Notes under the pieces: generated by a model
The model's database searches: none
Told to the model about the DNA's origin: nothing
The model's input: only the letters and a program-made list of their open reading frames with translations
In this document: piece by piece, positions 1 to 64,000 of the stretch
Layout: every line of letters starts with the position of its first letter
Numbering within the stretch: the first letter of the stretch is position 1
Assembly (NCBI RefSeq): GCF_024267655.1
Contig: NZ_CP100595.1
Span: 558,001 to 622,000 of the forward strand
Length of the DNA stretch: 64,000 nt
Direction of reading: 5' to 3'
Origin: Arcobacter roscoffensis
Lineage (GTDB): Bacteria; Campylobacterota; Campylobacteria; Campylobacterales; Arcobacteraceae
Program-made: the position numbers and the translations under genes

Positions 1-1337
1 TTACTGCTACATTTGTATTTTTAGTATGTTACTTTGCAATTGGACTATCTACTGAAACATCTGTTATCATAGGTGCTGCACTTGCCTTGTCTTCAACAGC
101 TATCGTACTTAAAACTTTTAATGAAACAAAAGAGATAAATAGACCTCATGGAAGACGTGTTTTAGGTATTTTAATTATGCAAGATATTGCAGTAATTCCT
201 ATTTTACTTATGATTTCTTTCTTTACTATGGGTGATGATAAAAGTGTAGGTTATATGATATTTGAAACATTAGTTGCTGCATTTATCTTATTAACACTGC
301 TTTATGTTTCAGGAAAGTATTTATTAGAGCCATTTTTAACATTGGTTTCAAAAACTAAAACAGATGAGCTTTTTGTAGGTTCAGTACTTTTACTTGCAAT
401 TGGTTCTTCATATTTAGCTCATTATTTTGGTTTTACTTATTCACTTGGAGCTTTTGTTGCAGGTATGATGATTAGTGAGACAAAGTTTAAACATCAAGTT
501 GAAGCTGACCTAATACCATTTAGAAATATTCTTTTAGGTGTGTTCTTTATTACAGTGGGTATGCAAATTAACTTTACAGTAATTGGTGAATATATTTGGA
601 TAATTCTTCTTTTACTTCCAGTTTTAATGGGATTGAAATATGCAATCATTTATACAATTGTGAAGTTTGAAGATAATAAAAGGGTTGCATTTAAAACAGC
701 TTTATCATTGATTCAAATTGGTGAATTTTCACTTGCAATTTTAGAACTTGCAAGAAGTAAAGATTTAGTTGATCCTACTTATTCACAAGTATTGATTGTA
801 ACTATTGTAATTTCTATGGTATTAACTCCAATTATTCTGAAAAATTTATCTAAAGCAGCAGCTAAACTTGTTCCTGAAGATGTTATGATGATTAACTCAG
901 CACACCATGTGGATGAAGATAAGAAAAACCATGTTGTAGTACTTGGATATGGAAGATTCGGTCAATCTATTGTAAATGAACTTAAAATGTTAGAACAAGA
1001 TTATGTTGTAATTGAACATAATATGAAATTTTATCAGTTAGGTGAACAAAGAGGTGAGCCAATAGTTTTTGGAAATGCAGCACATAGACATATTCTAAAC
1101 TCTGTAAATATTAAAACAGCCTCAGCTGTTATTGTTGCTGTTAATAACCCAGAAGCCTTACAGCTTATTTGTCATGCAATTGATGATTTAACTCATAATG
1201 CTAAGACAATTATTACAGTTACAAGTGAACAAGATAAGAAAGCTCTTGAAGGTTTACATCTAGAGCATATTATTGTTGAGACGAATCAAATAGCTAAATC
1301 AGTAGTTGATGAGGTTATGTATTGTAGATTAGGTTAA
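1..1337 (+). CDS. KefB-type cation:proton antiporter with TrkA-N domain (5' partial)
   Basis: The reading frame is open from base 3 and enters from the left edge, so the N-terminus is missing. The visible part is a run of hydrophobic helices of the CPA2 Na+/H+ or K+/H+ exchanger family, including the AGMMISET region typical of KefB/KefC-like antiporters, followed from about base 930 by a Rossmann-type TrkA-N (RCK-N) domain with a GYGRFGQS nucleotide-binding loop. Such proteins sit in the inner membrane and exchange monovalent cations for protons, gated by nucleotide binding. The TTG at 87 is an internal codon, not the start. It ends a short way before a convergent hairpin. Exact ion specificity cannot be read from sequence. 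Confidence 0.88.
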   Translation, partial: TATFVFLVCYFAIGLSTETSVIIGAALALSSTAIVLKTFNETKEINRPHGRRVLGILIMQDIAVIPILLMISFFTMGDDKSVGYMIFETLVAAFILLTLLYVSGKYLLEPFLTLVSKTKTDELFVGSVLLLAIGSSYLAHYFGFTYSLGAFVAGMMISETKFKHQVEADLIPFRNILLGVFFITVGMQINFTVIGEYIWIILLLLPVLMGLKYAIIYTIVKFEDNKRVAFKTALSLIQIGEFSLAILELARSKDLVDPTYSQVLIVTIVISMVLTPIILKNLSKAAAKLVPEDVMMINSAHHVDEDKKNHVVVLGYGRFGQSIVNELKMLEQDYVVIEHNMKFYQLGEQRGEPIVFGNAAHRHILNSVNIKTASAVIVAVNNPEALQLICHAIDDLTHNAKTIITVTSEQDKKALEGLHLEHIIVETNQIAKSVVDEVMYCRLG

Positions 1338-1358
1338 GTAGTTAACTATTTAAATAAA

Positions 1359-1382
1359 AGATAAGGATTTTAATCCTTATCT
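1359..1382. terminator. Bidirectional hairpin between convergent genes
   Basis: A perfect 11-bp inverted repeat (arms AGATAAGGATT at 1359-1369 and AATCCTTATCT at 1372-1382) with a TT centre. The right arm overlaps the last codons of the minus-strand acyltransferase gene. On the plus strand it is followed at a short distance by CTTTTTC. It is placed to stop transcripts from both convergent genes; the U-tract is modest. Confidence 0.6.
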
Positions 1383-3082
1383 ATATATCTTTTTCTTGCG
1401 CTATCTTTTATTTTATCAACTTCAACTAAGATAAATCCATCAACACAATCAGCAAATTCAGGGTCAATATTAAAATCGCAAAATTTAACACCACCTTCTG
1501 ATGCGATATCAGAGTACTGTTTATAAAGTGTGGGTACTGCACAGTTCATATTTGATAGAGTAGATTTTAAAAGTTTAAAGTCAGCTCTTTTATCTTCTAA
1601 ATGAAAAACTTCTTTTACTTCATTTACACTATTTGAGTATTGATAAGGGATTTTTGCAGTTACTAAACTAGCTTTTGTTTTAAAATAATGTGAATAGTAA
1701 TAAACCATCATATCTTTTGCTGCTTTTGGAAAAGATGCACTCATAGATACAGGTCCAAACATATATTTTATATGTGGGTTCTTCTTAAGATAAGCTCCAA
1801 TTCCATACCATAGGTAATCTAAGGCTCTTGTTCCCCAGTATTTAGGTTGCACAAAACTTCTTCCAAGCTCAATAGAATTTTTTAAGTATGGAATCATATC
1901 TTCGTTGTAGTCAAATAGTTTATTTGAATAAAAACCTTTAACTCCTATATTTTTATAGATAAAATCAGAATTACCAATTCTATATGAACCAACTATTTCT
2001 AAATCATTTTTATCCCATAAAATAATATGTTGATAATATATATCAAACTTATCAGTATCTCTTTTTTTGTTGATACCCTCACCAACCTTTCTAAAAGATA
2101 TTTCTCTTAATCTTCCAAGCTCTTTTAATACAACAGAGTCTTCTGTGTAGTCATAAAGGTATATCTCTTTCCCATCTTTTGTTTCACCTATTAATTGAGA
2201 GCTTTTAAGCTCTGATAATATATCTGCTCTTCTTTGAGGGTGAGCAATTGCTGATTGTGTTTGAAAAAAAGATTTTTTTCCTTTTTTTAGTGCATATAAA
2301 TGCTTTCTATAAAGATTTACTAAAAACTTTTTATTTATTCCTTTTGGTAATATATTTTCATTAGGAATAATCTCTCCAATTTTGATATTAATTCTTTTTG
2401 ATTTCTTTTTAAACATCTCATTTGATAAAAGTAAAGTTGAAAAAGTTTTATTTAAAACAGATACTGTATAAAATGTTTTAGAATTTTTTGCATTTAAATA
2501 TATAGGAAGTATTGGTGAACCTGTATTTTGGGCAAAGTTTAAAAAACCTTTACTCCAAATAGGATCTTTTATACCTTTTGAAGTGGCACGACTAACTTCA
2601 CCTGCTGGGAAGATGATAATAGCCTCTTCATTATTTAAGGCATCATAGATGTTTTTAATATCTTTTTTAGATTGTCTAATTTTATAATTATCAATTGGAA
2701 TTAAAAGTGAGTTTAAAGCTTCAAATCCAACTAAAAAATCATTTGCAACAATTCTTACATCTTTTCTTACTTGTGAGATTAGTCTAAGTAAACATAGTGC
2801 GTCTAATCCACCTAAAGGATGGTTAGCAATAATTACTACTTTTCCTGAACTTGGAATGTTTTGTAAATCATTACTTGAAACAGTATAGTCAAAGTCAAAA
2901 TAGTCTAAAACAGCATCTACAAACTCAAAACCTTTTAAATGTTCATTTTGTGATAAGAACTGGTTAATCGAGTCTTCATGCACTATCTTTCTAGCTATTT
3001 TAAATAAAGATTTTTTTAAAAAGTTCTGTTTTTTATTTATATTAGGAAACTTTTTTTCTATCTCTTTTTGTACATCAATCAT
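1370..3082 (-). CDS. OlsF-like bifunctional acyltransferase (PlsC domain + GNAT/N-acyltransferase domain)
   Basis: A 570-aa two-domain protein. The N-terminal half is a lysophospholipid acyltransferase-like (PlsC) domain with NHPLGGLD at about residues 87-94 and FPAGEVSR at about 159-166. The C-terminal half (about 300-480) is the hemolysin/OlsB-type N-acyltransferase domain, seen from ELGRSFVQPKYWG and FGPVSMSASFP. This order is that of OlsF, a single-protein ornithine-lipid synthase in which the C-terminal domain makes lyso-ornithine lipid and the N-terminal domain O-acylates it. The spacing in the PlsC motif is H-x5-D, not the classic H-x4-D, as in the NHPLGGLD group. It is transcribed alone, away from a Pho-box-like promoter at 3100-3133. 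Ornithine lipids replace phospholipids under phosphate limitation in other bacteria, which fits. The product is inferred; another amine acyl lipid is possible. Confidence 0.72.
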   Translation of the reverse strand: MIDVQKEIEKKFPNINKKQNFLKKSLFKIARKIVHEDSINQFLSQNEHLKGFEFVDAVLDYFDFDYTVSSNDLQNIPSSGKVVIIANHPLGGLDALCLLRLISQVRKDVRIVANDFLVGFEALNSLLIPIDNYKIRQSKKDIKNIYDALNNEEAIIIFPAGEVSRATSKGIKDPIWSKGFLNFAQNTGSPILPIYLNAKNSKTFYTVSVLNKTFSTLLLSNEMFKKKSKRINIKIGEIIPNENILPKGINKKFLVNLYRKHLYALKKGKKSFFQTQSAIAHPQRRADILSELKSSQLIGETKDGKEIYLYDYTEDSVVLKELGRLREISFRKVGEGINKKRDTDKFDIYYQHIILWDKNDLEIVGSYRIGNSDFIYKNIGVKGFYSNKLFDYNEDMIPYLKNSIELGRSFVQPKYWGTRALDYLWYGIGAYLKKNPHIKYMFGPVSMSASFPKAAKDMMVYYYSHYFKTKASLVTAKIPYQYSNSVNEVKEVFHLEDKRADFKLLKSTLSNMNCAVPTLYKQYSDIASEGGVKFCDFNIDPEFADCVDGFILVEVDKIKDSARKRYIDKD

Positions 3083-3099
3083 ATATTCTCCTTAATGTA

Positions 3100-3133
3100 A
3101 TTGTAGTTTCCTTTGATTACAAAAAGGTAACAG
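3100..3133 (-). promoter_or_regulatory. Pho-box-like promoter for the OlsF-like gene
   Basis: Read on the minus strand: CTGTTAC (3133-3127), then TTGTAAT (3122-3116) starting exactly 11 nt later, then 10 nt, then a -10 hexamer TACAAT (3105-3100). No -35 hexamer is needed in this layout because the activator site replaces it. Two further promoters in this window have the same half sites and the same distances (3162-3195 and 6579-6612). PhoB-type regulators bind direct repeats with an 11-nt period, so a phosphate regulator is the natural candidate. Confidence 0.65.
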
Positions 3134-3161
3134 TAACCTTTTTTAGTGACCATAAACAAAT

Positions 3162-3195
3162 TTGTTACTAAATTGTAATTTTAAGTCTTTATAAT
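3162..3195 (+). promoter_or_regulatory. Pho-box-like promoter for the cytochrome/NicO operon
   Basis: TTGTTAC (3162-3168) and TTGTAAT (3173-3179) are direct repeats with an 11-nt period. Ten nucleotides later comes a perfect -10 hexamer TATAAT (3190-3195). The start codon of the first operon gene lies 27 nt downstream with AGGA at 3213-3216. The pattern matches the divergent box at 3100-3133 and the one before the PhoX-like gene in both spacing and half-site sequence. Confidence 0.68.
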
Positions 3196-3222
3196 CACAA
3201 GATTTTATATGAGGATAAATTA

Positions 3223-4971
3223 ATGAATAAAAGAAATATACTTTTTACAAGTCTTTTTTTGCTTACAAATTATGGTTTTGCACAAGACTTAAAAAGTAAA
3301 AATTTATATAATAAAACAGCATATATTTCAAGTCAATGTTATACAAAAACAGTAAATGATTTAAATGAAAATATTTTACATAACTCTTGTTTCAGCTGTC
3401 ATACAAAAAATAAAGAACCAAACTTTACCTTAGCAGATGCAGATTTACAAGAGGCATATGATTTTCCATCTTCTGCTTTTAAAAACCCTTGGACTAATCT
3501 TTTTAAAGATAGAACTTATCAAACAAAAAGTATTTCTGATGAAGAAATATTAGCTTATGTGAAAGAAGATAATTATAAAAATAAAAAAGGAGAATTTGTT
3601 TTAAAGCCTAAACTTGAAAACATTTCAAAAGATTGGGACTTTAATAATAATGGTAAATGGGATGGATATATACCTGATGTAGCTTTTTCCTTTGATAGAG
3701 ATGGTTTTGATAAAAATAAAAAAGGAGAATATACAGGATGGAGAGCCTTTGCTTATTATCCTTTTCTAGGAACTTTTTGGCCGACTAATGGAAGTTTTGA
3801 TGATGTACTAATTAGGCTTCCTAAGAGTTTTTATTTGAATAAAAAGGCTTTGTTTGATAAGGAAATATACACTATAAATCTTGCAATAATAGAATCTTTA
3901 ATAAAGCAAAAAGATATTTTGATAGAGGAAGTAGATGAAAAAAAATATGGTGTTGATTTAAACCAAAATAATAGACTAGATTTAGCAAAAAATGTTGTTT
4001 TTAACTGGATGACACCTAAGTATGACTTAAAAACAGGAAAGCTAAAAGATTTTTCTATGTCTTATGTGGGAGAAGCAAAAAAGCTTTTAGAAAATGGAGA
4101 GCTTAATATTGCACCTGGTTTATATCCTGTTGGTACAGAGTTTGCACATACAGTAAGGTATCTTGATGTACAAAAAAATGAAGTTAAAATGGCTTCAAGA
4201 ATGAAAGAGTTTAGATATGCAAAGAAACATCATTGGAATAATTATACACAGCTTTTAAATTTAGGTTATGCAGAAATAAAAGAGAAACATGATTTTCCAG
4301 AAAGGGTTGATGTATATTTAGGGAACATGGAAACTGGACTTAGTAACAAAAGAGGTTGGCTTTATCAAGGTTTTATTGAAGATAATAAAGGTGACTTAAG
4401 ACCTCAAACTTATGAAGAAACACTTTTTTGTATGGGCTGTCATAGTAATATAGGAGCAACTGCTGATTCTACCTTTGTATTTCAAAGGAAGTTTGAAGGG
4501 CCTGATATGTCTTATGGTTGGTACCATTGGAGTCAAAGAGGTTTAAAAGGTGTAAAAGATAGAGTTTTAGATGATGGTCAAACAGAGTATGTTAGATATC
4601 TAAAGTTAAATAGTGCAGGGGATGAGTTTAGATCTAATGATGAAGTGATGAATAAGTTCTTTGTTAAAGATTGGGAAAAGGATATAGAAAATATTGAAAG
4701 AGATTTGATATCTAAATTAGAAAATCCAAAAATTGTTTTAAAGCAAGATTGGAAACTAAAAAAGAATGAAATACAGAAACTAAAAGAAGATATTACTCAT
4801 CTTATAATACCAAGTAAACAAAGAGCAATACAACTAAATAAAGCATATAAAGTGATAGTTGATGAACAAAGTTATATTTATGGTAGAGATACTCATGTAA
4901 AACCAGCAAATAATGTTCATAAAACTATAAAAGATGGTCAAATGACACATTTACAAAAGGTTCAAAAATGA
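3223..4971 (+). CDS. Secreted diheme c-type cytochrome-like protein, unknown role
   Basis: A 582-aa protein with a signal peptide (cleavage likely after about residue 20) and two c-heme motifs far apart, CFSCH at residues 56-60 and CMGCH at 403-407. Between them are two short Asp/Asn-rich calcium-loop-like stretches (DFNNNGKWDGY and DLNQNNRLD). The C-terminus is charged and helical. It should be periplasmic with two covalent hemes. I do not recognise a characterised family. It is the first gene of a tightly coupled operon: its stop overlaps the next ATG by 3 nt. The partners are a NicO-type transporter and secreted His-Pro proteins, suggesting a link to metal handling. The promoter is Pho-box-like. 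An electron-transfer or metal-redox role is inference. Confidence 0.75.
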   Translation: MNKRNILFTSLFLLTNYGFAQDLKSKNLYNKTAYISSQCYTKTVNDLNENILHNSCFSCHTKNKEPNFTLADADLQEAYDFPSSAFKNPWTNLFKDRTYQTKSISDEEILAYVKEDNYKNKKGEFVLKPKLENISKDWDFNNNGKWDGYIPDVAFSFDRDGFDKNKKGEYTGWRAFAYYPFLGTFWPTNGSFDDVLIRLPKSFYLNKKALFDKEIYTINLAIIESLIKQKDILIEEVDEKKYGVDLNQNNRLDLAKNVVFNWMTPKYDLKTGKLKDFSMSYVGEAKKLLENGELNIAPGLYPVGTEFAHTVRYLDVQKNEVKMASRMKEFRYAKKHHWNNYTQLLNLGYAEIKEKHDFPERVDVYLGNMETGLSNKRGWLYQGFIEDNKGDLRPQTYEETLFCMGCHSNIGATADSTFVFQRKFEGPDMSYGWYHWSQRGLKGVKDRVLDDGQTEYVRYLKLNSAGDEFRSNDEVMNKFFVKDWEKDIENIERDLISKLENPKIVLKQDWKLKKNEIQKLKEDITHLIIPSKQRAIQLNKAYKVIVDEQSYIYGRDTHVKPANNVHKTIKDGQMTHLQKVQK

Positions 4972-5699
4972 TAGAGTATTATGGAGGTTTTTTAAATTAT
5001 ATAGTTTCAAAACAGCAAGAGTTAAATTTACTTATATCTGATTATTTTGATAGATTAGATAGTGGTGAAAGTATGGTTTTCTTTTCTATTTTATTTGTTT
5101 CTTTTATTTATGGTTTAGTACATGCCTTAGGTCCAGGTCATGGAAAGATGGTAATTGCCAGTTACTTTTTAGCCAAAGAAGCAAAAATAAAAGAGGCTTT
5201 TAAAGCAGGTTTTTTAACTTCAATTATTCATACCATATCAGCTCTTTTAATCACTGGAGTTTTATATCTATTTTTTCAAAGAGCTGTAACAAAGCATTTT
5301 CAAGATATAAATGCCAATATGTATAAAATCTCAGCAGTGTTTATAATTTTAATTGCTTTGTATTTATTATATGAAGTAATAAAAGATAGAAATGAAGAAG
5401 AAAAGGTACAAAGACTAAAAAGTAAAAATTTACTAGCTGTTAGTTTATCTATTGGAATAGTACCTTGCCCAGGTGTTATGACAATAGTTCTATTTTCAAT
5501 GATTCTTGGATATATAAATTTAGGAATTTTAAGTGCTATAACAATGAGTATTGGTATGGGACTTACTATATCATTAGCTGCAATATTAGCAACACAGGTT
5601 AAAAATAAAAGATTTAGTAAGTATAAGTATTTTATGAATATTTTAACTTATGGTGCAATTGTTTTATTAATCTCTCTAGGAGTATTTTTATTAGTATGA
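4968..5699 (+). CDS. NicO/RcnA-family metal transporter
   Basis: A 243-aa polytopic membrane protein of the nickel/cobalt exporter (NicO, RcnA-like) family. The first hydrophobic block carries HALGPGHGK at about residues 52-60, the family hallmark. A conserved His follows at about residue 88 and a PCPG motif at 166-169. A charged loop around 140-152 separates two groups of helices. Members move Ni2+, Co2+ or related ions across the inner membrane, and are often encoded beside DUF1007 proteins, as here. The start ATG overlaps the previous stop (ATGA), so translation is probably coupled. Which metal, and whether it is export or import, cannot be decided from the sequence. Confidence 0.82.
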   Translation: MIEYYGGFLNYIVSKQQELNLLISDYFDRLDSGESMVFFSILFVSFIYGLVHALGPGHGKMVIASYFLAKEAKIKEAFKAGFLTSIIHTISALLITGVLYLFFQRAVTKHFQDINANMYKISAVFIILIALYLLYEVIKDRNEEEKVQRLKSKNLLAVSLSIGIVPCPGVMTIVLFSMILGYINLGILSAITMSIGMGLTISLAAILATQVKNKRFSKYKYFMNILTYGAIVLLISLGVFLLV

Positions 5700-6184
5700 A
5701 AAAGATTTTAATTATAATAGTTTTTTTTATTGGTATTGGTTTAAATGCTCATCCTCACTTTTTTATAGATTCAAACATCTCTTTTGAAAAAGGAAAAATA
5801 AAAAACCAATGGTTATTTGATCGGCTTAATTCAAGAGTTTTGCTTTTTGATTTTGACAAAAATTCAAATAAAAAATTTGATGAAGAAGAAAAACAAGAGT
5901 TTATAGAAACACATTTTAAAACACTAGAGCAAAATAACTATAATATCTTTTTATCAGATGAAAAAGAGTATGAAATTAAGCCTTCAAATATTGATGTTAA
6001 ATTTCAAGAAAGAAGAGTTTCTCTTACTTTTGATATTGATGTTGATTTAAGTAATGAGTTTACAATGTGTACAATGGATGAAAAGATTTATATGGCATTT
6101 AAGTTAAATGAAGTGAGTTCTTCTAATAAATTAGATGTTCAGAAAAGTGAATATGATTTTTGTTTAGGGGTTTCAAGTGAATAA
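5696..6184 (+). CDS. DUF1007-family secreted protein with N-terminal His-Pro-His
   Basis: A 162-aa protein. Residues 1-18 form a signal peptide, and the predicted mature protein begins HPHFFIDSNISF, the signature of DUF1007 proteins that accompany NicO transporters. It contains an EF-hand-like loop (DFDKNSNKKFDEEE) at about residues 54-67. It overlaps the transporter gene by 4 nt. A mature N-terminal histidine followed by a second histidine is a plausible metal site. Role as periplasmic metal partner of the transporter is inferred from gene pairing. Confidence 0.75.
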   Translation: MKKILIIIVFFIGIGLNAHPHFFIDSNISFEKGKIKNQWLFDRLNSRVLLFDFDKNSNKKFDEEEKQEFIETHFKTLEQNNYNIFLSDEKEYEIKPSNIDVKFQERRVSLTFDIDVDLSNEFTMCTMDEKIYMAFKLNEVSSSNKLDVQKSEYDFCLGVSSE

Positions 6185-6491
6185 AATTTTAATAATATGT
6201 AGTTTTCTACTTAGTTCTAGTATAGCTCATCCCGTTAGTTATACAATAGATTTAGATGTTTCTTATGATATAAATGTGCAAAAAGCAAAAATTATTTGTA
6301 AAAGTAACAGTAAAAATAAATGTGGTTTATATAATTACCATCTAGTAGATGAAAATGATAAGATAATACTAACTAAAAGGTATCCATTTTTAAAAAAACA
6401 ATCTTTAGTTAAGCTCTCAAGTAAGCCTTTTAAGCTTGTTTTCTTTTTACGAAAGACTCCTGAACATAATTATATAAAATTATTTGAATAG
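6177..6491 (+). CDS. Small secreted protein, mature N-terminus His-Pro
   Basis: A 104-aa protein starting at GTG, overlapping the previous gene by 8 nt. A signal peptide ends at about residue 17 and the mature chain begins HPVSYTIDLDVSY, echoing the HPHFFIDSNISF start of the preceding DUF1007 protein. Two cysteines (about residues 42 and 49) flank a Lys/Asn-rich turn. No known family was recognised; it may be a diverged short relative of the DUF1007 N-terminal region. It is the last gene of the operon. Confidence 0.62.
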   Translation: MNKILIICSFLLSSSIAHPVSYTIDLDVSYDINVQKAKIICKSNSKNKCGLYNYHLVDENDKIILTKRYPFLKKQSLVKLSSKPFKLVFFLRKTPEHNYIKLFE

Positions 6492-6578
6492 AACCTACTT
6501 TAGCTCATAAAAAGAAATAAATATCTAATACAAAATAATATTTTAAATGAGATAGCCATTTTGATAACCATTATTTTT

Positions 6579-6612
6579 TTGTAACTATCTTGTAATTTTT
6601 CTTTATTAAAAT
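6579..6612 (+). promoter_or_regulatory. Pho-box-like promoter for the PhoX-like gene
   Basis: TTGTAAC (6579-6585) and TTGTAAT (6590-6596) are direct repeats 11 nt apart. Ten nucleotides later is a -10 hexamer TAAAAT (6607-6612). Half sites, period and distance to the -10 are the same as at 3162-3195. The downstream gene encodes a PhoX-type phosphatase, which links this motif to phosphate control. Confidence 0.72.
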
Positions 6613-6664
6613 TTCCGCACAAATGACATGGAAGTCTAGAAATTATTTATAATAAAGGAAAATT

Positions 6665-9600
6665 ATGAAAAGAAATTATTTGAGAATAAGTTTTGTTGCT
6701 TCAGCTATTTTAGCCTCTATTACTTTTATTGGATGTGGTAGTTCTTCATCTTCACAAACATCAACTTCACAAGGTTCAACTGGAACATTAAGTCTAAATC
6801 CGAATTTGGCAAATATTGATTATACATGTGGAGATACAAGTGGTACTACAAACTCTAATGGAGAGTATACGTATAAAGATGGTGAAACTTGTACTTTTAC
6901 CATAGGAGGAAAAAAATTAACTGCAACTCCTAGTTCAAAACTTACTATTGCTTCAATTGCTGAGCAAAATGAAGATGTTTCTAGTGAAGCATTATCAGCA
7001 TTTATTATTGCAAAAATGAGTAAAAAAACTGGAAAAGATTATGATATTAATAATCTTCCAGAAACTTTTGAGTTACCTGAAGATATTGAAGGTAGTTCTT
7101 CTGATGCATTAGATTTTTCATCTATTGAGAAATTATCTGAAAAATTAGATGATGCAGATATAAAAGAAAAAATCAAAAAAATCAAAATTGATGTGAGCAA
7201 AAAGTTTGCTAATAAAGTAGATGTAAAATTTAAAGAAATACAAACACCTACAACAGATGCTAAAAAAACAACTAGACAAGCTTCTTCTGAAGTTGTAATA
7301 AATGGTAAAACTCAAAATATATCATATAAAACAATTATGGCTACAGGTGATAGTAATAATGGTGAAGTATTTGGATTATCAAAAGATTATATGGACGAAA
7401 CAATTACTTTTAGTGGTGGAACTGTAGATGATGGCTCACCATATATTTGTAATGGTACAAATAGTGGAGTTGGTTCGGGACTTGATTATACATCATTTTT
7501 AAATAAAGATGGAAATTTATATATGGTATCACAGTTTGAGTGTCAAGTTGGCTCTATGTATATGGTAGAGTTAGAGCAAAATGAGCAAACGGGTGAATTA
7601 AGTGCAAAAGAAAATAGTATGAAGTTCATCTCACAAAAAGATGAATTTGGTGGCTTTGTTCATTGTGCAGGTCAAAAAACACCATGGGAATCTCACTTAG
7701 GTTCAGAAGAGTATGAACCAGACGCTAAAGCTGTGGAGCAAGGTGCAGATTCAGTTACTGGATTAACTGGAAACAAGTATTATGATGAGGTTGCGAAATT
7801 CTGGAAAGGTGATGCTACTAAAATGTCGCCATATTACTATGGTTGGACTCCTGAAGTAAAAATCACTGATGATGGTGAAGCTGATTATACAAAACACTAC
7901 TCAATGGGAAGAATGTCTCATGAGTTAGCATATGTTATGCCTGATAATAAAACAGTATATTTATCAGATGATGGAACAAATGTTGGATTATTTATGTTTG
8001 TTGCAGATAAAGAAAAGGATTTAAGTGCAGGTACATTATATGCTGCAAAATGGAATCAAACTTCAGAAGTTGGAGTTGGTGCTGGTGAGGCTGATATTAC
8101 TTGGGTTAACTTGGGTCATGCAACAGATAGTGAAATTAGAGAGTATTTAGATAAAGATGGAAATATTGCAACAAATGATGCAGTTAAATTCTCAGATATT
8201 TTTGATTCAGTATCTGGAGATACAAATGCAGGTACTTGTCCAACTGGTTATAAAGCAACTAACACAAGTGCTGGTTTTGAGTGTTTAAATTTAAAAGAAG
8301 GTATGGAAAAAGCTGCTTCAAGATTAGAGTCAAGAAGATATGCTGCTTATATGGGAGCAACAACTGAGTTTAGAAAAGAAGAGGGTATTACTTTTGATAA
8401 AAATGCAGGTAAACTTTATGTTGCAATGAGTTCTGTTGAAAGAGGAATGGAAGATAACAAAAAAAGTGAAGTAGCTAATACTAAATATGATATTGGTGGA
8501 AACAATGATATTAAAGTTGAATATAATCAATGTGGGGCTGTTTACTCTTTAGATGTAGATACAGAAATTGCTAAAGATACTGCTGATACTACAATTAACT
8601 CTGAGTATGTAGTAAAAAATATGAATGCAGTAATAAGTGGAACACCAACTACTTATGCAGATGGTTCTGTTTATGCTAACAATACTTGTGATGTAAATGG
8701 TATTTCAAATCCTGATAATGTTACTTTCTTAGAGAACTCTGATATTTTAATGATTGGAGAGGATACAGGTAAACATGAAAATAATGCTGTATGGGCATAC
8801 AATGTAAAAACTAAAGAGTTAACTAGAACATTCACAACTCCACTTGATGCTGAAACAACTTCACCATTTTGGTATAGTAATTTAGCAAATGGTTATGGAT
8901 ACTTATCAGTTGTAACACAACACCCTATGAAGTCTCAATCTTCTACACTTGCTCAAAAACAATCAACTATTGGATATGTAGGACCATTTAAAAACTTAGA
9001 TGAGTTAAAAGAATCAAATAAATTAAACTCTTTTGAAAAAGTAGCAACACTAACTACATCTATAGAAGGTGGAAGTGAGATTGTAGCTTTTGATAGTAAT
9101 ACAAATAGAATGTTTACTACAAATGGAGCTAATAATGCTTTAGATATTAATACAGTTTCTTATGATGAAGATAAAAAAACAATGAGCTTAACATCTTATA
9201 AATCAGTTGACTTATTAATTTATGGAAATGGTGTAAACTCAGTTGCTGTTGCAAGTGGAAAAGTTGCAGTAGCAGTTGAAAAAGTAGATTCACAAGATTC
9301 ATCAAAACAAGTAAAAGGTTCTGTTGTTGTATTTGATACAGCAGGAGAACATATTCAAACTATTGAAGTTGGGTATTTACCAGATATGCTTACATTTAAC
9401 GAAGATGCTTCAAAAATCATTGTAGCAAATGAGGGTGAGCCAAATAGTGACTACTCTTATGATCCAAAGGGTTCAGTTGGAATTATTGATGTTAATAATA
9501 ACTACTCATATACTGATTTAACTTTTGATGGTATTGAAATTCCAAGTGATGTAGTATTAAAAGATGGTGTTGATGCTTCTTTAGATTTAGAGCCTGAATA

Positions 9601-10438
9601 TGTAACTGTTTCAGGAAATAAAGCTTATGTAACACTTCAAGAAAACAATGCTTTAGCTATTGTTGATATTAGTTCTAAAAAGATTGACTCAGTTGTTACT
9701 TTAGGATTTAAAGACCACTCAAAAGAAGAAAATGCAATAGATATTGAAGAAGAAGGTATTACAATGCTTAAAACTTATAAAGGTTTATATGGTATGTATC
9801 AACCAGATTCAATTGCTTCTTATGAAATAGGTTCTAAAACATATTTAGTAACTGCAAATGAAGGCGATGGAAGAGAGTATGGTGAGTATTCTAATGAAAG
9901 TAAAATCAAAAAATTACCTTTAGACTCTTCTATTTCTTTTGCTTATGAAAACGAAAATGATTTAAAAGTTAATAATGAATTAGGTAAAAATAGTTCAGGT
10001 GATTATGAAAAATTATATACTTTTGGTGCTAGATCATTCTCTATTTGGGATGAAGAAGGTACTTTAGTATTTGATAGTAAAAATGAACTATCAAAATTAA
10101 CTGCTAAGTTTATGCCAAATTTATTTAATCAAGATGATGGAGAAAAAGATGGAAGAAGTGGAAACAAAGGTGTTGAGCCAGAAGCTTTAGCTGTTGGTGA
10201 AGTAAATGATAGAACATATGCTTTTGTTGGTTTAGAAAGACAAAATGCAATTGTAATCTATGATATTACGGATGCACAAAACTCTAAATTTGTTAAATAT
10301 ATTAAATCAGATAAAAATGAAAACATTTCACCAGAGGGCATGAAGTTTGTAAAAGCTGAAGATAGCCTTACAGGTAATGCTTTACTTATGGTAGCATATG
10401 AAGTAAGTGGTTCTACTGCTATTTATGAAATCAAATAA
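6665..10438 (+). CDS. PhoX-like (DUF839) lipoprotein fused to a choice-of-anchor-I-type domain
   Basis: A 1257-aa lipoprotein: lipobox FIGC puts the acylated Cys at residue 24, followed by a Ser/Thr-rich linker. Residues about 215-760 resemble PhoX/DUF839 alkaline phosphatases (GRMSHELAYVMP, TVYLSDDGTN, GLFMFVADKEKDLSAGTLY). PhoX enzymes are Ca2+/Fe3+-dependent phosphomonoesterases at the cell surface or in the periplasm. Residues about 790-1255 resemble the propeller-like choice-of-anchor-I domain (IVANEGEPNSDYSYDPKG, VTANEGDGREYGEY, GVEPEALAVGEVNDRTYAFVGLER). The two are usually separate proteins, so the fusion is notable. SD AAAGGA precedes ATG. A Pho-box-like promoter lies at 6579-6612. 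Activity is inferred from family; metal ligands were not checked individually. Confidence 0.8.
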   Translation: MKRNYLRISFVASAILASITFIGCGSSSSSQTSTSQGSTGTLSLNPNLANIDYTCGDTSGTTNSNGEYTYKDGETCTFTIGGKKLTATPSSKLTIASIAEQNEDVSSEALSAFIIAKMSKKTGKDYDINNLPETFELPEDIEGSSSDALDFSSIEKLSEKLDDADIKEKIKKIKIDVSKKFANKVDVKFKEIQTPTTDAKKTTRQASSEVVINGKTQNISYKTIMATGDSNNGEVFGLSKDYMDETITFSGGTVDDGSPYICNGTNSGVGSGLDYTSFLNKDGNLYMVSQFECQVGSMYMVELEQNEQTGELSAKENSMKFISQKDEFGGFVHCAGQKTPWESHLGSEEYEPDAKAVEQGADSVTGLTGNKYYDEVAKFWKGDATKMSPYYYGWTPEVKITDDGEADYTKHYSMGRMSHELAYVMPDNKTVYLSDDGTNVGLFMFVADKEKDLSAGTLYAAKWNQTSEVGVGAGEADITWVNLGHATDSEIREYLDKDGNIATNDAVKFSDIFDSVSGDTNAGTCPTGYKATNTSAGFECLNLKEGMEKAASRLESRRYAAYMGATTEFRKEEGITFDKNAGKLYVAMSSVERGMEDNKKSEVANTKYDIGGNNDIKVEYNQCGAVYSLDVDTEIAKDTADTTINSEYVVKNMNAVISGTPTTYADGSVYANNTCDVNGISNPDNVTFLENSDILMIGEDTGKHENNAVWAYNVKTKELTRTFTTPLDAETTSPFWYSNLANGYGYLSVVTQHPMKSQSSTLAQKQSTIGYVGPFKNLDELKESNKLNSFEKVATLTTSIEGGSEIVAFDSNTNRMFTTNGANNALDINTVSYDEDKKTMSLTSYKSVDLLIYGNGVNSVAVASGKVAVAVEKVDSQDSSKQVKGSVVVFDTAGEHIQTIEVGYLPDMLTFNEDASKIIVANEGEPNSDYSYDPKGSVGIIDVNNNYSYTDLTFDGIEIPSDVVLKDGVDASLDLEPEYVTVSGNKAYVTLQENNALAIVDISSKKIDSVVTLGFKDHSKEENAIDIEEEGITMLKTYKGLYGMYQPDSIASYEIGSKTYLVTANEGDGREYGEYSNESKIKKLPLDSSISFAYENENDLKVNNELGKNSSGDYEKLYTFGARSFSIWDEEGTLVFDSKNELSKLTAKFMPNLFNQDDGEKDGRSGNKGVEPEALAVGEVNDRTYAFVGLERQNAIVIYDITDAQNSKFVKYIKSDKNENISPEGMKFVKAEDSLTGNALLMVAYEVSGSTAIYEIK

Positions 10439-10473
10439 AACTCTTTAAAAACTTTTCTTACAAAACTTATGTT

Positions 10474-10501
10474 AAAATCCCCTTTTAATTAGGGGGATTT
10501 T
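10474..10501 (+). terminator. Hairpin before the DUF445 gene that includes its ribosome site
   Basis: Arms AAAATCCCC (10474-10482) and GGGGATTTT (10493-10501) form a 9-bp stem. The right arm overlaps AGGGGG, the only plausible ribosome site for the ATG at 10506. It may act as the terminator of the PhoX-like gene, or as a structure that masks the start of the next gene. The sequence TTATGTTAAAAT just before and in the left arm also resembles a -10 region, so the roles cannot be separated by eye. Confidence 0.45.
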
Positions 10502-10505
10502 ACAA

Positions 10506-11210
10506 ATGAATAAATCTGATATTACAAATTTAGCGGCTTTATTACTTATGGCTTATGGTTATTCAAATGGCTATGACACTATCTTTACAATAGGTCTTTT
10601 TGCTTTAAGTGGATCACTTACAAATACACTTGCTATTCATATGCTTTTTGAAAAAGTTCCATATCTTTATGGCTCTGGTGTTATTGAAAATAAGTTTTCA
10701 CAATTTAAAAAGTCAATTCATGATTTACTTATGAATCAATTTTTTACAAAAGAGCATCTAAAAAGATTTTTTGAAGATGAGGTAAGTAGTGCAAAAAATA
10801 CTGTTGATTTTGAAAAAATCTTAAATAAAACAGATTTTACACCTGCATATGATTCTTTAAAAAGTGCTGTAATGGAATCATCTTTTGGTGGAATGTTAGG
10901 AATGTTTGGTGGAGAGCAAGCACTAGAGCCTTTAAAAGAGCCTTTTACTAAAAAGCTTAGAAGTTCAATAGTTGATATTTCAAAAAGTGATTCTTTTCAA
11001 GCTGTTTTAAATGAAGCACTAAAATCAGATGATTTAAGTGATGATATTTACAATAAATTAAGTTCAATCGTAAATAAAAGATTAGATGAATTAACACCTA
11101 AAATGGTAAAAGAAATGATTCAAAAAATCATAAGAGAACATCTTGGATGGTTAGTTGTATGGGGTGCTGTTTTTGGTGGACTAATTGGGTTTGTTAGTAC
11201 ATTTCTTTAG
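10506..11210 (+). CDS. DUF445-family membrane protein
   Basis: A 234-aa protein with N-terminal hydrophobic segments (about residues 8-52), then the DUF445-type stretch AIHMLFEKVPYLYGSGVIENKF, a long helical cytoplasmic or periplasmic part, and a C-terminal membrane segment (about 213-233). DUF445 proteins are widespread and poorly characterised inner-membrane proteins. It appears to be a single-gene unit, bounded by the hairpin at 10474-10501 and a strong terminator at 11233-11269. Confidence 0.7.
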   Translation: MNKSDITNLAALLLMAYGYSNGYDTIFTIGLFALSGSLTNTLAIHMLFEKVPYLYGSGVIENKFSQFKKSIHDLLMNQFFTKEHLKRFFEDEVSSAKNTVDFEKILNKTDFTPAYDSLKSAVMESSFGGMLGMFGGEQALEPLKEPFTKKLRSSIVDISKSDSFQAVLNEALKSDDLSDDIYNKLSSIVNKRLDELTPKMVKEMIQKIIREHLGWLVVWGAVFGGLIGFVSTFL

Positions 11211-11232
11211 TATTTAAAAAAGCTGAACTATC

Positions 11233-11269
11233 AAAATAAGACTGGACTATTAAAGTCCTGTCTTATTTT
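11233..11269. terminator. Strong bidirectional terminator
   Basis: Arms AAAATAAGAC (11233-11242) and GTCTTATTTT (11260-11269), with an inner GGAC/GTCC pairing across a single T-T mismatch and a 7-nt loop. It separates the convergent DUF445 gene and the minus-strand binding-protein operon, whose stop codon lies in the right arm. Confidence 0.75.
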
Positions 11270-12146
11270 ACAAAGATTTTGAATGCTCTTTAAGCCATTG
11301 TTTCGTTACTTCATCGATGGCTTTGTTTTCTCTACTTACTTTATAATCTAATTCAGCAATTACTTCATTTGAGAATTTTAAATTATCTAATACTTTTAAT
11401 TCTTCTTGTGAAAATAGATTCTTTTTATCTTCTCTTAAAAGTAAAACAGCTTTATCCACTATTCCTAAAAGTCCTTTTGGATCACTTAGTTCTCTAATTT
11501 TATATTTATAATGTAAAAATTGTGGTTTCCATAAAGGCACAACTACCCATTGATTATTTTTAACAGCTGTTTCATATGCTGAAAAACAATCTTCTTCTGT
11601 TCCTGTATGAAATCTATACCCTGCATTACTTAATCCATACTCTTCCATCATCTTAATAGAAAATCTAGTAATTCCTGCACCTGGAGTAATTCCTTGTATA
11701 TCTTTTTTCATTTTTTCAATTACTTCTGGCTTTAAAAGATCAGAAATCTCAGCCACATCTTTTTGCGGAACATAATCAGGTACACCCCAAAGTGCATAAG
11801 GTTTATAATGTAAACCAAGTTCAATTAAAGGAGTTGTTTTTTCAGTGTCTTCTTTGTATATTCCATGACTAGACGGTAGCCAAGCAGAAGTTAATAAATC
11901 AACTTCTCCAACTTTAAGTTTTCTAAAGTTTTCTACATGTGGAGAATATATTCTCTCTACTTCATAACCTAAATCTTTAAGTACATTAGCAACAAGTGAA
12001 CCTGCTATACGATGAAATGAAAGATCTGTTACACCTAGCTTAATTTTTTTATTTGTTTTTCTAAAATCAATAGCACTTAATGTTGAAGGTGTTATTGATA
12101 AAGCTAATACTCCTAATCCCAATCCTAAAAAGTTTCTTCTGTTCAT
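11268..12146 (-). CDS. OpuAC-type glycine betaine-like substrate-binding protein
   Basis: A 292-aa secreted protein of the OpuAC/ProX ligand-binding family (PF04069 type). The N-terminus MNRRNFLGLGLG carries a twin-arginine pair before a hydrophobic stretch, so Tat export is possible. The mature part contains the family pattern LGVTDLSFHRIAGSLVANVL, TSAWLPSSHG and TPGAGITRFS, with several Trp/Tyr residues that could form an aromatic cage for a quaternary amine. It is the last gene of a three-gene operon after an MFS transporter and a RidA-type protein. No ABC permease or ATPase is encoded nearby, so it may serve a distant transporter or act as a sensor partner. Confidence 0.8.
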   Translation of the reverse strand: MNRRNFLGLGLGVLALSITPSTLSAIDFRKTNKKIKLGVTDLSFHRIAGSLVANVLKDLGYEVERIYSPHVENFRKLKVGEVDLLTSAWLPSSHGIYKEDTEKTTPLIELGLHYKPYALWGVPDYVPQKDVAEISDLLKPEVIEKMKKDIQGITPGAGITRFSIKMMEEYGLSNAGYRFHTGTEEDCFSAYETAVKNNQWVVVPLWKPQFLHYKYKIRELSDPKGLLGIVDKAVLLLREDKKNLFSQEELKVLDNLKFSNEVIAELDYKVSRENKAIDEVTKQWLKEHSKSL

Positions 12147-12172
12147 AATATTTTCCCTTTTTTATTTTATAT

Positions 12173-12643
12173 TTATTTTTCAATTTCTGCAAAGATGTAG
12201 ATTAAAGTTGGTGAATTAAGGGGTGATGAACTCATCCCTTGGGCTGTTCTTGTATGAACCCCTTTATCACCAAAAACTTCATTGAATAGTTCACTTGCAC
12301 CATTTAATACGTCCGCATGATCATAAAAGTTTGGTGCAGTTTGTATATTACCTTCAACTCTAATTATTTGTTTTACCTTTGATAAATCTCCATTTGTTGC
12401 TTCTTTTAATTGTGCTATTGCATGAATTGCACAAAGTCTAGCTGATTCATATCCTGTTTTTATGTCAACATCTATTCCCAATGTTCCTTGGAATGCTAAA
12501 ACATCACCATTCCAAGGAAGTTGACCTGACGTACAAACTATATTTTCAGAAAATAATGCCCATGATTTATATGCACCAACTCCTGCTTTTGCTTCTGGTA
12601 ACTCTATGTTAAGCTCTTTTAATCTTTTTTCTATATTATTCAT
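12173..12643 (-). CDS. RidA/YjgF-family protein
   Basis: A 156-aa protein of the YjgF/YER057c/UK114 superfamily, in the subgroup with an N-terminal extension (ends GMSSSPLNSPTLIYIFAEIEK; SGQLPWNG near residue 40). RidA proteins deaminate reactive enamine/imine intermediates made by PLP enzymes; members of this subgroup may act on other substrates. The conserved Arg seen in RidA appears in IIRVEGN. It sits between an MFS transporter and an amine-type binding protein, in line with amine or amino acid use. Confidence 0.82.
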   Translation of the reverse strand: MNNIEKRLKELNIELPEAKAGVGAYKSWALFSENIVCTSGQLPWNGDVLAFQGTLGIDVDIKTGYESARLCAIHAIAQLKEATNGDLSKVKQIIRVEGNIQTAPNFYDHADVLNGASELFNEVFGDKGVHTRTAQGMSSSPLNSPTLIYIFAEIEK

Positions 12644-12664
12644 TTTTTATCCTTTTAGATTAAA

Positions 12665-13888
12665 TTATTTTTCATCATTTATTTTTATAGTCTTATTTTT
12701 ATTTCTCATATAAATAAATAAGCCAGTAAATGCAAAAATTAAAATTATTGGAAATGTAGTTAAGGTTGATAGTACAGCTTGTCCTGCAACTAAATCAGGA
12801 TCAGTATTAGCATTTACTGATTCTAATGCTTTTTGTTTTGCATTATCTATCCATCCTCCAACAACAGGATTCCACATACTCACAGCAAACATTCCAGCTC
12901 CTCCCATCATAGATAGACCTAAAGCTCCTGTTTCATGATTATTTTCTGCTACAAAACCTAGCATAGTTGGCCAGAAATATGTTATTCCAATTGCAAAAAT
13001 TATTGCTGATAAATAAGTCATAGTTCCAGTTGTTATACTTAATAAATATAGTCCTATTGTGGCAAAAATAGCTGATAATAGTAGTACTCCTGTAGTATTA
13101 AACCTACTTATTATAGGTCCTGCAAAATATCTTAAGACAGCCATCAGTCCTGTTATCATTGCTAAAGCTAACATAGGTGAGGCTCCTGAGGCTTCTAGTA
13201 TTGTATTAATCCATTGTCCTGTTGCTAATTCTGTTGTAGCAGTTAAAGTCATACAGATAATCATAAATAAAAATAAAGGTGAAAATAAAGCTTTAAAGTT
13301 ATTTGATGTGGATTTAGACTCTTTTTCAAATGTAGGGAATGTATTTTTAAATATCATAATTCCATAAATTAATGTAGGTATTAACATAAATGCAATTTGA
13401 TATTGCCAACCAAGACCTGCATCTGTCATAAATTTTGAAACTAAAGCTCCAATAACGATACCCGCAGGAAACCATACATGAAATTTATTTAACATAGTAC
13501 TTTTATTTTTTTTGTAACTATCTGCAATTAGTGGATTACAAGCAGCTTCTACTGAACCATTTGCAAAGCCTACAAATAAACTAGATATAAATAAGCCCCA
13601 AAAATCACCTGCTATTATAGTTAATCCTAATCCTACTAAATGGGAAAAGAAAGCTAATGTAATAAGCTTTTTAGGACCTAAGCTATTATAAAAAAAGCCA
13701 CCAAATATTGTAGCAAGTGGAAATCCTAAAAATGCCATGGAATTAATCCACCCAAGTTCAGTACTGCTCAAACCAAAATTACTACCAAGTTCTCCTAATA
13801 TTCCTGCTCTAATTGCAAAAGTCATAGCTGTAACGGCTAATGCAATACAACATAAAATAAATATGTTTTTATGATTTATTTTTTCCAT
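12665..13888 (-). CDS. MFS transporter (FHS-like)
   Basis: A 407-aa protein with about 12 hydrophobic segments. GGFFYNSLGPKK between helices 2 and 3 is the MFS motif A region, and LNKFHVWFPAGIVIGAL resembles the fucose/sugar permease (FHS) group. It is the first gene of the operon with the RidA-like and betaine-type binding protein. The 227-bp divergent gap to 14116 should hold its promoter; no clear operator was seen. Substrate is not predictable. Confidence 0.82.
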   Translation of the reverse strand: MEKINHKNIFILCCIALAVTAMTFAIRAGILGELGSNFGLSSTELGWINSMAFLGFPLATIFGGFFYNSLGPKKLITLAFFSHLVGLGLTIIAGDFWGLFISSLFVGFANGSVEAACNPLIADSYKKNKSTMLNKFHVWFPAGIVIGALVSKFMTDAGLGWQYQIAFMLIPTLIYGIMIFKNTFPTFEKESKSTSNNFKALFSPLFLFMIICMTLTATTELATGQWINTILEASGASPMLALAMITGLMAVLRYFAGPIISRFNTTGVLLLSAIFATIGLYLLSITTGTMTYLSAIIFAIGITYFWPTMLGFVAENNHETGALGLSMMGGAGMFAVSMWNPVVGGWIDNAKQKALESVNANTDPDLVAGQAVLSTLTTFPIILIFAFTGLFIYMRNKNKTIKINDEK

Positions 13889-14115
13889 AGATAATATTTC
13901 TCCTTTTTTGATTTATAGAGTATATATCTTGCAAATGTGTTTTAGATGTATAAAATCAAAATAAAAGGTTAAATTTTAAAAATATATTAAGTTATAAAAC
14001 TATTTAAGTAAAACAGTTTAAATTCCATATTAAACCTTATTTATATACAATACAAATTTATTTTATAAATAAGTATAATAGTATAGAATCATCAAAGAAT
14101 TAAAAGGAAAAATAT

Positions 14116-14427
14116 ATGGCTCAAGAGCAAATTGATGTATTAGTTTTACTTGATGTTGGCGGACTTCAAGATGAAGAAAAATTAGAAAAGTTTTTAAAAA
14201 GAAAGAGTTTCAAAGCAGTTGAGGGCGAAAAACATGTTTATACTTCATTTTCTACTACAACTTTAGTTACTACAAAAGCTTTTATTTTAGAGATTTTTAA
14301 AGAAGGTCTTCAAAAAGCAGGTTTTGAAAATGCAAACTTAGTATTTTTATTAAATGAAACACCTTATCCTCCTCACTATTTTGATAAAGAAACAGGTTTC
14401 TTTGAAGAGTTAAAAGAAGAAAAGTAG
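14116..14427 (+). CDS. Conserved small protein of unknown function upstream of mfd
   Basis: A 103-aa acidic, mixed alpha/beta protein (starts MAQEQIDVLVLLDVGGLQ) without signal peptide, membrane segment or cysteines. The SD AAAAGGA precedes the ATG. Its stop shares one base with the GTG start of mfd, so the two are translationally coupled. No family was recognised; the strand/helix pattern suggests a compact ferredoxin-like fold, which is a guess. Confidence 0.6.
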   Translation: MAQEQIDVLVLLDVGGLQDEEKLEKFLKRKSFKAVEGEKHVYTSFSTTTLVTTKAFILEIFKEGLQKAGFENANLVFLLNETPYPPHYFDKETGFFEELKEEK

Positions 14428-17414
14428 TGAAAAGTATTTACGAATTTTTAAAAAATTTAAAAGATGAAAAAAGATTAAAAGAGTGTGAACTTTTAATTGT
14501 AAATGATGATAAACAAGCCCAAATAGCAAAAGATATTGTCTCTTATCTAGGCTTTAGTCCTTTTGTATTATCTGATTTTAGGGCAAACTTTGGAGATGAT
14601 TTACTTTCTTTTAGTGAAGAAATTCAAGATATAACAAAAGCTTTAAATGGTTTCTATACTTATAAGAAACAAAATAAGATTTTAATCTCGCCTATACGTA
14701 CTATCTCATATGCTATGCCTAAAGCAAAATGTTTTGATAATTATGAAATAGCCTTTGCAGATACTATAAACCTTGAAGAGTTAAAATCAAAACTTTATAA
14801 TTGGGGTTACTATTTTGTAGATATTGTTACCTCAGAAGCAGAAGTTTCTATAAGAGGTGATATTTTAGATATTTGTCCTTTAGGACATGAATTTGGATAT
14901 AGAATTTCTTTCTTTGATGATGAAGTTGAAAGCATAAGAAAGTTTGATATTGAAGATCAAAAATCTTTTAAAGAAGAGATTGAAAGTATTTCTATATCAC
15001 CAGCTTTTTTAGCACTTGATGAGGAGACTTTTGAGGGAATAAACGAACAAGTTCAAAGTGTAGAGTCTGATACTTTTGTAAAAGATATTCACTCTTTAGG
15101 TTTTTGGTATTTAAACGATTTAGGTGAGTATCTTCCTCAAAATATGAATAGTTTTATCACACAAGAAGCTTTATCAGAGTTGGAAGAAGTTTATGTTTTT
15201 GAAGAAAAAAGATTAAATAAAGACAAATTTTTAGCAACTCCTCAAATATATAATTCAAAAATCTACCAAGAAATAGCTCCTGCAAATATAAAAGAGTTTA
15301 TCTCTTTTCATAAGGATAAAAAAGTAAATATTATCTCTTCCTCAGAAGCTAAAGTTAAAGCTTTTGATTTAGAACTTAGTGATACAAATATTAACTATAT
15401 TTTTGAGTCATATATTTTAAATCTTATTGGTGATGATGAAATCATCATTTCTTTAAATAAAGAGATAAAAACAAGAAGAAAGAAAAGAGTAAAACTTGTA
15501 CTTGATGAACTTCAAGAAAATGATTTTGTTGTTCATGAAAAACATGGTATTGGTCAATACAAAGGAATTGAGCCTGTTACAGTAATGGGAGCTAAAAGAG
15601 ACTTTGTTATTGTTATGTATGCAGGTGATGATAAACTTTTAATTCCTGTTGAAAATATTGATTTAATTGATAGATATGTAGCTGATGGAAGTTCTTATGC
15701 AACTGTTGATAAGCTTGGAAAAGGAAGTTTTGCTAAGCTTAAAGATAAGGTAAAAGATAAATTATTTGCAATAGCAAATGATATTATCAAAATTGCAGCA
15801 GCAAGAGAGCTTATAAATGGTGTGAAAATAAACACTGATAAAAAAGCTTTACTTGATTTTCAAAAAGACGCAGGTTTTGATTATACAAAAGATCAATCAA
15901 AAGCAGTTAGAGATATTTTTACTGATTTAAGTAGTGGTCGAGTAATGGATAGACTTTTATCAGGTGATGTAGGTTTTGGTAAAACAGAAGTTGCAATGAA
16001 TGCACTTTTAGCAGTTATTTTAGATGATAAGCAAGCCTTATTTGTTTGTCCTACAACACTACTTGCTACACAACACTTTCATGGAATGCAAAAAAGATTT
16101 GAGCAGTATGGTTTTCCTATGGCTAAACTTGATGGAAAAACTACAAGTAAAGAAAAAAGTAATATCAAAAAAGGACTTGAATCAGGTGAGATTAAACTAG
16201 TTGTTGGAACTCACTCTTTACTTGGAGTTAAAACAAATGATTTAGCTTTAGTTGTTATTGATGAAGAACATAAATTTGGTGTAAAACAAAAAGAGAAATT
16301 AAAAGCTTTAAGAGAGGATGTTCATATTTTCTCAATGAGTGCTACTCCAATTCCAAGAACTTTAAATCTTGCCTTATCCAAACTAAAAGGTATGAGTGCT
16401 TTACTTACTCCTCCAAGTGAGAGATTAGGGGTTAGAAGTTATGTTAAAGAGTACAGTGATAAACTTATAAAAGAGATAATTCTAAGAGAGAAAAGAAGAG
16501 GTGGACAACTTTTCTATGTTCATAATAACATTGCTTCAATAGAAGCCAAAAAAGGCGATATTGAAGAGATTATTCCAAATATCAAAGTTGAAGTTATTCA
16601 TTCTAAGATAAAACCTGCACAAGCTGAAAAAATTATTGATGGTTTTGAAAACAAAGAGTTTGATATTTTACTTGCTACTTCTATTGTAGAATCAGGTCTT
16701 CACTTACCAAATGCAAACTCTATTATTATTGATGGGGCTGATAGGTTCGGTATAGCTGATTTACATCAATTAAGAGGAAGAGTTGGTAGAAGTGATAAGG
16801 AAGGTTTCTGTTATTATGTTGTTGAAGATAAAAAACAAATCACAAATGATGCAGTAAAAAGACTTGTTGCTTTAGAATCAAACTCATATTTAGGAAGTGG
16901 TACAGCTCTTGCACATCAAGACTTAGAAATAAGAGGTGGTGGAAATATCATAGGTGAAGCTCAAAGTGGTCATATCAAACAAATAGGATATGGTTTATAT
17001 CTTAAGATGTTAGAAGAAGCCTTAGCAAGTTTAAGTGGTGAAACAAAAGAAGAAAATAAAACTGTTGATATAAAACTTGCTATTTCAGCTTACTTATCTG
17101 ATGAGTATATTACAGAAGATAGAGTGAGATTAGAGCTTTATAGAAGACTTTCAAAATGTCATGATAAAGATGAAGTTTATGCTATAGAAGAAGAAATGGA
17201 AGATAGATTTGGTAAACCTGATCTTCCAACAAAACAGTTCTTAGAACTTATTATGATTAAAATATTAAGTTTATCTAAGAAAATAAAAACTATCTCATCT
17301 TATGAAATGAATATAACATTTGTAAAAGATGATGACTCAAAAGAGACTATAAAATCACCATCAAAAGATGATGATGATATTATAGCAACTACTTTAAAGT
17401 ACTTAAGAAAATAA
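14427..17414 (+). CDS. mfd: Transcription-repair coupling factor Mfd
   Basis: A 995-aa helicase that removes stalled RNA polymerase and recruits UvrA. Visible parts are a reduced UvrB-like N-terminal region, a CarD-like RNA-polymerase interaction domain (DFVVHEKHGIGQYKGIE, about residue 370), helicase motifs GDVGFGKTEVA (Walker A, about 512), IDEEHKFG (about 608) and QLRGRVGRS, and a C-terminal TRCF domain. It is shorter than the E. coli protein (1148 aa), as is usual in this phylum. The start is GTG. A clean terminator follows at 17419-17443. Confidence 0.96.
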   Translation: MKSIYEFLKNLKDEKRLKECELLIVNDDKQAQIAKDIVSYLGFSPFVLSDFRANFGDDLLSFSEEIQDITKALNGFYTYKKQNKILISPIRTISYAMPKAKCFDNYEIAFADTINLEELKSKLYNWGYYFVDIVTSEAEVSIRGDILDICPLGHEFGYRISFFDDEVESIRKFDIEDQKSFKEEIESISISPAFLALDEETFEGINEQVQSVESDTFVKDIHSLGFWYLNDLGEYLPQNMNSFITQEALSELEEVYVFEEKRLNKDKFLATPQIYNSKIYQEIAPANIKEFISFHKDKKVNIISSSEAKVKAFDLELSDTNINYIFESYILNLIGDDEIIISLNKEIKTRRKKRVKLVLDELQENDFVVHEKHGIGQYKGIEPVTVMGAKRDFVIVMYAGDDKLLIPVENIDLIDRYVADGSSYATVDKLGKGSFAKLKDKVKDKLFAIANDIIKIAAARELINGVKINTDKKALLDFQKDAGFDYTKDQSKAVRDIFTDLSSGRVMDRLLSGDVGFGKTEVAMNALLAVILDDKQALFVCPTTLLATQHFHGMQKRFEQYGFPMAKLDGKTTSKEKSNIKKGLESGEIKLVVGTHSLLGVKTNDLALVVIDEEHKFGVKQKEKLKALREDVHIFSMSATPIPRTLNLALSKLKGMSALLTPPSERLGVRSYVKEYSDKLIKEIILREKRRGGQLFYVHNNIASIEAKKGDIEEIIPNIKVEVIHSKIKPAQAEKIIDGFENKEFDILLATSIVESGLHLPNANSIIIDGADRFGIADLHQLRGRVGRSDKEGFCYYVVEDKKQITNDAVKRLVALESNSYLGSGTALAHQDLEIRGGGNIIGEAQSGHIKQIGYGLYLKMLEEALASLSGETKEENKTVDIKLAISAYLSDEYITEDRVRLELYRRLSKCHDKDEVYAIEEEMEDRFGKPDLPTKQFLELIMIKILSLSKKIKTISSYEMNITFVKDDDSKETIKSPSKDDDDIIATTLKYLRK

Positions 17415-17418
17415 AAAG

Positions 17419-17443
17419 AAGAGAGAAATCGCAAAACTCTCTT
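17419..17443. terminator. Terminator after mfd
   Basis: Arms AAGAGAG (17419-17425) and CTCTCTT (17437-17443) around an 11-nt loop, followed by TTTT on the plus strand and preceded by A-rich sequence, so it can work for both convergent genes. Confidence 0.7.
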
Positions 17444-17445
17444 TT

Positions 17446-17778
17446 TTAATATTTAAAGTTTTTTATTTTGCTACAAGAATTACAGTTTAAGCTACTTTCA
17501 CTATTTGTACATGATACACAAGGGTGATTTGCACACTCTCTTAAATCCCTTTGTTCTGTACAGTTTCTATTTTGTAATGCCATAAATGATACATTTAAGG
17601 CAGGGTCAAAGGCTAGTCTATTGATTATTCTACTAGGAGTGTTTCTATTTTTTGCTAATGCTCTTCTAACATTAGTAGAAACATCAAACTTTAATTCATC
17701 CATTATATTAACATCACTTGTATTTAATGCTAAGCTAATTTTCTCTATTTGACTTTTTACTAGATTATTTGCACTCAT
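17446..17778 (-). CDS. Small LRV/HEAT-like repeat protein with Cys-rich tail
   Basis: A 110-aa protein from the ATG at 17778 (AAGGA lies just upstream; an ATG eight codons earlier has none). The middle, NVRRALAKNRNTPSRIINRLAFDPALNVSFMALQNRN (split here by function, residues about 35-72), looks like two units of a leucine-rich-variant or HEAT-like repeat. The C-terminus is Cys-rich with CANHPC, SCTN and CNSCSK, enough cysteines to hold a metal or 4Fe-4S cluster. Known LRV protein carries its cluster at the N-terminus, so this order is reversed. Function unknown. Confidence 0.65.
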   Translation of the reverse strand: MSANNLVKSQIEKISLALNTSDVNIMDELKFDVSTNVRRALAKNRNTPSRIINRLAFDPALNVSFMALQNRNCTEQRDLRECANHPCVSCTNSESSLNCNSCSKIKNFKY

Positions 17779-17902
17779 AATAAATCCTTTTTTGTATAAC
17801 ACTAATTATAACAGTAGAAAGTATCACAAAAGTAGCATTTTTGATTTTGTTATATTATAAGTTATATAGATAAATTTTAATAGAAATGAAATATAAGTTT
17901 AT

Positions 17903-17944
17903 AAAAAAAAAGAGAAAAGTAAGCACAATAACTTTTCTCTTTTT
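17903..17944 (-). terminator. Rho-independent terminator of the candidate small RNA
   Basis: On the minus strand a perfect 14-bp stem (17944-17931 pairing with 17920-17907) with a 10-nt loop is followed by four more T residues, giving nine T in a row with the stem end. On the plus strand the stem is followed by G, so the minus orientation is favoured. Confidence 0.78.
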
Positions 17945-18019
17945 GAATAAGGAGGAGTTTAAAGGAAGCAAATACTACTGCTTACTCTATAAATAAATTA
18001 ATGGGTTTAATTTATTCGT
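17903..18019 (-). ncRNA. Candidate small RNA with anti-Shine-Dalgarno segment
   Basis: A minus-strand unit of about 117 nt in an intergenic gap. A -10 hexamer TATAAT lies at 18031-18026. The predicted RNA starts with a perfect 10-bp hairpin (arms 18016-18007 and 18001-17992, 5-nt loop), then a 5-bp hairpin (17983-17979 with 17970-17966), then an unpaired stretch containing CTCCTCCTT (17957-17949), then a perfect 14-bp terminator hairpin (17944-17931 with 17920-17907) followed by a T-run of four after the stem. CCTCCTT is the sequence of the 16S rRNA tail, so the RNA could pair with ribosome sites of mRNAs. It could instead be the 3' UTR of the upstream gene at 18073. Confidence 0.6.
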
Positions 18020-18072
18020 ATAGGTATTATAATAAGAATTCATGTATAAAAAGTGTATTTTTTACATGAATG

Positions 18073-19080
18073 TCAATTTTTTTTAAAATTTAATTGACAA
18101 ACTACTTGTGCATGGTCACTTTTAAGAATAGATCCATCATGATTTTCTTCTATATGTTTATTAAATATCTCATAATTTTCTACATTTGCAATAGAATCTT
18201 TATTTTTTTTACTAAAAGTATTACTTATAAAAATAAAATCTAATACATTTCCCTTTCCTATATAGTAGCTTGTAGCTTCTCTTTTTATCTCTTTTTGTTC
18301 TGGATGAGGATTATAGATTTTTCTTTCATGTTCATAATAAGCATCTTTTAAAATAAAAGTCTCTTTTCTATTTTCATCATGATATTTATTATTTGATAGG
18401 GCATCAATAGTAATAGAATGTAATCTATCATTTAAGTCACATAATAGAATATATGGTTTTTCTTTTAGTTTTTTCATATCAAAAAATAGTGATGAAGCTT
18501 CACAGAGTCTTTGTTTTAGAGATTTACTAAAGTTTTCTTTTAATGCTTTTTGAACTTGTTCATTTTTTTGCTCTAAGCTATGCTCTTCTTTAAAAATATA
18601 CTCAAATTCATTTTCTCTATTTGATTTTAGATGACAAACATATATTGTAATAGTTTCTTGATTTTCTAAAGTTATATCAGCTTTAATTGGAGTTCTAGCA
18701 AATTTAAATTTTCCCTTTAAATAATGTTTCTTGACACTTGGCATATGTGTTTTTACATTTTTAATATTTGATATAGGATATTTTGAGGCGAGGGCAACTG
18801 TTGTACTTATATATATTAAGTCATTTTTTTCATGAACTTTTGGTGTGTCTACAGTTACAAAGTATTCAAATCCTAACTCTTGACATAAGTCTTTTAGCGC
18901 TTCTTGAGAAAATACTTCTTGAAAGCCAATCACATCACAGTTCATTGAAGTGATTTGTTCTTTTATCCAAGTTTTTTTTTCTATCCATTGTTCTTGTGTA
19001 AATTTATCTTTTTTTTCATACCAGCTGTAAGGTGGTTCTACAAACTGAAATAGGTTAAATGTTCCGACTCTAATTTTCAT
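18073..19080 (-). CDS. Endonuclease/exonuclease/phosphatase-fold protein
   Basis: A 335-aa protein of the EEP superfamily (DNase I/ exonuclease III/ phosphatase fold). Conserved points are TFNLF near the start, the metal-binding Glu in GFQEVF, CDLNDRLHS, and the terminal SDHAQV catalytic His-Asp pair. No signal peptide is seen, so it should be cytosolic. EEP proteins cut phosphodiester bonds in nucleic acids, lipids or nucleotides; the substrate is not predictable here. It is divergent from the flavoprotein gene at 19129 with a 48-bp gap. Confidence 0.82.
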   Translation of the reverse strand: MKIRVGTFNLFQFVEPPYSWYEKKDKFTQEQWIEKKTWIKEQITSMNCDVIGFQEVFSQEALKDLCQELGFEYFVTVDTPKVHEKNDLIYISTTVALASKYPISNIKNVKTHMPSVKKHYLKGKFKFARTPIKADITLENQETITIYVCHLKSNRENEFEYIFKEEHSLEQKNEQVQKALKENFSKSLKQRLCEASSLFFDMKKLKEKPYILLCDLNDRLHSITIDALSNNKYHDENRKETFILKDAYYEHERKIYNPHPEQKEIKREATSYYIGKGNVLDFIFISNTFSKKNKDSIANVENYEIFNKHIEENHDGSILKSDHAQVVCQLNFKKN

Positions 19081-19128
19081 AAAATAAGTATATCAAACTT
19101 TTCAACAATCTTTGGTTATGATTAGGCC

Positions 19129-20367
19129 ATGAAAAAACAATATGATGTAATAGTAGTTGGTTCTGGCGGAGCTGGAATGATTGCAGCAATAACTGCAAAA
19201 AAATTAGGATTTGATGTTTTACTTTTAGAAAAATTAAGCTCTCTTGGAGCAAAACTAAAAGCAACTGGTGGTGGAAAGTGTAATCTTACTAATACTTTAA
19301 GTAAAGATGACTTTATGAACTCTTTTGGAAGAAACGGTAAGTTTATGATGAAAGCTATTAATATGCTTGATAAAAATGATTTAAGAGAATTTTTTTCAAG
19401 TATAGGAGTTCAAACAGATACAAAAGATGGATTTAGAATATTCCCTGTTACTCATAACTCTTCTACAATTATAAGTGCTCTTCAAAAAGAGTTAGAAAGA
19501 CTTGAAATAGATATATTATGTGATTGTAAAGTAGATAGACTTTTATGTGATAATGAAAAAATCACAGGAGTTCAAACACAAAAAGGAAACTTTGAAGCAC
19601 CACATATAATAATAGCAACAGGAGGGCTTGGCTTTCCTATGCTTGGAGCAAATGGTGATGGTTATGAGTTTGCAAAAGAGTTAGGGCATAAAGTAACAGA
19701 CCTTTATCCTGCTATGCTTCCTGTTTATGTAAAAGAGACTTGGGTCGCAAATTGTACAGCTGATACTATTGCAAAAGCAATTGTAAGAATTGATTTAAAA
19801 AAAGCTAAAAAACTAAAAGCTGTAGGGGATTTAATCTTTACTTCAAAAGGCTTAAGAGGTCCAGTTATTTTAGATTTTTCAAGGGAAATTACTCCTTTAC
19901 TTGAAAAGTATGATGAAGTTCCACTTTTAATAAATATGGTAAAAGGTAAAAGTGAAGACGAGATTTTTCAACACTTAAAAAAACAAGGTACTTTAAAGCC
20001 TGATGTAAATGTAGTTGAGCTTTTAAGTACTCTTTTGCCTGTTTCTGTATCAAAAGAGTTATGTTTACAAGTAAAAGCAAATCTTGATAAAAAGTTCAAA
20101 GACCAAGATGGTCAGATAAGAAATGATTTAGTAAAAATAGTAGCAAATACACCTTTTACTGTTACAGACTCAGTCGGGTTTAAAAAAGCTATGATTACAA
20201 GAGGTGGAGTGAGTTTAAAAGAAATAGACCCAAATACAATGCAAAGTAAAATAGTTGAAGGTTTGTATTTTTGTGGTGAAGTCATGGATTTAGATGGACC
20301 ATGTGGTGGATATAATCTTCAATGGTCTTTTTCAAGTGGTTATTTAGCTGGTCATTTAAATAAGTAG
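19129..20367 (+). CDS. HI0933/YhiN (BaiN-like) FAD-dependent oxidoreductase
   Basis: A 412-aa flavoprotein. VVGSGGAGMIAA at residues 9-20 is the FAD dinucleotide-binding loop, LGAKLKATGGGKCNLTN is the HI0933 family signature, and the C-terminus carries GLYFCGEVMDLDGPCGGYN. The reaction is unknown for most members; one relative acts as a bile-acid-dehydratase-like reductase. A second member of the family is encoded at 26637-27779. It ends at a strong convergent hairpin. Confidence 0.88.
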   Translation: MKKQYDVIVVGSGGAGMIAAITAKKLGFDVLLLEKLSSLGAKLKATGGGKCNLTNTLSKDDFMNSFGRNGKFMMKAINMLDKNDLREFFSSIGVQTDTKDGFRIFPVTHNSSTIISALQKELERLEIDILCDCKVDRLLCDNEKITGVQTQKGNFEAPHIIIATGGLGFPMLGANGDGYEFAKELGHKVTDLYPAMLPVYVKETWVANCTADTIAKAIVRIDLKKAKKLKAVGDLIFTSKGLRGPVILDFSREITPLLEKYDEVPLLINMVKGKSEDEIFQHLKKQGTLKPDVNVVELLSTLLPVSVSKELCLQVKANLDKKFKDQDGQIRNDLVKIVANTPFTVTDSVGFKKAMITRGGVSLKEIDPNTMQSKIVEGLYFCGEVMDLDGPCGGYNLQWSFSSGYLAGHLNK

Positions 20368-20393
20368 TAATAAGAGTTTACTCTTTTACTACT
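20363..20393. terminator. Bidirectional terminator between convergent genes
   Basis: Arms at 20363-20377 and 20380-20393 pair over 14 bp with a single bulged T at 20371 and a 2-nt centre. The stem overlaps the stop codons of both the flavoprotein gene and the GGDEF gene. Confidence 0.65.
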
Positions 20394-22489
20394 ACTTGAT
20401 TTCTTCCTTTTTCTTTTGCTTCATATAAAGATTCATCTGCTAACTTATAAAGTTCATTTTCGTCTTTTAGTTTATTAGATTGTTTTGAAACTAGCCCAAT
20501 TGATACAGTTATATATTTACTTGTTTGGCTATCTTCATGTTTGATTTTTAAGTCTTCTATAATCTTTAGAATATTTTTTGAAAACTCTTTAGCCTGCTTA
20601 CTAGTTTTACTTATGAATAAAACTCCAAACTCTTCACCACCTAATCTAAAAGTATAATCACCGGCTCTTTTAGTTGCATTTTTTAAGGCATTTGCAACTT
20701 CTTTTAAGGCTTCATCTCCTGATTGGTGTCCATACCTGTCATTATACTTTTTAAAGTAATCAATATCTATCATCATAAAATTAATTAAAGAATTATTTCT
20801 TTTTGCTCTTAAAAACTCTTTTTCTATAATCTTATTAAAAAATCTTCTATTTTTAAGTTTAGTTAATTCATCAGTTATTGACAAATATTCTACTTTTTTC
20901 TTATCGGTTATATCATGCCTAATTGCTGTATAACCCTCGATTTTATCTTTTTTATAAATAGCTTGTATTATTGTATCAACCCAATATTCTTCGCCATTTT
21001 TTCGAAGATTTAAAATCTCTCCTCTCCAAATCTCTCCTGCTTTTAAATCTTTCCACATATTTTCATAGAACTCTTTTGAGACACTAGGATGTCTTACAAT
21101 ATTATGAGATTTTCCTATAAGTTCTTCCCTTGTATATCCTGAAATTTCACAAAATGCATCACTTACATTTGTAATATCTCCTTCAATATCTGTGGAAGAT
21201 GTTATAACATGAGTATTAATGATTTCTAAATAATCTTGCTGTTTAATAATAGCTTTATTTCTAGATTTTAAGGTTTTATTTAAACTATTTGCCAAATCCT
21301 CAAACTCATCATAAGTTAAAAGCTCAGTATTTATTTTTTGATTTTTTCTTGAAGCTTTTCTGAAAGAGTTTACAAGGTTACTTATATTATTTTCAAGTTT
21401 TAAAGACATTTGTTTTGAAATTAAATATACCAATAAAGACAAAAACATAAAAACTAAAACTAAACTAATAGACTGATTTGTTATATTATTTTGTAGTTCT
21501 TTTTTTCTAATTTCAATATGCTTTTTAACTTCATCAGTATATAAACCACTTCCTATAATCCATCCCCATTTATCATAGCTTTTTACATATGAGATTTTTT
21601 CAAACTCTTCGCTTGTATTTAATTTTTTAAAGTTGTAAGTAAAAAAATCTCCACCATTTCTGATTTTTTCCATTTGTAAATTAAAAAGATCTATATTTTT
21701 GTACTCTTTTGGTTTTTTAAGTTTTTCCCCATTGAATACTAAAGCTTTTCTATCGACTCTATTTACAAAGATATAACCATGTAGTCCATATCTAATACTT
21801 GCAATATCTTTTAAAATAGTTTCTTGTATCTCTTTTGTCATATCATCGATATACTCACCAGTTCCTATATGCCAATTAAAAGGCTTAAACATTTTTACAT
21901 ATGTTAATTTAGGATATTGTACACCATCTTTTAAGTCAGGTTTTACAAAATGAGTTTTTAAAAACCCCTCATCTTTTTTTAAAGCAATATTTGATTGCTC
22001 TTGAATAAATAGTTTTCCAGCTTTATCTTTTAAATTCCAGATATTAGTATTTTCATTTAATTTTGATTTTGTATTAAAAAGTATGGCTTTGCCGTCATTT
22101 CGATTTATGAAAAAATATGCTCTCTTACTTGAAAAAGAGATGTTTTTTAAAGCAGTTACTATTAAGTATTTTATTTCTTTGTCTGTTTTTATATTGACAT
22201 TATCATTATATATTGAAGTTGCTATTGTATGAGCTAAGTGAACTCTTTTTTCTAATAATTCTTTTATGTGATTATTTATTTCTTTTTCTTTTTGTTCAAT
22301 TTGATTATAAACCTTGTTAACTTCTGTTTTAACTTCTCTTTTTTTGATATTAATATAATCTTTTTGTATAAGGTTACTTTCTTCTTTAAAGTTTTCAAAC
22401 TGAAAATATAAAGATATTATAAAAGTAAAAAATATTGATATAAAAGCAATTGTAAAGTTTGTTCTTGATGTTATATTCGATAATTGCAT
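20378..22489 (-). CDS. Cache-PAS-GGDEF diguanylate cyclase
   Basis: A 703-aa membrane sensor. A hydrophobic segment at about 13-29, a large extracytoplasmic Cache-type region (YIFVNRVDRKALVFNG, WGWIIGSGLYTDEV), a second membrane segment at about 342-362, a HAMP-like linker, a PAS domain (about 425-535; FCEISGYTREELIG, RHPSVSKEFYENMW) and a C-terminal GGDEF domain with an intact GGEEF active site. The inhibitory site RAGD lies five residues before GGEEF, so product feedback is expected. It makes cyclic di-GMP in response to a small external ligand. It is transcribed alone. Confidence 0.92.
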   Translation of the reverse strand: MQLSNITSRTNFTIAFISIFFTFIISLYFQFENFKEESNLIQKDYINIKKREVKTEVNKVYNQIEQKEKEINNHIKELLEKRVHLAHTIATSIYNDNVNIKTDKEIKYLIVTALKNISFSSKRAYFFINRNDGKAILFNTKSKLNENTNIWNLKDKAGKLFIQEQSNIALKKDEGFLKTHFVKPDLKDGVQYPKLTYVKMFKPFNWHIGTGEYIDDMTKEIQETILKDIASIRYGLHGYIFVNRVDRKALVFNGEKLKKPKEYKNIDLFNLQMEKIRNGGDFFTYNFKKLNTSEEFEKISYVKSYDKWGWIIGSGLYTDEVKKHIEIRKKELQNNITNQSISLVLVFMFLSLLVYLISKQMSLKLENNISNLVNSFRKASRKNQKINTELLTYDEFEDLANSLNKTLKSRNKAIIKQQDYLEIINTHVITSSTDIEGDITNVSDAFCEISGYTREELIGKSHNIVRHPSVSKEFYENMWKDLKAGEIWRGEILNLRKNGEEYWVDTIIQAIYKKDKIEGYTAIRHDITDKKKVEYLSITDELTKLKNRRFFNKIIEKEFLRAKRNNSLINFMMIDIDYFKKYNDRYGHQSGDEALKEVANALKNATKRAGDYTFRLGGEEFGVLFISKTSKQAKEFSKNILKIIEDLKIKHEDSQTSKYITVSIGLVSKQSNKLKDENELYKLADESLYEAKEKGRNQVVVKE

Positions 22490-22638
22490 AAACTTTCCAA
22501 ATAATTATTTTATGTTTAGTATAGTATAAAAACTATTAATATACATTTCTTTTACATACAAAATATAAGCAATAAACTTGTAATTAATATTAAATTAACA
22601 CATCTATGTTATATTTTCATAAAAAAAGGACACATCAA

Positions 22639-23136
22639 ATGAAAATGAAACTTTTATCTTTACTGTTTTTAAGTGCTAGTACACTTTTTGCTTCTTCTTT
22701 AAGTGTAAAAAATGCTTACGTAAGAGCAACTCCTCCAAGTCTTCCAAATAGTGCGGCTTTTATGGAAATCACAAATACATCAAATGAAACTATTTCACTT
22801 GTTAGTGCAACATCAAGTGCCTCAAATATTGTAGAGTTACATACTCACGATATGAAAGATGGTGTTATGAAAATGTATCAAGTGCCAAAAATTGATATAA
22901 AAGCAAATTCAACAACTGTTTTAAAGCCAGGTGGTTTTCATGTTATGTTAATTGATTTAAAAACAAAGCCTTTAAAAGAAGAAATGCAAGTAGAAGTAGA
23001 CTTAAGCTTCTCAAATGGACAAAATATAAAAGTTTTTGCTCCTGTTAAAAAAGTAATGGCTGGAATGATGATGAAAAATCATGGTATGCATAATAAACAA
23101 AAAATGTCTTGTGGTTCAGGAAAATGTGGTCAATAA
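22639..23136 (+). CDS. PCuAC-type periplasmic copper chaperone
   Basis: A 165-aa protein from the ATG at 22639 (AAAGGA 9 nt upstream; an ATG at 22606 has no ribosome site). Signal peptide about 1-18. The copper motif is visible as HTHDMKDGVMKM and GGFHVMLI, i.e. the spaced His/Met set of PCu(A)C. The C-terminus adds a Met/His/Cys tail (MAGMMMKNHGMHN, CGSGKCG) that could hold extra copper. These chaperones deliver Cu(I) to the oxidase Cu site. It is first in an operon with a small anchored protein and SCO1. Confidence 0.88.
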   Translation: MKMKLLSLLFLSASTLFASSLSVKNAYVRATPPSLPNSAAFMEITNTSNETISLVSATSSASNIVELHTHDMKDGVMKMYQVPKIDIKANSTTVLKPGGFHVMLIDLKTKPLKEEMQVEVDLSFSNGQNIKVFAPVKKVMAGMMMKNHGMHNKQKMSCGSGKCGQ

Positions 23137-23139
23137 ACA

Positions 23140-23607
23140 ATGAATAAAACTCTATTTATTCAAATTGCTGTAATTATTTCGATTGTAGCAGCATATTTTC
23201 TTATTGATTTTAATAAAGTTTATAAATACTTTCAAGGAGAGGTAAAATATACAGTTCAAGACACTAACTGTGATTTACACAAAAGTGCTTGTAAAGTAGT
23301 TTTAAATGATGGAAAAGAGTTTACTTTAGAGGTTTTTCCAAAAGATATTCCTCTAATGAAAAACTTGAAATTTAAACTGATCAGTAGTGAAGAAGATTTA
23401 GAAAATATCTCTTTAAATATTTATGCAACAAATATGTTTATGGGATATTTCGATCTAAAATTTCAAAATCTAGGAAATGGAGTTTATGAAGCAGAAGGTA
23501 CTCTTCCCACTTGTCCTGTAGGAAATATGCAATGGAATGCAGATATAAGTTTAGAAAAAATGAATGAAAGAACTGGTGCTAGATTCCAGTTTCAAACAAC
23601 AAGGTAA
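23140..23607 (+). CDS. Membrane-anchored small protein in copper/SCO operon
   Basis: A 155-aa protein with one N-terminal membrane segment (about 6-24) and a periplasmic beta-rich domain. It has Cys at CDLHKSAC and in TCPVGNMQW, and Met residues in ATNMFMGYF. It lies 3 nt after the PCuAC gene and 3 nt before the SCO1 gene, so it is probably a copper-delivery or oxidase assembly partner. No named family was recognised; a FixH/CopC-like fold is a guess. Confidence 0.6.
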   Translation: MNKTLFIQIAVIISIVAAYFLIDFNKVYKYFQGEVKYTVQDTNCDLHKSACKVVLNDGKEFTLEVFPKDIPLMKNLKFKLISSEEDLENISLNIYATNMFMGYFDLKFQNLGNGVYEAEGTLPTCPVGNMQWNADISLEKMNERTGARFQFQTTR

Positions 23608-23610
23608 GAA

Positions 23611-24180
23611 ATGAAAAAGTTATCATATTTAATCTCAGCTATTATTGCAGTGGGTATTATTGTTTTAATTGAACCATATGTAAATGAAGCCAAAGAAAAA
23701 AGTAAATACTCATTTGAAGTTGAGTCAAAAGATGGAAAAATAAGTTTAGATAGTTATAAGAGTAAAGCTTTAGCTATTTATTTTGGATATACATTTTGTC
23801 CTGATGTTTGTCCAACATCTTTAAGTTCACTTGCTCACGCTTTAAATAGCTTTGATAAAGATAAAGTTGAAAAAAACTTTGAAGGTCTTTTTATCTCAGT
23901 TGACCCAGACAGAGATAAACTTGAAGATTTAGCCTCATATGCAAAGTATTTTCACCCAACATTTAAAGGTGCTACTTCAAATAAAGAAAATATTGATGAT
24001 ATTGTAAAAAGATATGGGACTTATTATAAAAAAGTAGAGTTAGAAAACTCATCTATGGGCTATTCGGTTGCTCATACTTCATATATTTATTTTTTTGACA
24101 AAGATGGTAATTTTATAAAAAAAGTTGATCACTTTTCAAACCCTGAACAATTAAAAGAAGTTTTAAAGTCTATACTTTAA
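23611..24180 (+). CDS. SCO1/SenC-family copper metallochaperone
   Basis: A 189-aa thioredoxin-fold protein with an N-terminal membrane anchor (about 5-22). FGYTFCPDVCPTSL gives the CxxxC copper pair and VAHTSYIYFF the conserved third ligand His. SCO proteins deliver or reduce copper during assembly of cytochrome oxidase. It closes the PCuAC operon; a stress-response cluster starts 96 bp later. Confidence 0.92.
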   Translation: MKKLSYLISAIIAVGIIVLIEPYVNEAKEKSKYSFEVESKDGKISLDSYKSKALAIYFGYTFCPDVCPTSLSSLAHALNSFDKDKVEKNFEGLFISVDPDRDKLEDLASYAKYFHPTFKGATSNKENIDDIVKRYGTYYKKVELENSSMGYSVAHTSYIYFFDKDGNFIKKVDHFSNPEQLKEVLKSIL

Positions 24181-24194
24181 TTCTTCTTTGTTTG

Positions 24195-24214
24195 TTAAAC
24201 TTACATTAAACTAC
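24195..24214 (+). promoter_or_regulatory. Direct repeat upstream of the CpxP-like operon
   Basis: TTAAACTTAC (24195-24204) and TTAAACTAC (24206-24214) are repeated with an 11-nt period, the spacing used by OmpR/PhoB-family regulators. The operon downstream encodes such a regulator. The likely -10 (TATTAT at 24251-24256) is 36 nt further on, so if it is an operator it is not in the Pho-box position. Confidence 0.4.
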
Positions 24215-24276
24215 TATTCAAGTACCATTTAAAACCTAATGTCATAATTCTATTATAAAAAATAAAAGGATATAAA

Positions 24277-24750
24277 ATGACAAAAAGAACAAAAATCTTA
24301 ACAGCACTAGTTTTAAGTACAACATTAGCAACATCAGCTTTCGCATCTTGTGGAAATAAAGGTGAGTGTAATATGAATAAAAGTCATAAAATGATGAAAA
24401 AACATATGGGGCATAAAAAAGCCCATAACTCAATTTTTTCAACACTAAAAAAACTAAATTTAACAGATACTCAAAAGCAAGAAGTAAAAAAAATTATGAT
24501 GGAGTCTAAGAAAACTACACCACTTAGCGAGGCTTTTTCAAAAACTTCATTTGATAAAGAAAAATATATCAAAATTATGAGTGAAAAAAGAGAGAATATG
24601 ATAAAATCAAAAGCTCTTAAAATAGAAAAAATATATGCTTTATTAGATGAAAAACAAAAAGAGCAATTTAAAATGTTACTTGATTTAAAAAATGAAAAGA
24701 GACAGCAAAAAGGTATGAATTTTGATAAAAATTGCAATGGTAGAGGATGA
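24277..24750 (+). CDS. CpxP/Spy-like periplasmic protein
   Basis: A 157-aa protein with a signal peptide (to about residue 23), a Cys/His/Met-rich segment (ASCGNKGECNMNKSH, MMKKHMGHKKAH) and a helical body with the two LTxxQ-like motifs LTDTQKQEV and LDEKQKEQF. CpxP/Spy proteins are periplasmic chaperones and brakes on Cpx-type sensor kinases. The metal-binding residues and the copper genes upstream suggest a link to copper stress. Its 3' end overlaps the response-regulator start by 29 nt. Confidence 0.75.
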   Translation: MTKRTKILTALVLSTTLATSAFASCGNKGECNMNKSHKMMKKHMGHKKAHNSIFSTLKKLNLTDTQKQEVKKIMMESKKTTPLSEAFSKTSFDKEKYIKIMSEKRENMIKSKALKIEKIYALLDEKQKEQFKMLLDLKNEKRQQKGMNFDKNCNGRG

Positions 24751-25399
24751 TTTAGAACTTGCAGATGTTTTAACTCAATACTTAAAAAAATTTAATATAG
24801 AAGTTACAAATTATGAAGAGCCATTTATGGCTCTTTCATCTTTGAAGTTAAATAAATTCGATTTAGTTATTTTAGATTTAACACTACCTGGAATGGATGG
24901 TTTAGATGTATGCAAAGAGATTGTAAAAAACTTTGATATTCCTATCATAATCTCAAGTGCTAGAAGTGATATTACTGATAAAGTAACTGCCTTACAACTT
25001 GGTGCAGATGACTACTTACCAAAACCTTATGACCCTCGAGAACTTGAAGTTCGAATAAAAACTATTTTAAGAAGATTTAATCACACAAAAGAGAATGAAT
25101 CAAAAATTGTAAAAAAGTTTGTATTAGATGAAGAAAAAAAACAAATAAGTAAAAATGAAAATTATGTTAAACTTACAGCAGCAGAATATGAAGTTTTATC
25201 TCTTATGATTAAAAGAGAAAATTTTGTAATTTCAAGGGAAGAGATATTTGAAAATTCAGATTTATTAAATCAAGATTATGAAAGTTCAGGATCATTGGCT
25301 GTGATAATTAACAGAATTAGACAAAAGATTGAAGATAATCCAAAAGAACCTAAGTATCTTCAAACAATAAGAGGAATGGGGTATAAATTTACACAATGA
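24722..25399 (+). CDS. OmpR/CpxR-like response regulator
   Basis: A 225-aa two-domain regulator. The receiver has the acidic pair in VEDD, phospho-Asp in VILDLTLPGMDG (about residue 52) and Lys in LPKPYDP; the C-terminus is a winged helix (TRGMGYKF at its end). The TTG at 24722 is preferred because it gives the full first strand (IKIAMVEDD); the ATG at 24737 would remove it. Translation is coupled to the CpxP-like gene by overlap and to the kinase by a 4-nt overlap. Confidence 0.9.
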   Translation: MIKIAMVEDDLELADVLTQYLKKFNIEVTNYEEPFMALSSLKLNKFDLVILDLTLPGMDGLDVCKEIVKNFDIPIIISSARSDITDKVTALQLGADDYLPKPYDPRELEVRIKTILRRFNHTKENESKIVKKFVLDEEKKQISKNENYVKLTAAEYEVLSLMIKRENFVISREEIFENSDLLNQDYESSGSLAVIINRIRQKIEDNPKEPKYLQTIRGMGYKFTQ

Positions 25400-26649
25400 A
25401 TAGATCATCAATATTTTTTACAATAACAGTTAGTTTTATTATTTCAATTATTTTAGTAATTGTAAGTTTCTTTTTATTAATGACACATAATTATAAAACA
25501 CAAGAAAAAGAGTTAATGGATAGGTATATTCCAATAGTAAAAAAAGTAATGACAAAGCACCATAAAGGTGGTTTAGATATGAAATTTGCTGTAGGTTTGA
25601 AAGAGTATAACTACGAACTTTTTACAAATAAAGGCAAAATAAATGCTATTACATACAATCCAAAAACAAAGGTTTTAATTCAAAGAGAATCACCCAAAAG
25701 AGATACAATCTTTAGAGTTTTAAAACTAAATGATTTTAATTATATTTATATGAAAAAAAGAGGCGAGACTATTCTTGTAAAAGATAATACCTTAAGCTCT
25801 CATAGCTCAAATATTTACATAATCTTAGTATTTGCTATAGTTATTATAACTATTATTTTGATGTATTTAATAACTCTCAGAAAATTAATGCCTTTAAAAA
25901 TTCTAAAAGATAAAGTTAAAACCTTAGGGGATGAAAACTTTGATTTTGAGTGTTGTAATCTTGATGGGAAAGATGAAGTTTCACTTTTAGCAGTTGAATT
26001 CAAAAATGCAGCTAAGAAGCTAAATGATGTGAAAGAATCAAGAAATGTTTTTATTAGAAATATAATGCATGAGTTAAAAACGCCAATTACAAAAGGAAAA
26101 TTTCTAACTGAGATTGAAAGAAATGATAGTAATGATGATAAATTAAAAGAAGTGTTTAATAGACTTGAAGCTTTAATAAATGAATTTGCATCAATAGAAG
26201 AGTTGATCTCTTCTACTAAAAATGTAGAGAAAAAAGTATATTTTATTGATGATATAGTTGACAATGCAAAAGATATTTTGATGGTTGAAGATGATGATGT
26301 AATTAAAAAATATGAGAATAAGAAAATAGAAGTAAACTTTAAACTATTCTCTATTGCTGTTAAAAATCTAATTGATAATGCTTTGAAATATTCTTCAAAT
26401 AAAAAAGTAGTTATAAAAAGTAGTGATGATAACTTGATTTTTGAAAATGAAGGCGAGCCTTTAAAATTTGATTTAGAAAAATACTTTGAACCCTTTTTTA
26501 GCTCAGAAGTAAATAACAAAGACTCTTTTGGATTAGGTCTTTATATAATTTTTAATATTTTAAAAGCAAATCATTATACTTTAGAGTATAAGTATGAAAA
26601 TAAAACAAATAGATTTATTTGTAAAAAGGATGAAGTATCTACGATATAG
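25396..26649 (+). CDS. Sensor histidine kinase (CpxA-like)
   Basis: A 417-aa kinase with membrane segments at about 9-29 and 137-158 and a short periplasmic domain between them. The H-box is RNIMHELKTPITKGKFL (His about 225), the N-box NLIDNALKYSS, and the last glycine loop SFGLGLYI. The G1 region is NEGEPL, with Asn in place of the usual Asp. It pairs with the upstream regulator and CpxP-like protein as a periplasmic stress system. Its 3' end overlaps the next reading frame by 13 nt. Confidence 0.88.
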   Translation: MNRSSIFFTITVSFIISIILVIVSFFLLMTHNYKTQEKELMDRYIPIVKKVMTKHHKGGLDMKFAVGLKEYNYELFTNKGKINAITYNPKTKVLIQRESPKRDTIFRVLKLNDFNYIYMKKRGETILVKDNTLSSHSSNIYIILVFAIVIITIILMYLITLRKLMPLKILKDKVKTLGDENFDFECCNLDGKDEVSLLAVEFKNAAKKLNDVKESRNVFIRNIMHELKTPITKGKFLTEIERNDSNDDKLKEVFNRLEALINEFASIEELISSTKNVEKKVYFIDDIVDNAKDILMVEDDDVIKKYENKKIEVNFKLFSIAVKNLIDNALKYSSNKKVVIKSSDDNLIFENEGEPLKFDLEKYFEPFFSSEVNNKDSFGLGLYIIFNILKANHYTLEYKYENKTNRFICKKDEVSTI

Positions 26650-27779
26650 CAATTATTGGTGCAGGAGCAAGCGGTTTGATGTTTGCTTCAAATTTAAATA
26701 AAAGAGTATTTAAAAATGTTTGTATTATTGAATCAAATGCAAAAATTGGTGCGAAAATAAAAGTTTCTGGTGGTGCTAAGTGTAATATCACAAATGAATT
26801 AGTAAGTGAGAAGAATTATTTAGGAGATAGAAGTTTGGTAAAAGATTTACTTAAAGACTTTTCAAAAAATGAAACTTTAGAGTTTTTGAATAAAAATGGT
26901 GTTAAACCTAATCTTAATCCTAAGATTGTAAAAGGAACTTACTTTTGTAAATCATCACAAGATGTTATAGATATGTTTACAAAATTAACTTCACATATCA
27001 AAAAGTATTTAAATACTAAAGTTCTAGATATTTCTTATGAAAATGATGTTTTTAAGATTAAAACAAATAATAAAACAATTGAAGCAAAAAAAGTTGTAGT
27101 ATCAAGTGGTGGTTTATCATATGCTAGTTTAGGGGCTTCTTCTATTGCTTTTGATATAGCTAAAAAATTTGGTCATACAATAGAAAAACTTGAGCCTGCA
27201 CTTGTCGGTTTTACTGTTCAAAAAGAGCAATTCTGGTTTAAAAATTTATCAGGTGTTTCAACTTATGTAAATACTTATGTTGATGGAAAAAAATTTGAAG
27301 GTTCATTTTTATTTGCTCACAAAGGCTGTTCGGGGCCTGTTATTTTAACTAGTTCATTATATTGGAAAAAAGGAAAATTAGCTATTGATTTTCTTCCTAA
27401 AACTGACTTGTCAAAATTATTAAAAGGTAACAAGAAAATATCTTCAGCTCTTCCTTTTGCTAAAAGATTTACAAGTGAGTTTTTAAATTCAATTGATTTA
27501 AAAGACAAAGCTGTAAGTGAACTAAGTACAGAAGAGAAAGAGAAGTTAGAGCTTTTAAAATATTATGAATTCTCACCTGCTGGTAATTTTGGATACACAA
27601 AAGCAGAAGTAACAAAAGGTGGTATAAATACAGATGAAATCCAACATAATAACTTTGAAAGTAAAAAACAGAAAAATCTATATTTTATAGGGGAATGCCT
27701 TAATATTACCGGTGAGTTAGGTGGTTTCAATTTTCAAGTATCTTTTAGTGAAGCCATAAGGTGTGCTAGGAATATATAA
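26637..27779 (+). CDS. Second HI0933-family flavoprotein, apparently starting at ATC
   Basis: About 380 aa. The FAD loop IIGAGASGLM is encoded from 26655, but no ATG, GTG or TTG lies upstream of it in frame before the stop at 26631. A conventional start at the TTG 26676 would delete the loop. The frame reads ATC TAC GAT ATA GCA from 26637, exactly where homologues have M-Y-D-I. AAGGA at 26626-26630 is 6 nt before this ATC, ideal spacing. So translation from a rare AUC codon, or an ATG mutated or misread to ATC, is the best explanation. Other family features: VSGGAKCNITN and the C-terminal LYFIGECLNITGELGGFN. It is 13 nt overlapped with the kinase gene. Confidence 0.75.
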   Translation: MYDIAIIGAGASGLMFASNLNKRVFKNVCIIESNAKIGAKIKVSGGAKCNITNELVSEKNYLGDRSLVKDLLKDFSKNETLEFLNKNGVKPNLNPKIVKGTYFCKSSQDVIDMFTKLTSHIKKYLNTKVLDISYENDVFKIKTNNKTIEAKKVVVSSGGLSYASLGASSIAFDIAKKFGHTIEKLEPALVGFTVQKEQFWFKNLSGVSTYVNTYVDGKKFEGSFLFAHKGCSGPVILTSSLYWKKGKLAIDFLPKTDLSKLLKGNKKISSALPFAKRFTSEFLNSIDLKDKAVSELSTEEKEKLELLKYYEFSPAGNFGYTKAEVTKGGINTDEIQHNNFESKKQKNLYFIGECLNITGELGGFNFQVSFSEAIRCARNI

Positions 27780-27868
27780 AATAACTAGTTCTTTTTATTA
27801 TTTTTTATACATGATTTATTAAAAATCAGCTATTATTATTCCTTATAAGTACTTACTAAGGTTGATTG

Positions 27869-29266
27869 ATGTTTTTTGGAAATAAGAAATTAGAAAATGA
27901 AGTAGTATCTCTTAAAACTGAGATAGAAGAACTAAAGGCACAGCTTGCTCAAAAAGATAAAGACCTTGAGCAGTTGAATCTACAACTAAATAATAATCCC
28001 TATGAAGAAGATCTTAACAAATGTAAAAAACAACTAGAGCTTTTTAAAGAAACAGCAATGCTTTCTCAAGAAGAAGGTTTAGTAGTATTCTCACCTTCTG
28101 ATGAAGTTTATTTTGTAAATAATATAGCAAAAGCAAATATAAGTGATTATTCTGTTGTCTTAAATGCCGTAAAAAGTAATAGTGATAGATTAATCATGGA
28201 TGATTGTGAGGCAAGTGTTCTTATAAAAGATTTCCATGGGTACAAAATAGCATCATTGAGAAAAACTTCTATTCATGATAATAAAGAGGGTGGATTATTA
28301 GAAAGACATAATAAAAATATGACTAACTCTTTAACTTCAACACAGGTTACTTATATGTCTCTTCTTGAAGATTTACAAGGAATGATTAAAGAGTCAAGAG
28401 ATACAGCAAGTGGTTCAACAAAAGGTTTAAATTTAACTACTAAAATTGTAGAAGATACACAATATCTAAGAGAAGAAATCCAAAAAGAAAATGATATAGT
28501 AAACTCACTAGTTTCTAAAAGTAAAGATATCTCAGAGGTAATTACTTTAATTCAAGAAATAGCTTTCCAGACAAATATTCTTTCATTAAATGCAGCAGTA
28601 GAAGCTGCAACTGCTGGTGAAGCAGGAAAAGGCTTTGCTGTAGTTGCGCAAGAGGTTAGAAACCTTGCAAGTAGAAGTGCTGATGCAGCAACGCAAATTA
28701 AAAATGTAGTTGATTCAATTCAAGCTGATACTGCAAAAATCAAAAATAGTTCAGAAGTTGTAGGAAAAGGTGTAGTTGAAACAAAAGAGAGAGTGGATAC
28801 ACTAAGTGAACTTATGGTTTCATTCCAAAAAAATTCAAATAGATCAGTATATGAAGTAGAGAGTATTTCAAATAAAATCTTCATTAATCTTGCAAAATTA
28901 GACCATGTTATCTATAAAAACAATCTGTACCAACTAATCTTTGGAGGTGAGCATAGCTTTAAAGCAGTTGACCACCATAACTGTAGACTTGGTAAGTGGT
29001 ATGATACAGGACTTGGTAAGGAAGAGTTTAGTTTTGTTCCATCATACAGACATTTAGAAAAATACCATGCTGTTGTACATGATGAAGCTAATTTACTTGC
29101 TAAAGAGTGTTCAGGTCATTCTGTGTCTTGTTCTAAACAATTAATTGAAGATAAAATTGAATTAGTTGAAAATGCGAGTGAAAATGTATTTATCTATTTA
29201 GATAAGATTTTAGAAGAGAAAAGTGAAGCAATAATGAAAGAAGCAGCTAAAAAGCTTTTTGATTAA
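27869..29266 (+). CDS. Cytoplasmic chemoreceptor with C-terminal CZB zinc domain (TlpD-like)
   Basis: A 465-aa soluble receptor, no membrane segment. Residues about 5-55 are coiled coil; the chemoreceptor signalling hairpin is around residues 215-255 ([23 protein letters not shown] split, with [10 protein letters not shown]). The C-terminus is a chemoreceptor zinc-binding domain: [18 protein letters not shown] and [10 protein letters not shown] supply the His-Cys-His-His ligands. H. pylori TlpD has the same plan and senses oxidants through the zinc-bound Cys. The ATG at 27869 is taken over the TTG three bases earlier. It opens a five-gene signalling operon. Confidence 0.9.
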
Positions 29267-29278
29267 GAAGGAATTATA

Positions 29279-29653
29279 ATGAATGAAAAATATAAAGTTT
29301 TAGTAGTAGATGATGAAAGAGAAATTCTTTCTATGTTAAGTAGATATTTAAATAGAAGTGGAAATTTTGATCTAACAACTCAAACTAATCCAGTACTTGC
29401 AATAGATAGTTTAAGTCACAGCTCTTATGATATTATTTTACTTGATATTATGATGCCTCAAATGAATGGTTTAGATGCTTTAGAAAAAATTATGGAAATA
29501 AATAGCAATCAAAAAGTTATTATGATGACTGCTTACTCAACACTAGATAAGGTTTTAAAATCTCATAAACATGGAGCAACTCATTATGTAATGAAACCTT
29601 TTGATTCATTAGGTTCTTTAGAGAAAAAAGTCTTAGAAGTTTTAAAGTCATAA
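29279..29653 (+). CDS. CheY-like single-domain response regulator
   Basis: A 124-aa receiver with the acidic pair in VDDE, phospho-Asp in ILLDIMMPQMNG, the Thr in MMTAYS and Lys in VMKPFD. No output domain. It lies 12 nt after the chemoreceptor and 2 nt before a degenerate kinase, so it is probably part of one phosphotransfer route with the kinases. Confidence 0.9.
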   Translation: MNEKYKVLVVDDEREILSMLSRYLNRSGNFDLTTQTNPVLAIDSLSHSSYDIILLDIMMPQMNGLDALEKIMEINSNQKVIMMTAYSTLDKVLKSHKHGATHYVMKPFDSLGSLEKKVLEVLKS

Positions 29654-29655
29654 AT

Positions 29656-31761
29656 ATGATTAATAAAAACCTATTATTTAGGTTATTAATAGGTTTTATT
29701 GCAATTTCTATACTTACTATAATTGTAATTGAAAATAAAAAAGAAGAGAGTTTAAACAACACTCTTCTTTTAGAAAAAGAAAAACTCAAAAATTCTTATA
29801 AAAATACCTTAGATATATTTTACGAAAAAGCAAATTTAATTTTTTATAATAACTTATATGATAAACAAATTAATACACTTTTTATTAATGCCCAAAAAGA
29901 AAAACTTTATGAATATTTAAAAGATGATTTCTTTTTCTTAAAATCAAAAGGCTTAAAACAACTTAGTTTTTATACAAAAGATAATAAAAAACTATTAAGT
30001 ATGAATAAGTTTTTAAGTAGTAGTTTTTTATTAAATAAAGAAGAAGTTAAAAAAGAACATATAAAGATTAAGGTATTAGATGAAGATAGTGTTTTAAGTT
30101 TTACTAAACCAATTTTTGATAAAGATTTAAAGTTTATGGGAACTATTCAATTAGAATTTTCCCTTAATAGTCTAATTAAAAATATTATGCAAAACATAGA
30201 GTTTAATAGTTTTTTTCTTTTAGAAAATAAAAGTGTAAATTCAAAAATTTACAAAACTTTTATTTTAAACAAAAATTTTGTAATTAGAAACGATAATTTT
30301 ACTAAAAAAAGATTTGAAGAAGATATTCTTCTTAATATAAAAAATCACTCTACAGACGATATAAAAATACAAATGAAAAATAATAGAGCCTTTAGTTTTT
30401 TATATAAAAACAAAGGCGTTTTAAATCCTGTATTTTTCATACCTATAATTAAAGAATCAAATAGAAATATTTATCTTTTTTCATACTTAAATAAAAAAGA
30501 GTCTTTATATAATCAAATAGAAATAAATTATAATTTATTTCTATTATTTGTAATTTTCTTATATGTCTTACTTGTACTTTTTTTATATAAGTTTTTAAGT
30601 GCTAATAAAAGTAAAAATAGTTTAGAAAAAAAACACAAAGACTTCTTAGATGCAATTGATAAATATGTAGTTATGGTAGAAACTGATACTAAGGGTATTA
30701 TAACTAATGTAACACAAGCGTTTTGTGAGATATGCGGATATACAAAAGAAGAGCTTATTTCAAAAAATATAAATGTATTAAGGCACCCTGATGTTTCTCC
30801 TAAATTTTTTGAAGCTTTATGGAAGCAGTTAAAAGAGAATCATAAATGGGAAGGTGAAATAAAAAATTTAAATAAGTTTGCAAATTCATATTGGGTCAAA
30901 GGCACTATTACTGCAAAATATAATAGCAATAATGAAGTAATAGGATATATGTCTATTCGAGTAAACACAACTGATTCAAAACAACTAAAGAAAATAAATA
31001 GCTTATTAAAAGAAGATTTATCAAATAGATTAAATGAAATAAAAATGAAAGATAAAAACCTTCTTGATAGTACAAAAGTTGCATTAATGAGTAAGGTTTT
31101 AGATGCAGTAGCCCATCAATGGAAAACACCAATTTCAAATATTTCAATAAACTTATCAAGCTTAAAAGCAAAGGTAAGTGCTTCAAGAATAAAAAAAGAT
31201 GAGATTTTTACTTTAAGTGAAAATATTGAGCAAGAATTAAAGTCTTTATCTTTAAGTTTAAATGAGTTTAAATCATATTTTATAAAAACAAGTGATAATG
31301 ATAAATATGATATTAACGAAGTTATAAAAGAAGCAGTTTCATCAGTAAAAAATGATATAAATACTTTAAATGCGACAGTTTCTCTAAACTCTAAAGAAAA
31401 TATTTTATGTTATGGAGTTCATAATGAGTTTAAACATATTATTGTAAATATAATAAAAAACTCTTTGAAAGAAATAGCAAGTGAAAAAATCAAAAATCCT
31501 ACTATTGATATTTCAGTTATTAAGGATAAAGATGAAATATTAATTAAATATTGTGATAATTTAGAGAAAAAAAACAGAGCTATAAAAAACATATTTGAAG
31601 AAGAAAATAGTCAAAATATCAAAGAAGAAGATATGCTTATTTATATTACAAAACTTCTAATTGAAAAAGCAGGGGCAAAAGTTTGGTTTGAGCAAAATAA
31701 TGAAGGTTTATCTTTATATATAAAACTTGTATCAAAAGATAGAAGAAAGATGATAAGGTAA
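29656..31761 (+). CDS. PAS sensor kinase with degraded ATP-binding domain
   Basis: A 701-aa protein with membrane segments at about 5-25 and 292-315, an extracytoplasmic sensor part, a PAS domain (about 330-440; FCEICGYTKEELIS, RHPDVSPKFFEALW) and an H-box VAHQWKTPISN. The ATPase part keeps the N-box (NIIKNSLKEI) but the G1 site reads CDNLEKKNRA with no glycine, and the second glycine loop is missing (SQNIKEEDMLIYITK). It is unlikely to bind ATP. The next gene encodes a similar kinase with an intact site, so this one may be a phospho-acceptor or regulator for it. Confidence 0.8.
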   Translation: MINKNLLFRLLIGFIAISILTIIVIENKKEESLNNTLLLEKEKLKNSYKNTLDIFYEKANLIFYNNLYDKQINTLFINAQKEKLYEYLKDDFFFLKSKGLKQLSFYTKDNKKLLSMNKFLSSSFLLNKEEVKKEHIKIKVLDEDSVLSFTKPIFDKDLKFMGTIQLEFSLNSLIKNIMQNIEFNSFFLLENKSVNSKIYKTFILNKNFVIRNDNFTKKRFEEDILLNIKNHSTDDIKIQMKNNRAFSFLYKNKGVLNPVFFIPIIKESNRNIYLFSYLNKKESLYNQIEINYNLFLLFVIFLYVLLVLFLYKFLSANKSKNSLEKKHKDFLDAIDKYVVMVETDTKGIITNVTQAFCEICGYTKEELISKNINVLRHPDVSPKFFEALWKQLKENHKWEGEIKNLNKFANSYWVKGTITAKYNSNNEVIGYMSIRVNTTDSKQLKKINSLLKEDLSNRLNEIKMKDKNLLDSTKVALMSKVLDAVAHQWKTPISNISINLSSLKAKVSASRIKKDEIFTLSENIEQELKSLSLSLNEFKSYFIKTSDNDKYDINEVIKEAVSSVKNDINTLNATVSLNSKENILCYGVHNEFKHIIVNIIKNSLKEIASEKIKNPTIDISVIKDKDEILIKYCDNLEKKNRAIKNIFEEENSQNIKEEDMLIYITKLLIEKAGAKVWFEQNNEGLSLYIKLVSKDRRKMIR

Positions 31762-31764
31762 ATT

Positions 31765-34323
31765 ATGAAGATAAATTTTTATATAAAACTGTTTTTTACT
31801 TTTATTTTATTTGCAGCTTTTTTACTTACTTTTTCTTTATTTAGTTTTGAAAAATTTTATAAAAAAGATATTGAAGATAAAAATATAAGTACTATTTTTT
31901 CAAGTTTACAAGATACACAAGAAATGTTTGATGAATATAAAAATACAACAAATAGAATATTAATAGATATTAAAAAAAGTAGTGCTTTAAAAACTTACTT
32001 AGAAGATGCTAGTGATAAGTTTTTAAAAGAACTTGTTTTAAATTTAAAAGCTATAAAGCCTGAATTACATAGCTTTAGAATTGTTGATTTTAATGCAAAT
32101 GAGAATTTGAAAATATATTTTGATAAATACGAGAATATAAAAGAAAAAACAAATTTAAATAATATAAAAAGAAGTGAATTGTTTAAAGAAATCTTATCTT
32201 CTAATAAAAATGAGATATATCAATCAAGTATTTATTTATTAAAAAAAGACAATGAAATAGCATTTCCTTTAGTATCTTTACAAAGTTATATAGTAAAAGT
32301 GAAAGGCTTTTTTATAATTTTAGATATTGATATCAAAAAAGTGTTTGAAAAAATACAAAGAAATTCAATCTTCTATACCTATGTTTTAGATGAAAAAGGA
32401 AATTTTTTCCTACATGAAAATAGCAAATATAATTGGTCTAAATATTTTATCCCAAGTTACAATTTAAAAGATATTTATGCTAATCATAGGGAACATATTC
32501 TAAATAAAGAAGATTTTATTTATGATGAATTTATTTCCAAAAGAATATATATCTCAAGTGATAAATACATCATAGTAATAGTAAAAACAAATGAACATTT
32601 CACAGAAAATAGTTTAGATGCTTTTGAAGATTATTTTAACTCAATAGTAATAGTTGGTCTTTTACTAGCTATAGTTTTAACATTAGTTTTAACAGAGCCA
32701 ATATTTAAACTTAATAAAAATGTTATTGAAAAAAATAAAGATTTGAATATAAGCGTTCAAAAAAGCTATATAGAATTAAATGATAGTTTAAAAACAATAG
32801 ATAAGCATATTATGTCCATAAGACTTGATACCAATGGGACTATTACAGATGTAAGTACTGCCTTTTGTGATGTGTCTGGTTTTTCAAAAGGCGAGTTAAT
32901 AGGACATCCACACAAAATACTTATTCATCCTGATATGAGTAATGAGACTTATGATGAGATTTGGGAGTATATAAAAAAAGGAAACTCTTACAACTTTGAG
33001 CTAAAGTGTATGAAAAAAGATGCTAGCTTTTTTTGGTCAGAATCTTTTATAGAACCAAATTATGATATTCAAAATACACTTATAGGTTTTACGGTAATTA
33101 GAAATAATATTACAAATAAAAAGACAATACAGAAATTGTATGATGATTTAAATATACAAGTAAATCAATATAATACAATATTTGAAAATGTAAATAGTGG
33201 AATTGCTTTGATAAATATAGAAGGTAGTTTTCAAAAGGTAAACAAACCCTTTAGTGATTTACTTTTATATAATTTTGATGAGCTGTTTTCAATGAGTTTT
33301 TTTGATCTAATAGAAAAAGACTCAGTAGAGTTTTTTGAAAAATTATTTGATGAGGCTTTACATCTAGGCTCTATTAAAAATATAGAAAAAATATTTATAG
33401 ATAAAAATGGGGAAGAAGTTCATCTTGAAATATCATTAAGTGTTTTATCTGATAGAAAGCATTTTGTTTTAGTTTTAAACTCTTTAGAAGATAAAAGAAA
33501 ACTTCAAGAATTAAATCAAAACCTAGAGCAAAAGATTAAAGATGAGGTTGAAAAAAGTAGACAAAAAGATAAAATACATCAGCAAGAACAAATAAAAAAT
33601 GCCAAATTAAGTTCAATTGGAGCTTTAGCTGCTGGTATTACTCATGAGATAAACACACCTTTAACTTACATAAAAGGTAATTTTGAAATGATGGGCTATG
33701 ATATTGAAGACTTACCTCCTAGTGAGATAAGAGAAAGAATGCTTGAAGATAGTGTGAAAATTAATGATGGTATTAATAGAATTGCTAATATTGTTGAATC
33801 AATGAGGGAAATATCTCAAAGTTCTAATGAAAAAAAAGAGAGTGTAAATATTTACTCAACTTTAATTACAGCTCTAACAATGGCATATAATAGATCAAAA
33901 CAAGTATGTCCTATTTTAATAAACGAAGAAGAATTTAATTTAGATAAAATAGATAAAAATAGATATGTTTACAAAAGCTTTGCTCAGAAGCAAAGGCTAG
34001 AGCAAGTTTGGATTATTATTTTAAATAATGCTTTAGATGAATTAGTAAAAATCGAATCTTATGAGAATAGATTATTAAAAATAAATCTTTTTGAAGATGA
34101 AAGTCATATTATAGTTAGGTTTATTGATAATGCAGGTGGTATTAACAAAGATATTATTGATAATATCTTCCAACCTTTTATATCTTCAAAAGAACATAGT
34201 GGAATGGGTGTTGGTTTAAATATAGCAAAAAAGATTATTGAACAACAAAAAGGTGAAATTGTAGCATTCAACAAAAATAATGGTGCAGTTTTTGAAATAA
34301 AATTAGAAAAAGAAATAGGATAA
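31765..34323 (+). CDS. PAS-PAS sensor histidine kinase
   Basis: An 852-aa membrane kinase: membrane segments at about 8-27 and 293-313 around an extracytoplasmic sensor, PAS 1 (about 345-455; FCDVSGFSKGELIG), PAS 2 (about 465-575), a coiled coil, and an intact kinase core with H-box ITHEINTPLTYIKG, N-box NNALDELVKI, G1 DNAGGINKD and G2 SGMGVGLNIAK. It probably phosphorylates the CheY-like protein of the same operon and could pair with the degenerate kinase next to it (3-nt gap). Confidence 0.9.
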   Translation: MKINFYIKLFFTFILFAAFLLTFSLFSFEKFYKKDIEDKNISTIFSSLQDTQEMFDEYKNTTNRILIDIKKSSALKTYLEDASDKFLKELVLNLKAIKPELHSFRIVDFNANENLKIYFDKYENIKEKTNLNNIKRSELFKEILSSNKNEIYQSSIYLLKKDNEIAFPLVSLQSYIVKVKGFFIILDIDIKKVFEKIQRNSIFYTYVLDEKGNFFLHENSKYNWSKYFIPSYNLKDIYANHREHILNKEDFIYDEFISKRIYISSDKYIIVIVKTNEHFTENSLDAFEDYFNSIVIVGLLLAIVLTLVLTEPIFKLNKNVIEKNKDLNISVQKSYIELNDSLKTIDKHIMSIRLDTNGTITDVSTAFCDVSGFSKGELIGHPHKILIHPDMSNETYDEIWEYIKKGNSYNFELKCMKKDASFFWSESFIEPNYDIQNTLIGFTVIRNNITNKKTIQKLYDDLNIQVNQYNTIFENVNSGIALINIEGSFQKVNKPFSDLLLYNFDELFSMSFFDLIEKDSVEFFEKLFDEALHLGSIKNIEKIFIDKNGEEVHLEISLSVLSDRKHFVLVLNSLEDKRKLQELNQNLEQKIKDEVEKSRQKDKIHQQEQIKNAKLSSIGALAAGITHEINTPLTYIKGNFEMMGYDIEDLPPSEIRERMLEDSVKINDGINRIANIVESMREISQSSNEKKESVNIYSTLITALTMAYNRSKQVCPILINEEEFNLDKIDKNRYVYKSFAQKQRLEQVWIIILNNALDELVKIESYENRLLKINLFEDESHIIVRFIDNAGGINKDIIDNIFQPFISSKEHSGMGVGLNIAKKIIEQQKGEIVAFNKNNGAVFEIKLEKEIG

Positions 34324-34327
34324 GAAG

Positions 34328-35767
34328 ATGAAAAAAATTGCATTATTGATAGTTGTATTTATATTATTAGCATTAGCACCATTTGGTGTGAAAAGTATAA
34401 TTGATGAGCAAGTACAAAAACAGACAATTGTACTAGAAAAAAAGGGTGTAAAGATTGAAGTTTTAAACTCAAAAGGTTATATCAAAACACAAAGAGAATT
34501 TGAATTAACAATAAAAGATGAAGTTAAGTTTAAAAAGTTTTTAAAAGCCTCTTTTATTGAGAAGTACCCAACATATGAAGGATTAATAGATTCTTTAATA
34601 AAAAAAGATAGTAAAGCATTTGATGAGTTTTTAAGAGGTATTGTTTTTAAAGGAAGTATTAATAACTCAAATATTAACTACAATAGCGACATAAATGTAA
34701 ATATATATCTTTATAAGTTCTCAGATAAAATCATGAAAAAGCTAAATGAAAACAAAGATAAAAACCAAGAGATTTTATCTTTTTTAGAAAAAAAAGCCTT
34801 AGCTTTTGATCTTGTATTAAGTAATGATGCATCTCTTAAAAAACTTACTTTACAAGATATAGATGAAAACATAGTTTCTAAAAATAGTAGAGGTCAAACA
34901 TCAAATAATGATTTAAAAATCTTATCTTTTTTTATAAATAATTATTCTCAAAAAGATTTATTAAAAGCTAAAATTAATCTTGACAAATTTTTAATAAAAA
35001 CACTTACTTCAAATAAAGAATCGATCCTTGATTTAAACTCTTTAGTATATGACTTTACTTATCTAAATGAATATATTAATAGCTCAAATTTAAAATTGGA
35101 AAATTTTTTATTTTCTGTTAATGATATAAACTTAGGTGTAAATGGAGTTGAATTAAAATCAAAAGGTGAAGTAAGAAGTGGTTTATATCAAACTAAAGTA
35201 GATTTAAAAACTAACAGTATTGAATTTTCATCAAGAAAAGATAATTTATCAATTGAATCAATACTATTTAATGTAAAACTTAATGATATTTTATATGATA
35301 AATTAAAAGCTTTAAATACTGCGTATATAAATATAGAATTAATTACTTTAGATAATAGTTTAAGTGAAAATGAAAAGAAATTAAAATTAGCTTCTGCAAT
35401 TGATAATTTAGCACTAAATATTGATGAGGTTTTAAATAATGGAGCAGGACTAAAAGCAAACCTTGATGTAAAAGATTTAAAACAGACAAATGTATCCTTT
35501 AAAAATATAGACTTAAATGTAGACTTATTTCTAAATAAAAACACTCTTTCTTTTAAAACTTTAAATAAAAAAGAGTTTTTGTCAAATGTTGATGGAAATA
35601 TAGTTTTAGTTTTACCAAAAGATGATTTTACAAACTTTGTAAAACTAGTTAATCCTACTTTTGGAATGCTTTTAAGTGTTTATGCAAAAGAGCAAGAAAA
35701 TGATATTTTATTTGATGTGAAAATAAATAAGGGTGTAATTACAATAAACGATAAAAAGCTAAACTAA
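34328..35767 (+). CDS. DUF945 (YdgA-type) membrane-anchored protein
   Basis: A 479-aa protein with one N-terminal membrane segment (about 4-22) and a large periplasmic part rich in beta strands and Asn/Lys, matching the DUF945/YdgA plan (APFGVKSIIDEQVQKQ near the start). Function of the family is not known. It follows the intact kinase by 4 nt and is probably the last gene of the chemoreceptor/kinase operon. Confidence 0.7.
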   Translation: MKKIALLIVVFILLALAPFGVKSIIDEQVQKQTIVLEKKGVKIEVLNSKGYIKTQREFELTIKDEVKFKKFLKASFIEKYPTYEGLIDSLIKKDSKAFDEFLRGIVFKGSINNSNINYNSDINVNIYLYKFSDKIMKKLNENKDKNQEILSFLEKKALAFDLVLSNDASLKKLTLQDIDENIVSKNSRGQTSNNDLKILSFFINNYSQKDLLKAKINLDKFLIKTLTSNKESILDLNSLVYDFTYLNEYINSSNLKLENFLFSVNDINLGVNGVELKSKGEVRSGLYQTKVDLKTNSIEFSSRKDNLSIESILFNVKLNDILYDKLKALNTAYINIELITLDNSLSENEKKLKLASAIDNLALNIDEVLNNGAGLKANLDVKDLKQTNVSFKNIDLNVDLFLNKNTLSFKTLNKKEFLSNVDGNIVLVLPKDDFTNFVKLVNPTFGMLLSVYAKEQENDILFDVKINKGVITINDKKLN

Positions 35768-35815
35768 AACTTTTACTTGATACAATTTGCCAATTTAAAA
35801 TCTACAAGGAAAAAT

Positions 35816-36643
35816 TTGAGATTAGCATTTATAGGTGATATAGTAGGTAGACCTGGAAGAAAGATAATAAAAGAGAACTTAGCAAAGATAAGAGAAGAGT
35901 ATAATATTGATTTTGTAATTGCAAATGCAGAAAATGCAAGTCATGGTTTTGGTTTAACTATCAAAAACTGTGACGAGCTACTTAAATCTGGAATTGATGT
36001 AATAACTGGTGGAAACCATACTTTTGATAAGAAAAAAGATATGATGGTTCTACTTGAAACACAAGCTGTCTTAAGACCAGATAACTACCCTGAAGGAGTT
36101 ACAGGTTCAGGTCTTAGGATTTTTGAAGTTAAAAAAGATGAAGAAGAAACTGAAAAATTAGCTGTTGTAAACTTAATGGGACAGTTTGCAATGCCAACTG
36201 TTGAGAATCCATTTAACTGGGCAAAGAAATTAGTAGTACAACTTCATGAAGATGGAATTAAAAATATTTTTATTGATTTTCATGGGGAAGCTACTAGTGA
36301 AAAAAGAGTTATGCTTATGATGTTTAAAAACCAAGTAAGTGCAATAGCTGGAACTCACACTCATGTTGGAACTGATGACTTACAGATTATGGAAAATACT
36401 GCATATATTACAGATATTGGACTTACTGGATGTAGAGACAATGTAATTGGTATGGATGCACATGTTCCCATTCAAAAGGCTTGTACTGGAATTGGTGGAC
36501 ATTTTGAAGTTCCAAATAATTGTAAATCAATTTTACAAATGATGGTTATTGATATTGAAGAGGGTAAAGCAAAAGACGCTTTTAAAATCAAAAAACTTTG
36601 TAATCAAAATGAACATATTATTACTAAGGCAATGATTGACTAG
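35816..36643 (+). CDS. YmdB-type metallophosphoesterase
   Basis: A 275-aa protein matching the YmdB/TIGR00282 family of cyclic-nucleotide-type phosphodiesterases. Motifs: FIGDIVGRPGRK, NAENASHGFG, GGNHTFDKK, DFHGEATSEK, GTHTHVGTDD. The TTG at 35816 has AAGGA 5 nt upstream and starts directly on the first motif; the earlier TTG has no ribosome site. B. subtilis YmdB hydrolyses 2',3' and 3',5' cyclic nucleotides. The next gene overlaps its end by 8 nt. Confidence 0.88.
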   Translation: MRLAFIGDIVGRPGRKIIKENLAKIREEYNIDFVIANAENASHGFGLTIKNCDELLKSGIDVITGGNHTFDKKKDMMVLLETQAVLRPDNYPEGVTGSGLRIFEVKKDEEETEKLAVVNLMGQFAMPTVENPFNWAKKLVVQLHEDGIKNIFIDFHGEATSEKRVMLMMFKNQVSAIAGTHTHVGTDDLQIMENTAYITDIGLTGCRDNVIGMDAHVPIQKACTGIGGHFEVPNNCKSILQMMVIDIEEGKAKDAFKIKKLCNQNEHIITKAMID

Positions 36644-37277
36644 TATTGACAACTCCTATGATTTATTGCTTTTTTTAAAGAAGCAAGATTTAATAGAGGA
36701 ACATTTAGAGTATTGGTGGCCAAATAATAATGACTTTGAAATATTAATTGGCGCAATACTTACTCAAAATACTAAATGGGTAAATGTAGAAAAGTCCTTA
36801 GGAAATTTAAAAAAGCTTGATTTATTGTCTTTAGAAGCTTTAAGTCAAGCCGATTTACCTTTACTTATTGAAGCAATTACTCCAAGTGGTTTTAAAAACC
36901 AAAAATCAGTAAGACTTATAAAACTAGCAAAAAATATTTTAGAAGAGTTTAGCTCTTTTGAAAATTTTAAAGAAAATGTAACAAGAGATTGGCTTCTATC
37001 TCAAAAAGGTATTGGGCAAGAAACTGCAGATGCGATTTTATGTTATTCATGTCATCAAGAGTACATGGTAATAGATTCATATACTAATAGATTATTAAAA
37101 AGATTTGGATATGAGTTTGACTCATATTGCGATATACAGACATGGATAGTATACGGAATTAATGAAAATTACGATAAAATAGCCAAACTTTATGGCTATG
37201 AGATTAGTTTAAACAAACTTTATGCACGGTTTCATGGCAAAATTGTCGAGTTTATGAAACGCAATCCAAAGGGTTAA
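36636..37277 (+). CDS. MagIII-like 3-methyladenine DNA glycosylase (endonuclease III fold)
   Basis: A 213-aa helix-hairpin-helix glycosylase. ILIGAILTQNTKWVNVEKS and the HhH region LSQKGIGQETADAILCY with catalytic Asp in VIDSYTNRLL match H. pylori MagIII, which removes 3-methyladenine. The C-terminal four-Cys FeS cluster of EndoIII is absent, as in MagIII. The start is TTG inside the last codons of the YmdB-type gene, so translation is coupled. Confidence 0.85.
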   Translation: MTSIDNSYDLLLFLKKQDLIEEHLEYWWPNNNDFEILIGAILTQNTKWVNVEKSLGNLKKLDLLSLEALSQADLPLLIEAITPSGFKNQKSVRLIKLAKNILEEFSSFENFKENVTRDWLLSQKGIGQETADAILCYSCHQEYMVIDSYTNRLLKRFGYEFDSYCDIQTWIVYGINENYDKIAKLYGYEISLNKLYARFHGKIVEFMKRNPKG

Positions 37278-37280
37278 TTG

Positions 37281-38072
37281 ATGATTATAATTCCACAAAC
37301 AAAAGGTGGTGTAGGTAAGTCTACAGTTGCTATGCAAGTTATTGCTCCATATTTATATAAAAAACATGGGAAAAAAGTAACATACATTGAAGTTGATGAT
37401 GAAAACAATGATAGTAGGTCTTTTACAAGAACTGAAATTGTAAATAAAAGAATGCTTGGAACAAATAGAATAACTGATTTAGATGAGTTGATCTTAATGG
37501 ATGATAACCATGAGGTTATTGTAGATGTTGGTGGAAATAAAACTTCAACACTTGTTCTTGATGAGATTAAAAAAGTTGGTTCTTTTGGAAATGTAAAATG
37601 GATTATTCCTTTAGGTGATGGTGAGCTTGATGGGAAAAATGCAATTGCAACTATGAAAAAAATCAAAAAGATTGAAAAAAATCCTGAAGAAAACTTGATT
37701 TTTGCTTTAAATAGAGCTATTTCAATGGATGAGGATTATTATCAAGAGCAATATATAAACTTTTTTGGTCATAAGTATTTAGATTCAAATTCTGTTATTT
37801 GTGATTTTGTAAAAGATCCAAAGTATTTCCCTGTACAAAATGATAAAGTAATTACTATGAGTAGATACTTAGGTTCAACAGTTTGGGAAATGGCTTATAA
37901 TAACACAGACTTTGGAGCAAAAGCTATACAAGCAAAAGAGATGGGCGATATTGAAAGTGCTAGAAAATACCTTTTCTTCAGAAGAATTCAAACAGAAGCT
38001 AAAGATTATGTAATTAATGTATTAAACAGAATCTTTTGTGATTTAGATCAGTGGATTGATATTAAGAAATGA
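37281..38072 (+). CDS. ParA/MinD-superfamily ATPase
   Basis: A 263-aa ATPase with a deviant Walker A (PQTKGGVGKSTVAMQV at the N-terminus) and VIVDVGGNKTS as the second metal region. It lacks the DNA-binding N-terminal part of chromosomal ParA, so it resembles orphan ParA proteins that position cell-surface or cytoplasmic cargo. The next gene (4-nt overlap) encodes a coiled-coil protein with a membrane tail, a likely partner. The cargo is unknown. Confidence 0.8.
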   Translation: MIIIPQTKGGVGKSTVAMQVIAPYLYKKHGKKVTYIEVDDENNDSRSFTRTEIVNKRMLGTNRITDLDELILMDDNHEVIVDVGGNKTSTLVLDEIKKVGSFGNVKWIIPLGDGELDGKNAIATMKKIKKIEKNPEENLIFALNRAISMDEDYYQEQYINFFGHKYLDSNSVICDFVKDPKYFPVQNDKVITMSRYLGSTVWEMAYNNTDFGAKAIQAKEMGDIESARKYLFFRRIQTEAKDYVINVLNRIFCDLDQWIDIKK

Positions 38073-38338
38073 GTGATATGAGTTTTAAACAAGCAAAAGA
38101 GCTTGTTGAACGAATGGAGTTTTCAGAACTTTCTTTAAGGAAGGCAACTAAGAATTTAGAAAAATCATCTAAGGCTTTTGAAGAATCAAACTTATATTTT
38201 AATGAAACATTAAAAAAGCAAGAAGATGTATTAACTATGGTACCAAAAGCAGATAAAAAAATATCATTTTTATATCTTGCTTTAGCTATAAACATTGGAT
38301 TTATTCTAGGTCTTTTAGTTGGCAAATTTATTTTTTAA
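38069..38338 (+). CDS. Small coiled-coil protein with C-terminal membrane anchor
   Basis: An 89-aa protein: residues about 5-60 are charged, helical and likely coiled coil; residues about 68-88 (LYLALAINIGFILGLLVGKF) are a single membrane segment. ATGA overlap with the ParA-like gene. It may tether or regulate that ATPase; this is inferred from the gene pair only. Confidence 0.65.
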   Translation: MSDMSFKQAKELVERMEFSELSLRKATKNLEKSSKAFEESNLYFNETLKKQEDVLTMVPKADKKISFLYLALAINIGFILGLLVGKFIF

Positions 38339-38363
38339 AAATATGAATAGGATTTTATAAATT

Positions 38364-39074
38364 ATGGGTAAACAAGAAAAAATTGTAACAATGTTTAATG
38401 ACATTGCGGGAACTTATGATGTGGCAAATAGAGTTTTATCAATGGGAATTGATAAGTCTTGGAGAAACAAAGCTTGTAATAAAACATTTGAACTTTATAA
38501 TCAAAAAGAAATAGAAAAAGTTGTTGATGTTGCTTGTGGTACAGGTGATATGATAATGTTTTGGAAGCAAATTGCAAAAGAGAATAGTATTACTTTAAAA
38601 AATATCATTGGGATTGACCCAAGTGTTGGTATGATGGATGTTGGAAAGAAAAAACTTCCAGATGTAGAGTTTATTGAAGCATTTGCTACTGATATGCCAC
38701 TTGAAGATGAAAGTACTGATATTATTTCAATTTCTTATGGAATTAGAAATGTAGTTGAAAGACAAGAAGCTTTTGATGAGTTTGCAAGAGCCCTAAAAAA
38801 AGGTGGACTTGTTGTAATCTCTGAGTTTACAAAAAATGAAAAAACAAATCCTCTTGATTATTTAACTGATTTTTATATGAATAAAATTTTACCTACTTTA
38901 GGTGGATTAATTTCAAGAAATAAAGAAGCATATACTTATTTACCAAACTCAATTGATGAGTTTTTAACAAAAGATAATTTATGTAAAGAGTTAAAACAAG
39001 CTGGATTAGAACCTGTTCATGTGAAGTCTTTTTCGATGAATATTTCTACTTTAATTATTGCAAGAAAACTGTAG
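38364..39074 (+). CDS. ubiE: UbiE/MenG demethylmenaquinone methyltransferase
   Basis: A 236-aa SAM-dependent methyltransferase with FNDIAGTYDVANRVLSMGID at the N-terminus, VVDVACGTGDM as the SAM loop and ISYGIRNVVERQEAFDEF, all diagnostic of UbiE/MenG. It methylates demethylmenaquinone (or a related quinone) in the last steps of respiratory quinone synthesis. A hairpin (39061-39082) overlaps its stop. Confidence 0.93.
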   Translation: MGKQEKIVTMFNDIAGTYDVANRVLSMGIDKSWRNKACNKTFELYNQKEIEKVVDVACGTGDMIMFWKQIAKENSITLKNIIGIDPSVGMMDVGKKKLPDVEFIEAFATDMPLEDESTDIISISYGIRNVVERQEAFDEFARALKKGGLVVISEFTKNEKTNPLDYLTDFYMNKILPTLGGLISRNKEAYTYLPNSIDEFLTKDNLCKELKQAGLEPVHVKSFSMNISTLIIARKL

Positions 39075-39082
39075 TTTTCTTG
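39061..39082 (+). terminator. Hairpin at the ubiE stop codon
   Basis: Perfect 9-bp stem, arms CAAGAAAAC (39061-39069) and GTTTTCTTG (39074-39082), loop TGTA. No U-run follows, and xseA starts 16 nt later, so it is more likely a partial terminator or mRNA-processing structure than a full stop. Confidence 0.4.
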
Positions 39083-39097
39083 TAGTAAGGATTATAA

Positions 39098-40351
39098 TTG
39101 AATAAGCCTATTAGTGTAAGCTCATTAAATGCTCAGATAAAATCACTTCTTGAAACAACTTTTATAAAAGTTTATGTGGAAGGTGAAATCTCAAACTTAA
39201 CTTATCATAACTCAGGACATATTTATTTTTCTGTAAAAGATAATGGCTCTACCATTTCATGTGTAATGTTTAGAGGAAATGCAAAATATCTTAAGTTCCA
39301 ACTTGAAGTTGGACAAAAAGTAGTAATCACAGGAAATATTACTGTTTATGCTCCACGAGGAAATTACCAACTTTTATGTAGTAAGATTGAGCCATCAGGT
39401 CAAGGAGCACTTGCACTTGCCTTTGAGCAACTGAAAAACAAGCTAGAACAAAAAGGTTATTTTAATCCTGAAATAAAAAAACAACTTCCTAAATATCCAA
39501 AAAAAATTGCACTTGTTACATCAGCTACAGGGGCTGCAATTGAAGATATGAAAAAAGTAGCTCATCATAGATGGCCTTTGGTTGAGTTTATTTTAGTTCC
39601 AGCACTAGTTCAAGGTGAGGGTTCTGCTTATGATATTTCACAAAGTATAAAATATGCAGATAGTTTAAACTGCGATATTATGATTGTTGGTCGTGGTGGT
39701 GGAAGTATAGAAGATTTATGGTCTTTTAATGAAGAGATTGTAGCAAATGCCATTTATGAAGCTAGAACTCCTATTATTTCAGCAGTAGGTCATGAAGTTG
39801 ATTATTTGATTTCTGACTTTGTAGCTGATGTGAGAGCTGCAACTCCTTCAAATGCTATAGAAATAGCACTTCCTGATATAAATGAACATAGAATATATTT
39901 AGATAGTTTAGCAAATGAATACATATCAAAAACAAAAAGAGTTGTAGAAATAAAACAGCAAAATCTTACAAATTTAAAAAGATTGTTTGAACAAAACTCA
40001 CTTGATTCAAAGTTTAACTTTATCGAGTCACAAATTAAGCTTTTAAAATCATCTTTTCAAGCAGATATTTCTCAAAAAATTGTGGTTGCAAATAATGAAT
40101 TGAATTTCTTAAAAACTAGTTTTTCAAATAAGATTGAGCAAAGACACTCTCAAATGCAAAATCAAGTTATAATGCTTAAAAATAGTTATGAACAAAATGA
40201 TCCAAAAAGAAAAGATAAGAAGGGATTTGTTCAAATTACTAAAAATAATAAAGTGATTTCACTAGAAGATTTACAAAAATCTGATAAAATATCTCTTCAA
40301 ACACCGACATATATTGCAAGTTGTACAATTGATGAAATACAAAAGCAATAA
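39098..40351 (+). CDS. xseA: Exodeoxyribonuclease VII large subunit
   Basis: A 417-aa protein with an N-terminal OB-fold (VEGEISNLTYHNSGHIYFSVKD split, residues about 24-45), the nuclease region KIALVTSATGAAIEDM, GRGGGSIEDLWSFNEE and SAVGHEVDYLISDFVADVRA, and a long C-terminal coiled coil. Exo VII degrades single-stranded DNA. Start is TTG with AAGGA 8 nt upstream. The small subunit is not in this window. Confidence 0.93.
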   Translation: MNKPISVSSLNAQIKSLLETTFIKVYVEGEISNLTYHNSGHIYFSVKDNGSTISCVMFRGNAKYLKFQLEVGQKVVITGNITVYAPRGNYQLLCSKIEPSGQGALALAFEQLKNKLEQKGYFNPEIKKQLPKYPKKIALVTSATGAAIEDMKKVAHHRWPLVEFILVPALVQGEGSAYDISQSIKYADSLNCDIMIVGRGGGSIEDLWSFNEEIVANAIYEARTPIISAVGHEVDYLISDFVADVRAATPSNAIEIALPDINEHRIYLDSLANEYISKTKRVVEIKQQNLTNLKRLFEQNSLDSKFNFIESQIKLLKSSFQADISQKIVVANNELNFLKTSFSNKIEQRHSQMQNQVIMLKNSYEQNDPKRKDKKGFVQITKNNKVISLEDLQKSDKISLQTPTYIASCTIDEIQKQ

Positions 40352-40472
40352 ATTTTTAAGTTTAGAATAGATAAAATAAGCATAACTTCTAGTATAACAT
40401 GTAATCTTTGTATTTATTGCAATACATATAATTTATAATTAACTAGTAATATAGCTTTTAAAAGGAAACCTT

Positions 40473-40964
40473 ATGGAAACTAATGAAAAAGAAAATGTAG
40501 AAGTTATTGATTATGCGAACACAAGTGAGTTTATGACTTTCGAACTTGGTGCAATGAAATATGCAATTGAATTACCTAAAATCAGAGAAATTTTAACTTA
40601 CCCAGAAAATATCACTATTTTACCAAACACTTCTAGTTGGGTAAAAGGTCTTATTAATTTAAGAGGTGAAGTTGTACCTATTTTAGATGTAAGAATTAAG
40701 TTTAATACAAATGAAAATCCAGTTTATGATGAAAACACTTCAGTAATTGCTGTAATAACAGAAGATAGTAGAATGATTGGTATTGTTGTTGACTTAGTTG
40801 ATGATGTACAAAGACTAGATACAAGTACTCTAGCACCTGTTTCTGAGATGGGGTCTGCAATTCCTGCTAAATATTTAAAAGGTTATGTAAGATTAGATAA
40901 TAACGAAATGCTTGTAATTATGGATATTGAAAAAGTGGTTGCGAAAGAAGAGTTAAAAGACTAA
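40473..40964 (+). CDS. CheW-like chemotaxis coupling protein
   Basis: A 163-aa CheW domain protein (FMTFELGAMKYAIELPKIREIL, KGLINLRGEVVPILDVR, VVDLVDDVQRLD split across residues 18-120). It links chemoreceptors to CheA. It is the first gene of a set with two receiver proteins (1-nt and 8-nt gaps). A short palindrome (TGTATT / AATACA) lies about 50 nt upstream. Confidence 0.9.
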   Translation: METNEKENVEVIDYANTSEFMTFELGAMKYAIELPKIREILTYPENITILPNTSSWVKGLINLRGEVVPILDVRIKFNTNENPVYDENTSVIAVITEDSRMIGIVVDLVDDVQRLDTSTLAPVSEMGSAIPAKYLKGYVRLDNNEMLVIMDIEKVVAKEELKD

Positions 40965-40965
40965 T

Positions 40966-41364
40966 ATGACGGATATGATCGAGAGATTAAGAGAATTAAA
41001 AATTCTTTTTGTTGAAGACGAAGCTGATTTAATGGAAATAATAACAGATGCTTTAGATAGTTTAGATGTTGAATATTATAGTGCTACAAATGGTGTTGAA
41101 GCCTTAGAAATTTTTCATAATAACCCTAATATTAATATCATAGCAACAGATATAAGTATGCCTCAAATGGATGGTTTAGAATTAATAAAAACCTTAAAGA
41201 AAGATAAAAGTTTTGATATTCCTATAGTTATAATGTCAGCACATTCAGAGTCTGAATACATAACAGAGGCTGAAAACTTAGGAATAAATGCAAAAGACTA
41301 CTTACAAAAACCATTTGATTTTATGAACTTTATAAAAGTGATTTCAAATATGGATATCAAATAA
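40966..41364 (+). CDS. CheY-like receiver protein
   Basis: A 132-aa single receiver domain: VEDE acidic pair, phospho-Asp in IIATDISMPQMDG, Ser in IVIMSAHS and Lys in YLQKPFD. Directly follows the CheW-like gene. Likely competes for or carries phosphate from CheA. Confidence 0.9.
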   Translation: MTDMIERLRELKILFVEDEADLMEIITDALDSLDVEYYSATNGVEALEIFHNNPNINIIATDISMPQMDGLELIKTLKKDKSFDIPIVIMSAHSESEYITEAENLGINAKDYLQKPFDFMNFIKVISNMDIK

Positions 41365-41372
41365 TAAAATAA

Positions 41373-42722
41373 ATGGACAAAAAACTTTTAAAGAAATTAA
41401 GATTACTTTATGTAGAAGATGACGATGTTGTAAGAAACGAACTACATGAGTTATTATCTGATTTCTTTGATAAGGTATTTGTAGCTAAAGATGGACAAGA
41501 AGGTTTTGATGTTTATCATGAAAATAAAGATGAAATTGATGTAATTCTAACAGATATAAATATGCCACACTTAAATGGTATAGATATGTTAAAAAAGATT
41601 AGAAAAGATTCTAAGAAAATACCTGTTTTTATAACAACAGCACACTCTGATAATGACTTACTAGCAAAAGCTATAAAATTAAAAGTATATGAATATATAA
41701 TAAAACCTGTAGATGTAAGATATTTGTTAAATGAAATGAACGAATTAGCAAATGTCTTATATCAAGATAGCTTACTTAGAAAACAAAATAAAGAACTTGA
41801 AGAATACAAAAGAGTAATTGATGCTAGTAGTATTGTCGTTAAGTGTGATGAGCATATGAAAATCTCTTATGTAAATGAACTTTTTTGTCAGACTACTGGA
41901 TTTAATGAAACAGAACTTTTAGGACAAGATTTTAAAGTTATAAAGCATCCAGATATGAATGATGAAATATATACAAAAATGTATAGCCAAGTTTTAAATA
42001 ATAACTCTTGGCATGGAGTTTTAAAAAACCTTACAAAAGAGCATAAAACTTTTACTACTGATTGTTATATTATTCCAATGTTAAACGATATGGGTGAAAT
42101 AATAGGTGCTATTTCTATTCAAAGAGATATTACTGATGAAGTAAATAAAAAAAGAAATATACAATTGTCTTTGATGAAAGATAAAAGTGAGATTTTTATT
42201 AGAAGTAAAGAAGGTTCAATTGAGCAAAATATGATAATAAATAATCTAAAAAAAGAACTTGCCGTTATAAAAAATGATTTTGAAAAAGCTCAAAGGGATA
42301 TAGATAAATATATTTACTCATTAGAAAAATACAGTCTTCAAAATAAACATCTAAAAACTGAGCTTGCAAGTTATAAAAAGAAAGCAAGTGAGCATTCAAA
42401 TATATTAAAACTTACAAATGAAAATGCTCAGTTAGAGTATAGAGTTAAAAAGTTAAATGAAAAAGTTGATGAGTTAAGTTCAAAATATGAAAAACAAATA
42501 CATCAAATGAAATTAAATCATCAGTTAGAAATAGATGATTTAGAAGATAGTTTAAATGAAATAACTGAAAAATACGAAGCTATCGAAACTGATGATGTTT
42601 TAGTTCAAAAACTAGAATATTGGAAAGAAAAAGCAAAAAGCGAAATCTCAAGAATTGAGAGTTTAGAAAAACAAATAGTTGCCCATGGAGATAAAGAGTT
42701 TATGAGTAGAGTTTTTAAATAG
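41373..42722 (+). CDS. Receiver-PAS-coiled-coil signalling protein
   Basis: A 449-aa protein with an N-terminal receiver (VEDDD, phospho-Asp in ILTDINMPHLNG, IITKPVD-like KPVD), a PAS domain (about 148-255; FCQTTGFNETELLGQ, KHPDMNDEIYTKMY) and a long C-terminal coiled coil (about 290-445). There is no kinase, cyclase or DNA-binding output. The PAS belongs to the same group as those at 20378-22489 and 29656-34323. It may be a scaffold whose coiled coil is switched by phosphorylation and PAS ligand. Confidence 0.85.
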   Translation: MDKKLLKKLRLLYVEDDDVVRNELHELLSDFFDKVFVAKDGQEGFDVYHENKDEIDVILTDINMPHLNGIDMLKKIRKDSKKIPVFITTAHSDNDLLAKAIKLKVYEYIIKPVDVRYLLNEMNELANVLYQDSLLRKQNKELEEYKRVIDASSIVVKCDEHMKISYVNELFCQTTGFNETELLGQDFKVIKHPDMNDEIYTKMYSQVLNNNSWHGVLKNLTKEHKTFTTDCYIIPMLNDMGEIIGAISIQRDITDEVNKKRNIQLSLMKDKSEIFIRSKEGSIEQNMIINNLKKELAVIKNDFEKAQRDIDKYIYSLEKYSLQNKHLKTELASYKKKASEHSNILKLTNENAQLEYRVKKLNEKVDELSSKYEKQIHQMKLNHQLEIDDLEDSLNEITEKYEAIETDDVLVQKLEYWKEKAKSEISRIESLEKQIVAHGDKEFMSRVFK

Positions 42723-42741
42723 AAGCTAAAAGCTTCTATTT
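42717..42741. terminator. Bidirectional terminator
   Basis: Perfect 10-bp stem, arms AAATAGAAGC (42717-42726) and GCTTCTATTT (42732-42741), loop TAAAA. It overlaps the ends of both the receiver-PAS gene and the convergent cyclophilin gene. Confidence 0.7.
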
Positions 42742-43257
42742 AATAGTAATTGATTCTATTTTTTGATCAACTAGAGGTTTATTTCCTCTTTGTGTTGGTA
42801 CATTTTCAATTTTTTTTACAATATCAAAACCTTTTACTACATAACCAAATATAGTATGTCTTCCATTTAGCCAATAAGTAGGTACTGTCGTAACAAAGAA
42901 TTGACTTCCATTAGTATTTCTACCTGAATTTGCCATTGCTAGAATTCCAGGTTTGTCAAATAAAGCTTTTGGTGAGAATTCATCTTCAAAAGGCTTTCCC
43001 CAAATAGACTCTCCACCTCTTCCTGTACCTGTTGGATCTCCACCTTGAATCATAAAGTTTTTAATAACTCTATGAAAAATCAAACCATCGTAGTAACCAT
43101 TTTTTGCGTGAGTCACAAAGTTTTCAACAGCTTTAGGAGCTAAGTCTGGTCTTAATTCAATTTCAAAAGAACCACCAGTTGTTTTAAAAACGGCAATTGG
43201 ATTAGCTGCTTCTAAAAGTAACACCATTGAGCAAAGAATAAATAAAATTCTTTTCAT
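42736..43257 (-). CDS. Peptidyl-prolyl cis-trans isomerase, cyclophilin type, secreted
   Basis: A 173-aa protein with a signal peptide (about 1-17) and a complete cyclophilin fold: FHRVIKNFMIQGGDPTGTGRGG, GILAMANSG, SQFFVTT and LNGRHTIFGYV. It should help folding in the periplasm. It is monocistronic, with its own promoter in the 149-bp gap to 43407. Confidence 0.92.
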   Translation of the reverse strand: MKRILFILCSMVLLLEAANPIAVFKTTGGSFEIELRPDLAPKAVENFVTHAKNGYYDGLIFHRVIKNFMIQGGDPTGTGRGGESIWGKPFEDEFSPKALFDKPGILAMANSGRNTNGSQFFVTTVPTYWLNGRHTIFGYVVKGFDIVKKIENVPTQRGNKPLVDQKIESITIK

Positions 43258-43406
43258 ATTCTACCCTTATAATTTTATTTTGTAGGAAATTAGTATATTA
43301 TGTTTGGTTTAAAAAAAAATTAAAATTAAATTTTTAGTAAAATTTAAAAAAAAAGTGTTAAAATTCGCTGATTTATTGTAGAATGCGAAACAAAAAAGGA
43401 AAAATA

Positions 43407-43769
43407 ATGTCTATGCCATCAATTCCACAACCGACATTTTATATATTTAAGTGTGAGCAAGCATCTCCTCCAGGGATGCCAAAGCCATCATGTGTAAATG
43501 AAAATACAAGAGATTTATTTAATCATACTACTCAAAGTTTGATGCAAAAAGGATTGATGGGGCCTGTACAGGTTGTAAGAACATCATGTTTAGGAAGATG
43601 TCAAATGGGACCTGTTATGTTAGTAGAGCCAGGACATCATATGTACTGTCAGCTATCTAAGGAAAAAATAGATAGAATAGTTGAAGAACATATAATAGGT
43701 GGAAGCCCTGTTGAAGAGTACTTAATACCGCAACAGTACTGGGGTAAACCAGTTAATTTAGGAAGTTAA
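43407..43769 (+). CDS. Thioredoxin-like 2Fe-2S ferredoxin
   Basis: A 120-aa protein from the ATG at 43407 (AAAAGGA upstream; the earlier ATG at 43383 has none). Cys residues in FKCEQASPPGMPKPSC and SCLGRCQMGPVML match the four ligands of the thioredoxin-fold 2Fe-2S family related to NuoE. It likely carries electrons; the partner is unknown. It heads the panD-ybaB-prenyl synthase series. Confidence 0.82.
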   Translation: MSMPSIPQPTFYIFKCEQASPPGMPKPSCVNENTRDLFNHTTQSLMQKGLMGPVQVVRTSCLGRCQMGPVMLVEPGHHMYCQLSKEKIDRIVEEHIIGGSPVEEYLIPQQYWGKPVNLGS

Positions 43770-43787
43770 AAAAGAGGAATTAAATAT

Positions 43788-44171
43788 ATGACATTTGATA
43801 TGCTATATAGTAAAATTCATAGAGCAACTGTTACAGATGCTAATTTAAACTATGTTGGATCGATAACAATTGATGAAGAGCTTATGCAAGCTTCTCATTT
43901 AAGAGTTGGTCAAAAAGTTGATATTGTAAATATCAATAATGGTGAAAGATTTCAAACTTATGTAATTAAAGGTAAGGCTGGAAGCAAAGATATGTGTTTA
44001 AATGGTGCTGCTGCTAGAAAAGTAGAAATTGGTGATAAAATTATAGTTATTGCTTATGCTTCATATGATGAGTCTGAGCTAGAAACTTATAAACCAACAG
44101 TTGTAATCGTGGATGAGAAAAATAATATTGATATGATTACAAATGAATTAGTAGGATCTGACCATGTTTGA
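43788..44171 (+). CDS. panD: Aspartate 1-decarboxylase
   Basis: A 127-aa pyruvoyl enzyme that makes beta-alanine for pantothenate. [12 protein letters not shown] contains the Gly-Ser self-cleavage site, and [21 protein letters not shown] is the family C-terminal region. Overlaps ybaB by 8 nt. Confidence 0.96.
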
Positions 44172-44487
44172 TGGAATTGATTTAAAAAATCTAGATTTAA
44201 ACTCTATGATGAAACAAGTTCAAGATATGGCTGATAATGCAAAAGAAGAGAATTCAAACAAAATATTCACTTCTAAATCAGGTGGTGGTATGGTAGAGAT
44301 TTCTATTAATGGTAATTCAGAAGTTATTGATTTACAAATTGATGATTCTCTACTTGAAGATAAAGACTCACTGCAAATTTTACTGATTTCAGCAATGAAT
44401 GATGTAATTAAACAGTCAGATGAAAATAAAAAAATGATGGCTATGAATATGATGGGTGGTATGGGTAATCCATTTGGACAAAAGTAA
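44164..44487 (+). CDS. YbaB/EbfC nucleoid-associated protein
   Basis: A 107-aa protein: [16 protein letters not shown] helix, then a small sheet ([21 protein letters not shown]) and a Met-rich C-terminus. Matches YbaB/EbfC DNA-binding dimers. Overlaps panD; the prenyl synthase starts 2 nt later. Confidence 0.85.
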
Positions 44488-44489
44488 AT

Positions 44490-45350
44490 ATGAAAGAACT
44501 TTTAGAAAAATTTGAAGATTACTTGCAAAGTAATCTTCCCTCATCAAATACATTCCATCCCCATTTTGAAAAAGCTTTAGGGGATATGCTTCAAGCAGGT
44601 GGTAAAAGGTTTAGACCTATGCTTTTACTTTCTGTTGTAAAATCAAATAAATCACTTCTTATTGATAATAGTATGCCAGTAGCTCTTGGACTTGAAATGC
44701 TTCATACTTATTCTCTTGTTCATGATGATTTACCATCTATGGATGATGCTGATTTAAGAAGAGGTTTTCAAACACTACATAAAAAGTATAATGAAGTTAC
44801 AGCTATTTTAGTTGGAGATGCTTTAAACACAGAAGCTTTTAAACAAATATCAAATGCACCACTTCATAATGATATAAAAATTGAATTAATTAAAACACTT
44901 AGTTGTGATGGTGGTATAAATGGTATGATTATTGGGCAAGCAATTGATTGTCAATTTGAAAACCAAAAGCTAGAACTTGCTCAATTAGAGTTTTTACATA
45001 TTCATAAAACTGCTAAGTTGATTGCAGCATCTTTAAAAATGGGTGCAATAATAAGTGAGTATGATTTAGAAACTCAAGAGAAACTTTATAACTTTGGGAT
45101 TGACTTAGGTTTACTTTTCCAAATTCAAGATGATATTATCGATGAAACACTTTCAGAAGAAGAAGCAGGAAAGACTACACAAAATGATGAAGCTAAAAAC
45201 TCATTTGTAAATCTACTTGGACTTGATGGTGCTATAAAAGCAGCAGATGATTTAGCATTGAAGTGTGAGAATATAATGCAAACTTTAGATACTAACCTAA
45301 AAAACTCTCTTGAAGAGCTACTATTAAAGTATATAAATAGACATAAATAA
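44490..45350 (+). CDS. ispA: Short-chain polyprenyl (farnesyl/geranylgeranyl-type) diphosphate synthase
   Basis: A 286-aa prenyl transferase with the first Asp-rich motif in VHDDLPSMDDADLRRG and the second in FQIQDDIIDE. The length and the DDLPSMDD form match IspA farnesyl diphosphate synthases, which make the C15 precursor for quinones and undecaprenyl phosphate. A weak hairpin lies at its end. Confidence 0.9.
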   Translation: MKELLEKFEDYLQSNLPSSNTFHPHFEKALGDMLQAGGKRFRPMLLLSVVKSNKSLLIDNSMPVALGLEMLHTYSLVHDDLPSMDDADLRRGFQTLHKKYNEVTAILVGDALNTEAFKQISNAPLHNDIKIELIKTLSCDGGINGMIIGQAIDCQFENQKLELAQLEFLHIHKTAKLIAASLKMGAIISEYDLETQEKLYNFGIDLGLLFQIQDDIIDETLSEEEAGKTTQNDEAKNSFVNLLGLDGAIKAADDLALKCENIMQTLDTNLKNSLEELLLKYINRHK

Positions 45351-45368
45351 GAGTTTTTTCAAACTCTT
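45349..45368 (+). terminator. Hairpin after ispA
   Basis: 8-bp stem, arms AAGAGTTT (45349-45356) and AAACTCTT (45361-45368), 4-nt loop. A TCATTTT stretch follows; termination is probably partial. Confidence 0.45.
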
Positions 45369-45389
45369 AGTCATTTTAACTCAAAGTAC

Positions 45390-45418
45390 TTGACAATTAA
45401 TCAAAAATTTTATAAAAT
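45390..45418 (+). promoter_or_regulatory. groESL promoter
   Basis: -35 TTGACA (45390-45395) and -10 TAAAAT (45413-45418) with a 17-nt spacer, the best sigma-70 match in the window, directly followed by the CIRCE element. Confidence 0.75.
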
Positions 45419-45419
45419 T

Positions 45420-45446
45420 TTAGCACTTAAAAAATTAGAGTGCTAA
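45420..45446 (+). promoter_or_regulatory. CIRCE element (HrcA operator)
   Basis: TTAGCACTT, 9 nt, GAGTGCTAA. This is the CIRCE inverted repeat with one change at the inner end of the left arm (T for C). It covers the expected transcription start of groES, so HrcA would block the promoter until heat shock. Confidence 0.9.
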
Positions 45447-45491
45447 AAGTACAAATAATAATTATAATAAAACTTAATAAAAGGAAATACT

Positions 45492-47391
<1,900 letters not shown>

Positions 47392-47603
47392 GTAAAGGTC
47401 TGAGAAAGAGACCTGCGTCTCTTTCGTCCTTTACGCAGACTTGATGGTCGGAATGAAATGAAGCCATCATGTCCGAAAAAAAAGCGTTAAGAAAAAGTGA
47501 ATAGTTTCACTTTTTTAGCTTTCGCAGACGAAGTGCTCACAGCGTAGCGTAGCCACGAAGTCCGAAGGACAAACCAGAGTTTCTCGACTCTTTCGAGAAA
47601 CTC
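47392..47603. repeat. G+C-rich hairpin array after groEL
   Basis: About 210 bp of roughly 50% G+C in a ~30% G+C setting. It holds nested inverted repeats: GTAAAGG/CCTTTAC (47392-47398, 47428-47434) enclosing GAAAGAGAC/GTCTCTTTC (47404-47412, 47417-47425); GACTTGATGG/CCATCATGTC with one mismatch (47438-47447, 47464-47473); a terminator (47492-47515); GTCCGAAGGAC (47560-47570); and a perfect 11-bp stem (47577-47587 with 47593-47603). CTTTACGCAGAC and CTTTCGCAGACG are near-repeats within it. No ORF of note. It resembles a repetitive extragenic element or a structured RNA; origin unknown. Confidence 0.6.
47492..47516 (+). terminator. Terminator of the groESL operon
   Basis: Perfect 10-bp stem AAAAAGTGAA (47492-47501) with TTCACTTTTT (47506-47515), loop TAGT, ending in six T residues. 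It lies 100 nt after the groEL stop, so the mRNA includes the first two hairpins of the array. Confidence 0.8.
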
Positions 47604-47642
47604 ACTCCTCTTATTTATACTTAATTTTAAATAATCATATTT

Positions 47643-48431
47643 CTACAAACTATTTAATTTTGAAGGTGTATATCCATAATATCGTTTAAATACCTTTATC
47701 ATATATGATTGGTCTGTAAATCCTGACTCAAAAGCTACATGAGATAATGGAATATTTTTTTTGATTAAATCTTTTGATAAATTTACTTTTTTTATTTGTA
47801 AGTATTGATTTGGTGTAATACCAATATGTTTTTTAAACTCTTTAATCAAGTGATATTTTGTGATTCCAACCTCCAAAGCTATATCTGACAATGAGATTTC
47901 TACTTTCTTATCATATTCATTCATAAATTCTATTGCTTTATTGATTGTTTCTTTTGTACAAGTTATATTTGTAAAGGAAAGGAGTTTTTTATTTGTATGA
48001 TACTTTAAAATGTATTCAATAAATTGAATTATATAAGTCTCTATATCAATATCATTATAGTTTTTACTGCTTATTAGATTGAAGATAAAATTAAAAAGTT
48101 TTATTGCTTCTTTATCATTAATTATAGGATTAAATAAAATGTTTTTTATAGAACTGTCTTGAGTTAAGTTTTTTGCTATTTCATTTATAAGTTCACTATT
48201 AATCATCACATTTAAGTATGACCAACTACTATTTTTAGTTGAGTGTAATTCATAAGGATTTACAACCTGAAGCGTTCCTAAACCTAAATTAAATCTATTT
48301 TTTTCATTTTCATATAAGTGCTCACCTTTATATATCAAACTAAAAGAGTACTCTTCATGGAAATGCTTATCTAATGTTATGTTTTTAAACTTATTATTGA
48401 TAAATGATAATTGCTGTTCTATATTCTTCAT
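47643..48431 (-). CDS. AraC-family transcriptional regulator
   Basis: A 262-aa regulator: N-terminal cupin-like sensor (DKHFHEEYSFSLIYKGEHLY, VNPYELHST) and a C-terminal double helix-turn-helix (SLSDIALEVGITKYHLIKEF, HVAFESGFTDQSYMIKVFKR, YYGYTPSKL). It is divergent from a DMT exporter gene, which it probably controls through the inverted repeat at 48477-48520. Confidence 0.9.
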   Translation of the reverse strand: MKNIEQQLSFINNKFKNITLDKHFHEEYSFSLIYKGEHLYENEKNRFNLGLGTLQVVNPYELHSTKNSSWSYLNVMINSELINEIAKNLTQDSSIKNILFNPIINDKEAIKLFNFIFNLISSKNYNDIDIETYIIQFIEYILKYHTNKKLLSFTNITCTKETINKAIEFMNEYDKKVEISLSDIALEVGITKYHLIKEFKKHIGITPNQYLQIKKVNLSKDLIKKNIPLSHVAFESGFTDQSYMIKVFKRYYGYTPSKLNSL

Positions 48432-48476
48432 ACTTTTACTTTCCTTTATAATTATACTATATAAACTATTTTTGGC

Positions 48477-48520
48477 ATAGTAAAATATTGTGAATTAACT
48501 ATATATCAATATTTTACTAT
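48477..48520. promoter_or_regulatory. Long inverted repeat between AraC regulator and DMT exporter
   Basis: Perfect 14-bp arms: ATAGTAAAATATTG (48477-48490) and its complement CAATATTTTACTAT (48507-48520), 16-nt spacer. The arm centres are 30 nt apart, i.e. about three helical turns, fitting binding of an AraC-type dimer on one face. It lies 45 nt before each start codon. Confidence 0.6.
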
Positions 48521-48565
48521 AGAAAAAACTCATAAAAAGATATATTTTGAAAAAAAGGTATTTAT

Positions 48566-49501
48566 GTGAATAATACTACATTAAAGATTCTACTTTATGG
48601 CCTATTAGCAGCATTGTTTTTTAGTTCAACATTTATTTTTAATAAGTTTATTGCCCAAGATGGAGGTCACTGGTTTTGGTCAGCAACTCTTAGGTATATT
48701 TATATGTTATTGCTTCTATGTATGGGTTTTTATATATTTAAAGGCTATGCGTATCTAAAAGCTTTATTTTCAGAGTTTTTTAATCACTTACTGTTTTGGA
48801 GTATTGCAGGTTCAATTGGATTTGGTATATTTTATGCATTGATTTGTTATGTTGCTGAGAGTTCACCTGCTTGGGTGGTTGCTACTACTTGGCAGTTTAC
48901 AATTATCTCTACTCTTTTTATTTTATTCTTTTTTGGTAAAAAAATATCAAAATCAACATGGATTTTTGTTGGGCTTGTTTTTATTGGTATTTGTTTGATT
49001 AACCTTACCTATATCACTATTGATAATATTACAAGTCAAATTTTTAGTATATTTTTGATTCTTATCGCAAGTTTTGCATATCCAATTGGTAATCAGTTAG
49101 TTTGGGAACTACAAAATAATAACGAGAAATTATCTACTCAAAGAGAAAGTATATTAAAAAACACTTTTTCAAAAGTTTTTTTACTATCTTTAGGTAGTTT
49201 ACCTTTTTGGCTTGTTTTATCTATATTTTTTGATGTGGGTATTCCTTCTAAAAATCAGTTTACATCTATGTTCTTAGTGGCTATTTTTTCTGGTATTATG
49301 GCAACTTCATTGTTTCTATATGCAAGGGCAAAAGCAAATAGTTCTTCAAAGATTGCACTTGTTGATTCTACTCAATCTGGGGAAGTTTTGTTTACATTGT
49401 TATTTGAGATACTGTTTTTATCTATTTTAATACCTTCTTCAATAGGAATAATAGGTATATGTATAGTGGTGATTGGTTTAATAGGATTATCTTTAGTTTA
49501 A
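48566..49501 (+). CDS. DMT-superfamily (EmrE-related, multidrug-type) exporter
   Basis: A 311-aa protein with about ten membrane segments and the drug/metabolite transporter plan (LAALFFSSTFIFNKFIA at the start, IALVDSTQSGEVLFTLLFEILF in the second half). The GTG at 48566 has AAAAAAGG 8 nt upstream; the overlapping ATG at 48564 runs into a stop. Probably exports a small molecule sensed by the divergent AraC regulator. Confidence 0.78.
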   Translation: MNNTTLKILLYGLLAALFFSSTFIFNKFIAQDGGHWFWSATLRYIYMLLLLCMGFYIFKGYAYLKALFSEFFNHLLFWSIAGSIGFGIFYALICYVAESSPAWVVATTWQFTIISTLFILFFFGKKISKSTWIFVGLVFIGICLINLTYITIDNITSQIFSIFLILIASFAYPIGNQLVWELQNNNEKLSTQRESILKNTFSKVFLLSLGSLPFWLVLSIFFDVGIPSKNQFTSMFLVAIFSGIMATSLFLYARAKANSSSKIALVDSTQSGEVLFTLLFEILFLSILIPSSIGIIGICIVVIGLIGLSLV

Positions 49502-49577
49502 TTTCTAGATTAATTTAAGCTTTTTTTAATACTAAATGATGTTATAATACTTGTATACGAACAGTATGGAGGTGTAA

Positions 49578-49601
49578 ATGACGAAGGTTTCACATTTTTA
49601 G
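49578..49601 (+). CDS. Micro-ORF, 7 aa (MTKVSHF)
   Basis: ATG ACG AAG GTT TCA CAT TTT TAG. GGAGGTG begins 10 nt before the ATG and is a perfect 7-nt complement of the 16S tail, the strongest ribosome site noticed in the window, where AAGGA is the norm. The strength of the site on such a short ORF suggests real ribosome binding. Whether the peptide or the act of translation matters is unknown. Confidence 0.4.
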   Translation: MTKVSHF

Positions 49602-49678
49602 TATTGTTAAACACTAATAAAATATTAAATTTGCTATCAAGTAGATTGTATGAATAAGTGTATTTATTTATAAATTTA

Positions 49679-49715
49679 AAAGGGAATAGATTTTTAGAAT
49701 CTGTTCCCTTTTTTT
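49679..49715 (+). terminator. Rho-independent terminator of the orphan transcript
   Basis: 14-bp stem with one G-T pair: 49679-49692 with 49698-49711, loop TTTAG, T-run to 49715. In the other orientation it may also end the minus-strand kinase gene, whose stop is at 49720. Confidence 0.82.
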
Positions 49716-49719
49716 ATGT

Positions 49720-51228
49720 TTAGAGTTTATGTAAAGGAAGCTCGATAGTAAAGCAAGCCCCTTTATACTCTTTTCCTTTGTGTGTAAATTTTAAATTTTT
49801 TACTACAACTTCTCCATCCATACTATCTTTTATTATTCTATGTGTCATAAAAAGACCTAATCCTGTACCTTGGGATTTGTGTTTTGTCGTGAAGTAGGGT
49901 TCAAAGATTTTATCAATAATATCATCATTTATACCATTTGCATTATCATAAATTCTAAGATATCCATAGCTATTTATTTTTTCTAATTCTATGAAAATAT
50001 ATCTTTCTTCAATATTTCTATCTTCTAGAACATCTTTTGCATTTGTAATGATATTTACAATTGCTTGTGTAAGTTCATTTGGGTAGCCCTTCATAATAAT
50101 ATCTTCATTTTTTCTATTTATTACGATTTTAATATGAGAGGTTTTTATAATACCTTCAAGAAGAGTTAAATCTTTTTGAATTATTTCATTTAAGTCAAAA
50201 ACAGTTTTTTCTTTGTCATCTTTTATAAAGTTTTTAAAATCATCAATAGTTTGTGAAAGATGTGCTGTTGTTAACATTATTTGATCAAGGGAATCGTTTA
50301 ATGTCTGTGATTCAAGTTTTCCTAGTTCTTCATAAAGTTTAAGACCACTTGCTGTTGTTGAAATTAAGCTTAGCGGTTGTCTCCATTGGTGGGCTATATT
50401 TGCTATCATTTGCCCCATATCAGCTAGTTTTGCCTGTCTTGTAATAAGTCTATCTTTTTCTTTTAAATTGCTAATATCTATTATTGTAGATATTCTTTTC
50501 TTTTTGTTATCAAGTTGAATTACTTGCCCACTTACAATAGCAGGGAAGTAAGTGTCATCATCCCTTTTTATATAAACTTCATATGTTCTAATATCACCTG
50601 ATTCTAAGTTTCTTTTAACTAAATCTTTACTTTTTTCACACACAAAATCTAAAAGTTTTTTCTCTTTTATCCTTGTATTTTTTTTTAATCGTAAAAGCTC
50701 TTTCCCATATTTATTTATAATCTCACAGTTTCCATACTCATCAGAAATGATTAACCCTTCTGTTAAAGCATTTATCATTCTTTGGAATTCATCATTTTTT
50801 TCTTCAAGTTCTTTTTTTGATTTTTTAAGTTTGTAGTTTGTCTCTCGAAGTAGTGTTGTATCATATACATAAACTACAACAAGCTCTTTTTCTAAATCAA
50901 AAGGTGAAATAGTAATACTTTGTTGCATATTATAAAAAACTGAATCTGCAATTTTATTTAGTTTTATATCAAATAAATAGTTTATTTGTTCACTATTATA
51001 AAATGTTGAAGAGTTTAATCTAAGAGTTGTTTTGATTTTTCTTGAAAGAATTTTAGAGTTTATATTTTCATAAAAGTCCAAAAGGTTCTTATCTTTTATA
51101 TCTTCTTCTTTGATTTTAGTTTGCACTTCCATCCATCTATTCCAAAACTTAACATTTAAGTCTTTATCTAAAATCAAAATACCACTATTTATAGTTTCGC
51201 AGATTAGATTAAATTGATTTTCAAACAT
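49720..51228 (-). CDS. Cytosolic PAS-PAS histidine kinase
   Basis: A 502-aa kinase with no membrane segment: PAS 1 (about 5-125), a short coiled coil, PAS 2 (about 150-265), H-box NIAHQWRQPLSLISTT, N-box NIITNAKDVLED, G1 DNANGINDD and G2 SQGTGLGLFMTH. All catalytic motifs are intact. Its gene follows a CheC-like gene by 2 nt, and no response regulator is adjacent. Confidence 0.9.
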   Translation of the reverse strand: MFENQFNLICETINSGILILDKDLNVKFWNRWMEVQTKIKEEDIKDKNLLDFYENINSKILSRKIKTTLRLNSSTFYNSEQINYLFDIKLNKIADSVFYNMQQSITISPFDLEKELVVVYVYDTTLLRETNYKLKKSKKELEEKNDEFQRMINALTEGLIISDEYGNCEIINKYGKELLRLKKNTRIKEKKLLDFVCEKSKDLVKRNLESGDIRTYEVYIKRDDDTYFPAIVSGQVIQLDNKKKRISTIIDISNLKEKDRLITRQAKLADMGQMIANIAHQWRQPLSLISTTASGLKLYEELGKLESQTLNDSLDQIMLTTAHLSQTIDDFKNFIKDDKEKTVFDLNEIIQKDLTLLEGIIKTSHIKIVINRKNEDIIMKGYPNELTQAIVNIITNAKDVLEDRNIEERYIFIELEKINSYGYLRIYDNANGINDDIIDKIFEPYFTTKHKSQGTGLGLFMTHRIIKDSMDGEVVVKNLKFTHKGKEYKGACFTIELPLHKL

Positions 51229-51230
51229 AA

Positions 51231-51845
51231 TTAATACTCATCTAATATTTTATTGATTGTTCTTTTTATATGCAAAATAGACTCATCTGTAGCAAGCATC
51301 AACAAGTGACCATATATATTTTGTTCTGAAAAGTTTAATTCAGTAGAAATTATGATAACTTGCTGATATTGCTCTATTAAATTATCTTCTAATTGTGAAG
51401 CACTATTAATTAAAGTAATACTTGGAGGTGAAAATGAAGCATATGAATTCATCTCTTTTATAAGAGAACTAATAGTTGTAGAAGATAGAATATTTGTAAT
51501 TTCTAAGATAATATCACATATTTCTTCATCACTAAGGTTTTCATCATTTATTAAATCAAACTCTTCTGAAAGATTAAGTGCGGAGGGTCTATCAATAATA
51601 AAAAGGTTTTCACCTTGAAAATCGCCATTTATTAGTTGTGATGATACAAAATGTTCTTGATTTTTTAGTTGTTTATCCAAGTAAGGTTTTAATTCACTTA
51701 CATTTATAATATTAATATTTGGAATTGCTAAAGTTGCAAATGCATCAATAATATCAGCAATAGCACTACTAGCAGAACCATAAGCAATATTCATTAACTC
51801 TTGTAAACAATCTTTTTCATCTTCATTTAAACTTATGCTATTCAT
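51231..51845 (-). CDS. CheC-like phosphatase/regulator
   Basis: A 204-aa protein with two copies of the CheC active-site pattern, LQELMNIAYGSAS near residue 14 and ILEITNILSSTTISS near residue 106, each with the Glu and Asn used to dephosphorylate CheY-P. It is the first gene of a unit with a PAS kinase. CheC proteins normally act in chemotaxis; here the kinase partner suggests it resets a two-component pathway. Confidence 0.8.
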   Translation of the reverse strand: MNSISLNEDEKDCLQELMNIAYGSASSAIADIIDAFATLAIPNINIINVSELKPYLDKQLKNQEHFVSSQLINGDFQGENLFIIDRPSALNLSEEFDLINDENLSDEEICDIILEITNILSSTTISSLIKEMNSYASFSPPSITLINSASQLEDNLIEQYQQVIIISTELNFSEQNIYGHLLMLATDESILHIKRTINKILDEY

Positions 51846-52099
51846 CTTATTTTCTTCTTATTTTATTATAATTTACTTATTATTATCTATTTGTTGGCTT
51901 ATTTTAAAGCTTTTATAAAACTTTTTCTACATAACAATAATTTATTTTTTATCTTCATAATTCTATTATACAAAAAAATTATGAAAAATAGTAGCAAATT
52001 AAAAAAAGCCAATTTTAATTGTATCATTTTTAGATTAAAGTATATTATTGAAACTTAATGAAGATTAGATAGAATAAAAAAAATAAAAAAAGAGTAATA

Positions 52100-52873
52100 A
52101 TGATAAATAAAATAGTAGAAATAGTAAAAGAAGCATCTTTGATTTTAAAAGAGGGTTATTATAAAAATAAAGATGTAAACTTTAAAGGTAAAAAAGATTT
52201 AGTTACAAAGTATGATGTTGCAGTTGAAAATTTTTTAAAAGAAAGACTTTCACAAGAGTTTAAAGAGTTTAATATTATTGCAGAAGAATCAGACAATAGT
52301 AATATTGAATTTAATGACTCAATTATAATTGATCCTATTGATGGAACAACAAATTTTGTAAATCAAGTACCTCATACTTGTATCTCGTTAGGTGTTTATA
52401 AAAATAAAAAACCTTTTATTGGTGTTGTATATAATCCAATTTTAGATGAACTGTATACAGCACAAGTTGGACAAGGAGCGTATTTAAATGGTGAAAAATT
52501 AGAAGTTTCAAAAGAAAATGACTTCCAAAAAGCTCTTTTATCTACAGGTTTCCCATATACAAGTGGTACTTGTGAAGATGATTTAAATGATGTTATTAAA
52601 AAAATAAAAGATATATTACCGAAGTGTCAAGATATAAGAAGACTAGGTTCTGCTGCTATTGATTTATGTTATGTAGCAAAGGGAACTTATGAAGGATATT
52701 ATGAAATGAATTTAAAGGCTTGGGATGTAAGTGCAGGGCTTATTATTTTACAAGAAGCAGGTGGAAAAGTAAGTAATATAGATGGAAATGAATATACGCT
52801 ATTTGAAGATAAATATATCGTAGCTTCAAATAATCATATACATGAAGATTTGATTAAAAATCTAAATCTTTAA
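52100..52873 (+). CDS. Inositol monophosphatase family protein (SuhB-like)
   Basis: A 257-aa Mg2+-dependent phosphatase: IIAEESDNS, IIDPIDGTTNFVNQVPH and KAWDVSAGLIILQEAGG are the three metal/catalytic motifs. Acts on inositol phosphate, or as SuhB in rRNA transcription. Its last 20 nt overlap the convergent YkgJ-like gene. The 254-bp gap before it holds the promoters of this gene and the CheC unit. Confidence 0.92.
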   Translation: MINKIVEIVKEASLILKEGYYKNKDVNFKGKKDLVTKYDVAVENFLKERLSQEFKEFNIIAEESDNSNIEFNDSIIIDPIDGTTNFVNQVPHTCISLGVYKNKKPFIGVVYNPILDELYTAQVGQGAYLNGEKLEVSKENDFQKALLSTGFPYTSGTCEDDLNDVIKKIKDILPKCQDIRRLGSAAIDLCYVAKGTYEGYYEMNLKAWDVSAGLIILQEAGGKVSNIDGNEYTLFEDKYIVASNNHIHEDLIKNLNL

Positions 52874-53465
52874 AATAAGGCTTTTCAAGATGTATCAAAG
52901 ATTCTTGATGCATCTTCATATATTTATTAGTACTTTCTTTATTATATTTATAAAATAGAATTCCTTTTATTGTAATACAGTGTTCTAAATCCTCTTTTTT
53001 ATTAAACTTATCAAACTCATGGAAAGTATCTATATATTTGTCTTGATAATTATCTAAAATAGGAACAAAAAAATCTTTATTAACATTTGAATTCTCTACT
53101 ATTAAAGAGTCCTTGTTATTTTTATTAACAGCAGGACAAAGAGAATCTATATAAATCTTATTATCAATGTTTGCACTTAAAGGGTATGTTCTACATATTG
53201 AAGACCTTTTTTCATAAATGCCACACCTAAAGTCTTTTAAATGTGGACAAAAGTCTTTGCCATTTGTAAGAATAATTACAGGTTTTAGATAACCTAATTC
53301 ACCAAAAATAAAAAGAATAGGATAGTTCTCATATATTTCTTCAAAATCAGATAATATAATTTGAGAAAATACAGTTCCTTTCCTTCCATCACAACAGTTT
53401 GCTTCACAAGTTTCACATGAAGAGAAAGTAAAATAGTCATTGCTTGTATCTATAAATTGTTTCAT
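52854..53465 (-). CDS. YkgJ-family Cys-cluster protein
   Basis: A 203-aa protein of the CxxCxxxCC zinc/iron-cluster family: CETCEANCCDGRKG at residues 17-30, then CPHLKDFRCGIYEKRSSICRTYP and DSLCPA. The cysteines are set to bind a metal. Function unknown. Convergent overlap with suhB-like 3' end. Confidence 0.82.
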   Translation of the reverse strand: MKQFIDTSNDYFTFSSCETCEANCCDGRKGTVFSQIILSDFEEIYENYPILFIFGELGYLKPVIILTNGKDFCPHLKDFRCGIYEKRSSICRTYPLSANIDNKIYIDSLCPAVNKNNKDSLIVENSNVNKDFFVPILDNYQDKYIDTFHEFDKFNKKEDLEHCITIKGILFYKYNKESTNKYMKMHQESLIHLEKPYFKDLDF

Positions 53466-53593
53466 AATCAGATTGTAGCAAAAAAAAATTACGAAATTCT
53501 AAATGATATAATAAGTTATGCAGTTATCAAAGCATTTTTTTAGTTAGACTTAAATATAATAACACGATATATTTTCACTTAAAAAGGTATTAC

Positions 53594-55396
53594 ATGTGCG
53601 GAATTGTTGGTTATATTGGTAAACAAAATACAAAAGAGATTTTACTTGATGGTTTAAAAGAATTAGAGTATAGAGGTTATGATTCAGCTGGAATTGCTCT
53701 ATTAAATCAAGAAAAAATTGATGTTTATAAAGCTTTAGGAAAATTGAATAACTTAAGAGAAAAAGTGGATTCAAATACTAATGCTTATGAAATTGGAATA
53801 GGTCATACGAGATGGGCAACGCATGGTAAGCCAACAGAATTAAACGCACACCCACATTTAGGTGAATACTCTTATGTAGTTCATAATGGAATTATTGAAA
53901 ACTACAAAGAATTAAAAGAAGAACTAATTGCAAAAGGACATAAGTTTGTATCTCAAACAGATACAGAAGTTATTGTACACCTTTTTGAAAACTATCAAAA
54001 CGAATTAAATGACACAACAAAAGCCTTTCATAATACTATTGAAAGATTAGAAGGTGCTTTTTCAATTCTTTTAATCTCAAAGGCAGCACCAAAAAAAGTA
54101 TACTTCTTTAAACATGGAAGCCCTTTAATAGTAGCAAAAGGAAATGAGGAAAACGAAGTTTTATTTGCTTCTTCTGATGCACCTTTAATTGGTTTAGCAA
54201 ATGATGTAGTATATTTAGAAGATGGAATAGGTGGGGTTGCAAGTGCTGAAAATGGAATAGAATTCTTTTGTGATGATTACTCTTGGTCTACTTTACCTTC
54301 TTCTAAACAATATGCTCAAAAAGATGGTTTTAGATTCTTTATGGAAAAAGAGATTTACGAGCAAAGTGATGTAGTAAGTGATTGTATGCTAGGTCGTATA
54401 AAAGATAATGAAACTTTCTTTGATGAGATAGATGCTTCAATAATTGAAGGAATTAAAGAGATTAAAATTTGTGCTTGTGGTACATCATATCATGCAGGAC
54501 TTACAGCGGCATATCTATTTGAAAGACTTTCAAAAGTTAAATGTAATGTAGAAATTGCAAGTGAGTTTAGATATAAAGAACCTTTATTAACAGATGATAC
54601 TTTATTTATAGTAATTTCACAAAGTGGTGAGACAGCAGATACTTTAGAAGCTTTAAAAATGGCAAAAAATGCAGGATTAAAATCACTAGTAGTATGTAAT
54701 GTAGATAATTCATCTATGACAAGAGTTACTGATTATAAGATACTTACAAGAGCAGGAATTGAAAAAGGTGTTGCTTCAACAAAAGCTTTTTCAACACAAA
54801 CAGTTGTTTTATGGATGTTAGCCTTATATTTTGCAAAAGAAAAAAATGTAATAGATAATGAAGTTTTACAAAATGAACTTCATGCTTTAAGAGAAGTTCC
54901 AAAGTCACTTATTGTAAATGACAAAATTCATGAAAAAACAAAAAGATTATCAAAAAGATATTTACATGGGCATGGTTTCTTCTTTATTGGAAGAGACGTA
55001 TTCTTCCCATTAGCTTTAGAAGGGGCATTAAAATTAAAAGAGATTTCATATTTACATGCAGAGGGTTACCCAGCAGGTGAGATGAAACATGGACCTATTG
55101 CTTTAGCTGATCCTGAACTATTTACAATAGCACTTATGCCTCAAAACTTACTATATGACAAGATTAAGTCAAATGTTGAAGAGTTAAGTGCAAGAGATAG
55201 TACTATTTGTGCAGTATCTCCTCTTGATTTTGAATTAGCAGACGATTTTATAAAAACTGAAAAAACAGATCATTATATGTTAGAGTTTTTTGAAATGCTA
55301 GTTGCTTTACAACTTCTTTCTATGGAAATATCTATTAGATTAGGAAATGATGTAGATATGCCAAGAAATCTTGCAAAAAGTGTGACAGTAGAATAA
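53594..55396 (+). CDS. glmS: Glutamine-fructose-6-phosphate aminotransferase
   Basis: A 600-aa enzyme: MCGIVGYIG with Cys2 as the glutaminase nucleophile, ELEYRGYDSAGIA, and two SIS domains (CGTSYHAGL, SQSGETADT, C-terminal AKSVTVE). Makes glucosamine-6-phosphate for cell-wall precursors. -10 TATAAT at about 53553. No glmS ribozyme fits in the short leader. Confidence 0.97.
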   Translation: MCGIVGYIGKQNTKEILLDGLKELEYRGYDSAGIALLNQEKIDVYKALGKLNNLREKVDSNTNAYEIGIGHTRWATHGKPTELNAHPHLGEYSYVVHNGIIENYKELKEELIAKGHKFVSQTDTEVIVHLFENYQNELNDTTKAFHNTIERLEGAFSILLISKAAPKKVYFFKHGSPLIVAKGNEENEVLFASSDAPLIGLANDVVYLEDGIGGVASAENGIEFFCDDYSWSTLPSSKQYAQKDGFRFFMEKEIYEQSDVVSDCMLGRIKDNETFFDEIDASIIEGIKEIKICACGTSYHAGLTAAYLFERLSKVKCNVEIASEFRYKEPLLTDDTLFIVISQSGETADTLEALKMAKNAGLKSLVVCNVDNSSMTRVTDYKILTRAGIEKGVASTKAFSTQTVVLWMLALYFAKEKNVIDNEVLQNELHALREVPKSLIVNDKIHEKTKRLSKRYLHGHGFFFIGRDVFFPLALEGALKLKEISYLHAEGYPAGEMKHGPIALADPELFTIALMPQNLLYDKIKSNVEELSARDSTICAVSPLDFELADDFIKTEKTDHYMLEFFEMLVALQLLSMEISIRLGNDVDMPRNLAKSVTVE

Positions 55397-55407
55397 AAAA
55401 TTCTACT
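55387..55407 (+). terminator. Hairpin after glmS
   Basis: 8-bp stem AGTAGAAT (55387-55394) with ATTCTACT (55400-55407), loop AAAAA, overlapping the glmS stop. TTTA follows; likely a moderate terminator. Confidence 0.55.
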
Positions 55408-55450
55408 TTACACGTATAAAAGAATATTTTAGATAAAATTTATCACTTTT

Positions 55451-55465
55451 TTACAATTTTTGTAA
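55451..55465. promoter_or_regulatory. Small palindrome in the metK promoter region
   Basis: TTACAA (55451-55456) and TTGTAA (55460-55465) with a TTT centre. It lies among A/T-rich possible -10 boxes in the 207-bp gap between glmS and metK. It may be an operator; nothing identifies its regulator. Confidence 0.3.
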
Positions 55466-55522
55466 TTAAGAAAATTCAAACTTTTATTTTTATTTTTATA
55501 AATTTTTTAACTTTAAACGCAG

Positions 55523-55613
55523 TTGGAAAACAAAAATGGAAAACAAAAGAATGGAAAACAATGAGACTTTGGTCTTTGGAAAACAAAAGGATGGAAAACA
55601 AAAATGGAAAACA
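55523..55613 (+). repeat. Six GGAAAACA repeats across the metK start
   Basis: GGAAAACA occurs at 55525, 55538, 55553, 55578, 55593 and 55606, i.e. with spacings 13, 15, 25, 15 and 13. Four of the copies are preceded by AT, giving ATGGAAAACAA, the exact start of the metK coding sequence (ATG at 55536, 55551, 55591 and 55604). The first and fourth copies read TTGG. A small hairpin AGAC/GTCT (55564-55567, 55572-55575) sits in the centre. The block looks like duplication of the metK start region; GGA of each unit could serve as ribosome site for the next ATG. Confidence 0.8.
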
Positions 55614-55646
55614 AGACACAGTATTTATTTACAAGTGAAGTTGTAA
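55536..55646 (+). CDS. Possible upstream ORF overlapping the metK start
   Basis: Opened by the repeat-derived ATG at 55536 (and 55551 in the same frame), it reads 36 codons, MENKRMENNETLVFGKQK and on, and ends at TAA 55644-55646, 40 nt inside metK in another frame. Ribosomes starting here would pass over the metK start. There is no independent sign that the peptide is selected. Confidence 0.25.
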   Translation: MENKRMENNETLVFGKQKDGKQKWKTRHSIYLQVKL

Positions 55647-56812
55647 GCCCTGGACACCCAGATAAATGTGCAGATATTATTGCCGATTCAATCGTTGATA
55701 AGCTAATTATTGAAGATTCAAACAGTAGAGTTGCATCGGAAGTATTTGTAGCAGGGAAAGATATCGTTATTGGTGGAGAAGTAAAATCTAATTGTCAATT
55801 AACTAATGAAGATTATGAAAAGATTGTACTAGAAGCACTAGCAAAAATTGGTTATGATGGAAAATCATCATTTACAAATGAGCAGTGTTTACACCCTGAT
55901 GATGTGAGAGTTCAGGTTTTATTAAACCAACAATCACCAGATATTGGTCAAGGAGTTGATCAAGAAACAGGTGAAATAGGTGCAGGTGACCAAGGAATCA
56001 TGTTTGGTTTCGCCTCTACTGAAACAGCTGATTATATGCCAGCAGCTATCACATATGCAAGAATGTTATGTGATAAAGTGTATAATTATGCTTTAAAACA
56101 TAATCACAAGCTTGGAGTTGATATTAAAACTCAAGTTACTGTTGATTATGGAACAAAAGAGAATTTTGAGAATTGTAAACCTCAAAAAATTCATACTATA
56201 GTTGTAAGTGCACCTTCTGTTGAAGATATGCCAATAGAGGAAGTTAGAGAGTTGATTCAAGGTTTAATTGATGATACTGGACTCCCGACATCTATGTATG
56301 ACAAAGAAAAAACAATTATTCATATCAACCCAACAGGAAGATATGTAAGCCATTCATCATTACATGATAGTGGATTAACAGGAAGAAAACTTATTGTTGA
56401 TTCATTTGGTGGATATGCACCAATTGGTGGAGGAGCTCAAAGTTCTAAAGATTATACTAAAGTTGATAGAAGTGGATTATATGCAGCTAGATGGTTATCA
56501 AAACATATTGTAGCAGCAGGTCTAGCAACTAAAGCTTTAGTTCAAATTTCATATGCAATTGGAGTTGCTAAACCAACTTCTGTGTCTGTTGATACATATG
56601 GAACATATACAAAATATGATGATGATAAGTTATCTTCTTTTGTAATGGAGAACTTCTCTTTAACACCAAGATGGATAACAGAAAAATTTGATTTAGATAA
56701 ACCAAGTGCACAAACTTTCCTTTATGCTGATGTAGCATCAAGAGGTCAAGTTGGTCAAAGTGACTATCCTTGGGAAAAACTAGACGAATTAGACAAATTT
56801 AAAAACTTATAA
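55604..56812 (+). CDS. metK: S-adenosylmethionine synthetase
   Basis: A 402-aa enzyme: [49 protein letters not shown]. Makes SAM from methionine and ATP. The ATG at 55604 is chosen because the [12 protein letters not shown] start matches the family; it lies in the last of six repeats. AAGG (55587-55590) is 13 nt away, long for a ribosome site, so the GGA at 55593-55595 may be used. Confidence 0.96.
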
Positions 56813-56832
56813 TTTACAAACAAAGGGTTAAT

Positions 56833-57702
56833 ATGGATTTAAAGAATTTATTTAGCAAAATTTCTTTTGATAGTAGTTCAAAAGAGCAACCTACTAAAAA
56901 AGATGCACCAAGTCACTGGGTTAAGTGTCCTGAGTGTAATTCTTTAATGTTTTTTAAAGAGGTAGAAAATCAAGATAACATTTGTCCCAAATGTAACTTT
57001 CATATGAGAGTTGGAGCAAAAAGAAGAATTGAAATACTAACTGATAAAGATAGTTTTGTTGAGTATGACGCAGATTTAAAACCAAATGATCCTTTAAAGT
57101 TTGTAGATAAAACTTCTTATAAAAAAAGAGTAGAACAAGCTGAAAAGAAAACTGGAAGAACTTCTTCTGTTGTAAGTGGTGAAGCTACTATAAATGAAAT
57201 CCCAGTACAAGTTGTTGTATTTGATTTTTCATTTATGGGTGGTTCATTAGGTTCTGTTGAGGGTGAAAAAATTGTAAGAGCAGTTGATAGAGCAATTGAA
57301 AAGCATCAAGGTTTAATTATTGTTTCAGCATCAGGTGGTGCTAGAATGCAAGAATCAACTTTTGCTTTAATGCAAATGGCTAAAACATCAGCTGCATTAA
57401 AAAGATTAGATCATGCTAAGCTTCCTTATATATCAATCTTAACAGACCCTACAATGGGTGGTGTTTCTGCATCATTTGCATTCTTAGGTGATATCATTAT
57501 GGCAGAGCCTGGTGCTTTAATTGGTTTTGCAGGGCAAAGAGTTATTAAGCAAACAATTGGTGCTGATTTACCTGAAGGTTTCCAAAGAGCTGAATTTTTA
57601 CTAGAAAAAGGTTCAATTGATATGGTAGTAAATAGAAGTGAAATGAAAAAAACATTAACTGATTTACTAAGTATGTTTAAAAAAGAGAAAATTGCTAACT
57701 AA
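56833..57702 (+). CDS. accD: Acetyl-CoA carboxylase carboxyltransferase beta subunit
   Basis: A 289-aa protein with an N-terminal zinc ribbon (CPECN and CPKCNF) and the crotonase-like core ([42 protein letters not shown]). Catalyses the transfer step to malonyl-CoA, starting fatty acid synthesis. Its stop shares a base with the next ATG. Confidence 0.97.
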
Positions 57703-58310
57703 TGATGAGTAACTTTGAAGAGGCTTTAGGTTTTGAACTTAAAGCCTCGAACCTTCTATATATTTTGTGTGATTTCGAAACACTTCAAAAAAAATCTTTA
57801 AATCTTGAAAAATTTGTAAAAATTTGCAAAAAACTAGACGTTAAAGTAGTTCAATACAGAGATAAAATATCTTCTAACTCTATTCAAAAAGAGAATCTTT
57901 TCTATCTGAAAGAAAATCTTAATATTCCAATTATTATTAATGATAAGATAGATCTAATAGAGTTTGCAGATGGTTTACATTTAGGTCAAGAGGATTTTGA
58001 TAAAATCCATAATGATAAAAAAATTGCAACAAAACTAATTAGAAAAAAAATAGGAAAAAAACTTTTAGGTTTATCTACACATAATGAGATAGAGATCCTA
58101 GAAGCAAATGACTTAGACCTTGATATGATAGGTTTAGGGGCATATAGAAGTACAAGTACAAAAGATGTATCAACTCTTTTAGGAGATAAGATTTCCTATT
58201 TAGCAAAAATCTCAAAACACCCTGTTTGTGCTATTGGTGGTGTTAAAGTTGAAGATAAAATAGAAAATATTAGATTTAATGTAGTTGGTTCTGCTATTTA
58301 TTCAACATAA
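57702..58310 (+). CDS. Thiamine phosphate synthase-like protein
   Basis: A 202-aa TIM-barrel protein of the ThiE family: VVQYRDK, IPIIINDKIDLIEFADGLHLGQEDF, LLGLSTHNEIE and AIGGVKVED. The substrate-binding residues look present. It may make thiamine phosphate; the placement between accD and rlmH gives no support, and ThiE-like TenI proteins are an alternative. Coupled to accD (TAATG). Confidence 0.8.
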   Translation: MMSNFEEALGFELKASNLLYILCDFETLQKKSLNLEKFVKICKKLDVKVVQYRDKISSNSIQKENLFYLKENLNIPIIINDKIDLIEFADGLHLGQEDFDKIHNDKKIATKLIRKKIGKKLLGLSTHNEIEILEANDLDLDMIGLGAYRSTSTKDVSTLLGDKISYLAKISKHPVCAIGGVKVEDKIENIRFNVVGSAIYST

Positions 58311-58319
58311 AGGTATGAT

Positions 58320-58778
58320 TTGCAAAAAATAAATATATATACTATTGCTAAACCTTCAAAAGATGAATTTGATAAATTAGTAAGTGAATTTAATAAAATG
58401 TCTTCAAAGTATGCAAAGGTTGAATTACATTATATCTTTAATAAGACTATTGCAAAGGCTCAAAATATTGGTGAAAAAGAAGCCCAACAAGCTTATAGTG
58501 ATGTTTATGAACCATTACTAAAAGGTCATAATATTGCTTTAGATGTATTAGGCAAAAAAGTAGACTCATTTTCTTTTGCTAAACTTTTAGAGGGTAAAAA
58601 TGAAATAAATTTCTTTATTGGTGGTGCATATGGCTTCCAAAGAGAGTTTCTAAAGAAATGTGATAGTATAATATCCCTAAGTGATTTGACAATGGCACAT
58701 AAAGTCGCAAATGTTGTTTTAGGGGAACAAATTTTTAGAGCATTGAGCATAAATCATAATCATCCATACCACAAATAA
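58320..58778 (+). CDS. rlmH: 23S rRNA pseudouridine-1915 N3-methyltransferase RlmH
   Basis: A 152-aa SPOUT methyltransferase: FFIGGAYGF, SLSDLTMAHKVANVVLGEQIFRAL and the C-terminal HPYHK, all hallmarks of RlmH. TTG start. Confidence 0.94.
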   Translation: MQKINIYTIAKPSKDEFDKLVSEFNKMSSKYAKVELHYIFNKTIAKAQNIGEKEAQQAYSDVYEPLLKGHNIALDVLGKKVDSFSFAKLLEGKNEINFFIGGAYGFQREFLKKCDSIISLSDLTMAHKVANVVLGEQIFRALSINHNHPYHK

Positions 58779-58801
58779 TTTATATGTTATATGAATTTTT
58801 G

Positions 58802-58807
58802 TATAAT
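58802..58807 (+). promoter_or_regulatory. -10 box for the DksA-like gene
   Basis: TATAAT, 30 nt before the GTG start. No clear -35; A/T-rich upstream as is normal in this phylum. Confidence 0.5.
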
Positions 58808-58836
58808 TTCAAAATTTAAAAATAAGGGTATAAAAA

Positions 58837-59190
58837 GTGGCAAACGCAAAACAGATTGAAGAATTAAAGCAAACTTTACTTGAAAGAAAAGAGTTAATTA
58901 TAAATAATATTAACGAGAGTAGAGAAAGTATCAACTCTTTAAAAAATTCTGAGTGTAATGATGAGTTTGATTATGCAGAAGTTTCTAGTGATAGTTTTAA
59001 AGAAGGTATAATAGCGAACCAGCAAGTTAAAGAACTTGAAGAGATTGAAGATGCAATAAAGAGAATTCAAAAGGGAACTTATGGTGTTTGTGAAATGTGT
59101 GATGAATCAATTGCCATTGGGAGATTAAGAGCAAAACCATTCGCGAAGTTTTGTACACCTTGTAGAGAGATTTACGAAGTAGAAAAATAG
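58837..59190 (+). CDS. DksA/TraR-family RNA polymerase-binding protein
   Basis: A 117-aa protein starting at GTG. Helical coiled coil with the tip motif DEFDYA, which fits the DxxDxA signature needed for DksA action in the RNA-polymerase secondary channel, then a zinc ribbon CEMC with CTPC (Cys-x2-Cys-x17-Cys-x2-Cys). Shorter than E. coli DksA (151 aa). Likely mediates ppGpp-linked control of transcription. Confidence 0.88.
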   Translation: MANAKQIEELKQTLLERKELIINNINESRESINSLKNSECNDEFDYAEVSSDSFKEGIIANQQVKELEEIEDAIKRIQKGTYGVCEMCDESIAIGRLRAKPFAKFCTPCREIYEVEK

Positions 59191-59205
59191 TAAAAAGGAT
59201 TAAAG

Positions 59206-60219
59206 ATGGGTTTTAAGAAATATGTTGTTTTTTCTGTAATATTTATCATAGCAATATACGGTTATGTATTTAGTTTAGAGTTAGGAAATTATAAAGTAAC
59301 TGTACTTGATATTTCACTTGCTTTACCAGTTGCTGTTTGGATAATAGTACCATTAATACTATTATTTATTGCAACAATAGGACATATAGTATTTTATGGT
59401 TTACTGAATATTTTTAAGCAAAGAGCTATAGATAAAGATCATGAAACAATGATAAATATGATTAAGTCTAATTTATTAGAAACAAATTTTAATAAAAGAT
59501 TTAAAACAAAAGGTTTCAAAAACCTATCTAATATTCTTAATCAATTCCAATTAAGTGTAAAAGATAAAACTTTCTCATCTAAAGATGAAGAATTAAATAA
59601 TGTAGTAGCAGCTATTCAAGATATAAATGCTGGTAAACATATTGTAGATAAAAATCTTAAATTTAGTGAAGTTTCATCTATTACAAATAGAAACTTAATA
59701 AACAAGGTAAATGAACAAGCTGATTTTGCTGTAGATGTTGTTAAGAAAAGTGAAAATTATTCAGAAAATGTAGTAAAAGCTGCTTTTGAAAAAGTACTTG
59801 AAGATAAAAGTATGACTACTATTAAAAAAATCTATAAAAACATCAAGTTAGATAAGCATTTAGCAAGAAGGCTTTTTGAAAAAGATGCTGCTAATAATGA
59901 GTTTGGATTTACAAGTGAAGAGATTTTAAAAATTGTAAAAGATTTAGATTACACTAATGAAGATTATATGTCTTTAGCTAAGAACTATGAGTCTATTTTA
60001 CAGCCAGATCAAATTATTGCATTATTTGAAAAGCTTTCATCAGAACTAGATGAAGCAACACCTGCGTACTTACATGTTTTATTTGAGTATGAAATGATTG
60101 ATAAAATTAGAGACATTATCGCACCAACTGCTGATGATGAATTCACTGCATTTAAAGCCTTATTAGAGTTAAAAGACGCTGGTAAGCACTACGATTTAGA
60201 GTCTATTTCTTATAAATAA
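59206..60219 (+). CDS. Membrane protein of unknown function
   Basis: A 337-aa protein with two N-terminal membrane segments (about 4-26 and 44-66) and a long soluble, highly charged helical domain. No family was recognised. It lies 15 nt after the DksA-like gene and shares a base with the next start, so it is in one operon with the tRNA-dihydrouridine synthase. Confidence 0.65.
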   Translation: MGFKKYVVFSVIFIIAIYGYVFSLELGNYKVTVLDISLALPVAVWIIVPLILLFIATIGHIVFYGLLNIFKQRAIDKDHETMINMIKSNLLETNFNKRFKTKGFKNLSNILNQFQLSVKDKTFSSKDEELNNVVAAIQDINAGKHIVDKNLKFSEVSSITNRNLINKVNEQADFAVDVVKKSENYSENVVKAAFEKVLEDKSMTTIKKIYKNIKLDKHLARRLFEKDAANNEFGFTSEEILKIVKDLDYTNEDYMSLAKNYESILQPDQIIALFEKLSSELDEATPAYLHVLFEYEMIDKIRDIIAPTADDEFTAFKALLELKDAGKHYDLESISYK

Positions 60220-61148
60220 TGAAAAAAATTGATTTTAACAAACCTCTAGTGGTATTAGCGCCACTAGCAGGATATACAGATTTACCTTTTAGGTCAGTAG
60301 TTAAGAAGTTTGGTGCTGATATTACAATTTCTGAAATGATCTCTTCAAACGCTTTAGTATATAAGTCTGAGAAAACATTAAGAATGATTGAAAAATCACC
60401 AAGTGAAGATCCTTATATTGTCCAAATAGCAGGTAATAAACCTGAACTTGTAAGAGATGCGGTTGAAATACTTAATGATATTGATGGTATTGATGGTATT
60501 GATTTAAACTGTGGTTGTCCAGCTCCAAAAGTTTTTAATCATGGTTCTGGTTCAAATCTTCTAGGGGATTTAAAAAAACTAGAAGAGATACTTTCGACAG
60601 TTAAAAGATATTCTAAGAAAGAGTATACAACTGCAAAAGTAAGAATTGGTGTAAATGATAAAATCCCAGTTGATATTGCAAAAGCAGTAGAAGCTTGTGG
60701 CGTTGATTATTTAGCGGTTCATGGTAGAACAAGAGCAGGCAAATATAAAGCACCTGTTGATTACGATGCAATTAAAGCAATGGTAGAAGCTGTTTCTATT
60801 CCTGTTATTGCTAATGGTGATATAAAAGACTATGATAAAGCAAAAGAGGTTTTAGAATATACTAAGGCCAATGGCGTAATGATAGGTCGAGGTGCTATTG
60901 GAAAACCTTGGATTTTCTATCAGTTAAAACATGGTATTGAAGATATATCAGAAGAAAAGAAAAAAGAAATTATATTAGAACACTTTGATTCAGTGTTAGA
61001 ATTCCATGGAGAGCATGGAGCTTTAATGTTTAGAAAACTTTTACACTCTTATTCAAAAGGTTACAATGGAGCCCATGAATTCAGAGATATCATTAATCGA
61101 GTTTCAGATAAAAATGTAATGAGAGATATGATAGAGAACTTCTTTTAG
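60219..61148 (+). CDS. tRNA-dihydrouridine synthase (Dus family)
   Basis: A 309-aa FMN enzyme: VLAPLAGYTDLPFRSVVKKF, DLNCGCPAPKVFNHGSGSNL with the catalytic Cys, HGRTRAGKYKAPVDYD and IGRGAIGKPWIF. Reduces uridines in the tRNA D loop. Most like the DusB group. Confidence 0.92.
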   Translation: MKKIDFNKPLVVLAPLAGYTDLPFRSVVKKFGADITISEMISSNALVYKSEKTLRMIEKSPSEDPYIVQIAGNKPELVRDAVEILNDIDGIDGIDLNCGCPAPKVFNHGSGSNLLGDLKKLEEILSTVKRYSKKEYTTAKVRIGVNDKIPVDIAKAVEACGVDYLAVHGRTRAGKYKAPVDYDAIKAMVEAVSIPVIANGDIKDYDKAKEVLEYTKANGVMIGRGAIGKPWIFYQLKHGIEDISEEKKKEIILEHFDSVLEFHGEHGALMFRKLLHSYSKGYNGAHEFRDIINRVSDKNVMRDMIENFF

Positions 61149-61184
61149 TACTCTTAATTATATTCAAAAAATTATTTAGATAAA

Positions 61185-61236
61185 ATATCCTATTTATACG
61201 CAAGATAATCTAAATCGTATAAAGTACAAAGGATAT
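61185..61236 (+). promoter_or_regulatory. Nested hairpin masking the prmA ribosome site
   Basis: TTTATACG (61193-61200) pairs perfectly with CGTATAAA (61216-61223), and ATATCC (61185-61190) pairs with GGATAT (61231-61236). The second pairing covers AAGGA (61229-61233), the ribosome site for the TTG at 61239. It may lower or regulate translation of prmA. Confidence 0.4.
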
Positions 61237-61238
61237 AT

Positions 61239-62054
61239 TTGTCTGATAATTATTATGAATTAACAATAAAACCAGAAAAAAATTATGAACTTTTTTTAGA
61301 CTTACTTAGTTCTTTAACTAATGATGCTATTGAAGAGCTTGATGGCACTTTAATAGCTAGAAGTGAAGAAGATTTAAGTGATGTTGAAGAGGGGATTTTA
61401 AAGTTTGCACAAGCTTTAGAAATCAAATGTGAAACTATATGTTTAGAAAAAGAAAATATTGATTGGATTAAACAGTATCAAGAATCAGTTAAATCAGTTG
61501 AAATTGGTAACTATTTTGTAAGACCTTCATGGGAAGAGAAAAAAGATGACAAAATAGATATTATAATTGACCCTGCTTTATCGTTTGGATCAGGTCACCA
61601 TGAAACTACATCTTCTTGTATCGAAGCTATTGATAAGTATGTACAAAGTAAACAAACTATCTTAGATGTGGGAACAGGAAGTGGTATTTTAGCTGTTGCT
61701 GCTGCTAAAAAAGATTGTATAGTTGATATTTGTGATACTGATGAAGTATGTATTAAAGATACAAAATCAAACTTTGAACTAAATAATGTTAGTTTTAAAT
61801 CCTCATGGATTGGTTCTGCAAATAATGCAAAGTCAAAATATGATGTAGTAATAGCAAATATTGTTGCAGATGTTTTAAGTATGATTGCAGGTGACTTAAA
61901 AAAATGTTTAAATGAAAAAGGTATTTTAATTATTTCAGGTATTTTAGATAAGCACCTTGCTAGAGTTCAAAATAGATTTAAAGATTTAGAAGAAATTGAA
62001 TTAATCCATAAAAATGAATGGGTTACAATAGTATACAAAAATAAGGAGTCATAG
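61239..62054 (+). CDS. prmA: Ribosomal protein L11 methyltransferase
   Basis: A 271-aa SAM methyltransferase: N-terminal L11-binding domain, then DPALSFGSGHHETTSSCIEA, LDVGTGSGILAVAAAK and VIANIVADVL. Start is TTG with AAGGA 5 nt upstream. ftsH starts 3 nt after it. Confidence 0.92.
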   Translation: MSDNYYELTIKPEKNYELFLDLLSSLTNDAIEELDGTLIARSEEDLSDVEEGILKFAQALEIKCETICLEKENIDWIKQYQESVKSVEIGNYFVRPSWEEKKDDKIDIIIDPALSFGSGHHETTSSCIEAIDKYVQSKQTILDVGTGSGILAVAAAKKDCIVDICDTDEVCIKDTKSNFELNNVSFKSSWIGSANNAKSKYDVVIANIVADVLSMIAGDLKKCLNEKGILIISGILDKHLARVQNRFKDLEEIELIHKNEWVTIVYKNKES

Positions 62055-62057
62055 TTT

Positions 62058-64000
62058 ATGAATAATAAACCTCAAAATAACAATAATGGTGGAGATAACA
62101 ACAACTTTTTTAATAATAATCCATTATTAGTATTTGTAATTTTTTCAATAGTTACAATTTTTGCTTTCAAAGCAATATTCCCTGAAGATCAAATGAGTGG
62201 TTCTTCAAATTCACAAGTTGCAGCATTTGGACAGTCTCAAAACAAAACTGTTCCATACTCTGATTTAAAGCAATTAATTACAACTGGTAAAATTGAATAT
62301 GTTGGAATTGGTAATACACAAGTAAAAGCAGTTTCAAAAAATGGTAATCAAGTTATTACTTATACAGCAAGAAGAGTTATTCCTGATGATACTTTAATTC
62401 CTAGTTTAGAAAAAAATGGAATTGCATATGGTGGAGTAAATGAAGAGAATGTCTTAGCTGATATTTTATTTGGATGGGTTTTACCTATTTTTATTTTCTT
62501 TGCTATTTGGATGTTTATTGCAAAAAGAATGCAAAAATCAATGGGTGGAGGAGGAGGTGGTGGCCTTCTTGGAATTGGTTCATCTAAAAAGATGATTAAT
62601 TCAGAAAAACCAAAAGTAAAATTTGAAGATATGGCTGGAAATAAAGAAGCAAAAGAAGAAGTTCAAGAAGTTGTTGATTTCTTATCTGATCCTGAAAGAT
62701 ATGTAAAACTTGGAGCTCAGATTCCAAAAGGTGTTTTATTAGTAGGACCTCCAGGTACTGGTAAAACATTACTTGCAAAAGCTGTTGCTGGTGAAGCTGA
62801 TGTTGAGTTCTTATCTGTTTCTGGTTCTGCATTTATCGAAATGTTTGTAGGTGTTGGTGCTTCAAGAGTGAGAGATTTATTTGAACAAGCTAAAAAATCA
62901 GCTCCTGCAATTATCTTTATTGATGAGATTGACGCAATTGGTAAAAGTAGAGCTAGTGGTGGACCTATGGGTGGAAATGATGAGAGAGAGCAAACATTAA
63001 ACCAGTTATTAGCTGAAATGGATGGTTTCTCAACAGAAGCAGCACCTGTTATTGTATTAGCTGCTACAAATAGACCAGAAGTTTTAGATCCAGCATTATT
63101 AAGACCAGGAAGATTTGATAGACAAGTACTTGTAGATAAGCCTGATTATGAAGGTAGAATTGAAATTCTTAAAGTACATATCAAAGAAGTAAAACTTGGT
63201 AAAAATGTAGATTTAAAAGAAGTTGCAAAAATGACTGCAGGACTTGCAGGTGCAGACTTAGCAAATATTATCAATGAAGCTGCACTTTTAGCAGGTCGTG
63301 CTAAAAAAGAACAAGTTGACCCAAGTGATTTTAAAGAAGCAGTTGAAAGACAAATTGCTGGTTTAGAAAAGAAATCAAGAAGAATTTCTCCAAAAGAAAG
63401 AGAAATTGTAGCTTATCATGAATCTGGTCATGCTTTAATTGCTGAGATTACAAAAGGTGCTAAGAAAGTAAATAAAGTTTCTATTGTGCCAAGAGGTTTA
63501 GCAGCTTTAGGTTATACTTTAAATACTCCAGAAGAGAATAAATACTTAATGCAAAAACATGAATTAATTGCAGAAGTAGATACACTATTAGGTGGTAGAG
63601 CTGCTGAAGAAGTATTTATCAATGAAATTTCAACTGGTGCAGGTAATGACCTTGAAAGAGCTACTGATATTATTAAATCTATGGCATCTGTTTATGGTAT
63701 GAGTGATGTTGCTGGACTTATGGTTTTAGAAAAAAGACAAAATCAGTTCTTAGGTGGACAAACTCAAAAAGACTTCTCTGATGATATGGCAAAAAGTCTT
63801 GATGAGCATGTGAAAAACTTATTGAATGAAAGATATGATGCAGTTCTTGAGTCATTAAGAAATCATAAAGAAGCAATTGAGCAAATGACTGCTGAATTAC
63901 TTGAAATAGAAGTTATTTCAGGTGAGAGAGTAAGAGAAATTATTAAAGAAAATGGTGGTGTGGTTTTTGAAGAAGAAGATTTACACTCAGCACCAATCAA
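62058..64000 (+). CDS. ftsH: ATP-dependent zinc metalloprotease FtsH (3' end cut by window)
   Basis: An ATG at 62058 with AAGGAG upstream opens a frame that runs off the right edge after 647 codons; FtsH is usually about 650-670 aa, so only the tail is missing. After an Asn-rich start there are two membrane segments (about 24-40 and 133-155), Walker A GPPGTGKT, the SRH region and the zinc site HESGH. Membrane-bound AAA+ protease for quality control of membrane and regulatory proteins. Confidence 0.97.
   Translation, partial: MNNKPQNNNNGGDNNNFFNNNPLLVFVIFSIVTIFAFKAIFPEDQMSGSSNSQVAAFGQSQNKTVPYSDLKQLITTGKIEYVGIGNTQVKAVSKNGNQVITYTARRVIPDDTLIPSLEKNGIAYGGVNEENVLADILFGWVLPIFIFFAIWMFIAKRMQKSMGGGGGGGLLGIGSSKKMINSEKPKVKFEDMAGNKEAKEEVQEVVDFLSDPERYVKLGAQIPKGVLLVGPPGTGKTLLAKAVAGEADVEFLSVSGSAFIEMFVGVGASRVRDLFEQAKKSAPAIIFIDEIDAIGKSRASGGPMGGNDEREQTLNQLLAEMDGFSTEAAPVIVLAATNRPEVLDPALLRPGRFDRQVLVDKPDYEGRIEILKVHIKEVKLGKNVDLKEVAKMTAGLAGADLANIINEAALLAGRAKKEQVDPSDFKEAVERQIAGLEKKSRRISPKEREIVAYHESGHALIAEITKGAKKVNKVSIVPRGLAALGYTLNTPEENKYLMQKHELIAEVDTLLGGRAAEEVFINEISTGAGNDLERATDIIKSMASVYGMSDVAGLMVLEKRQNQFLGGQTQKDFSDDMAKSLDEHVKNLLNERYDAVLESLRNHKEAIEQMTAELLEIEVISGERVREIIKENGGVVFEEEDLHSAPI

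Follow-up and report, generated by a model that had tools for sequence, protein, structure and literature searches.

Conserved promoter sites of rigid geometry point to a genome-wide phosphate-starvation regulon in Arcobacter roscoffensis and its relatives

Three promoters within a 64-kb stretch of the Arcobacter roscoffensis genome share a pair of short direct repeats and a -10 hexamer, and they raise the question of whether a PhoB-type regulator controls an ornithine lipid synthase, a cytochrome operon and a PhoX-like protein together. The stretch (hereafter the window) covers positions 558001-622000 of the 3.15-Mb single-contig genome; the sites and genes below are numbered from its first letter.

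1370..3082, minus strand: olsF, bifunctional ornithine lipid synthase, 570 aa (NCBIfam NF052615, 837 bits, cut-off 620, residues 1-567)
3100..3133, minus strand: probable Pho box and -10 of olsF (half sites CTGTTAC 3133-3127 and TTGTAAT 3122-3116; -10 TACAAT 3105-3100)
3162..3195, plus strand: probable Pho box and -10 of the cytochrome operon (half sites 3162-3168 and 3173-3179; -10 TATAAT 3190-3195)
3223..4971, plus strand: two-CXXCH haem protein (C56, C403), 582 aa, probably exported (Pfam PF16694, 25.8 bits, cut-off 27)
4968..5699, plus strand: NicO-family metal transporter, ZevB-like (PF03824, 74.6 bits)
5696..6184, plus strand: DUF1007 protein, ZevA-like (PF06226, 72.6 bits)
6177..6491, plus strand: 104-aa product of the last gene in the cytochrome operon, no family match, kept after DUF1007 in relatives
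6579..6612, plus strand: probable Pho box and -10 of the PhoX-like gene (half sites 6579-6585 and 6590-6596; -10 TAAAAT 6607-6612)
6665..10438, plus strand: probable lipoprotein, 1257 aa, with an N-terminal PhoX-type phosphatase domain and a C-terminal choice-of-anchor I domain (PF22494, 270.6 bits)

Each of the three 34-nt sites consists of two 7-nt half sites arranged as direct repeats with an 11-nt period, and a -10 hexamer begins exactly 10 nt beyond them, just as the initial annotation had described. They read CTGTTAC-CTTT-TTGTAAT-N10-TACAAT before olsF (3133-3100, minus strand), TTGTTAC-TAAA-TTGTAAT-N10-TATAAT before the cytochrome operon (3162-3195, plus strand) and TTGTAAC-TATC-TTGTAAT-N10-TAAAAT before the PhoX-like gene (6579-6612, plus strand). 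One detail needed amendment: the consensus first proposed ended in TAWAAT, which mismatches its own first site (TACAAT). With up to three mismatches allowed, the full pattern has three matches in the 64 kb, where shuffles lead to an expectation of 0.48 and reached three in 0 of 100 cases, and the reported lack of a fourth copy is correct for the window at this threshold. A mononucleotide model predicts about 7e-5 strict matches per window, a figure that is biased by the pattern having been defined on these same sites; the unbiased tests are those in the rest of the genome and in relatives. Half-site pairs alone, at one mismatch, were no commoner in the window than in its shuffles. What rises above chance in the window is a pair of half sites followed by a -10 at a fixed distance.

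The rest of the genome does not bear out the description of the regulon as local. A relaxed exact pattern has six matches genome-wide, three of them in the window, while the others precede a PlcP-like metallophosphoesterase gene followed by a patatin gene, a gene for a PhoH-type PIN-ATPase, and a small reading frame. When mismatches are allowed, there are more matches, including ones upstream of pstC and phnF. The pst region lies on one strand in the order pstS, a gene for an EAL protein, pstC-pstA-pstB-phoU, a gene for a 125-aa membrane protein, phoB and phoR, with a box of identical geometry 69 nt before pstS and 65 nt before pstC. The phnF operon (C-P lyase), also preceded by a box, includes phnC, D, E, H, a PhnK-like gene, M and N. 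The enrichment before phosphate genes on which the initial annotation had staked its reading is thus found, and the interpretation of the sites as Pho boxes is supported rather than refuted.

At up to two mismatches, the genome contains 37 matches against 19 for the reversed control. Because the control is about half as frequent, weak single matches were disbelieved unless conservation or a phosphate gene backed them, and matches inside genes, such as that at 2226980 (L035), were treated as chance. We also left out a box-like site at a PPK2 gene pair (L036), which recurs with one mismatch in 22 of 30 relatives: it lies within the 3' end of the preceding coding sequence, where it is translated in frame (D-C-Y-Q-T-V-N-K-F-G-Y-N), so protein conservation can explain its recurrence. 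At a sulfide-quinone-oxidoreductase-type gene (L034; genome C1:255221-255254), a box with one mismatch and correct spacing was excluded from the count; we know of no link between this gene and phosphate.

Relatives of olsF are found in Arcobacter, Aliarcobacter, Poseidonibacter and Halarcobacter records and, further off, in Sulfurovum, and of 18 named relatives, 17 have the box at a distance of 51-68 nt upstream of olsF and the last has a degenerate copy. In the family as a whole (104 genomes), strict matches number 51, compared with one for the reversed control. Most of the 29 strict-match loci that were fetched precede pst, olsF, cytochrome, PhoX, PhoU, PlcP-like, GDPD, PhoH or PhnN-like genes. 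Counting per gene, with up to three mismatches and within 110 nt upstream, we found the box before 25 of 26 olsF, 28 of 30 pstC, 20 of 26 pstS, 16 of 24 PlcP-like, 9 of 15 cytochrome and all four PhoX-like genes; dinucleotide shuffles averaged 0-0.1, and unrelated genes gave 1 in 115, that one a 5'-nucleotidase gene. In several lower-scoring pstS promoters, both half sites can still be recognised by eye. A recognisable box is missing before some cytochrome and PlcP-like genes, and operon-internal cytochrome genes have no box of their own; cytochrome orthologues that start a transcription unit have one upstream with at most one mismatch. The genes for the PhoX-like protein and the cytochrome stand in other orders between olsF and the neighbouring DUF445 gene in several relatives, and the boxes move along with them. 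The promoters in relatives, a comparison that the initial annotation had proposed, keep the box before olsF, pst, cytochrome and PhoX-like orthologues. In the Sulfurovum olsF boxes (L019-L021), the second half site reads ATGAAAC, possibly an intermediate towards the box of Campylobacter jejuni PhosR, which is said to be made of GTTTC repeats (GAAAC-N6-GAAAC on the other strand) and to differ from the Arcobacter box by one base per half site.

The distance to the -10 is as constant as the repeats themselves. We selected 131 upstream regions by their half sites, leaving the -10 unused, so that they serve as an independent test of the geometry: 127 have TANNNT exactly 10 nt past the second half site, and the next commonest distance accounts for 18. 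Some of the loci overlap, so the regions are not all independent. Base frequencies in 88 sites are approximately NTGTAAY-YAWW-TTGTAAY-YAW-N7-TANAAT, and TTGTAAY-N4-TTGTAAY-N10-TANAAT provides a usable model of phosphate-starvation promoters for the Arcobacter family and beyond. Our search of the open-access literature found no paper defining such a Pho-box promoter model for Arcobacter. Order-wide, the strict pattern occurs in 71 of 399 genomes from many families, with one match for the reversed control, and is nearly absent from two families (none seen in f13, one genome in f10), which we guess may be those of Campylobacter and Helicobacter. At PlcP-like and PhoH-like genes (L006, L005, L112), only 6-7 nt lie between the end of the -10 hexamer and the start codon, a distance so short that leaderless Pho transcripts are predicted.

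The genes behind the three sites differ in how firmly they can be named. The ornithine lipid synthase proposed for the first is confirmed by a full-length match above the curated cut-off. For the PhoX-like protein, Pfam shows choice-of-anchor I only and no PhoX-type domain up to an E value of 2; the PhoX identity is supported by a profile match to 4amf/3zwu (E 1.7e-6), in which the C, EE, GRxxHE and second-half E motifs align, and by the predicted fold of the N-terminal part (Foldseek E 3.3e-13, probability 1.00, in a model of moderate confidence with a mean pLDDT of 67). Its signal is of the lipoprotein type, with an invariant G23-C24. In the cytochrome, both CXXCH motifs are invariant in 25 homologues. 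PDB sequence searches with it returned nothing useful. PF16694, a P460-type domain, falls below its cut-off (25.8 of 27 bits), and 14 of the 15 structural matches listed are P460 or c'-beta proteins at Z 4.1-6.7, none reaching 8, with a best Foldseek E of 0.39; the protein probably carries a P460/c'-beta-like domain, given these modest scores. It is present in 21 of 104 family genomes, in nearly all of which its locus adjoins the PhoX-like gene, olsF, the NicO module or its own paralogue, with L083 as an unclear case.

The cytochrome, NicO, DUF1007 and 104-aa genes (3223-6491) overlap by a few bases, and their order is kept in relatives. The unit may be a metal-import module under phosphate control. 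Its DUF1007 and NicO members, both above their Pfam cut-offs, belong to what we take to be the families of ZevA and ZevB. ZevAB of Haemophilus influenzae is a zinc system (PMC3872050), whereas here the DUF1007/NicO pair stands in a Pho-box operon behind a cytochrome and zinc transport is putative.

The candidate regulator is encoded after pstCAB-phoU, together with a PhoR-like partner. Its best model is PhoB (L057:4164-4838; TIGR02154, 176.6 bits), below the NCBIfam cut-off of 296.2, and that of the partner is PhoR (TIGR02966, 138.5 bits), also below cut-off; because of the low model score, we take the identity of PhoB from its operon context. The 125-aa membrane protein between phoU and phoB (L057:4869-5243) is also kept in L110 and L125. 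Between pstS and pstC lies the EAL-domain gene (c-di-GMP phosphodiesterase-like; L057:8902-10635), which in two relatives (L102, L104) has a strict Pho box directly upstream, and this placement suggests that c-di-GMP may be under phosphate control.

Taken together, the three sites are very probably Pho boxes of a genome-wide phosphate-starvation regulon, for which we infer PhoB binding and dependence on phosphate. When phosphate is scarce, the PhoB-type regulator would bind both half sites head to tail, take the place of a -35 element and recruit RNA polymerase to the -10 exactly 10 nt downstream. Ornithine-lipid synthesis, which would save phospholipid phosphate, would then be switched on, along with the PhoX-type phosphatase and the two-haem cytochrome with its metal-transport module. 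The same regulon would include pstS, pstCAB-phoU-phoB-phoR, the phn C-P lyase operon and the PlcP-like/patatin operon.

In this design the regulon resembles that of Escherichia coli PhoB. Published Pho boxes, among them the CTGTCAT-type box of E. coli, have two 7-nt direct repeats 4 nt apart, which PhoB binds head to tail with an 11-nt period (PMC4415409), and a strict spacing to the core promoter (PMC10294691); E. coli targets likewise include pst and phosphonate genes (PMC4415409, PMC10294691). In contrast, the half site here is TTGTAAY, and the regulon adds olsF, the PlcP-like gene, a choice-of-anchor-I PhoX and the cytochrome operon. Within the same phylum, the PhosS/PhosR regulon of C. 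jejuni controls phoX and pst (PMC3197622). Marine heterotrophic bacteria remodel their lipids with PlcP, and their PlcP and non-phosphorus lipid synthesis genes have putative Pho boxes (PMC4796936), whereas the aminolipid here would come from OlsF, and the PlcP-like gene is assigned by family models only to the calcineurin-type phosphoesterases, below the LpxH cut-off.

Binding to 11-nt direct repeats is a mode common to OmpR-family regulators. A different member of that family might own these sites, with the phosphate genes as shared targets, and the PhoB-like protein does score under the cut-off of the PhoB model. However, the box precedes the very operon that encodes the PhoB-like/PhoR-like pair with pstCAB-phoU, as autoregulation predicts, and phosphate genes make up the overwhelming majority of the conserved targets; we consider another regulator highly improbable. 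Chance likeness of AT-rich promoters with a good -10 has a vanishing probability. The half sites are AT-rich, the window is about 28% GC and paired half sites alone do not exceed its shuffles, but the cross-genome controls have already refuted this reading, with 51 matches to 1, a single hit in 115 unrelated genes and the 10-nt spacing in 127 of 131 regions.

Just 28 nt separate the box of olsF from that of the divergently transcribed and uncharacterised cytochrome. The cytochrome box could be a mere by-product of the olsF promoter, with no phosphate role for the cytochrome itself. Against this, in three relatives (L074, L075, L077) the cytochrome gene is not directly next to olsF and has a box and a correctly oriented -10 of its own, and the genes adjoining the cytochrome are, as described above, phosphate genes, the NicO module or a paralogue. 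A by-product is thereby very unlikely. A Pho box serving the cytochrome leaves room for a more specific proposal, in which the two-haem P460-like protein would be a redox enzyme of phosphorus acquisition that, for example, oxidises a reduced phosphorus compound or reductively frees iron-bound phosphate, with metal supplied by its NicO/DUF1007 partners; as it stands, this is an unlikely, speculative role.

PiT-family genes present a different arrangement. In A. roscoffensis (L065 2714-2790; genome C1:79240-79285) and in 17 of 30 genomes examined (L250-L279), the box is inverted with respect to the gene; it follows a -10-like element and lies about 28 nt upstream of the start codon. PhoB activates or represses depending on the position of its site (PMC10294691). 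Because of this, and since the box lies between the -10 and the start, the low-affinity PiT-family transporter is predicted to be repressed at low phosphate; family models for its substrate are compatible with phosphate or sulfate.

A classical phosphate regulon, real and conserved, is thus well supported in a little-studied group of bacteria, by a mechanism that is not new. What looks new is the box of the Arcobacter-family group, the antisense box of the PiT genes and the place of the operon for the cytochrome and metal transport among the members. In Arcobacter-family bacteria the regulon would tie lipid remodelling to PhoX, the use of phosphonates and the control of PiT, and it nominates an uncharacterised cytochrome as a possible part of their phosphorus acquisition.

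Follow-up and report, generated by a model that had tools for sequence, protein, structure and literature searches.

A candidate small RNA gene with a C/U-rich, Shine-Dalgarno-complementary stretch next to an endonuclease-like gene in Arcobacteraceae

Does a gap without genes in the Arcobacter roscoffensis genome encode a dedicated small RNA (sRNA), and could such an RNA act on ribosome-binding sites? The window, meaning the whole 64,000-nt stretch of DNA that was analysed, is gene-free at 17802-18073. A preliminary description had placed there, on the minus strand, a -10 box, two hairpins of which the 5′ one is a perfect 10-bp stem, an exposed anti-Shine-Dalgarno (anti-SD) stretch and a 14-bp terminator with a T-run, and each of these elements was recovered (Table 1). 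In minus-strand order, the predicted sRNA consists of the 5′ hairpin (AATAAATTAA-ACCCA-TTAATTTATT, 11 bp when the closing G-U is included), the second hairpin, CTCCTCCTTA, the terminator stem and the T-run. Its 5′ end is inferred, 7 nt after the -10 box. The base following CTCCTCCTT is A, giving CCTCCTTA. The 10-nt terminator loop is TATTGTGCTT (UAUUGUGCUU), and CTCCTCCTT lies outside it. The convergent neighbour is, judging from its sequence, presumably mfd.

Table 1 Features of the predicted sRNA locus, in coordinates of the window.
Feature	Position	Strand	Basis or remark
Predicted sRNA, ~117 nt	17903..18019	minus	Fold z -5.4 and Aliarcobacter-model match at 18022-17909
-10 box TATAAT of the putative sRNA promoter	18026..18031	minus	Sequence; same in 21 of the 22 aligned units
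11-bp direct repeat CAC-N8-CAT, candidate response-regulator box	18042..18055	minus	CAC 18055-18053, CAT 18044-18042
5′ hairpin, perfect 10 bp	17992..18016	minus	Arms AATAAATTAA 18016-18007 and TTAATTTATT 18001-17992
Second hairpin	17960..17989	minus	Fold prediction
Unpaired anti-SD stretch CTCCTCCTT, proposed seed	17949..17957	minus	Sequence and fold
Intrinsic terminator, 14-bp stem	17903..17944	minus	Arms 17944-17931 and 17920-17907, T-run to 17903
Endonuclease/exonuclease/phosphatase-like protein, upstream neighbour, synteny anchor	18073..19080	minus	Pfam Exo_endo_phos E 9e-5, just under cut-off
110-aa ORF downstream of the sRNA	17446..17778	minus	Weak LRV-repeat match; between sRNA and mfd
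mfd (presumed), convergent neighbour	14427..17414	plus	Directly after the RNA in several relatives

The window RNA has a minimum free energy of -28.7 kcal/mol, as compared with -12.8 ± 2.9 kcal/mol in dinucleotide shuffles, and none of 200 shuffles was as good. The mean unpaired probability of CTCCTCCTT is 0.86-0.90 across five assumed 5′ ends. The GAGT of the second hairpin (17987-17984) has an alternative partner, ACTC (17958-17955), comparable to a GAGC/GCTC helix of Aliarcobacter. When this alternative helix is forced in the window, the fold is 2.3 kcal/mol less stable (-26.4 vs -28.7 kcal/mol). Copies of CTCCTCCTT number four in the whole genome (3.15 Mb, both strands). A consensus σ70 scan was uninformative (12 found vs 13.7 expected), and the sRNA promoter was not among its predictions. 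A terminator scan missed the window hairpin because the 10-nt loop exceeds the scan's maximum of 8. No Rfam family matched in the window at the gathering threshold, and at E ≤ 5 there were sub-threshold matches only, none of them credible.

When the 151-nt region was searched against 104 family genomes by DNA similarity, 43 gave short, weak matches (E ≤ 0.01), and no second sRNA gene was seen at the five matching loci inspected (L006, L007, L020, L024 and L038). Because the DNA is too diverged for BLAST, neighbour genes were used to find counterparts. Orthologues of the endonuclease-like gene exist in 69 of the 104 genomes (the viral contigs searched hold no relative of it), and the region downstream was read in 49 of these 69. 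An RNA of the same build occupies the same place on the same strand in all eight Poseidonibacter genomes read (genus g19) and in 10 of the 27 Aliarcobacter/Arcobacter genomes read (genus g2; 29 carry the endonuclease gene, and G025 and G031 were left out). It was not seen in the remaining 17 of these 27, nor in any of the 13 genomes read from genera g3, g4, g9 and g17, absence being judged by eye over 330-420 nt. In several relatives the units adjoin mfd directly, whereas in the window the 110-aa ORF lies in between, and no such ORF is found at the syntenic spot in the relatives' loci inspected. This ORF has two more copies in the A. roscoffensis genome and relatives in 35 of the 104 family genomes (own included), several of them at 5-16 kb of contig C1.

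The number of units varies. The window has one at this spot, and tandem units or extra hairpins are found in G091, G001 and G019. In the Poseidonibacter genome G091 (locus L079), four units lie in tandem. All four combine a C/U-rich motif with a -10 box and a 5′ hairpin, and a clear terminator is present in three. The extra hairpins in G001 and G019 carry CCCTCCTAA or ACCTCCTAA in the loop. At L087 and L099, such hairpins lie 3′ of the first unit and before a second terminator; at L087, as read by eye, one more hairpin, whose loop shows TCTCCTAAG, comes before them. Because fast-changing versions occupy the same place in related bacteria, the RNA gene appears real.

Upstream of the units, sequence is conserved at fixed positions. 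In the alignment, 21 of 22 units have TATAAT as the -10 box, and the remaining one has TATACT. A direct repeat, CAC-N8-CAC, with an 11-bp period occupies the -35 place, and its spacing to the -10 box is constant. With the first base of the -10 box as reference, all 22 units have C at -22; C is also found at -24 (18 units), -13 (15 units) and -11 (19 units, the window unit having T there). Repeats of 11-bp period are typical of OmpR/PhoB-type regulators, and the Campylobacter DccR box is a TTCAC repeat with the same period. The sRNA is probably under response-regulator control, and the promoter repeat suggests a regulator of the OmpR/PhoB type. An inverted repeat, TTCATGTA...TACATGAA (18070-18063 / 18046-18039), overlaps the promoter repeat; by eye, it occurs in the window only among the promoters compared.

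A promoter-pattern search over 13 genomes with up to three mismatches returned 31 matches, as compared with 9 for a reversed control pattern. The matches comprise the sRNA promoter in all nine Aliarcobacter genomes included, the promoter of aspA in six genomes of the 13 (L244, L246, L247, L250, L251 and L259) and a site upstream of a TolC-like gene in two (L248 and L249), besides scattered others; the names aspA and TolC-like are presumptive, given from the sequences. The window genome was unmatched at this threshold, and its aspA upstream region (L278) reads CACTTTTGTCATACTT, a similar box. In Campylobacter jejuni, aspA is described as a direct target of RacR (PMC4456614, PMC5293742). A regulon shared by the sRNA and aspA is possible, and we take the similar boxes as a lead, not as proof.

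The stems are kept through compensatory change. In six Poseidonibacter units (counted without P097 and without the four G091 units), both sides have changed in four of the five pairs of the 5′ stem, pairing is kept in 96.7% of cells, and the covariation score was matched by none of 500 shuffles. In Aliarcobacter together with the window (nine distinct rows, A017 and A021 being merged with identical rows), 98.9% of cells in the 5′ helix are paired; three of 16 pairs have changed on both sides, with a score reached by 5 of 500 shuffles. The core AATAAATT/AATTTATT of the 5′ hairpin is common to the window RNA and the Aliarcobacter units. In the second helix of the same set, GAGC/GCTC becomes GAGU/ACUC with two pairs changed on both sides, and in Aliarcobacter the start of the C/U motif lies within this helix.

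A model built from the 10 Aliarcobacter units only (R1) matches the window RNA over its full length at 40.2 bits (E 1e-4 over 183 kb), and this was the best non-training match in that search. Whole-genome noise of R1 reaches 38.9 bits, and a whole-genome search with stricter filters did not report the window's own locus. Taken alone, the R1 match is not overwhelming; synteny, strand and promoter carry the case jointly with it. Over the 104 genomes, 34 had a match at E ≤ 0.1, 10 of these being training loci. Copies of the sRNA elsewhere were considered and rejected, as 20 of the other R1 loci were inspected (L215-L234) and look like terminators or coding ends; among these L221, at a contig edge, did not display its match. 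A Poseidonibacter model (R2), for which the MAFFT alignment yielded no base pairs, was left out of the searches.

Synteny, promoter and stem conservation together support a dedicated minus-strand sRNA gene with a C/U-rich, SD-complementary stretch, bearing out this part of the preliminary description, which had argued for a dedicated RNA from the 5′ hairpin. The marks of a putative sRNA gene are present: an own promoter (by sequence conservation only), a stable fold, a terminator and a conserved place. Alternatively, the region could be nothing but the endonuclease gene's 3′ UTR and its terminator, in relatives shared with the convergent mfd; any stable RNA would then be a 3′-UTR product, and the C/U run would have no role. 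The endonuclease stop is just 41 nt before the -10 box with no terminator seen between them, and in Aliarcobacter T-runs flank the terminator stem on either strand. However, the -10 box and the fixed-spacing repeat are kept in the 22 units, pairing of the 5′ hairpin survives sequence change, and the order of promoter, hairpin and motif repeats in tandem units without a gene between, which makes a mere 3′ UTR unlikely.

How well is the anti-SD stretch kept in this dedicated sRNA? The 16S tail used for comparison is the generally known sequence, not one taken from this genome. For 21 units, the longest run in common with the 16S tail was taken from the 45 nt that precede the terminator; these lengths add up to 120, as compared with 91 ± 4 and a maximum of 102 in 300 shuffles. 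P091c was omitted because its terminator was cut. The window and Poseidonibacter contribute most of this signal, and most Aliarcobacter units singly match no better than shuffles. As judged by sequence, a C/U-rich, SD-complementary motif thus appears to be kept among relatives, but its perfect copy is not. Only the window and one Poseidonibacter unit have the perfect anti-SD 9-mer, with a looser C/U-rich motif elsewhere. The preliminary description had named conservation of the stems and of CCTCCTT in relatives as checks: stem pairing is conserved, and the perfect 9-mer is absent from most relatives. The Aliarcobacter motif, CUCUUCCU, is partly paired (unpaired 0.41-0.87), and that of unit P091b is unpaired at only 0.14. 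The proposed seed is lineage-specific, UAAGGAAGAG in Aliarcobacter and UUAAGGAGAAA in Poseidonibacter, and tandem units keep C/U-rich motifs. A second C/U motif, TTCTCCT, lies in the terminator loop of four of the seven single-unit Poseidonibacter RNAs.

We propose, with moderate confidence, that the locus encodes an Hfq-independent sRNA on the minus strand, with its own promoter, that blocks the 30S subunit through pairing of its seed with SD sequences. Transcription would start from this promoter and end at the intrinsic terminator, and the stable 5′ hairpin and the terminator would protect the RNA ends. The single-stranded CUCCUCCUUA between hairpin and terminator would pair with purine-rich SDs of mRNAs and thereby block 30S binding. 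The length of the seed and the bases beside it would set the specificity, so that mRNAs with strong SDs (AAGGAGGA and longer) would be the likeliest targets. Hfq was not found in any of the 104 family genomes, own included, by a search that was positive in 5 of 14 control genomes, so the pairing would be Hfq-independent; an Hfq-dependent sRNA would call for Hfq in the host.

The sRNA probably masks the ribosome-binding sites of other genes and so silences them. The claim of the preliminary description that many ribosome sites would be blocked is doubtful because few ATG codons are preceded by a perfect AAGGAGGA. This genome has 13 sites at which AAGGAGGA stands 3-11 nt before an ATG, as compared with 18 for the reversed control, with no enrichment. 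Sites before real-looking genes include those of rpmI, a lactate permease gene (Lactate_perm), a LUD-domain gene (LUD_dom) with the full AAGGAGGAG as its SD, a LOG-like gene and a sulfite-dehydrogenase-like gene, where rpmI, LOG-like and sulfite-dehydrogenase-like are presumptive names given from the sequence.

A real sRNA could also act mainly through another part, with the C/U run as one contact among several. One candidate part is the 5′ hairpin loop CCGCGAA, which is invariant across the six Poseidonibacter units although the stem switches, and could serve as a second functional element; it is missing from the window and Aliarcobacter units. At L080-L086, the loop is almost invariant with a changing stem. 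Another candidate is a long pairing with one gene, as a hydrolase-like coding sequence in this genome (L006 1501-1533; genome 2760949-2760981) shows 88% complementarity to a 34-nt stretch of the sRNA that spans hairpin 2 to the C/U run. For the whole RNA, P is 0.11; only for a 42-nt core chosen post hoc does it fall to about 6e-4. The hydrolase has an ortholog in only 1 of 18 sRNA-bearing relatives, with no comparable pairing there. Action mainly through another part is improbable. The hydrolase-like gene as sole or main target was rejected because the pairing is seen in a single genome and was picked post hoc.

That the plus strand does the work, with CTCCTCCTT as the mere complement of a real SD site (AAGGAGGAG) of a small ORF or leader, is very improbable: folding energy favours neither strand (summed -512 vs -523 kcal/mol for the complements), 13 of the 22 units have, on the complement, a start codon 4-12 nt beyond an SD-like run, and the peptides from A001 and A030 resemble each other, but the window lacks a start codon at this spacing and its small ORF was rejected, the peptides vary in length and frame, the A001/A030 likeness is largely within hairpin-1 DNA, the site directly follows the terminator and therefore leaves no room for a plus-strand promoter, and one-side changes in the 5′ helix are six G-U cells vs one C-A cell when read on the minus strand.

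Beyond the proposed minus-strand anti-SD RNA, a wider reading can be offered only tentatively, and we rather doubt that it holds in full. An Hfq-independent array of sibling anti-SD RNAs would be fixed between the endonuclease gene and mfd in three Arcobacteraceae lineages, and would be switched by aspA's response regulator. Its role would be that of a tunable brake, applied to strong-SD mRNAs during shifts in respiration and amino-acid use, with unit number (1 to 4) and seed evolving quickly and promoter and build staying fixed. If confirmed, the RNA would add an anti-SD RNA family to a bacterial family without detected Hfq. It would also provide a natural series, with one to four tandem units, drifting seeds and a fixed promoter, which would let one ask why translation in general is not shut down by an RNA mimicking the 16S tail.

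Anti-SD sRNAs as such are already known (NmsR, NfeR1 and RepG, the last from Helicobacter pylori, which belongs to the same phylum), and by location and sequence the predicted window RNA is a new family of this kind. No characterised sRNA from Arcobacteraceae was found in the open-access literature searched. The survey of Stav et al. 2019 is described as leaving rare Arcobacter-only regions of Arcobacter sp. L unnamed, and the window region may be among these candidates (PMC6429828).

In Neisseria meningitidis, anti-SD sequences of NmsRA/NmsRB mediate repression, and the pairing was tested (PMC5362039). As described there, NmsR has a UC-rich, SD-complementary single-stranded region between stem-loops, a possible parallel to the build of the window RNA, and tandem siblings, which here occur in relatives. 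Unlike the window RNA, NmsR belongs to another bacterial class, has two anti-SD sites and may act in concert with Hfq (PMC5362039). Anti-SD pairing was tested also for NfeR1, which is reported to base-pair at mRNA translation starts, and NfeR1 and alpha-r14 of rhizobia keep the anti-SD while their stems differ (PMC10746234), as the RNAs here appear to do. However, these are described with three hairpins, each with the ultraconserved CCUCCUCCC, whereas the window RNA has one exposed CUCCUCCUU and lacks CCUCCUCCC. RepG is described as pairing with a G-rich leader through a C/U-rich tract that lies in its terminator loop (PMC8295292). The window terminator loop is UAUUGUGCUU, and the flanking genes differ; it is the Poseidonibacter loops with TTCTCCT that hold such a motif at this place. 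The parallel to Helicobacter drawn in the preliminary description thus survives as a likeness in mechanism, not as membership of the same family.
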